Source of the DNA: Novosphingobium sp.
GTDB lineage: Bacteria; Pseudomonadota; Alphaproteobacteria; Sphingomonadales; Sphingomonadaceae
Assembly: GCA_027490345.1 (NCBI GenBank)
Contig: JAIXYF010000250.1
Coordinates: 1-32,645 of the forward strand
DNA length: 32,645 bases
Direction of reading: 5' to 3'
Below the pieces are notes generated by a model. The model ran no database searches and was not told the origin of the DNA. It was given only the letters and a program-made list of their open reading frames with translations. Position numbers and translations under genes: made by a program. Numbering within the stretch: the first letter of the stretch is position 1; every line of letters begins with the position of its first letter. Shown here piece after piece: positions 1-32,645 of this stretch.

Positions 1-233
1 CTAGGGTGACAAAGTGACACCTCAAGGCGTTCATGCGTTCAGCCGACGATGTCAAAGACCTTCACGGCGATCATGACAAGACGAGGCCGTGTAGGACAGC
101 GAAAACGTTTCGGTGATTGCGATTTGCCGTCGTGCGGATTGGCAACCGGCGGGAGGTTCTTCGGCGCTGACCCTTTTAATGCGGCGTCTTTCGCCCACTT
201 GCGGACAAAATCCGTCGCTCATAGGCTTACCAG

Positions 234-641
234 ATGCGGTTGATGATACTCCTGCTTCTGCTGCTACTCGCCGGGTGTGACGCTTGGCCTACCATCGTGG
301 CCAATCCGACCCGGACCAATGTGTCGGTGCAGTATTTGCATAAAGATTACGACCATTGGTCCAATCCAATCCTGGTGCCAGCGAATGGAGCAATGCCGCT
401 CGCTATGGCGCATTGGATACAAGACTTGAAGGGTGTTCGTCTAAGAGACGGAGCGCGATCCTACTCGCTGTCGGATAGTGATATTCGTCGTCTCGAAAAT
501 GCCTGCCCAAGCAGCGCAATGGCTCGGAACTACTCCTTAGCAGGTAATTGCTACCTTTTATATTTAGGACAGGGCCGAGTTCGGGCCACGGCAAAGGAGC
601 CTCACGGCATACGTTATGGGCAGGTTGAGAACGGCAGCTAG
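234..641 (+). CDS. small predicted lipoprotein of unknown function
   Basis: ORF MRLMILLLLLLLAGCDAW... with hydrophobic signal and lipobox LAGC; no recognised domain. Confidence 0.6.
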   Translation: MRLMILLLLLLLAGCDAWPTIVANPTRTNVSVQYLHKDYDHWSNPILVPANGAMPLAMAHWIQDLKGVRLRDGARSYSLSDSDIRRLENACPSSAMARNYSLAGNCYLLYLGQGRVRATAKEPHGIRYGQVENGS

Positions 642-725
642 GCCAATCGTTCTGGCTGCCAGCTGCAAGTCCGCTTCCCACCACTTCCAGCCATCACAGC
701 TCACCAAATCGCCACCTAAAACCCA

Positions 726-762
726 CCGTCGCCCCGTGCTTGACACGGGGCTTGGCTACCTT
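726..762 (+). repeat. left copy of inverted palindromic repeat flanking the GIY-YIG gene
   Basis: ccgtcgccccgtgcttgacacggggcttggctacctt; contains hairpin GCCCCGTG-CTTGA-CACGGGGC; 36/37 match to the reverse complement of 1112-1148. Confidence 0.9.
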
Positions 763-1082
763 TCGGCCTTACCGCTCGGCATTGCACCTGCCGGATACCA
801 CAGCTCCCACAGGTCAAGCCAATCGGGATTGTCCGCCTCAATCAGCGCGAATTTCCATTCACGGCGCCATTTTTTGACGCGCTTTTCCCGTGCGATGGCC
901 GGTTCGATTTCCTCGTGCCGTTCCGCATAAACCAGCATGGTCTTGTCGAAGTCCCGGACATGGATTGATCCATCACCCTCGCGGTGCTGCCACACGCGCC
1001 GGATCAGATCGGAGGTGACGCCGACATAGGTTCCGCCGCGATAGCGGTTTGCCATGATGTAGACCCAGCCGCCTTTTGCCAT
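756..1082 (-). CDS. GIY-YIG nuclease family protein (UPF0213/COG2827-like)
   Basis: WVYIMANRYRGGTYVGVTSDLIRRVWQHREG matches the GIY-YIG core; stop codon lies inside the left repeat. Confidence 0.9.
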   Translation of the reverse strand: MAKGGWVYIMANRYRGGTYVGVTSDLIRRVWQHREGDGSIHVRDFDKTMLVYAERHEEIEPAIAREKRVKKWRREWKFALIEADNPDWLDLWELWYPAGAMPSGKAER

Positions 1083-1111
1083 CGCGCCTTCATGCCAAAC
1101 GCGAGGTTGCG

Positions 1112-1148
1112 AAGGAAGCCAAGCCCCGTGTCAAGCACGGGGCGACGG
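1112..1148 (-). repeat. right copy of inverted palindromic repeat flanking the GIY-YIG gene
   Basis: aaggaagccaagccccgtgtcaagcacggggcgacgg; reverse complement matches 726-762 at 36/37. Confidence 0.9.
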
Positions 1149-1223
1149 ACAGGGTGTTTGCAGAGATGACAGCTCCCCACCAATATCAGCCGCGCTACTA
1201 ACCGCCCGACTCCCCCGCGCCGC

Positions 1224-2945
1224 CTAAGCCGCTGACCTGTACCCCGCCCCCCGGATCAGCTTGCCGGGTCGCGCGCCGGTCGATTGATCGAACCTGCGGA
1301 TCACTTCGCCCGCCACCACCGTCGCCTCGTAGCCGCTCGCGCGCTGGTGGAGGCGGCGGCCGCCTGCGGGGAGATCGCGCACCACTTCGGGGAGGTGGAG
1401 CGAGAGGCCATCGAGGTCGATCACGTTAAGGTCGGCGCGTTCGCCCACGGCCAGCAGGCCGCGATCATGCAGGCCGACCGCGCGCGCGGCCTTGCGGCTG
1501 AGCATGTGGACGGCTTCGGCCAGATCGAGCTTCAGCGGCCCCTCCCCCTTCACGAACTGGGTGAGCAGGTAGGTCGAATAGCTCGCATCGCAGATCGCGC
1601 CATAATGCGCGCCGCCATCGCCGAGGCCGGGGACGCAATAAGGGTGCTTCAGCATCTCGTGCGCGCTGGCGAGCGAGGCGTTCTCGTAATTGCCGAGTGC
1701 GGCGAGGAACAGGCCGCGCCCTTCGGTTTCGAGCAGGCGGTCATAGGCCACTTCCTGCGGGGTGCAGCCACGCGCGGCGGCCTGGCCCTCCATGCTGAGG
1801 TGCGCAGGCGGCGCATAGTCCGGCGGATTGTCGAGCGGGAACAGCCAGCGCCAGTTGCGCGCGAGAGCGTTGAACGGATGGCCGGGGGCGAAGTCTTCGC
1901 TCAGCAGCGCCTCACGCAAGGCGGGATCGCGCATCGCAGCGACTTGTTCGGGGATCGGAAGGTGCGCGATCTTGCTCCAGCTGGGGCAGAGCACGAAGGG
2001 GTGCACCGTCAGCTCCAGCCCCGCGATCAGGCCGATGGGGCGCGGCATGACTTGCGCGTGGGCCGTGCCGCCCGCCGCGTTGGTCTTCTCCAGCATTTCC
2101 AGCACGCGGCGCCAGCGCGGCGCGGTATCGTTGCCCGATGCGAGCGTGAAGGTGGCGGGGCGGCCGCTGGCGGCGATCACCCGCTCGATCACGCGGTATT
2201 CCTTGTCCCACCCGACAAAGGCATCGAGCACGACCTGAAACGTGCCCGCGCCCACATCGCCCATGCCGCGCGTGATCGCCTCAAGTTCGGCAATATCAGC
2301 ATCGAAGGTGGGGATCGCGCCGCCATCGGCGGTCTTGTGGATCGACAGGCGCGAGGTGGCAAAGCCGATGGCCCCGGCGCGCATGGCTTCTGCCGTGAGG
2401 CGGCGCATCAGCGCGAGGTCATCCTCGCTCGCCGCCTCGCGCGCGGCGCCGCGCTGACCCATCGCATAGACGCGCAAGGGCGAGTGCGGGAGATAGGCGG
2501 CCACATCGATGTCGCGCTTCTGGGCGGCGACCTTGTCGAGGTATTCGGGGAAGGTTTCCCAGTCCCAGTCCAGGCCTTCGGTCATCACCACGCCGGGGAT
2601 GTCCTCCACGCCCTCCATCACGTTGATCAGCATATCGTGATCGGCCTTGCGGCACGGCGCGAAGCCGACGCCGCAATTGCCCATGACCGCTGCCGTCACG
2701 CCGTGGGCGGAGGACGGCGAGAGTTCCTCGGCCCAGATGCACTGGCCATCATAATGCGTGTGGACGTCAATGAAGCCGGGGGTGACGATCCGCCCCTTGG
2801 CGTTGATCTCATCCGCGCCGCGCCCGCTGAACGCGCCGATGGCGGCAATGCGCCCGGCGGTGATGGCCAGATCGCCGTCGATCAGATCGCCGCCGCTGCC
2901 ATCGGCGATGGTGCCGCCCCGGATAACCAGATCATAGTCCGCCAT
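1224..2945 (-). CDS. N-acyl-D-amino-acid deacylase-type amidohydrolase
   Basis: DLVIRGGTIADGSG...GRIVTPGFIDVHTHYDGQ metal-dependent amidohydrolase signature; C-terminal GERADLNVIDLD. Confidence 0.88.
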   Translation of the reverse strand: MADYDLVIRGGTIADGSGGDLIDGDLAITAGRIAAIGAFSGRGADEINAKGRIVTPGFIDVHTHYDGQCIWAEELSPSSAHGVTAAVMGNCGVGFAPCRKADHDMLINVMEGVEDIPGVVMTEGLDWDWETFPEYLDKVAAQKRDIDVAAYLPHSPLRVYAMGQRGAAREAASEDDLALMRRLTAEAMRAGAIGFATSRLSIHKTADGGAIPTFDADIAELEAITRGMGDVGAGTFQVVLDAFVGWDKEYRVIERVIAASGRPATFTLASGNDTAPRWRRVLEMLEKTNAAGGTAHAQVMPRPIGLIAGLELTVHPFVLCPSWSKIAHLPIPEQVAAMRDPALREALLSEDFAPGHPFNALARNWRWLFPLDNPPDYAPPAHLSMEGQAAARGCTPQEVAYDRLLETEGRGLFLAALGNYENASLASAHEMLKHPYCVPGLGDGGAHYGAICDASYSTYLLTQFVKGEGPLKLDLAEAVHMLSRKAARAVGLHDRGLLAVGERADLNVIDLDGLSLHLPEVVRDLPAGGRRLHQRASGYEATVVAGEVIRRFDQSTGARPGKLIRGAGYRSAA

Positions 2946-2948
2946 GCC

Positions 2949-3362
2949 TCAGGCTCCCTGTGCCACGCGCACGATCCCGCCGATGAGCGAGCCGAGCACG
3001 AATGTGTAAATCGGCGGCATCGAGATATAGAGCGGGATCAGCCGCTTCTCCGCCGCCCGGTGATAGCCGCGCGCGTAGAGCACGCGCATGAAGGGCCAAA
3101 TCGCGCCAATCCCGGCAGCCCAATACGGGCTCACCACATAGGCGAAGAGCCACATTCCCGGCAGGAACAGCACGAGGTGCTCCAGCGTGTTCTGGTGCGC
3201 GCGGACATAGCGTTCGTATTCCTCCGGCCCATTGTGCGAGGGCACCGGGATTTTGAAACGCCCCCGCGCAAGGCCTGCCATGAGCAGCGTGAAGTAATAG
3301 GCCAGCAGCGCCAGCGCGCTGACGATCACGACGTAGACGTATGGATCGGTCATTGTTGTCAT
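2949..3362 (-). CDS. MAPEG family membrane protein
   Basis: multi-TM protein of 137 aa with RAHQNTLEHLVLFLPG typical of MAPEG. Confidence 0.8.
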   Translation of the reverse strand: MTTMTDPYVYVVIVSALALLAYYFTLLMAGLARGRFKIPVPSHNGPEEYERYVRAHQNTLEHLVLFLPGMWLFAYVVSPYWAAGIGAIWPFMRVLYARGYHRAAEKRLIPLYISMPPIYTFVLGSLIGGIVRVAQGA

Positions 3363-3446
3363 CGCGCCTTCCAGCCTCTCCCGGAGAGCAAAGCTGACGC
3401 AGCGCGGAGTTTGCGGATACTCTCACTTTTGGGGCCGTGCACACGA

Positions 3447-3478
3447 AGGCCTGCCCACCGCAAGCGGCAGGCAGGCCT
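3447..3478 (-). terminator. possible hairpin/terminator downstream of the 3501-5111 gene
   Basis: aggcctgcc ... ggcaggcct stem just past the stop codon; no clear U-tract. Confidence 0.4.
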
Positions 3479-3500
3479 CTCTGGTGCCATCGCCGGGGAA

Positions 3501-5111
3501 TCAGGGCAGCGAGACCAGCGTCTTCGTGTGCGCGGCGGGCGTGATCACCTTCACGTCATAAGCGCTGTTTTCCAGCACGGGATCGCTGGGGTTGCCGACA
3601 TAGAAGCACTTGGGGCCAAGGCTTTCGCGCGCCACGGTGACCTGGCTCGTGAGGCGGGCAAAGCTCTTCACTTGCGTGCCGCCCGCAGGCAGCGCGCCGG
3701 TGAAGGTCAGCGTATCGACCACGCGGCCGCGCAAGCGCAGTTCGGCGGTGATCGAGCCGTTGAAGGCTGTGGTTCCTTCGTTGCGCACGCCCCAGCGGAT
3801 CGCGGGCAGATTGGCGATGCCCTGCGCCACCACGCGCGTGCCGCCCGGGCCAAACGCAGGCTGCGGCACCGTGGCGCACCAGCTTTCGCTGGCAAGGCCG
3901 GTCATCGTGGCGGAAACGCCAGTGTTCTCCACAGTGGTGGTGCCGCCGCCCGCATTGAACAGAATGTTGCCCGGATCGAACGCCTTGATCGTGATCGTGG
4001 TGGCAGGCGGGGTTGTGGTTCCACCTCCCGTTGTCCCGCCTGTCGCGGCGAGCGCGGTGATGGCATAGCGGCCCTCACCCATGCTGCGCAGGCCATCGGC
4101 GGCGCCGCCCGCCCATGCGGTATCCACGAAATTGCGTGCCGCATTGATGCCGCCGCCGCTATTACGCGGGAAGCGCAGCATCGGCACCGATCCGCGCACC
4201 TTGCCGCTCGCGGTCTGGCCCGCCACGGGATTGAACCAGGTGAGCATGAAGGTGGGGCGCGCCGAACCGAGCGTAAAGCTGTGCGCGCTCATGCCCGGGG
4301 CCGAACCGGGAAGATCCTCGCGGCGCAGCGCGTTCATCCGCGCAAGGCCGGTGCCGATCAACGCGCCCAGCAGGGGGATCTGCCCGTTGACGATGCGGAA
4401 GCTGCCTGCCCCATCGGTTTCGCTGCCCGCCGTCAGCGACGTGATGCGCGGTCGCGGCACGAGCGTGACCGGGATCGAGGCCACATCGAATTCGGTATCG
4501 GGGAAGCAGTGGGCAAACCGCTCCAGCCCGCCTTCCAGCGCTGCGCCGATGGCTTTGGGATCGCACGGCGTGAGCGCGAAGGCCGATGGCGGATACTGGC
4601 GGCGCGTGCGCATCGTGATGGTGGCACTGGTGGCGGCGGTGAGTGCCGGAATGGCGAAGCGCAGCACAGCCACGCCCGCACCATTGCCAGCGGTCTCGCC
4701 GCATTGGCTGCCCGCCAGACGGCGGCGCATGATCGTGCCCGAAATCGCTGCGCCGCCAGCGATGCGCAAGGTGGCGCTTCTGAGCAGAGCCAGATCGCGG
4801 CCGACAAGGACAAGACCCGTATCGCCAGTGAAGATCTCCATGCGCGCGGTGCCCGCACTCGCGCGGCGGAACAAGACCGGGCTCGCCTCTCCGGCAGGCA
4901 GCAGCAGATCGCAGCCGCTGGCGTTGTCCACCCCGTAAACTTCGCGGACCGCGGCCTCGCGCACTTCAGTAGCGGCCGCAATCGCGCCGCTGACGGGCGA
5001 CTGGATGGGCGCGAGCGTGGGCGATATCTGCGCCAGAGCCGGTGTTGCCGCCAGCACCAGCGCGAGGCCGGGTGCCAGCGAGCCAAGGGTGTGTATCGAT
5101 GTGCGTTTCAT
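3501..5111 (-). CDS. large secreted protein of unknown function
   Basis: Sec signal peptide MKRTSIHTLGSLAPGLALVLAATPALAQ; Gly/Thr-rich linker TGGTTGGGTTTPPATT followed by a probable beta-sandwich region; no recognised family. Confidence 0.75.
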   Translation of the reverse strand: MKRTSIHTLGSLAPGLALVLAATPALAQISPTLAPIQSPVSGAIAAATEVREAAVREVYGVDNASGCDLLLPAGEASPVLFRRASAGTARMEIFTGDTGLVLVGRDLALLRSATLRIAGGAAISGTIMRRRLAGSQCGETAGNGAGVAVLRFAIPALTAATSATITMRTRRQYPPSAFALTPCDPKAIGAALEGGLERFAHCFPDTEFDVASIPVTLVPRPRITSLTAGSETDGAGSFRIVNGQIPLLGALIGTGLARMNALRREDLPGSAPGMSAHSFTLGSARPTFMLTWFNPVAGQTASGKVRGSVPMLRFPRNSGGGINAARNFVDTAWAGGAADGLRSMGEGRYAITALAATGGTTGGGTTTPPATTITIKAFDPGNILFNAGGGTTTVENTGVSATMTGLASESWCATVPQPAFGPGGTRVVAQGIANLPAIRWGVRNEGTTAFNGSITAELRLRGRVVDTLTFTGALPAGGTQVKSFARLTSQVTVARESLGPKCFYVGNPSDPVLENSAYDVKVITPAAHTKTLVSLP

Positions 5112-5334
5112 GCGTGTTCTCCTGCCAAGCCCCCGGCCCGCTTTGGATTCCAGCGCGCCTGCCGCGCCGGATAGCCACAGGGGTAACGCAGGCCGCGCGG
5201 GCCGGCATCGCCCACTTGGCTAGGCCGCATGGCTCGGCCACCGGTGCCGCAGTCTCTGCAGAACGACCTATTCGCACTGGAGCCAGCTCGCCATTTGGAT
5301 TAGCCTTGGCTCGGGGTTTAATTGGGGGGCTATC

Positions 5335-6012
5335 TTGGCGGCGTTGGCATGCGACGATCATCCGCTTGTGCGATCGGCACTGGCGCTGGTGCTGGAGGAT
5401 ATCGTCGGCGAACCGGTGCTGACCGCGACCAACTTTGCCGAAGCCTGGGCCCATGCCGAAGAGCGCCGCGATATCGTGCTAGCCGTCGTGGACCTGCATA
5501 TGCCGGGGATCGGCGGGATCGACGGGCTGGAAGGCTTGCGCGAACGCGCGCCGGGCATGAAGATCGTGGTGCTGACGGGATCGGACAGCGATGCCGATCT
5601 GCTGGCCGTTCTGGCGCTGGGCGTGGATGGCTTCGTGCCCAAGTCGGTCGAACCGGGGGTGGTCGAAGCCGCGATCCGGCTGGTGATGGCTGGCGGGCGC
5701 TATCTGCCCGCGCGCGTGGCCGAACTGGCAGCGCAGGGCTTGGGAGAGCTGGGCGCAACCCCGGTCCCGGTGGCCACGGCGGCTGCAGCGCCATCCGCGC
5801 CGCCGATCGAGGCCCCGCTGGGGCGGCTCAGCGCCCGCCAGCGCGATGTGCTCGATCAGATGGCGCGCGGGCGGGCCAACAAGGAAATCGCCCAGTTGCT
5901 GGGGCTTTCGCCCTCCACGGTGAAGACGCATATCGCGCATATCATCGCGGTGGTGGGCGCGAGCAACCGCACCGAGGCGGCCACGCGCGCGCGCGAACTG
6001 GGGCTGGTTTAG
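5335..6012 (+). CDS. LuxR/NarL-FixJ family response regulator
   Basis: receiver domain with VVDLHMPGIGG phosphoacceptor region and C-terminal LSARQRDVLDQMARGRANKEIAQLLGLSPSTVKTHIAHI HTH; TTG start. Confidence 0.92.
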   Translation: MAALACDDHPLVRSALALVLEDIVGEPVLTATNFAEAWAHAEERRDIVLAVVDLHMPGIGGIDGLEGLRERAPGMKIVVLTGSDSDADLLAVLALGVDGFVPKSVEPGVVEAAIRLVMAGGRYLPARVAELAAQGLGELGATPVPVATAAAAPSAPPIEAPLGRLSARQRDVLDQMARGRANKEIAQLLGLSPSTVKTHIAHIIAVVGASNRTEAATRARELGLV

Positions 6013-6019
6013 GCCCCGC

Positions 6020-7678
6020 TCAATAGCCACCGGGGCCGAGCAGATCGCCCAGCATGCGTTCGTTCAGCTTGCCCGGATCGGGCCAGGCCAGCGGGGAATC
6101 GCCCGGCGCCATGCGCGTGAACAGGCGCATGCGGGAAAGCCGCGCGGCGGCATCCACGCCATTTGACGAGGGATCGACAATCTGAGTCCACAGCTTGACC
6201 AGCCGCTCAACTGCCTCGGCCCGCGCCCAGGGCCTGCCGGGCAGCGCTGCCGGACGCGCGGGCGTGACGAGGATCAGCACCGAATCGCGGCGCGAATTCT
6301 TGCCGCGTTCGTTGAACAGCGAACCAGCCAGCGGCAGATCGCCCAGTAGCGGGGTCTTGGAAAAAGTGGCATCGTCCACGCTTTCCGAAAGGCCCGAAAG
6401 CACCAGCGTTTCCCCGAAGCGAATCTCCGCCGTGGCGGCAACGCGCTGGCGAAACGTGGTGAGCGCTTCGTTGAAGGTGCCGGCCCCGTCGCTGGTGAGG
6501 AACGAGCGCCCCGTCTCGATCCGCACCCGCGCGCCATCGGGGGTGATCTCGATCGGCGTGACCTTCAGCTCGATCCCGATATCGATCTGCTCCAGCTGCG
6601 CAGCATTGACCCCGTTGACCGCGACCTTGAGCGTGCGGCCGACGAAGAACTCGCTCATTTCGCCGCGATACGCAGTCAGGCTGGGCCGGGCGACGACCTG
6701 ATAGAACTGGCCCGCACGGTTGAACATGTTGATGTTGTAGGTCAGCTGCGGCAGCGTAATCGTCTCGGTAATCACGCGCTGGCTGCTGTCGCTGCGGATT
6801 TCGCCGCTGATGATCTGGCGGGTATCGCTGCGCGTGTTGCCGTATTGCAGGCGCAAACCATCCAGCAAATTCATGCCGATGCGTTCGCGCGCGGTGTTTT
6901 GCGCGAGCACGATGGCAACATCGACCGAGATCTGTGACGGCGCGGCAGCGGCCTCGGGCGTGCTTTGCGCCGGGGCCTGATCGATGGCTGCGGTCTGCAC
7001 CAGCTGCTGCAGGCGGGGATTGACCGCCGCCGCCCCGGCCGGATCGAGCGCGGCCAGCGCGGCCAGCCGCTGCGCGCCGCGCGGCGCATCGCCCGCCGCC
7101 GCTTCGGCCAGCGCGGCCTGGCGCAGCGCGGCGGCCTTGGCCGCAGGATCGGGCGTGAGTTCAGCCGCGCGCCCTGCCGCCGCCGCCGCCAGCGCCGCAT
7201 CACCGCTGCGATAGGCCGCTGCAGCCAGTGCCAGCAGCGCTTCGGGATGATCGGGCCGCGCCGCAACGGCCTGGGCAAAGCGGCGCGCCGCTTCATCATA
7301 GCGCCCGCGATCAAACGCAGCGCGCCCCGCCAGCGCGGCAGCCCAGAAGCTGCCCGGTTCGGCCTTCAGCGCCAGATCATAGCCCGCCAGCGCCAGCTCG
7401 GTCGCTTCGGGATCGGTGCTGCCCGCGCGCTGATAAGCCAGCGCCAGCAAGGTCTGGCTGGCCGGATCGCGTGGGCGGCGCGCAGTGAGTTCGGTGAAGG
7501 CGGCGATGGCGGGCTTGGTTTCCCCGGCATCGAGTGCAGCCAGGCCGCGCTGGCGCAAGGCAGCCTCGTCCAGCGGGCTGGCGGGCGGCGGGGCACTTTC
7601 GACCCGCGCAGCGCTGCCTGCGCCGCAGCCGCCGACCAGCGCGGTGCAGCACAGCAGAAAAGGCAGGCGGCGCATCAT
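6020..7678 (-). CDS. lipoprotein with N-terminal TPR repeats and C-terminal type II/III secretin domain
   Basis: lipobox LVGGC; Ala-rich TPR region; secretin-like VRIETGRSFLTSDG...ETLVLSGLSESVDDATFSKTPLLGDLPLAGSLFNERGKNSRRDSVLILVTP. Confidence 0.85.
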   Translation of the reverse strand: MMRRLPFLLCCTALVGGCGAGSAARVESAPPPASPLDEAALRQRGLAALDAGETKPAIAAFTELTARRPRDPASQTLLALAYQRAGSTDPEATELALAGYDLALKAEPGSFWAAALAGRAAFDRGRYDEAARRFAQAVAARPDHPEALLALAAAAYRSGDAALAAAAAGRAAELTPDPAAKAAALRQAALAEAAAGDAPRGAQRLAALAALDPAGAAAVNPRLQQLVQTAAIDQAPAQSTPEAAAAPSQISVDVAIVLAQNTARERIGMNLLDGLRLQYGNTRSDTRQIISGEIRSDSSQRVITETITLPQLTYNINMFNRAGQFYQVVARPSLTAYRGEMSEFFVGRTLKVAVNGVNAAQLEQIDIGIELKVTPIEITPDGARVRIETGRSFLTSDGAGTFNEALTTFRQRVAATAEIRFGETLVLSGLSESVDDATFSKTPLLGDLPLAGSLFNERGKNSRRDSVLILVTPARPAALPGRPWARAEAVERLVKLWTQIVDPSSNGVDAAARLSRMRLFTRMAPGDSPLAWPDPGKLNERMLGDLLGPGGY

Positions 7679-7914
7679 GCCCGCGCGCCTTCGGGCCGCA
7701 CGCAGACATCGGCCTGACGCGCGCCATCGATGCGATAGGCGGCGCGCGGATCGGCACAGGCGGTAGGCAGGAAGCCAGGCACACGCGGCAAGCCCCGGCC
7801 ATCGAGCGCCGCGCCGCAGACATCGCGGCCGGGCTGGACGATCAGCCGATCATGGCTGGGCTGCGCACACACCGGAGTTGCAAGCAGCGCGGCGGCAAGG
7901 AGAATGGGAGACAT
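7675..7914 (-). CDS. small secreted protein of unknown function
   Basis: signal peptide MSPILLAAALLATPVCAQ; stop overlaps the start of the secretin gene by 4 bp. Confidence 0.65.
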   Translation of the reverse strand: MSPILLAAALLATPVCAQPSHDRLIVQPGRDVCGAALDGRGLPRVPGFLPTACADPRAAYRIDGARQADVCVRPEGARA

Positions 7915-7934
7915 GGCAGCTCTTTCGGAAAGGA

Positions 7935-8897
7935 TCAGATGCAGACGCGGATGGCGGCAACTGGCACTTGCCCGCGCAGCCGATCAGCCAGCTGGTTGAT
8001 TTCGCGCGATGCCGGCAGGCGCGCACGGCGGCTGCAGCAGAAGCGCTGTTCGCCCGCCGCGCTATCGACCAGCGTGCCTGCAGGCGCGCAGTAGGCCGCG
8101 TGATCGACGATGCCCGTGGTGTTGCGCGCCGAAAAATCGACCCGGCGCAGCCATGTGAAGGGCGTGCCGAGCCGGGATACGGCCTTGTTGAATTCGCCGT
8201 GGCACACTTGTGATCCGCCCGGCACGACTTGTGTGACCGTTTCTTCCATCTTGCCATCGCACATCCCGCCTTCGGGATTGCGCACGCAGCATTCGTCGTG
8301 CAGCCAGCTTCCCGCGTTGATCAGGCATGTGCCGGTCTCGGGTACGCAGGTCGAGATTTCGCCCTTCGATCGATCCCCGCAGTTCTGACCCGCCGCGCCA
8401 AGGCACTTGTAGCCCAGATTGATCGCGCCCACGCCCTGCCCGATCGGCCGCGCCGCTGCCCCGGCAAGCGCCCGATCAATGGCAGCGCGCGGCACGGTAA
8501 ACTGGCCAGGCGCGGTGGAGAGCTGCGAGGTGGCGGGGCAGACCGGGCCGCCGCTGGCGGGCAGGCGCAGCGTGAAGAAGCCCAACATGGCCGAGATGTT
8601 CAAAGCACTGCCTGCGCCGGACGTGCCGCCAGTGATCAGCACCGAACCGCTGGTGGCGGCCGGGATCGTGAGCGAGGCGGTGCCAGTGGCATTGGTGCGC
8701 GCAGCGCCCAGCACCGCGCGATCCGCCACTGTGCCCGCGCAGACCAGCGCATTGACCACCGGCACGCCGCCCGCATCGATCACGGTAATCGCCATGGTGC
8801 GGCTGACCTGCGCGGTGGTCATCGTGGCCATGCCGGCCACAGCGATCACCGCTGCGCATGCTGCCAGCATCCCCGAGGTACGACTGCCTAGGCCCAT
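7935..8897 (-). CDS. Cys-rich secreted protein of unknown function with HDxCC motif
   Basis: hydrophobic export signal; carboxypeptidase-like/Ig-like N-terminal region (VIDAGGVPVVNALVCAG); Cys-rich centre CLINAGSWLHDECCVRNPEGGMCDG. Confidence 0.7.
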   Translation of the reverse strand: MGLGSRTSGMLAACAAVIAVAGMATMTTAQVSRTMAITVIDAGGVPVVNALVCAGTVADRAVLGAARTNATGTASLTIPAATSGSVLITGGTSGAGSALNISAMLGFFTLRLPASGGPVCPATSQLSTAPGQFTVPRAAIDRALAGAAARPIGQGVGAINLGYKCLGAAGQNCGDRSKGEISTCVPETGTCLINAGSWLHDECCVRNPEGGMCDGKMEETVTQVVPGGSQVCHGEFNKAVSRLGTPFTWLRRVDFSARNTTGIVDHAAYCAPAGTLVDSAAGEQRFCCSRRARLPASREINQLADRLRGQVPVAAIRVCI

Positions 8898-9032
8898 GTG
8901 CCTGCTCCTGCCAAAGTTCGGATGTCACACTGCCCGCGCGGGGGCAGACTGGCTTCACCCATATGGCCGAACCGGATGGCCGAGCCGGATGCAGGCTTGG
9001 CAAACGCCAGATTGCCCGCGATGTAGGACGGT

Positions 9033-10373
9033 GTGAACACGGCGCCCCCACCTGACGATCCGGCTGAACATATCCGCATCCGTGCGGCGGAATCGCGGAT
9101 CGAATTCAACGTGGCCGGGGCCTTCACCCTGCTGATCGCGGGCACGCTGGCTTATGTGCACATGCTGTTTGCCGATATCGTCCCGCCCGCGCGCTTGTGG
9201 ACATGGACCGGCATGGTCATCGCCGCGATCATGGTGATGGTGGCGCTGCCGGTGGCGGTGCTGGTGCGGCGGCCCGATGATGCCGAAATCATGAAAGTGT
9301 GGTCGCCGCTCGGCAAGTTTGCCGCGATCCTGTTTGATACCACGGTGGCGGCCAGCGTGTGGCTGCTGCTGCCCTACGCGTCCGAACCGCTGCGGCTGCT
9401 GATGGTGGTGTTCTATGCCGCTTGCGTGTCGGGCCAGGTCATCTCCACGGCAGAATCGCTGGGCACGATCCTGTTTGGCGTGGTTTCGATTTTCGGTTCG
9501 GCCGCGTTGTTCTTCGTGATGGCGCCGGGGCCGTATTCGGTCGGTCTCGCGCTGTTTCTGGTGGCGTTCGGCGCGCTGATGATCGGGGTGGCGGCCACGC
9601 TGAAAGTGGCGATCCGCTCTGCCATTGCAGCCCGGCTTGCGGCTGAGGCAATTTCGGCTGATCTGGCCGCCGCGCTGGCCGCCGCCACCGAAGCCCGGCA
9701 GGCCAAGACACGCTTCATCGCTGCTGCCACCCACGATCTGCGCCAGCCGCTGCAAGCCGCCGCGCTGTTTTTCAACCGGATCGCTGCGCGCCAATCGGCT
9801 GCGGGCGATGCCACGGTGGTCAACGCCCGCCTTGCCTTTGCCGAAGCCGCCGGACTGCTCGATCAATTGCTTGAACATCTGCGGCTCGATGGCGGGATGA
9901 TCCAGCCCAATACGGCGCGCACGCCGCTAGCCACGATCATCCCGCGCGTATCCACCGAAGTGGCCGAAATTGCCGCTGTCAGCGCCTTTGAAATCAGTCA
10001 TGTGCCAAGCCGCCTTGCGGTGACGGCAGACCCGGCGCTGCTGGCGCGGATCCTGCGCAACTTCCTCCACAATGCCATGCGCCATTCGCGCGGCAGCCGC
10101 ATTCTGGTGGGCGCGCGCCAGCGCGGCGGGCGCGTGCGGATCTATGTGGTGGACAATGGCCGGGGCATTACCAGCGCGCTGGCTACCAGCCTGTTCGATG
10201 ATATCAAACCGGCCAGCAGCGATCCGGTGGGACAGAAAGGCGTGGGTCTTGGACTGCCCTCCTCGCGCCGCATGGCCGAACTGATGGGCGGCAGCGTGGG
10301 GCTTGATCCGGTGTGGCGACACGGCGCGGCATTCTATTGCGAACTGCCGCTGGCAGCGGCGGAAGCGCTCTGA
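9033..10373 (+). CDS. membrane sensor histidine kinase
   Basis: multi-TM N-terminus; H-box THDLRQPLQAAALFFNRI; ATPase boxes FLHNAMRHSRG, VVDNGRGI, GVGLGLPSSRRMAELMGG; GTG start. Confidence 0.92.
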   Translation: MNTAPPPDDPAEHIRIRAAESRIEFNVAGAFTLLIAGTLAYVHMLFADIVPPARLWTWTGMVIAAIMVMVALPVAVLVRRPDDAEIMKVWSPLGKFAAILFDTTVAASVWLLLPYASEPLRLLMVVFYAACVSGQVISTAESLGTILFGVVSIFGSAALFFVMAPGPYSVGLALFLVAFGALMIGVAATLKVAIRSAIAARLAAEAISADLAAALAAATEARQAKTRFIAAATHDLRQPLQAAALFFNRIAARQSAAGDATVVNARLAFAEAAGLLDQLLEHLRLDGGMIQPNTARTPLATIIPRVSTEVAEIAAVSAFEISHVPSRLAVTADPALLARILRNFLHNAMRHSRGSRILVGARQRGGRVRIYVVDNGRGITSALATSLFDDIKPASSDPVGQKGVGLGLPSSRRMAELMGGSVGLDPVWRHGAAFYCELPLAAAEAL

Positions 10374-10445
10374 TTGCGCCTGTGCCCAGGTATCAGATGT
10401 CTTTCAGGTGACGTTTTCAGGTAGCAGGGCGCGCGCAAACGGGCC

Positions 10446-11906
10446 ATGCGGCGCAGGATGACACTCAAGATCGATATGGGATTCGATGGCAGCGGCGCCC
10501 CGGCGCTGGTTGACCTTGAAGAACTTCTGGCCACGCGCCTGCTGGTGCAGGGCAATTCGGGCTCGGGCAAATCGCACCTGTTGCGCCGAATGCTGGAGAA
10601 GAGCGCAGGCCAGGTGCAGCAGATCATCATCGATCCCGAAGGTGATTTCGTCACGCTTTCAGGCCCTTATGGCCATGTCTCGATTGAAGCGGTTGAATAT
10701 TCCGTCGCCGAGATCGCGCATTTTGCCCGCCGCTGCCGCGAACATCGCACCTCGGTGGTGCTGAGCCTGGAAGGGCTGGAGATGGAAGGCCAGATGCGCT
10801 GCGCTGCCGCGTTTCTGTCCGGGCTGTTCGATGCCCCGCGCGAACACTGGTTCCCAGCACTGGTGGTGGTGGACGAGGCCCAGATCTTTGCCCCTGCCGC
10901 CGGGGCCGAAGTGATCGAAGAAGTGCGCCGCGCATCGCTTGGGGCGATGACCAACCTCATGTCGCGCGGGCGCAAGCGCGGGCTGGCCGGGATCATCGCC
11001 ACCCAGCGCCTCGCCAAGCTTTCCAAGAACGTGGCGGCAGAGGCCAGCAACTTCCTGATGGGCCGCACGTTCCTCGATATCGACATGGCGCGCGCGGCAG
11101 ACCTGCTGGGGATGGAGCGGCGGCAGGCCGAAACCATCCGCGATCTGGCGCGCGGCACGTTTCTGGGCCTTGGCCCGGCGATTGCGCGGCGGCCGATCAC
11201 GCTGCGGATCGGCGCGGTGGAAACCTCTGCGCGCAGCAGCAGCCCGGTGCTGGTGCCGCTGCCCGATGCGCCTGCGCCCGATATGCGCCAGTTTCTGTTT
11301 GCGGGCATGATGGATGAGCCGGTGATGGCAGCGCCTGCGCCCGCACCCCGCCCCCAGCCTGCCACCACCGTGCTGGAAGAGCTTGCCCGCCTGCCCGCCA
11401 TGGCAGAAGCACCAGAGCCAAGCGAACCGGTCGATCCCGAGCCGGTGATGACTGCGGCCCTGCGCGCGCTGGCATCCGATGATGATGCGGCGGGCAAGAC
11501 AACCGCGGTGCTGTTTCAGGACTTTCAGGTGCGCTGCCGGATGCTGGGCCTGCGGCAGGCACCGCTCGATCTGGCAGGCTTCACCCGCCGCCTTGCCGCC
11601 GCCCGCGCCGGCATTTTCGAAAGCCTCGACGACGAATGGGCGCCCGCGCTGGAAGCAGGCCGCAAGGTGCCCGACGACATGCTGGGCGCCTTCCTCCTCA
11701 TCGCCCGCGCCGCCAGCGAAGGGCGCCCCTGCCCCAGCGATCAGGAATTGGCGCAAGTCTATGGCACCAGCTCGCTCGGCCGCGCGCGGCGCGTGCTGAG
11801 CTATATGGAAGAGCGCGACATCATCGTGGCGCGCACCGATCTTTCGGGCCGCCGTTCGATCACGATTCCGGCGCTGGGCTGGACGACATTGCCGACCGAG
11901 CCATGA
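10446..11906 (+). CDS. HerA/DUF87-type ATP-binding protein with C-terminal winged-helix-like region
   Basis: Walker A GNSGSGKSHLLRR, Walker B ALVVVDEAQIFAP, FMSRGRKRG-like region TNLMSRGRKRGLAGIIATQRLAKLSKNV. Confidence 0.85.
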   Translation: MRRRMTLKIDMGFDGSGAPALVDLEELLATRLLVQGNSGSGKSHLLRRMLEKSAGQVQQIIIDPEGDFVTLSGPYGHVSIEAVEYSVAEIAHFARRCREHRTSVVLSLEGLEMEGQMRCAAAFLSGLFDAPREHWFPALVVVDEAQIFAPAAGAEVIEEVRRASLGAMTNLMSRGRKRGLAGIIATQRLAKLSKNVAAEASNFLMGRTFLDIDMARAADLLGMERRQAETIRDLARGTFLGLGPAIARRPITLRIGAVETSARSSSPVLVPLPDAPAPDMRQFLFAGMMDEPVMAAPAPAPRPQPATTVLEELARLPAMAEAPEPSEPVDPEPVMTAALRALASDDDAAGKTTAVLFQDFQVRCRMLGLRQAPLDLAGFTRRLAAARAGIFESLDDEWAPALEAGRKVPDDMLGAFLLIARAASEGRPCPSDQELAQVYGTSSLGRARRVLSYMEERDIIVARTDLSGRRSITIPALGWTTLPTEP

Positions 11907-12012
11907 GCGCAACCCAACGCCCGCGCCGCAGGATATAGGACATTACAAAGCGCGCAGGGCGCATATAGCTTCGCAAAGAGGTGCACACAGCATCCGAAGG
12001 GAGAGACATGAT

Positions 12013-13125
12013 ATGAGCGATGCCACCCTGTTTCTGACTGACGAGCGCACATTCTGGCACTGCACGGGGGTGCAAGCGCTGTTTTTTCCGATCGGCGATT
12101 GGGTTGAGCCGCCTTCGGGCAGCTATGGGGCGGATACCCCGGCCTCGAAGCGCCGGCTGCTCAATCTGGTGCGCGCGTCCGGGCTTGATCAGCATCTCGA
12201 AATGCGCAGCGCCTCCCCGGCCACGCGCGAGGATCTGCTGCGCATCCATCCGGCCAGCTACATCAATGAATTTAAGCGCGTGAGCGACGCAGGCGGCGGC
12301 GAGCTTGGCCTGTTTGCCCCCTTCAGCAAGGGCGGGTTCGAACTGGCGACGCTTTCGGCCGGGCTTGCCATCGAAGCGGTGGACGCCGTCGTGACGGGCC
12401 GCGCGCGCAATGCCTATGCGCTGTGCCGTCCGGCCGGGCACCACTGCCTGGCCGATCAGCCGATGGGGTTCTGCCTCCTGGCCAACATTCCCATCGCCAT
12501 CGATGCGGCGAAGGCGAAGCACGGGCTTGGCAAAGTCGCGGTGGTCGATTGGGACGTTCACCACGGCAACGGCACGCAGAGCATCTTCTATGACCGGGGC
12601 GATGTGCTGACGATCTCGATCCATCAGGACCGCTGCTTCCCGCCGGGCTACAGCGGCCATGACGATCGCGGCGAAGGGGCGGGCCTCGGCGCCAATCTCA
12701 ACGTTCCGCTACCTGCAGGCAGCGGGCACGAGACCTATCTGCGCGCGCTGGACCGCGTAGTGATCCCGGCGCTGCAGCGCTACCAGCCTGATCTGATCGT
12801 GATTGCCAGCGGCCTTGATGCCAATGCCGCCGATCCGCTGGCACGCCAGATGCTTCATTCGGAAAGCTACCGCGCGATGACCGAACGCATGATCGCGGTG
12901 GCCGACGAGCTATGCGGCGGCCGCCTCGCGGTGGTGCATGAAGGCGGTTATTCTGAAGCCTATGTGCCGTTTTGTGGCCATTCGCTGATCGAGGCGCTGG
13001 CGGGCGTGCGGACCGAAGTGGTCGATCCCGAGATGGACTTCTTCGGACCGCAGCAACCCGATGACCGGATGCTGGCGTTCCACTTCGAACTGATCGAGGA
13101 AATCCGCGCTGGCGCTGGGCTCTGA
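12013..13125 (+). CDS. class II histone deacetylase-like / acetylpolyamine amidohydrolase family protein
   Basis: CRPAGHHCL, VVDWDVHHGNGTQSIFY, IVIASGLDANAADPLARQ, VVHEGGYSEAYVP. Confidence 0.92.
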   Translation: MSDATLFLTDERTFWHCTGVQALFFPIGDWVEPPSGSYGADTPASKRRLLNLVRASGLDQHLEMRSASPATREDLLRIHPASYINEFKRVSDAGGGELGLFAPFSKGGFELATLSAGLAIEAVDAVVTGRARNAYALCRPAGHHCLADQPMGFCLLANIPIAIDAAKAKHGLGKVAVVDWDVHHGNGTQSIFYDRGDVLTISIHQDRCFPPGYSGHDDRGEGAGLGANLNVPLPAGSGHETYLRALDRVVIPALQRYQPDLIVIASGLDANAADPLARQMLHSESYRAMTERMIAVADELCGGRLAVVHEGGYSEAYVPFCGHSLIEALAGVRTEVVDPEMDFFGPQQPDDRMLAFHFELIEEIRAGAGL

Positions 13126-13322
13126 GAGCGCAGCCAGTGCAATGACAGGGAATAAGGGTCGGCCGCGCGCCGGCCATTGTTCCGCGCGCCGTGCAAATGG
13201 CGAACGCGGCCAGTTTGTTGGCGGCTGGCGACGTTGCATCGCGGCCCATCCTTGGTGACATTCGAGGCTGCAATCACGCCGGGCAAGCCCCCGGCAACCA
13301 GCAGACCAGAGTGGAGCGGGAT

Positions 13323-14831
13323 GTGACCGAAGTAATGGAAAAGCCGCAGCAGGATGCGCGCGCCGCAACGCAGGATTTCGATGTCCTGATCGTCGGGGCC
13401 GGGATTTCCGGCATTGGCAGCGCCTATCACCTCAAGACCCAGAACCCCGACAAGACCTTCGCGATCCTTGAAGCCAAGGAGAACATCGGCGGGACGTGGG
13501 ACACGCACAAGTATCCCGGCGTGCGTTCGGACTCCGACCTCTACACGTTCGGCTACCGCTTCAAGCCGTGGGTCGGCCCGCCGATCGCCACGGCCGAGGA
13601 AATCCGCAAGTATCTGCGCGATGTTCTGGCCGAAAACGATCTCGATCAAGCGATCCGCTTCGGCACGCTGATCACGCGCTGCTCATGGTCCACCGCCGAC
13701 AAGCGCTGGACCGTGGAAACGAAGCGGGCCGATGGCAGCGCAGGCCCGACCTACCGCGCCACGTTCCTGTGGATGTGCCAGGGCTACTACGATCACCACA
13801 ATCCCTACCTGCCTGATTGGGCGGGCATGGCCGACTACAAGGGCCAGCTCATCCACGCGCAGAAGTGGGATGACAGCGTCGACTATTCCGGCAAGGACGT
13901 CGTCGTCATCGGTTCGGGCGCGACCGCCGCAACCGTGATCCCTGTGCTGGCCGACAAGGCCAAGCACGTAACCATGCTGCAGCGCTCGCCCACGTATTTC
14001 TACTGCTATCCCAACCGCAGCGATCTGGCGGACCGGCTGCGCGAAATCGGCGTGGACGAGGATACCGTGCACCGCTGCGTCCGGCTTGATTACCTGCACA
14101 ACCTCAAGATGCTCGACCGCAGGGCGCGCGAGGAGCCGGATCTGGTGTTCGACGAACTGAAGGAACTGATCCGCCAGTATGCCGGGCCGGACTTCGAGTT
14201 CGAGCCGCACTTCACCCCGCGTTACCGCCCGTGGCAGCAGCGGCTGGCGTTCATCCCCGATGGCGACATGTTCGAGCGTATCCGCGACGGCAAGGTGACC
14301 GCGATCACTGACACCATCGACCACTTCACCGCCGATGGTATCAAGCTGGCCTCGGGCGACGAGCTGAAGGCCGACATCGTAATGGCGGCCACCGGCTTCA
14401 ACCTGCTGATGATGGGCGGCATCGAGTTCGAAGTGGACGGCAAGGTGGTCGACTGGTCGGAGAAGGCGACCTATCGCGGGATGATGTTCGAAGGCGTGCC
14501 CAACATGGTGTGGGTGTTCGGCTATTTCCGCGCGGCGTGGACGCTGCGGGTCGATCTGCTGGGCGATTTCGTGTGCCGGATGCTGCGCCACATGGACGAA
14601 AAGGGCGCACAAGAAGTCAACATCGTGATCCCGCCGGCGCTTTCGGCCGAGCCGCTGATGCCGTGGATCGAGGACGACAACTTCAACCCCAGCTATCTGG
14701 TGCGTGATATGGACAAGCTGCCCAAGCGGCTGGGCGACCAGCCCGAGTGGCGCCATACGCAGGATTACTGGCGCGAGGCGGTGGATATCCCCGCCATCGA
14801 TCTGGAAGGCGCAGAATTCTCGTATAGCTGA
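13323..14831 (+). CDS. flavin-containing Baeyer-Villiger-type monooxygenase
   Basis: GAGISGIG Rossmann, GGTWDTHKYPGVRSDSD, variant fingerprint YKGQLIHAQKWDD, second Rossmann VVVIGSGATA; start GTG 13323 or ATG 13335, longer ORF from 13191 less likely. Confidence 0.9.
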   Translation: MTEVMEKPQQDARAATQDFDVLIVGAGISGIGSAYHLKTQNPDKTFAILEAKENIGGTWDTHKYPGVRSDSDLYTFGYRFKPWVGPPIATAEEIRKYLRDVLAENDLDQAIRFGTLITRCSWSTADKRWTVETKRADGSAGPTYRATFLWMCQGYYDHHNPYLPDWAGMADYKGQLIHAQKWDDSVDYSGKDVVVIGSGATAATVIPVLADKAKHVTMLQRSPTYFYCYPNRSDLADRLREIGVDEDTVHRCVRLDYLHNLKMLDRRAREEPDLVFDELKELIRQYAGPDFEFEPHFTPRYRPWQQRLAFIPDGDMFERIRDGKVTAITDTIDHFTADGIKLASGDELKADIVMAATGFNLLMMGGIEFEVDGKVVDWSEKATYRGMMFEGVPNMVWVFGYFRAAWTLRVDLLGDFVCRMLRHMDEKGAQEVNIVIPPALSAEPLMPWIEDDNFNPSYLVRDMDKLPKRLGDQPEWRHTQDYWREAVDIPAIDLEGAEFSYS

Positions 14832-14849
14832 ACGAGCGCGCGGCAGGCT

Positions 14850-15896
14850 TCAACCGGAACTGGTGTTCCGGGTCTGGGCCTGCCGCCGATATTCGAGCGC
14901 GCCCATGCCCGACCAGCGCTTGAACGCGCGGGAGAAACTGGACGGTTCGGCAAAACCTACCGCCACCGCGATCTGTTCGATCGCCATGTGGCCATCCATC
15001 AGCAGTTCGCGCGCGCGGGCATAGCGCGCTTCGTCGATCATGGCCGAAAAGCGCGTGCCCTCTTCGGCCAGCCGCCGATGCAGCGTCCGCTCGGACAAGG
15101 CCAGCATCCGCGCCGCCTCACCCGCTGTCGGAAACTCGCGGTCACTGCGATTGAGGCGCGCGGCCAGCCGGCCCTTGATCGTGCCGTCTGTCTGCGCGCG
15201 GCGTAGCATCAAATCGCAGCGCGAACTGTAGATCGTGACCAGATCGCTATCGGCCAGCGGCAACGGCAGATTGGCCGCACCGGGCTTGAACACCCACTGG
15301 GTCTCTGCGGCGTTGAATTGCACCGGGCAGGGAAAGTAGCGCCGCTGCCGTTCCCAATCCGGCGGGGGCGGTGTAGTGAGCGTGACCCGCTCCAGCGGCA
15401 GTTCGCCGCCCATGATATCGGCAATCAGCGTACGGATCGCGCCAAGATCGCGGTAGTGCGTGAATTCGTGCAGCGCCGCGGCCAGCGTGCCGCAGCTGCC
15501 GATCAGCGCGAAGGCGCCGTTGGGGGCTGCAGCATAGCGGTAGTTGATCAGCGAATACGTCAGCGACTGGCAGCGGCAGGCGATCTGCAACGCTTCCCCC
15601 AGCGTGCGCGCGGTCAACATCGCAAGGCCAAGCTCGCCATACTTGATCGCGCGATACCGCAAGCCGACATCGAACCAGATCGTGCGCGCATTGGCAGTGC
15701 AGGCGGCAAAGGATTTCTGCAGCTGCATTTCTTCCTGCGCGAGCAGTTCGCCCGACTGGCCATCGAACCGCACAGGCCGGATCTGGCTGGTGCGGCAGAA
15801 ATCATCCCAATCGACCCTGGTTTCGCTTACCAGAGCACTGCGCATGATCCGCGCGCTGAGATCCGGCAACGGTGCGTAGAGTGCATTGGAGTCCAT
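14850..15896 (-). CDS. AraC family transcriptional regulator (arabinose-binding-like N-terminal domain)
   Basis: C-terminal RMLALSERTLHRRLAEEGTRFSAMIDEARYARARELLMDGHMAIEQIAVAVGFAEPSSFSRAFKRWSG; start at MDSNALY preceded by aggagggg. Confidence 0.93.
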   Translation of the reverse strand: MDSNALYAPLPDLSARIMRSALVSETRVDWDDFCRTSQIRPVRFDGQSGELLAQEEMQLQKSFAACTANARTIWFDVGLRYRAIKYGELGLAMLTARTLGEALQIACRCQSLTYSLINYRYAAAPNGAFALIGSCGTLAAALHEFTHYRDLGAIRTLIADIMGGELPLERVTLTTPPPPDWERQRRYFPCPVQFNAAETQWVFKPGAANLPLPLADSDLVTIYSSRCDLMLRRAQTDGTIKGRLAARLNRSDREFPTAGEAARMLALSERTLHRRLAEEGTRFSAMIDEARYARARELLMDGHMAIEQIAVAVGFAEPSSFSRAFKRWSGMGALEYRRQAQTRNTSSG

Positions 15897-16128
15897 GCCC
15901 CATCCCCTCCTGATTATTGTTATGCTGCCTTTGGGGGGCAGCGTAGCGGTCGCTGGCCACATCCGTCAATAACTTGGCGCGCAGCGTCATGGTGCGGAGA
16001 CACCACTTCGCCTAGCTTTCTCGACATATGCATGAAGATCCCGGAGTTCTTGTTACTTTGCAGGCACTTAGCGTAAACCCGGTTCGGGCCTTTCCGCGGC
16101 AATCATTTGCTGCCGCTTTTGCCTGTGC

Positions 16129-17100
16129 GTGCTTCATGCCATTCCCGCATTTACCGAAGGCAGGAGCCCTGTGATGGAACAACCGTTTGTCTTGCCGGAA
16201 ACCGCAGCCGTTCTGGCCGGAATTGCCGAACAAGGCGGCCCGCACCTGGCCGATATGTCTGCCGCAGACATGCGCGCGACCTATCTCCAGATGGGCGCCC
16301 TGTTCGATACGCCCCCCGAAGCGAGTGTCCGCTGGAAGGATCTGGCCGGGGCTGGCTGCACCTTGCGCGCCTATTTCCCGGGTGAAGCGGCTGCTGGCCC
16401 CGTCATCCTCTATATGCACGGCGGCGGCTGGGTGATCGGCGATCTGGAAACCCACCACCCCGTCTGCACCACTATCGCAGCGATCACCGGGCTGCGCGTG
16501 GTGGCAGTGGACTATCGGATGGGGCCGGAAGCGCCCTTCCCCGCCGGGCATGATGATTGTGTGGCGGCGGCGCGGTTTGTGCTGGGCAGCCCTGCCGAAC
16601 TGGAAGCACCGGTCACCGGCCTTGGCACGGCAGGCGATAGCGCAGGCGGCAATCTGGCGCTGCATGTGGCCACGGTACTCGGCTCCGAGGCCGTCAAGGC
16701 GCAGCTGCTGATCTATCCCTGGCTCGATTGCACAGCGCCCGATAGGGGCTCCTACAAGGCGTTTGGCGAAGGCTTCATTCTCGATGCGCGGCTGCTCGCG
16801 CGATTTGCGGCGGATTATCTGCCGGGCGACGGCATGGCGGCCGGCCCTGAGGCCTCGCCGCTGCTCCACCCGCTGCCGGCCGATCTGCCTGCCACAGTGA
16901 TCCTCACCGCCGGGCTCGATCCGCTGCGCGATCAGGGCCGGGCCATGGCCGCGCGCATGGCCGAGGCGGGCATGGCGGTGCACTTTAACGAGGCGAAAGG
17001 CCTGATCCATGGCCTTGCCACCATGCGGGCTGCCTTCCCCACCGCCGATAGCATCCTGCGGCGGACCATCGCCGATTTCGCAGACCTGTTGAACGGCTGA
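16129..17100 (+). CDS. alpha/beta hydrolase, HSL-family esterase
   Basis: YMHGGGWVIGDLETH oxyanion motif, GDSAGGNLA nucleophile elbow, GLDPLRDQG and KGLIHGL; start may be the internal ATG at 16174. Confidence 0.92.
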   Translation: MLHAIPAFTEGRSPVMEQPFVLPETAAVLAGIAEQGGPHLADMSAADMRATYLQMGALFDTPPEASVRWKDLAGAGCTLRAYFPGEAAAGPVILYMHGGGWVIGDLETHHPVCTTIAAITGLRVVAVDYRMGPEAPFPAGHDDCVAAARFVLGSPAELEAPVTGLGTAGDSAGGNLALHVATVLGSEAVKAQLLIYPWLDCTAPDRGSYKAFGEGFILDARLLARFAADYLPGDGMAAGPEASPLLHPLPADLPATVILTAGLDPLRDQGRAMAARMAEAGMAVHFNEAKGLIHGLATMRAAFPTADSILRRTIADFADLLNG

Positions 17101-17160
17101 CGGACCCCGCCAGCCAGAAGCCAAAACCATAAAACGACAACTCAAAGGAGAGGGAAAAAA

Positions 17161-19566
17161 ATGAGCAACATCAGGCGCGCCGTCCTCACGGCATCCACCG
17201 CCATCGGCCTTGCCGGCATCGCGCACCCGGCCTTCGCCGCCGCCGACCAGGCAGCCGCCGCAGAGGAGGCCCCGGTTGGCGAAATCATCGTCACCGCCAA
17301 CAAGCGCAGTGAAAGCATCAGCAAGGTCGGCGCGAGCATTGTCGCGTTCGACACCTCGATGCTGGCAAACCGCAACATCGTGCGGCTGGACGAGCTGGCC
17401 AAGTCGGTTCCCAACCTCGCGCTCGCCCCATCGACGCACGGCACCCCGGTGTTCACGCTGCGCGGTATCGGCTTCAACTCGGACTCGCTCGGCGTCTATC
17501 CCGCGGTCAGCCTTTCGCTCGATCAGGCACCGATGCCCTTCCCGGTGCTGGCGGGCCACTCGATGTATGATCTGGAACGCGTCGAAGTGCTAAAGGGTCC
17601 GCAAGGCACCCTGTTCGGCCAGAACTCGACCGGCGGCGCGATCAACTTCGTCGCAGCCAAGCCGACCAAGGAACTGCAGGCCGGCTTCAACCTCGATTAT
17701 GGCCGCTTCAACGAAGTCCACGGCACGATGTATGTCAGCGGCCCCGTCAGCGAGACGGTCGGCATGCGCCTCGCGATCGATGCGATGCACCGCGACGACT
17801 GGCAGTACAACTTCACCCGCGACGACACGAACGGTGAGCAAAACTACATCGCCGCGCGCCTGATCACCGATTGGCAGGCTTCCGACACACTCAAGTTCGA
17901 GCTGAACCTCAATGGGTCGGTCGACCGTTCGGACCCGCAGGCGCTGCAGATCATCGCCTCGCTGCCGTCGAACCCTGCCGCCCCGACCCCTGAAGAACTG
18001 AACGCACCGCTTGCCCCGCGCGATCTGCGCGCGGCCAACTGGTCCAATCGCGGCCGCCGCGGCGTGGGCACCCAATCGGATACGGAATCGGCCCGTCCGC
18101 GCGGCAACCGCAAGATCATGCAGGCCTTCCTGCGCGGCGACCTCAACGTGACCGATGACATCACGCTGACCTCGATCACGACCTACAACCACCTCACGCA
18201 GAAGATGTCGTTCGACCTCGACGGTTCGCAATTCGAACTGGTCGACAACCCGCGCGGCGATGGCACGATCGACGACTTCAACCAGGAACTGCGCATCTCG
18301 AACGCTTCGGCCCCCGGCCAGCAGTTCCGCTGGACGCTGGGTGCCAACTACAACCACAGCAAGGTCTACGAACTCCAGATCATCACCTACGGCGACAACT
18401 CGCTGAGCAACGCAGGCACAAACTTCATCCACGAATCCGATGTGCGCAATCGCGGCCGGATGGACAACATCGCCGCCTTTGCGAACGGCGAATACGACAT
18501 TACCGACCAGCTGACCTTCAAGGCCGGCATCCGCTATACCAGCTCGAAGAACAAGAACCGCATGTGCGGTTCGGACACGACCGGCGACCAGCAGCTTTCG
18601 GCGCTGTTCCGCCTGCTGGGCAATCTGCTGGGCGGCAAGGACATCCCGATCGGTCCGGGGGACTGCATCTCGCTCAACGCGCAGAACCTGCCGGGTGATC
18701 CGATCAACATCACGCTCAAGGAAGACAACGTTTCCTGGCGCGCGGGGATCGATTTCAAGCCCAACTCGACCACGCTGCTCTATGCGAACATCTCGCGCGG
18801 GTACAAGGCAGGCGCCTTCCCCGTGATCACCGGTGCCACGCAGGAAGTGTTCACGCCGGCCAAGCAGGAATCCGTCACGTCGTATGAAGCGGGCGTGAAG
18901 ACCCGTCTGCTGAACAACGCTGTCTCGTTCGCTGGCGCCGTGTTCTATCAGGATTACCGCGACAAGCAGATCCAGGGCACGGTGAACACCGCGCTGTTCG
19001 GCCTGCTGCAGCGGCTCGACAACGTGCCCAAGTCGCACATCTTCGGCGTCGAGGCCGAACTCGTGGTGCGGCCGACGGCCGGGCTCACGCTTTCGGGTTC
19101 GGCCAGCTACCTCAAGACCAAGGTCGACGAATATTCGGGCATCACCGTGTTCGGCGATCAGCGCAACTTTGCCGGCAGCCGCCTGCCCTTCGCGCCGACG
19201 TGGTCGCTGACCGGCGACATCGACTACCGCGTGCAGACCAGCTCGGGCGGCGAAGTCTTTGCCGGCGTGGGCGTGAACTATCGCACGTATCAGGACGCCT
19301 ATATCGCGGGCAGCCAGCTGCAAATCCCCAATAACGGGGTGAACCGCTGGATCGACCGCACCGCCTTCCGGATCGACGGCTATGCGCTGGTCGATACGCG
19401 CCTGGGCTATACCTTCCCGGGTGAGAAGCTGACCGTCTCGGCCTGGGGCAAGAACGTGTTCAACACCTTCAACGTCCAGAACAAGATCTCGTACAACAAC
19501 ATCATCACCCAGGCGACCGGCATGCCGGCAACCTACGGTGTCTCTTTCCGGGTGCGCTTCAACTAA
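17161..19566 (+). CDS. TonB-dependent receptor
   Basis: signal peptide, EIIVTANKRSESISKVGASI TonB box/plug, VEVLKGPQGTLFGQNSTGGAINFV, C-terminal beta-barrel ending GVSFRVRFN; RBS aaaggagag. Confidence 0.96.
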   Translation: MSNIRRAVLTASTAIGLAGIAHPAFAAADQAAAAEEAPVGEIIVTANKRSESISKVGASIVAFDTSMLANRNIVRLDELAKSVPNLALAPSTHGTPVFTLRGIGFNSDSLGVYPAVSLSLDQAPMPFPVLAGHSMYDLERVEVLKGPQGTLFGQNSTGGAINFVAAKPTKELQAGFNLDYGRFNEVHGTMYVSGPVSETVGMRLAIDAMHRDDWQYNFTRDDTNGEQNYIAARLITDWQASDTLKFELNLNGSVDRSDPQALQIIASLPSNPAAPTPEELNAPLAPRDLRAANWSNRGRRGVGTQSDTESARPRGNRKIMQAFLRGDLNVTDDITLTSITTYNHLTQKMSFDLDGSQFELVDNPRGDGTIDDFNQELRISNASAPGQQFRWTLGANYNHSKVYELQIITYGDNSLSNAGTNFIHESDVRNRGRMDNIAAFANGEYDITDQLTFKAGIRYTSSKNKNRMCGSDTTGDQQLSALFRLLGNLLGGKDIPIGPGDCISLNAQNLPGDPINITLKEDNVSWRAGIDFKPNSTTLLYANISRGYKAGAFPVITGATQEVFTPAKQESVTSYEAGVKTRLLNNAVSFAGAVFYQDYRDKQIQGTVNTALFGLLQRLDNVPKSHIFGVEAELVVRPTAGLTLSGSASYLKTKVDEYSGITVFGDQRNFAGSRLPFAPTWSLTGDIDYRVQTSSGGEVFAGVGVNYRTYQDAYIAGSQLQIPNNGVNRWIDRTAFRIDGYALVDTRLGYTFPGEKLTVSAWGKNVFNTFNVQNKISYNNIITQATGMPATYGVSFRVRFN

Positions 19567-19583
19567 GCACCTGCTGCAAATGG

Positions 19584-19615
19584 GGGAGCAGTGCCGGTGG
19601 CGCTGCTCCCTTTTT
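19584..19615 (+). terminator. Rho-independent terminator after the TonB-dependent receptor gene
   Basis: GGGAGCAG tgccggtggcg CTGCTCCC followed by TTTTT. Confidence 0.88.
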
Positions 19616-19658
19616 GCTGTTTATCGTCTCTGTCCCATTGTCAGTTCGAAGGGTTCCC

Positions 19659-21221
19659 ATGTCCTCGCAAACCCATCCTGATCCCGTGATCGCGCGCGCC
19701 CGCGCGCAATCGCTTTCCGCCATGCTTGCGCGCGCGGCAGAAAGGCATGGGGATAAGACCGCGATCATCTGCGGAGACGTGACGTGGAGCTATGCGGACT
19801 TTCACCGCGAGATCGAGCGGCTGGCCGCAGGGATCAGGCAGCTGGGCGTAGAGCCGGGCGAGCGCATCGCGATCCTCGCGCGCAATAGCCATGCCTTCAT
19901 CGCGCTGCGCTTTGCCATCGCGCGGGCGGATGCGGTGCTGGTGCCGATCAACTTCATGCTCAATGCCGAAGACGTGCGCTATATCCTTGATCATTCTGGC
20001 GCGCGGGTGCTGTTTCTGGACGAAACGACGCTTGAGACCGGGCTTGCCGCGCGCAGCGATGCGGCGAGCCATATGTTCGGCATTCCCGGCGAACATGCGC
20101 CGCCCCCGGCAGGCGTACCCGCATGGACCGATCTGCTGAACGATGCCCCCCTCCCCCCGCAGGAGCGCGGCGGCGAGGACTTGCTGCAGATCGTCTATAC
20201 CAGCGGCACGGAATCGCGGCCCAAGGGCGCGATGCTTTCGCACAACGCGGTGCTGTGGGAATACCAGAGCTGCATCATCGATTGCGAATGGACGGCGAGT
20301 ACGGTGGCGCTCCATGCCATGCCGCTGTTCCACTGTGCGCAGCTCGATTGCATGATCGGCCCGGCGCTCCATGTCGGCGCCACGAACATCATCACCGGAT
20401 CGCCTGCCGCAGACAATGTGTTGCACCTGCTGGCGCAGCATAAGGCAAACTCGTTCTTCGCGCCGCCCACGGTGTGGATCTCGCTGCTGCGCTCACCCCT
20501 CATGGACAGCTACGATCTCTCCGCGCTGGAAAAGGGCTATTACGGCGCCTCGATTATGCCGGTCGAAGTGCTGCGCGAAATGAACGCGCGCATTCCTAAG
20601 CTGAGGTTGTGGAACCTCTATGGCCAGACCGAGATTGCGCCGGTGGCCACGATCCTGTTTCCCGAAGAGCACGCGGCGCGCCTCGGCTCAGCCGGGCGGC
20701 CAACGCTGCATGTCGAAACGCGGATCGTGGATGATGCGATGAACCCGGTGGCGCCCGGCGAAGTGGGCGAGATCGTCCACCGCTCGCCGCAATTGCTCAG
20801 CGGATACTGGAACGATCCCGTGCGCACGGCAGAGGCCTTTGCGGGCGGCTGGTTCCACAGCGGCGATCTGGGCGTTGCGGACGAAGCCGGGTACATCACC
20901 GTGGTCGACCGCAAGAAGGACATGATCAAAACGGGCGGCGAAAACGTCGCCTCACGCGAGGTGGAGGAAGTGCTTTATCAGCACGTCGCCATCAGCGAAG
21001 TGGCGGTGATCGGCATGCCGGACCCGAAGTGGATCGAGGCCGTGACTGCCGTGATCGTGCTGCGCGATGGGCATACGCTCGATGAAGCAGGCGTTCTGGC
21101 GCACTGCGCGGAGCATCTCTCCGCGTTCAAGGCGCCGAAGAAAGTCGTGTTTGCGCAGACCCTTCCTCGCAACGCGAGCGGCAAGATCCTCAAACGCGAA
21201 CTTAGGCTCTCGCTGCTTTAG
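19659..21221 (+). CDS. acyl-CoA synthetase (AMP-forming, FadD-like)
   Basis: P-loop IVYTSGTESRPKGAMLSH, NLYGQTE, GYWNDPVRTAEAFAGGWFHSGDLG, DRKKDMIKTGGENV. Confidence 0.93.
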   Translation: MSSQTHPDPVIARARAQSLSAMLARAAERHGDKTAIICGDVTWSYADFHREIERLAAGIRQLGVEPGERIAILARNSHAFIALRFAIARADAVLVPINFMLNAEDVRYILDHSGARVLFLDETTLETGLAARSDAASHMFGIPGEHAPPPAGVPAWTDLLNDAPLPPQERGGEDLLQIVYTSGTESRPKGAMLSHNAVLWEYQSCIIDCEWTASTVALHAMPLFHCAQLDCMIGPALHVGATNIITGSPAADNVLHLLAQHKANSFFAPPTVWISLLRSPLMDSYDLSALEKGYYGASIMPVEVLREMNARIPKLRLWNLYGQTEIAPVATILFPEEHAARLGSAGRPTLHVETRIVDDAMNPVAPGEVGEIVHRSPQLLSGYWNDPVRTAEAFAGGWFHSGDLGVADEAGYITVVDRKKDMIKTGGENVASREVEEVLYQHVAISEVAVIGMPDPKWIEAVTAVIVLRDGHTLDEAGVLAHCAEHLSAFKAPKKVVFAQTLPRNASGKILKRELRLSLL

Positions 21222-21243
21222 GCGCTGAGCCCATCCCTTGGGA

Positions 21244-21276
21244 CCGTTGGCCCGGACTGGGCTCCGGGCCTTGGCT
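21244..21276 (+). repeat. degenerate left copy of the palindromic repeat (also terminator-like hairpin)
   Basis: ccgttggcccggactgggctccgggccttggct; hairpin GGCCCGGA-ctgggc-TCCGGGCC; same flanks (CGT..G..CTTGGCT) as 726-757. Confidence 0.65.
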
Positions 21277-21304
21277 GTTGTTTTATCACGTCGCGCGAGC
21301 ACAC

Positions 21305-21336
21305 CAGCCAAGGCCCGTATCAAGCACAGGCCGACG
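21305..21336 (-). repeat. degenerate right copy of the palindromic repeat
   Basis: reverse complement CGTCGGCCTGTGCTTGATACGGGCCTTGGCT matches CGTCGCCCCGTGCTTGACACGGGGCTTGGCT (727-757) at 27/31. Confidence 0.8.
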
Positions 21337-21377
21337 AAACGTGCTTGAATAAGGAACCGAGCTTCAGTTCCGCCATA

Positions 21378-22118
21378 CTACGCCGCGAGATATTCCCCGC
21401 CTGTGACGAACACCACCTGCCCCTGAATCATCGCGGCCGAAGGGCTGGCGAGGTATTCGATCAGGCTGCAATAGTCGTCGTGCGTCACGTTGCGCCCGCT
21501 GGGGCTGGCGGCAGCGGCGGCCTGCAGGATTTCCTCGGTCTTCTCGCCATAAACCTGCCGCAGCGCTTCGGTATCGACCGCGCTGGGGGCGACGCAGTTG
21601 GCCCGCACGCCGAGCGGTGCCAGTTCGCGCGCCAGATAGCGGATCAGGCTTTCCGCGAGCGATTTGCCCGCGCCGACCGCCGCGTAGTTCGGGATCACGA
21701 CGCGGCTGCCCCGGCTGGAGAGGAAGAACACCGTGCTGCCACGGCGGAACAGCGGCACGGCGGGCTGCACGAGATAGACGAGCGCGGTGCCATTGAGGTT
21801 GATCGCCTCGGTGAAGGCCGCCGGATCGATGGTCAGGAGCGGTTCGGGAAGCACTTTCACCGCGCAGTGGACAAGCTGGTCGAGCCGGTCGGTCTGCGCA
21901 GCGACAGCGGCCACAACGGCCTGCGCGCCTTCAGGCGTGCTCACATCGCCCTGGATCAGATGACAGCGTGCGCCGAGCGCCTCGATCTCCTGCTTGGCGC
22001 TATCTGCCGAGGCCTGATCCGCGCGGAAATTCAGGAACACATCGGTATCCTGCTTGGCAAAGCGCTTGGCGATGGCGAGGCCGATACCCTTGGTACCGCC
22101 AGTGACGAGAATGGCCAT
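21378..22118 (-). CDS. SDR family oxidoreductase
   Basis: AILVTGGTKGIGLAIAKRF cofactor motif, YLVQPAVPLF, SSRGSRVVIPNYAAVGAGKSLAE active-site region, C-terminal GQVVFVTGGEYL. Confidence 0.9.
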   Translation of the reverse strand: MAILVTGGTKGIGLAIAKRFAKQDTDVFLNFRADQASADSAKQEIEALGARCHLIQGDVSTPEGAQAVVAAVAAQTDRLDQLVHCAVKVLPEPLLTIDPAAFTEAINLNGTALVYLVQPAVPLFRRGSTVFFLSSRGSRVVIPNYAAVGAGKSLAESLIRYLARELAPLGVRANCVAPSAVDTEALRQVYGEKTEEILQAAAAASPSGRNVTHDDYCSLIEYLASPSAAMIQGQVVFVTGGEYLAA

Positions 22119-22130
22119 GCCCCCGCCCCC

Positions 22131-22448
22131 TCAGCCGTCGTGACCGATGGAGGACACGAGCGAGACTCCGAAGCGTTCGATCATCCCGCCTGCATCGGCC
22201 CGCAGCGCCAGCCATTCCGGGGTCTGCTCGTCGCGCTCCATCGCGGCCTTGTCGGCCCAGGTCATGATCGCGAAGCGGTAGGCTCCCGCTTCTGCGCCTT
22301 CCAGGCCTTCGGCCACGAGGATGGTTTCAAGGCTGGTGAGGTTGGGCAGCGCGCGCGCCAGCGGGGCGTGGGAAGTGGCATAGGCGGTTTCGAAGGCATC
22401 GCGGTCTTCGGGCTTGGGCGCCGACCACACGGCAACGAGCTTGAGCAT
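22131..22448 (-). CDS. EthD domain protein
   Basis: 106 aa MLKLVAVWSAPKPEDRDAFETAYATSHAPLARALPNLT dimeric alpha-beta barrel / EthD pattern. Confidence 0.75.
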   Translation of the reverse strand: MLKLVAVWSAPKPEDRDAFETAYATSHAPLARALPNLTSLETILVAEGLEGAEAGAYRFAIMTWADKAAMERDEQTPEWLALRADAGGMIERFGVSLVSSIGHDG

Positions 22449-22525
22449 CTGTTCTCTCCCGCGGCGCATTCCTGTGGTGGGGCGATCCTGCCAAGCACCC
22501 TTTGCGCCTTCGGCATGCAGGCTAC

Positions 22526-22539
22526 CAAACAAGTGTTTG
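22526..22539. promoter_or_regulatory. candidate TetR/PsrA-like operator palindrome in the EthD/P450 divergent intergenic region
   Basis: CAAACAAGTGTTTG, a perfect CAAAC-N4-GTTTG palindrome between gene starts 22448(-) and 22595(+). Confidence 0.55.
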
Positions 22540-22594
22540 CTATGGCAAGGGTGCGATGATAGCCAAACGGCCTGTCCGGAGCTTTTTTATCACC

Positions 22595-23839
22595 ATGCCC
22601 ACCGCCGTCCCTGCCGCCGCTCTCATCTTCGATCCGCGCGATCCCGATGTTATCCAGCGCCCGCTGGAAACCTTGCTGCGCTTGCAGGCCGAAGATCCGG
22701 TGCATTGGTCGCCGCTGCTCAAAGGCTGGGTACTGACCCGGCACGATGACGTGAAATCCGTGCAGATGAACAGCGGGATCACGTCGGACCGGCTGACCCC
22801 GTTCTTCGAAAGCCAGCAGGGCGCAGAACGCGCACGGCTGAATGATCTGATCCGCTACTTGAACACTTGGGTCGTATTCAAGGATCCGCCCGATCACACC
22901 CGACTGCGCACCCTGCTCAACAAGGTCGTGACGCCGGCGGTCATGCGCGATCTGGAAAGCGGCATCACCGAGCTGGCCGACGGGCTGCTCGACAGGATCG
23001 CGGCCCATGATGACGGCCGTTTCGAGTGCATCAGCGAATTTGCCAATCCCCTGCCCGCCAGCGTGATCATGGACCTGCTCGGCGTGCCGCGCGAAGACAT
23101 GGAGGCGCTGCGCGATTGGTCGATGCAATTGCAGCCCTTCCTGGGCAACGCCACCAGCACCGGCGACAAGTATGAAACCGGGCGCGCCGGGATTGTGGCC
23201 ATGGCCGACTATTTCCGCGATGCTGCGCGGCAACGCAAGGCCCAGCCGCGCGGCGATGTGATCTCGCACTTCGTGATGCTGCAGCAATCGGCGCAGATTA
23301 CCGAGGATGAACTGATCGGATCGTGCATCCTGTTCCTGTTTGCGGGGCACGAGACGACCACTAACCTCATCGGCAACGGCATCCGCATGTTGCTGGAAAA
23401 TCCGGACGAAAAGGCCAAGCTGGTCGCTGACCCGACGCTCGCCGCCAATGCGGTGGAAGAAATGCTGCGCTTCGAAGGCCCCACCGGCGCGGTGGTGCGC
23501 GTGGTGAAGGCGCCGTTCGAAATGCGCGGCAAGCGGCTGGAACAGGGCGACCGGGTTTATGCCATGGTCAATGCGGCCAATCACGATCCCGCCGTGTTCG
23601 AAGAGGCAGCGCGCTTCGATATCGGCCGCTCGCCCAACCGGCACCTGACGTTCAACCATGGCATCCACTTCTGCCTCGGCGCGCCGCTGGCCCGGGCCGA
23701 GGCGCGCATCGCCATAAACCGCTTTTTCGCGCGCTTCCCCAATGCCGCCATGGCGACAGACACCGTGGAATACATGGACACGCTGACCATGCGCGGCGTG
23801 CGCGAAATGCCGATGGTGACGGGAGAGGCCGTGCAATGA
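22595..23839 (+). CDS. cytochrome P450
   Basis: I-helix FLFAGHETTTN, EEMLR (ExxR), heme loop LTFNHGIHFCLGAPLARAEARIAI. Confidence 0.95.
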   Translation: MPTAVPAAALIFDPRDPDVIQRPLETLLRLQAEDPVHWSPLLKGWVLTRHDDVKSVQMNSGITSDRLTPFFESQQGAERARLNDLIRYLNTWVVFKDPPDHTRLRTLLNKVVTPAVMRDLESGITELADGLLDRIAAHDDGRFECISEFANPLPASVIMDLLGVPREDMEALRDWSMQLQPFLGNATSTGDKYETGRAGIVAMADYFRDAARQRKAQPRGDVISHFVMLQQSAQITEDELIGSCILFLFAGHETTTNLIGNGIRMLLENPDEKAKLVADPTLAANAVEEMLRFEGPTGAVVRVVKAPFEMRGKRLEQGDRVYAMVNAANHDPAVFEEAARFDIGRSPNRHLTFNHGIHFCLGAPLARAEARIAINRFFARFPNAAMATDTVEYMDTLTMRGVREMPMVTGEAVQ

Positions 23840-25371
23840 TCGAAGCGCCAGCGTTCGGAATGGCCAGCATCTGGGCCGCCCATGCGCGCTTTGCGCCGGA
23901 CAAGATCGCGGCCATCTGCGGAGAGGGGCGGCTGTCATGGGGCGATTTCGACAAGGGCACCGCGCGCGTCGCCCATGCGCTGATTGGCATGGGGATCACC
24001 CACGACGAGCCTGTCGCGCTGGTCATGACCAATTCGCTCGACATGCTGCAAGTGATGTTCGGCATCGTGCGTGCGGGCGCCTGCATGGTGCCGATCAGCG
24101 GCCTGCTGACCGGCGCGCAGATCGCCACGATGATGGCCGATAGCGGCGCGCGCACCGTGTTCGCCTCGGCCAGCAACCGTGCGCTGGTGGAAGGGGCAGA
24201 CCTGCCCGAAGATATCCGCCGGATCGCCATCGGCTTCGTCGGCGAAGGCTGGGAGGATGGCGAAGCACTGCTCGCCGCCGCGGCGGAGAGCGATCCGGGC
24301 GTGACCACCCGCCCCGAAGACCGCTTCAACATCATCTACAGTTCGGGCACCACCGGCCTGCCCAAGGGTATCGTGCAGAGCCACGGCGCACGCACGCACT
24401 TCGCGTGGTCCAACGCGCTGGAGCTGGGCATGACGCGGGGCAGCGTCACGCTCGTCACCACGGCGCTCTATTCGAACGGCACGATGTTCATGGTGCTCCC
24501 GCCGCTGCTGCTGGGCGCCACGGTGGTCATCATGGAGCAGTTCAGCCCGGCGGGCGCGCTGGCGTTGATCGAAAAACACCGCGTGACCCACGCCTTCATG
24601 GTGCCGACCCAGTGCATCGTGACGCTCGACGATCCGGCGCTGGGCCAGCACGATCTTTCCAGCCTGCAGGCGCTGCTTTCTGCCGGTTCAGCGCTACGGC
24701 CCGATACGCGCGAGGCAGTCATCGAGCACATGACGCCGAATGTTTACGAGCTCTACGGCTTCAGCGAAGGCTTTGCGACCATGCGGGGGCCGGGGGACAA
24801 CCCGCAGCGTCCCGGCGCGGTGGGCCGCCCGGTGATCGGTTTCGACATGCGCATTGTCAGTCATGACGACCGCGAGGCGCCGCGCGGCGAAGTGGGCGAA
24901 ATCGCGGGGCGCGGGCTTGGCATGATGGCAGGCTATCACAACCGGTCCGACCTCGATGCCGCGATCCTGTGGCACGACGACGCGGGCACGGCCTACTTGC
25001 GCAGCGGCGATATCGGCATGATCGACGAGGAAGGCTTCCTCCACATCGTCGACCGCAAGAAGGACATGATCCTTTCGGGGGGCTTCAACATTTTCCCTGC
25101 AGACCTTGAGGCGGTGATCGGCGCGCACCCGGACGTGCAGGACGTGACCGTGATCGGCATCCCGCACCCCAAGTGGGGTGAGACGCCGCTGGCGCTGGTG
25201 ATCCCGCGCGGTGCACCGGATGCAGCAGACCTGCTGGAATGGGCCAATGCCCGCCTTGCCAAGACACAGCGATTGGCGGGGCTGGAATTTCGCACCGAAT
25301 TCCCGCGCAATGCGCTGGGCAAAGTGCTGAAGCGCGAACTGCGCGCGCCGTGGTGGGATGAAGCGAAATGA
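23836..25371 (+). CDS. AMP-dependent synthetase/acyl-CoA ligase
   Basis: IIYSSGTTGLPKGIVQSHG, YGFSEG, YLRSGDIGMIDEEGFLHIVDRKKDMILSGGFNIFP; starts within the P450 stop (ATGA overlap). Confidence 0.94.
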   Translation: MIEAPAFGMASIWAAHARFAPDKIAAICGEGRLSWGDFDKGTARVAHALIGMGITHDEPVALVMTNSLDMLQVMFGIVRAGACMVPISGLLTGAQIATMMADSGARTVFASASNRALVEGADLPEDIRRIAIGFVGEGWEDGEALLAAAAESDPGVTTRPEDRFNIIYSSGTTGLPKGIVQSHGARTHFAWSNALELGMTRGSVTLVTTALYSNGTMFMVLPPLLLGATVVIMEQFSPAGALALIEKHRVTHAFMVPTQCIVTLDDPALGQHDLSSLQALLSAGSALRPDTREAVIEHMTPNVYELYGFSEGFATMRGPGDNPQRPGAVGRPVIGFDMRIVSHDDREAPRGEVGEIAGRGLGMMAGYHNRSDLDAAILWHDDAGTAYLRSGDIGMIDEEGFLHIVDRKKDMILSGGFNIFPADLEAVIGAHPDVQDVTVIGIPHPKWGETPLALVIPRGAPDAADLLEWANARLAKTQRLAGLEFRTEFPRNALGKVLKRELRAPWWDEAK

Positions 25372-26618
25372 CAGACGCCTATATCGTCGGCAGCTATTCA
25401 AGCGCTTTCGGCAAGTTCCCGGATCGCAGCCACAAAGACCTGACGCGCGAAGTCTATCTGGGCGTGCTGGCCGATGCGGGGCTGGCGAGCGGCAACGATA
25501 TCGGCATGGCCTGGTTCGGCAACTGCGGCATGTGGACCGATGGCCAGGGCAGCATTCGCGGGCAGGTCTGCCTCACCCCGCTGGTGCGCGAGGGGCTGTT
25601 TCCCGAGCGGGTGCCGGTAATCAACGTCGAAGGCGGCTGCGCCACGGCCTCCATCGCGCTGCACGGCGCGTGGAAGGATGTGCTCAGCGGCCAGACCGAT
25701 CTCAGCATCGCCATCGGCGTCGAAAAGACCTTCAATCCTGCAAGCCCCGAGCGCACCAAACAGCTCTTCGATGGCGGGATCGACCAATATGACCCCGAAG
25801 AATGGTTGTCTTACTACGCTGCCGCCGGAGAAGCTTCGGGCAAGCCGTTCGAGCCGGGCCCGGGCCGCACGATCTTCATGGATACTTATGCCATGCAGGC
25901 CGCCTGGCACATGCGCACCCATGGCACCACCGAGCGCCAGATCGCCATCGCCTGCGCCAAGAACCACACGGCGTCCGTGCACAATCCCAAGGCGCAATAC
26001 CGCTTTGCCCTGACACCCGAAGATGTGCTGGCGGACCGCCCGGTGAGCTGGCCCCTCACCCGTTCGATGTGCGCGCCCATCGGCGATGGCGCTGCCGCCG
26101 CGCTGGTCTGCTCTAGCGCCTGGCTGGCGCGCCAACCCGCCGCCGTGCGCGCCCGCGCCGTGCGCATTGCCGCCAGCACGATGACAGCTGGCAAGTATCG
26201 GCGGCTGGACGAGCCGGGCCTCTCGCAGCTCGCCGCGCAGCGCGCCTATAAGGCTGCGGGGCTGACGGCGCAGGACATTCAGGTGGCCGAAGTGCATGAT
26301 GCAACCTCGTTCTGCGAAATTTACCAGTCCGAAATGCTGGGCTTTTGCGGCATCGGCGAAGGCGGGCGGCTGGTGGAAAGCGGGGCCACGGCGCTGGGGG
26401 GTTCGATCCCGATCAACCTTTCGGGCGGGCTTGTCAGCAAAGGGCATCCGGTGGGCGCGACGGGCCTTTCGATGATCGACGAGCTGATGCTGCAATTGCG
26501 CGGCGAGGCTGGCCCCCGGCAGGTGAGCGGCGCGCGCCTTGCGCTTGCTGAAAACGGCGGCGGGGTGATGGGCTTCGACGAGGCGGCGTGCTCGGTAATG
26601 ATCCTGCAGAAGGATTGA
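25368..26618 (+). CDS. thiolase family protein (SCP2-thiolase/acetyl-CoA acetyltransferase-like)
   Basis: NVEGGCATASIALHGA nucleophilic Cys region, EVHDATSFCEIY, GGLVSKGHPVGATGLSMIDE. Confidence 0.9.
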   Translation: MTDAYIVGSYSSAFGKFPDRSHKDLTREVYLGVLADAGLASGNDIGMAWFGNCGMWTDGQGSIRGQVCLTPLVREGLFPERVPVINVEGGCATASIALHGAWKDVLSGQTDLSIAIGVEKTFNPASPERTKQLFDGGIDQYDPEEWLSYYAAAGEASGKPFEPGPGRTIFMDTYAMQAAWHMRTHGTTERQIAIACAKNHTASVHNPKAQYRFALTPEDVLADRPVSWPLTRSMCAPIGDGAAAALVCSSAWLARQPAAVRARAVRIAASTMTAGKYRRLDEPGLSQLAAQRAYKAAGLTAQDIQVAEVHDATSFCEIYQSEMLGFCGIGEGGRLVESGATALGGSIPINLSGGLVSKGHPVGATGLSMIDELMLQLRGEAGPRQVSGARLALAENGGGVMGFDEAACSVMILQKD

Positions 26619-27220
26619 TGCGCATGGCTGCGACTGCCCGGAAACTTGAAACGCGCGCCAGCGAAAGCCGGGGCGAAAACCGGCGCGAGGCGCTGCTTGA
26701 TGCCGCCGCCGCCATGTTCGCCGCCAAGGGCTATGATGGCACCTCGATCCGCGACATTGCGGGTGCGGTGGGGATGCTGCCCGGATCGCTCTACTATCAT
26801 TTCAAATCGAAGGACGAGCTGCTGCTGGCGGTCTACCGCAACGGCGTCGCGCGCTTCGAAGCCGCCATCGATGCGGCGCTGGGCAGCACGGCAGGAGATC
26901 CCTGGCAAGCCATCGAGGCTGCCTGTGCGGCGCATCTGGCCATCCTGCTCGATGGCGGAGACTATGCGCGGATCGTCAGCCCCGAATTCGTGCGCTCGTT
27001 CCCGCCTGATATGGTGCCGGTGCTGAACGCCGAGCGCGACCGCTATGAGCGCCACTTCGAGAAGCTGATCGCCGCCCTGCCGCTGGATCCCGAAACGGAC
27101 CGCTGGCTGTTCAAGGTGGCGCTGTTCGGCAGCCTCAACTGGTCGCAGACCTGGTATCGCAAGGGCCGCTACACCCCCGGCGATCTGGCCAGCGCGTTTA
27201 TCGCGATGCTGCGGAAATAG
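26618..27220 (+). CDS. TetR/AcrR family transcriptional regulator
   Basis: RREALLDAAAAMFAAKGYDGTSIRDIAGAVGMLPGSLYYHFKSKDELLLAVY HTH; start overlaps the thiolase stop (TGATG). Confidence 0.94.
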   Translation: MRMAATARKLETRASESRGENRREALLDAAAAMFAAKGYDGTSIRDIAGAVGMLPGSLYYHFKSKDELLLAVYRNGVARFEAAIDAALGSTAGDPWQAIEAACAAHLAILLDGGDYARIVSPEFVRSFPPDMVPVLNAERDRYERHFEKLIAALPLDPETDRWLFKVALFGSLNWSQTWYRKGRYTPGDLASAFIAMLRK

Positions 27221-27242
27221 CGTTTCTTGCGGGCGGTCAAGC

Positions 27243-30197
27243 CTAGTTCCCGACCAGCACGAACGGCGCCCATGTAGCCGGATGGGCCGCACCAGCCAGC
27301 TTCGTATCGCGGATGATGGCAAGCTGGCTGCGGCGCAAAGCCTCCGCGCGGGAAAGCCCGCGCGCGACGCCGCCGAGTGTGCCGAGCGTGAGCCGGCTGG
27401 TCACGTCATCGCGCACCGGCCAGTGCGAGAGCAGCAGCGAGCGTGCGCCTGCCGCCACGAACGAGCGCGCCAGGCCCGAAAAGGTCGGCGCGCTTTCCCC
27501 ATCGCCCGCGCTGGTATCGCAGGCTGAAAGGATCACCCAATCAGCATCGAGCCGCAGCTTGGCAATTTCCGATGCCGTGAGCAGGCCGTCATCGTCCTCG
27601 CCAGGCTTGTCTGGCGGGGTAAGCACGAGCGCCGGTTCCACCAGATCGCGAAACGCGCCGCCAACAAGGCCGTGGGTGGCAAAGGCTATCACGCTGGCCT
27701 GATCGAGCGGCGCGGCCTTGACCGCCGTCTCGGTCGCGTCCGCGCCGATCAGCAGCGTGGGCTGGCCGGAAAAGCCGCTGGCCATGCTGCGCAGTTCGTC
27801 CGCTGCACCGGGCAGGCTGGCCAGTTCGCGCAAAGCCCGCGTGCTCGTATCGCCCGAACGCAACAGGCGTGCAGCACGGGTGGCCAGCCGCACGGGCTGC
27901 CCCAACACGGGCGCGCCGATCCCGGCAAAGCGCTGCTGCTTGCCTGCCCTTGCCGCGCGGTCGGCACCGGAGCGAGCGGCCAGCGGCGAGGCGGACAGCG
28001 GGACGGACACCGCGTGGCGCAGCGCCAGCCACTGCGTGCTGCGCAGCGCGCCCTGATCATCATCAGCGCCTTGCGGGGCCTGCGTGACCAGCGCGGAAAA
28101 CGGGAGTGAGGCGAGGCTGCCGGTGGCCAGAATGCGAAGGTCCGGCGAGGATTTCACCGCATCGCGCACGGCTTGCGGAAACAGCGCAAGATAAAGCGCA
28201 TGGGCCGCTTTGCGATCAAAGGCGCCCTGCCCGCTGGCCAGAAGGCCGCTTTCGATCGAACCGCGCATCCGCCGCTCAAGCTCCAGCAGTTCGCGCGGGG
28301 CGATGGCCGTCTCGCCAGTCACCGCGCCCGTGGGCGTTACGGCGAGGACGACGAGGCCGTCCTCATCCTGCCCATAAAGCACGATGGCCTGGCCCTTGGA
28401 AAGGGATGTCTGAGCGGCGGCCAGCGCAGCCGGTTCCACCGCTGTCTGGACCGAATACCCAGGGATCAGCGCAGCAAGGCGGGCATCCTCGGTGCGCAGC
28501 TTTTCGTCAATCGCGGCAAGCTGGCGGTTGATGCCGTCTGCCGCATCGCCCTTGCCCGCGGCCACTTGCGTGTTGAGCGCGCGGCGCAGGCGCGCGCCAT
28601 CGGTGGCGAGCGCCTGATAGCGGCGGATCGCTTCGGTCGCCTCGGGCGTATCGGCCGCGCGCAGCAGCGCCAGGCTCGACATCGCGCTTTGCAGATCGCC
28701 CAAGTTGGCAAGCTGCAGCGCCTCAAACGCCAGTGCGGCATCGCCTGCCGCCATGGCGAGGCGCGCCTGCTGGACGAACAGGAAATGGTATTGCTCTGCC
28801 AGCCGGGTCACTTCGGCACGCGGCGTCGCGCGGTCGAGCAGGCGCGCGCGGGCGGGCGCCAGAATGGTGCGCACGCGCGCCAGCGCTCCGGCCGGATCGC
28901 CTTTGCGCAAGGCGATCATTTCGCTTAGCACCAGCCCGCCAAGCCGCCGGGCGTTGGAATCAAGCGCACGCGCCTGAAAGGCCGCATTGGCGTGAGCGAG
29001 CAGAGCCAGCGCCTCATCGATGCGGTTGTTCGCGGCATATTCGCGCGCAAGGTTCACTTCGGCCAGAAGAATGTCCGGATGCTCGGCCGAAGCGGCGCGC
29101 TCCTTGCCGATCCGCACCGCCTTTTCGCGCAAGGCCAGCGATGCAGCCTTGTCACCGCGCCAGGCGGCCAGCCGCGCCAACTGGCCAATGGCGGTTGCGG
29201 CAATGGTGGGATTGTTGCGGTTGTCGCTGGACTCGAAGATCTGCGCGGCGCGTTCGTAAAACGGCAGCGCTTCTTCTTTGTGGCCGGAGTTATCCAGCGC
29301 AAAGCCCAGTGCGCTATAGGAAAAAGCAATATCCGGATGGCCCGCCGGATAGGCCTTCACCCGCAGATCGAGCGTGCGCCGGATGACCGGGATGGCCTGC
29401 GCATAGAGCCCGGAATCGTTGAGCGAGGAGCCGAGCTGGTTGAGCGCCGCCATCGTGACCCGGTGGTCTTCGCCCAGCCGGGTCTCGGCCCAGACTGCCG
29501 CTTCGCGCGCGGGTTCGATCGACGATGCCGTATCGCCCGATTGCACGAGGAGCGCCGCGAGGCTGAGGCCGAAGATGGCGGGCTGTTCCAGATCATCGCC
29601 CGAGAGCCCAGCGTGGCTGCGGGCAAGGCGCAGCGCCTCGCGCACTCTGGGCAGGGCCAGAAGCGGCTCACCGCGCCGAAAATCGATCAGCGCGAGGCCA
29701 TAAAGCGCCGAGGCATACTCGAAGCTTTCGGCCCCGGCGGTTTGTTTGGTCAGATCAAGCGCGCGCAGCTTGTAGCGGGTCGCCTCGTCCAGCTTGCCAA
29801 GCGAGGAATAGAGCGAGCCGATATTGTTGACGAGTTCGGCGCGGTCGGGCGTCATCGCATAAGGGCCGCCCTCCAGCTCGGCTTCGAGCCGGTGGTAGAT
29901 CGCCAGAGCTTCGTCATAGCGGTCCAGCCAGAACAGCGCGTTGGCGCGGCTTGCTTCGGCATAGATCATGTCGAGCCGCGGAACCTTGCCGGCCTTGCGC
30001 GCGCGGGCGAGCACCGCATCGATCTTCGCCAGCGCTTCGGCTGGCTTGCCCGCCGTGTCCATGCTCTTGATCGCGCGGACTTCCTCAAGCAGCCCGCTGC
30101 CAGCTTGCACCGGCGGCGGGCTGGCGGCGTATGCTGATGGAGAACCGCCTGCAAGGGCCGCCGATGCCAGAAGGGCCGCCCAGATCATTCTCGCCAT
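27243..30197 (-). CDS. exported TPR-CHAT domain protein (caspase-like peptidase)
   Basis: signal peptide MARMIWAALLASAALAGGSPSAYA; multiple TPR units; CHAT His motif FATHGLVGG and Cys motif VILSACDTSAGDG; LARSFVAAGARSLLLSHWPVRDD; ORF extends upstream to 30287 but ATG 30197 follows ggagcggg. Confidence 0.93.
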   Translation of the reverse strand: MARMIWAALLASAALAGGSPSAYAASPPPVQAGSGLLEEVRAIKSMDTAGKPAEALAKIDAVLARARKAGKVPRLDMIYAEASRANALFWLDRYDEALAIYHRLEAELEGGPYAMTPDRAELVNNIGSLYSSLGKLDEATRYKLRALDLTKQTAGAESFEYASALYGLALIDFRRGEPLLALPRVREALRLARSHAGLSGDDLEQPAIFGLSLAALLVQSGDTASSIEPAREAAVWAETRLGEDHRVTMAALNQLGSSLNDSGLYAQAIPVIRRTLDLRVKAYPAGHPDIAFSYSALGFALDNSGHKEEALPFYERAAQIFESSDNRNNPTIAATAIGQLARLAAWRGDKAASLALREKAVRIGKERAASAEHPDILLAEVNLAREYAANNRIDEALALLAHANAAFQARALDSNARRLGGLVLSEMIALRKGDPAGALARVRTILAPARARLLDRATPRAEVTRLAEQYHFLFVQQARLAMAAGDAALAFEALQLANLGDLQSAMSSLALLRAADTPEATEAIRRYQALATDGARLRRALNTQVAAGKGDAADGINRQLAAIDEKLRTEDARLAALIPGYSVQTAVEPAALAAAQTSLSKGQAIVLYGQDEDGLVVLAVTPTGAVTGETAIAPRELLELERRMRGSIESGLLASGQGAFDRKAAHALYLALFPQAVRDAVKSSPDLRILATGSLASLPFSALVTQAPQGADDDQGALRSTQWLALRHAVSVPLSASPLAARSGADRAARAGKQQRFAGIGAPVLGQPVRLATRAARLLRSGDTSTRALRELASLPGAADELRSMASGFSGQPTLLIGADATETAVKAAPLDQASVIAFATHGLVGGAFRDLVEPALVLTPPDKPGEDDDGLLTASEIAKLRLDADWVILSACDTSAGDGESAPTFSGLARSFVAAGARSLLLSHWPVRDDVTSRLTLGTLGGVARGLSRAEALRRSQLAIIRDTKLAGAAHPATWAPFVLVGN

Positions 30198-30279
30198 TTT
30201 CTGCCCCGCTCCACCTTGGTCAACCACCGGGTTGCCACCTTTTTCCGCAAACATACAGACCGCGCCCGCCCCCACGCGC

Positions 30280-30882
30280 TCATTCAATCACCAGATAATA
30301 CGTCGCCGCCATGCCGGAGGCATTGGTGAGGACAATCTCGAAGCGGCTGCTGAACAGCGGGGTCCAGTTGCATTCGCGGCTGGGCGTCCGGCCCGGCGGG
30401 CAGACGGGCCGCGCATCGGTATCCAGTACGATGAGATCGAGCGCGGCCTGACCACGCGTGGCCACGGCAACCCGCGCCGCGCGGCCCCCGTCGAACAGCT
30501 GGGGGAGCCGCACCGAGCCGCCGGGATCGAGCGTCCCGGCGCGGTAGGCAGGGCCAAGCACGCGGCCCCTGTAGGGCGCCGTGCGCGGCATCTGCGCCCG
30601 CAGTCGCCACGGCGCCACCGGATCGGCCTGATCCGCCGCTGGCCGCGCGCCCATGGTATCGAGCGCCGCGATCAGTGCGCCGAGCCGCTGCGGCTGGTCT
30701 TGCGCGGCATCGGCTTCAGCCAGGATCTGCGCAGCAGTCGCCGCCCGTCCGGCACCTGCGGGAATCGCCGCACCCACGGAAACACCGCGCCCGCCGGGCG
30801 GCAAGGGGCTGGTGGCACAGCCCGAGGCGAGCGCCGCCAGAAAAATCAGAGGCATCAGCACTACGCCCGTCCGCAGCTTCAT
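30280..30882 (-). CDS. predicted lipoprotein with C-terminal beta-sandwich-like domain
   Basis: lipobox LASGCATS; C-terminus FEIVLTNASGMAATYYLVIE; start overlaps the kinase stop (ATGA). Confidence 0.75.
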   Translation of the reverse strand: MKLRTGVVLMPLIFLAALASGCATSPLPPGGRGVSVGAAIPAGAGRAATAAQILAEADAAQDQPQRLGALIAALDTMGARPAADQADPVAPWRLRAQMPRTAPYRGRVLGPAYRAGTLDPGGSVRLPQLFDGGRAARVAVATRGQAALDLIVLDTDARPVCPPGRTPSRECNWTPLFSSRFEIVLTNASGMAATYYLVIE

Positions 30883-32258
30883 GGTGCAGGCTCCAGCACG
30901 AACCGCGTGCCGGTGGGCACATCCGCCAGCCGCAGCGAGAGGCCGTGCCGCTGGGCAATCGCGCGCGACAAAGCAAGGCCAAGGCCATAGCCCGGCTTTT
31001 CGGCCGGCAGCGCAGCGCGGGCGAAACGCTGGAACACCCGCTCACGCTCAGCGGGCGGGATGCCCGGGCCATCGTCTTCCACTGTCAGGCGCGGACCCGG
31101 AGCGAGCGTCAGCCGCACATGGCCGCCCTGAGGCACATACTTGATCGCGTTGTCGAGCAGGTTGGAAACAAGGCGCGTCATCTGCATCCGTTCTGCCAGC
31201 ATTGTCACACCGGGCGCAATGACGGTTTCCCAAATCAATCCGGCTTCCTCCATGCTGGCTTCGTAAAGCTCCGCCAGCTCGGTCAGCAAGGCGGAGAGAT
31301 CGATTTCCACAAGTCCGGCCAGATCGCCCCGTCGGCTTTCGGCCGAAGCGATATCGAGCAGCGAATCCAGCATCGATGCAAGGCTGCGAATATCCTCGCG
31401 CGCATGGGCCAGCGGGCCGCCCGGCGGCTCCGGCCGTTCGCGCATCAGGCCGCCCAGGCGGTTGTCCAGATGCATCAGCGGCGTGCGCACTTCATGCGCC
31501 ACATGTTCGGAAACCTGCTTGTAGGCCCGGATGAGCTGCGCCTGCCGCGCCAGCAGCCGTGCGCCGTGGCCCGCCAGTTCATCGATCTCGTCCGCCCGGC
31601 GTTGGCTGGCCGGAAAGCGGGCCGCATGGCCATCTGCCGCCGCGCCCAGCGCAGCATTGAGCGCGTTCATCCGCTGGGCCAGATGCCGCGACGTCATCGA
31701 TGCCGCCAGCGCCACCGCCGCCACGATCGCCGCGCCCACGCTGAGGAAGGCGGCCGAGAGCACGAACAGCGCCGAGCGGTCCTGCGCATATTCACGCGCC
31801 ACGAGCAGCCGCAGATCAGGCGCCAGCGCCGTGCCCTGAGCATAGACCGAGGTGCCATCCGCCAGTGTGATGAAGCCTTCTTCGGAACGAGCGGCGTTGA
31901 GCTGCGGCCAGCGCTGCTGATCCCCCGCCAGCCGCTTTCCCGCGCCATCGGCCAGCAGATAGTGCGATTGCCGGGCATCGAGGCTGACCACCGCCTGCCG
32001 GTCTGCAACGCGGCGCCGAAGTTCCTCGCGCCCGCCGGTGACAAAGATATCGATCAGCCCGGCCATGTCGGTGGAAACCGTCGCCGAAAGCGAAGCACGG
32101 GTCTGGCGCTCCACGACGATCATCGTCACGGCAAACAGCACGGCCACGGCAAACCCGGCGATGGTGATCGAGGCGGCAGCAAGCTGCCCGAAAACCGAGC
32201 GCTTGCCTCGCCGGGTGTGCCGCCCCGGTGGTCGTCCTGCTGCGGTGACGGCAGTCAT
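30879..32258 (-). CDS. sensor histidine kinase (HAMP-type)
   Basis: two TM segments, H-box VAHEVRTPLMHLDNRL, NLLDNAIKYVPQGG, VEDDGPGIP, GYGLGLALSRAIAQRHG. Confidence 0.93.
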   Translation of the reverse strand: MTAVTAAGRPPGRHTRRGKRSVFGQLAAASITIAGFAVAVLFAVTMIVVERQTRASLSATVSTDMAGLIDIFVTGGREELRRRVADRQAVVSLDARQSHYLLADGAGKRLAGDQQRWPQLNAARSEEGFITLADGTSVYAQGTALAPDLRLLVAREYAQDRSALFVLSAAFLSVGAAIVAAVALAASMTSRHLAQRMNALNAALGAAADGHAARFPASQRRADEIDELAGHGARLLARQAQLIRAYKQVSEHVAHEVRTPLMHLDNRLGGLMRERPEPPGGPLAHAREDIRSLASMLDSLLDIASAESRRGDLAGLVEIDLSALLTELAELYEASMEEAGLIWETVIAPGVTMLAERMQMTRLVSNLLDNAIKYVPQGGHVRLTLAPGPRLTVEDDGPGIPPAERERVFQRFARAALPAEKPGYGLGLALSRAIAQRHGLSLRLADVPTGTRFVLEPAP

Positions 32259-32645
32259 TCCCCCCTCGTCAACCGATAGCCGACGCCCCAGATCGTCTCA
32301 AGCGCGGGCGTGGCAAAGCCGTCCTCCAGCTTGCGCCGTAGCCGCCCGATATTGACATCGACCACGTTGGTCTGCGGATCGAAGTTCATGTTCCACACAT
32401 CGCGCAGCAGCATTTCGCGCGTCACGGTTTCCCCGCCGTTTTCCACAAAATAGCGAAACAGCGTGAATTCGCGGGGAGACAGCGCGATGTGCTTGCCGCC
32501 GCGAAATGCAGTGCGCGCCTTCACGTGGCATTCGAAAGTGCCATAGATGATGACTGCGCCGTGCACCGCCCCGGCGGCACGGCGGTGCAGCGCGCGCACC
32601 CGGGCAATCAGTTCCTGCGGCTCGTAGGGCTTGGCCAGATAATCA
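32255..32645 (-). CDS. OmpR/PhoB family response regulator, N-terminus cut by the window edge
   Basis: frame is open to the edge: DYLAKPYEPQELIARVRALHRR...; winged helix LSPREFTLFRYFVENGGETVTREMLLRDVWNMNFDPQTNVVDVNIGRLRRKLEDG. Confidence 0.92.
   Translation of the reverse strand, partial: DYLAKPYEPQELIARVRALHRRAAGAVHGAVIIYGTFECHVKARTAFRGGKHIALSPREFTLFRYFVENGGETVTREMLLRDVWNMNFDPQTNVVDVNIGRLRRKLEDGFATPALETIWGVGYRLTRGE

What the first reader, a model, noticed from the sequence alone, without database searches (positions are those of the whole stretch)
21244..21336. Degenerate 'empty' pair of the same palindromic repeat, about 20 kb away
The reverse complement of 21305-21336 matches the 727-757 repeat at 27/31, and a second diverged copy lies in the opposite orientation at 21244-21276 only about 30 bp away. 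So the inverted-pair arrangement occurs both with a nuclease gene (about 350 bp spacer) and without (about 30 bp spacer), as for an autonomous element and its MITE-like derivative. Both sites lie between convergent gene ends, typical of REP elements.
Basis: partly seen in the sequence, partly recalled or inferred. Interest (0 to 1): 0.7.

Follow-up and report, generated by a model that had tools for sequence, protein, structure and literature searches.

The report
Palindromic repeats partnered with GIY-YIG nuclease
The paired palindrome is an ordinary member of a known repeat family (CGTC-tagged REPs) said to lack any enzyme of its own, and comparison of several hundred alphaproteobacterial genomes points to a small GIY-YIG DNA-cutting enzyme, encoded between two copies of the same repeat, as the missing partner.

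Summary
21306-21336 matches the 727-757 repeat at 27/31 (shuffle maximum 22/31); 21245-21274 is a second copy, of the GGACTTGATCC subtype, head-to-head with it across 33 bp. The genome has 29 copies at up to 3 mismatches (0 control), nearly all in head-to-head pairs with 19-50 bp spacers, plus two nuclease-bearing units (421 bp) and one internally deleted unit (221 bp). So 21244-21336 is a typical REPIN-like dimer of the CGTC-tagged REPs of Di Nocera 2013, a family reported to lack a dedicated transposase.

The new point is the nuclease. UPF0213-like GIY-YIG genes of Sphingomonadales sit between head-to-head CGTC REPs in 72/80 and 57/68 loci, and in 40/88 loci across Alphaproteobacteria (shifted control 2/173). 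REP-rich genomes carry the nuclease (94 of 101; odds ratio about 22-24; holds within genera); RAYT transposases show no association. Flanking REP type matches the genome's main REP type in 22/22 skewed genomes. Orthologous Sphingobium plasmid sites are occupied, REP-less, or hold a single two-tagged REP. Best reading: a GIY-YIG-encoding mobile unit with REPs as ends and REPINs as non-autonomous derivatives. Cleavage and transposition are inferred, not shown.

The parts
21245..21274 (+). left REP of the REPIN-like pair (CGTT tag, GGCCCGGA stem, one-base longer loop)
   Evidence: 4 edits from the GGACTTGATCC REP subtype; shuffle minima 7-9
21275..21307 (.). 33 bp spacer
   Evidence: same length class as most dimers of this genome
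21308..21336 (-). right REP of the pair (CGTC tag outward)
   Evidence: 27/31 to 727-757 over 21306-21336
727..755 (+). REP on the 3' side of the nuclease gene
   Evidence: identical to the other end
756..1082 (-). GIY-YIG nuclease gene, 108 aa
   Evidence: PF01541 E 1.3e-12; catalytic residues invariant in 17 relatives
1083..1118 (-). leader between REP and start codon
   Evidence: about 38 bp in most relatives counted to the end of the 28-base REP hit
1119..1147 (-). REP on the 5' side of the nuclease gene
   Evidence: identical to the other end
669..726 (-). 3' extension shared with other units, with GGTGGGAAGCGGAC at its outer end
1148..1184 (-). 5' extension shared with other units

Best explanation
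The pair at 21244-21336 is a REPIN-like, non-autonomous derivative of a small mobile unit whose full form lies at 727-1147: two CGTC-tagged REPs head-to-head around one GIY-YIG nuclease gene. Shown: one architecture across Alphaproteobacteria; multicopy units at unrelated sites within genomes; presence/absence at an orthologous site; an internally deleted intermediate; co-variation of REP sequence with nuclease sequence; genome-level association of REP number with nuclease presence; purifying selection on the enzyme. Inferred: the nuclease, whose nearest solved folds are UPF0213 proteins and the branched-DNA nuclease Slx1, recognises REP hairpins or cruciforms (tag plus stem-loop) at the ends and cuts there; strand transfer or replication-dependent repair then copies the segment between two REPs to a new intergenic site. 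It acts on REPs in trans, so short pairs without the gene spread as well. This would be the role that RAYT transposases are thought to play for GTAG REPs, filled by an unrelated enzyme.
For: REP pair at the gene ends: 72/80 named loci, 8 with one REP; 57/68 order loci, 7 with one; 40/88 class loci against 2/173 shifted controls; inverted-repeat score >=15 in 50/86 against 0/85 null. REP count depends on nuclease presence: odds ratio 24, p 4e-30, within-genus permutation 0/5000, 94 of 101 REP-rich genomes positive; no RAYT association. Flanking REP loop type equals the dominant type in 22/22 skewed genomes (table). REP and protein distances correlate, Mantel r 0.78. Copies in one genome are homologous over only about 400-490 bp. 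Occupied, REP-less and single-REP states at one Sphingobium plasmid site. Internally deleted unit; REPIN inner ends resemble the nuclease leader. dN/dS 0.08; catalytic residues conserved; Slx1-like fold.
Against: No cleavage, excision or transposition was observed. No target-site duplication or exact end was established. 29 of 88 class-wide loci show no REP at the gene by the widened filter and 27 nuclease-positive genomes have no REP by the two patterns. Seven genomes with at least 10 REPs lack a full nuclease hit. Relatives are not phylogenetically independent. A single GIY-YIG domain has no known strand-transfer activity.
Confidence: 0.72

Rival explanations
1. Homing-type parasite of REPs: the GIY-YIG gene cuts nuclease-free REPINs and copies itself into them by repair, using the REP arms as homology; the REPs themselves are spread by something else.
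For: GIY-YIG enzymes include homing endonucleases; the gene lies inside a REP pair; REPIN inner ends resemble the unit's leader, which also fits insertion of the gene into a REPIN.
Against: REP-rich genomes almost never lack the enzyme (94 of 101 have it, and some exceptions hold partial matches), whereas nuclease-positive genomes with few REPs are common; a parasite of REPs would predict the reverse. Homology of unit copies extends 30-60 bp outside the REPs. Units occur at sites where related plasmids have no REP at all.
Confidence: 0.17
2. Host-function gene with REPs as a regulatory or protective cassette: the nuclease is a domesticated DNA-repair enzyme that removes REP hairpins or cruciforms, and the flanking REPs serve as leader and terminator hairpins.
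For: Strong purifying selection; Slx1-like fold; constant 38 bp leader distance.
Against: Multicopy, at unrelated sites, patchy between close relatives: the behaviour of a mobile unit.
Confidence: 0.08
3. The 21244-21276 hairpin is a plain transcription terminator that resembles the repeat by chance.
For: It lies between convergent genes and folds as a hairpin.
Against: 27/31 identity of its partner to a dispersed repeat with 29 close copies; absent from the intergenic region after the orthologous AMP-binding gene in G691; no Rfam match.
Confidence: 0.03

Closest known systems
CGTC-tagged REPs (Di Nocera, De Gregorio and Rocco 2013, PMC3733652)
   Same: Outward CGTC tag, 8 bp stem, 5 nt loop, mostly head-to-head dimers with short spacers, Alphaproteobacteria, intergenic between convergent genes; N. 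aromaticivorans is named there
   Different: The paper found no associated transposase and does not mention GIY-YIG genes; here a GIY-YIG gene lies inside head-to-head pairs. The tail here is TTGG, not CCA
REPINs and RAYT (TnpA-REP) systems of GTAG REPs (PMC3116915, PMC8266576)
   Same: Two inverted REPs form the mobile unit; an enzyme gene flanked by the same REPs; REP number tied to enzyme presence
   Different: RAYT is a HuH tyrosine transposase; here the enzyme is GIY-YIG, RAYT is absent from the window's genome and not associated with CGTC REPs in the order
GIY-YIG homing endonucleases
   Same: Small GIY-YIG nuclease linked to mobility
   Different: Not in an intron or intein; flanked by dispersed REPs; multicopy at unrelated sites; no cognate site known
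MITEs and their autonomous insertion sequences
   Same: Inverted ends, internally deleted derivatives more numerous than full copies
   Different: No DDE or HuH transposase; each end is itself a palindrome; no target duplication established
UPF0213 proteins (BH0048, 1zg2; EF2693, 1ywl) and Slx1
   Same: Closest solved relatives by sequence and fold
   Different: Function of the UPF0213 structures unknown; whether those genes sit beside palindromes was not examined here; Slx1 works with Slx4

Membership tests
CGTC-tagged REP | unpaired CGTC (or close variant) tag at one end | tested here: met
   CGTC at 727, 1147(-), 21336(-); CGTT at 21245. Among 160 flanking loci CGTC is the 5' REP tag in 140, TGTC in 17
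CGTC-tagged REP | 8-9 bp stem and 4-5 nt loop | tested here: met
   8 bp stem GCCCCGTG/CACGGGGC, loop CTTGA; the left copy at 21245 has one extra loop base
CGTC-tagged REP | CCA-like unpaired tail | tested here: not met
   tail is TTGG here; the paper says most, not all, fit CCA; CCA and CCC occur in relatives
CGTC-tagged REP | head-to-head dimers, spacers about 20-100 bp, high copy number | tested here: met
   29 close copies, nearly all in head-to-head pairs, spacers 19-50 bp
REPIN/RAYT system | GTAG tag and HuH tyrosine transposase flanked by the REPs | tested here: not met
   CGTC tag; no NF047646 hit in the window's genome, and no association in 301 genomes
REPIN/RAYT system | REP population depends on the enzyme gene | tested here: met
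   met for the GIY-YIG gene as a correlation: odds ratio 24, within-genus permutation 0/5000
GIY-YIG homing endonuclease | GIY-YIG catalytic domain with intact catalytic residues | tested here: met
   PF01541; Y8, Y19, R29, E66, N85 nearly or fully invariant
GIY-YIG homing endonuclease | insertion interrupts the enzyme's own cognate site | tested here: inconclusive
   plasmid sites without the unit have either no REP or a single two-tagged REP
Insertion sequence / MITE | target-site duplication | tested here: inconclusive
   a recurrent GGTGGGAAGCGGAC motif near both ends of some units, not a variable duplication
REP-processing nuclease | cleaves REP DNA | not testable with these tools
   needs a biochemical assay

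The most novel reading that the evidence does not exclude
A distinct class of bacterial mobile element: a roughly 370-480 bp unit whose ends are CGTC-tagged hairpins and whose only enzyme is a one-domain GIY-YIG nuclease that cuts branched or hairpin DNA, spreading itself and the many CGTC REPs and REPINs of Alphaproteobacteria by a route unlike HuH, DDE or known homing systems.
Probability: 0.5. Interest if true: 0.92.

Novelty: new variant of a known kind. Interest (0 to 1): 0.82.

Why it matters
[quoted passage not shown] A conserved enzyme-REP unit gives a direct, testable answer and a compact system for asking how a GIY-YIG nuclease might handle hairpins and move DNA. It also re-labels many genes annotated 'GIY-YIG nuclease' or 'excinuclease ABC subunit C' as probable mobile-element enzymes.

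Tried and rejected
Empty site by synteny at the window's own unit: the nearest relative (G680, amidohydrolase 90% aa identity) has a different neighbour right after the gene, so it is a synteny break and not a clean vacant site. First class-wide scan with a strict CGTC/8 bp-stem filter found flanks in only 20/88 loci; an unbiased inverted-repeat scan showed that TGTC tags and longer stems had been missed, so the filter was widened after seeing the data and a shifted control added. RAYT as mobiliser: tested, no association. GGTGGGAAGCGGAC as a target duplication: it recurs in copies at unrelated sites, is missing from many, and occurs alone at C490, so it was not accepted as one. Rfam: no match. 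NCBIfam: no match for the nuclease. Literature searches pairing GIY-YIG with REP, REPtron, palindromes or MITEs found no prior report in the held library; the library lacks most subscription papers, so priority cannot be asserted.

Full report
OBSERVATION. The repeat at 727-757 (CGTCGCCCCGTGCTTGACACGGGGCTTGGCT) has an exact inverted copy at 1117-1147 and a 27/31 copy at 21306-21336(-); the best unrelated match in the window is 19/31 and 200 first-order Markov shuffles never exceed 22/31. The opposite partner at 21245-21274 is 4 edits from a REP subtype of this genome (CGTCGGCCCGGACTTGATCCGGGCCTTGG); shuffles give 7-9. It is therefore a true head-to-head heterodimer with a 33 bp spacer, between an AMP-binding gene and a convergent SDR gene.

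GENOME SURVEY. The window's genome (G000, 3.37 Mb, 502 contigs, 82% complete) holds 29 copies with up to 3 mismatches and none of the reversed control. Nearly all are in head-to-head pairs. Spacers are 19-50 bp in 13 dimers besides the one at 21 kb (mostly 32-33), 163 bp in C43, and 363 bp in the two nuclease units (C261 = window, C310). The C43 unit aligns with both ends of the nuclease unit and lacks about 200 bp of the middle: an internally deleted intermediate. The inner ends of nuclease-free dimers resemble the first ten bases of the nuclease leader (mean 6.8/10, random 3.3).

WHAT THE REPEAT IS. Tag, stem, loop and dimer layout are those of CGTC-tagged REPs (PMC3733652). That paper states that CGTC REPs are not associated with transposase genes and leaves their mobilisation open.

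THE NUCLEASE. ORF 756-1082(-) is a one-domain GIY-YIG protein (PF01541) with the catalytic residues conserved among 17 relatives. The model is confident (pLDDT 89.5). The best folds are UPF0213 BH0048 and the branched-DNA nuclease Slx1, with weak E-values (0.0036 and 0.035) but high match probability; the sequence profile finds two UPF0213 structures. dN/dS between the two copies in this genome is 0.08 and the median among Novosphingobium-type copies is 0.08, so the enzyme is under purifying selection. The UvrC-type GIY-YIG locus of the same genome has no REP pair.

ASSOCIATION OF GENE AND REPEAT. Of 80 named loci found with a profile of the enzyme, 72 have both REPs head-to-head at the gene ends, usually 38 bp before the start codon, and 8 have one (these 80 are the closest relatives and not independent). 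Of 68 loci across the order, 57 have both, 7 one, 4 none. In 88 loci drawn across the class, mostly one per family, 40 have both and 19 one with widened criteria, against 2 both in 173 shifted controls; an unbiased inverted-repeat score of at least 15 is reached by 50/86 against 0/85 null. The 5' REP of a locus is 2.3 edits from its own 3' REP and 8.8 from those of other loci; REP and protein distances correlate (Mantel r 0.78, 0/999 permutations), which is expected of parts inherited together.

GENOME-LEVEL DEPENDENCE. In 301 genomes of the order, 169 have the nuclease. REP counts by two patterns, with zero control hits, are at least 4 in 125/169 genomes with the nuclease and 14/132 without (odds ratio 24, p 4e-30); 94 of 101 genomes with at least 10 REPs have it; the effect survives permutation within genera (0/5000). 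The REPs flanking the gene contribute to these counts, but only two per copy, so the threshold of 10 is the more informative one. Six of 14 exceptions hold weak or partial nuclease matches. RAYT presence (31/301) shows no association. In 22 of 22 genomes where one REP loop type clearly dominates and a flanking REP was found, the nuclease is flanked by that type (counted by me from the table; 14 single-nuclease genomes taken without the skew filter give 11 of 14).

MOBILITY. Copies within one genome share only about 400-490 bp and sit in unrelated surroundings; G285 has six that are about 95% identical. On Sphingobium plasmids the fnrL/response-regulator interval holds the unit in seven records (one frameshifted), a single two-tagged REP (CGTCACCCCGGGTCAAGCCCGGGGTGACG; in one record with mismatches) in two, and no REP in three others. 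The single REP is what deletion between the short direct repeats within the two REP stems would leave; a pre-insertion state is not excluded. N. aromaticivorans pNL2 carries the unit while the related ES2-1 plasmid lacks it beside the same sugar kinase gene.

MECHANISM. I infer that the nuclease recognises the REP hairpin and cuts at unit ends, acting in trans on REPINs. The step from cut to new copy is unknown. A homing-type spread into REPINs is the main rival; it would not by itself explain why REP-rich genomes almost always have the enzyme.

LIMITS. All evidence is comparative. Genomes are not phylogenetically independent beyond the within-genus control. REP patterns cover two loop types only. 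Outer boundaries and target duplication are unresolved. The widened class-level filter was chosen after the strict one had failed, although it was tested against a shifted control. The literature library is incomplete.

Noticed in passing
window 669-682(-), 1168-1181(-); C310 4654 and 5119; C490 1722 (L293): A GGTGGGAAGCGGAC-like motif lies in the same orientation near both outer ends of some Novosphingobium units and also alone at C490 without REPs; target preference or terminal motif is unresolved.
   Followed up: partly
G178 contig C1 61-660 kb; G117 contig C1: Exact REP matches look strand-biased along the contig (first 13 listed in G178 all +, 7 of 7 in G117 all -), as if oriented relative to replication.
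   Followed up: no
Novosphingobium-type units, bases flanking the REPs (L083-L114): The 5' outside flank is A/C-rich (such as CAAACACCCTGTC) and the 3' outside flank G/T-rich (GTGGGTTTTGGTGG), as if the inverted ends extended weakly beyond the REPs.
   Followed up: no
L324 (Sphingobium sp. TomTYG73 plasmid): A frameshifted nuclease copy at the same plasmid site that is intact in six related plasmids: decay of the enzyme with both REPs kept.
   Followed up: partly
L050, L056 (G299, G202): Some flanking REPs carry unusual loops (such as CCCCGGCCCCCGAGCCGGGG) beside a standard CTTGA partner.
   Followed up: no
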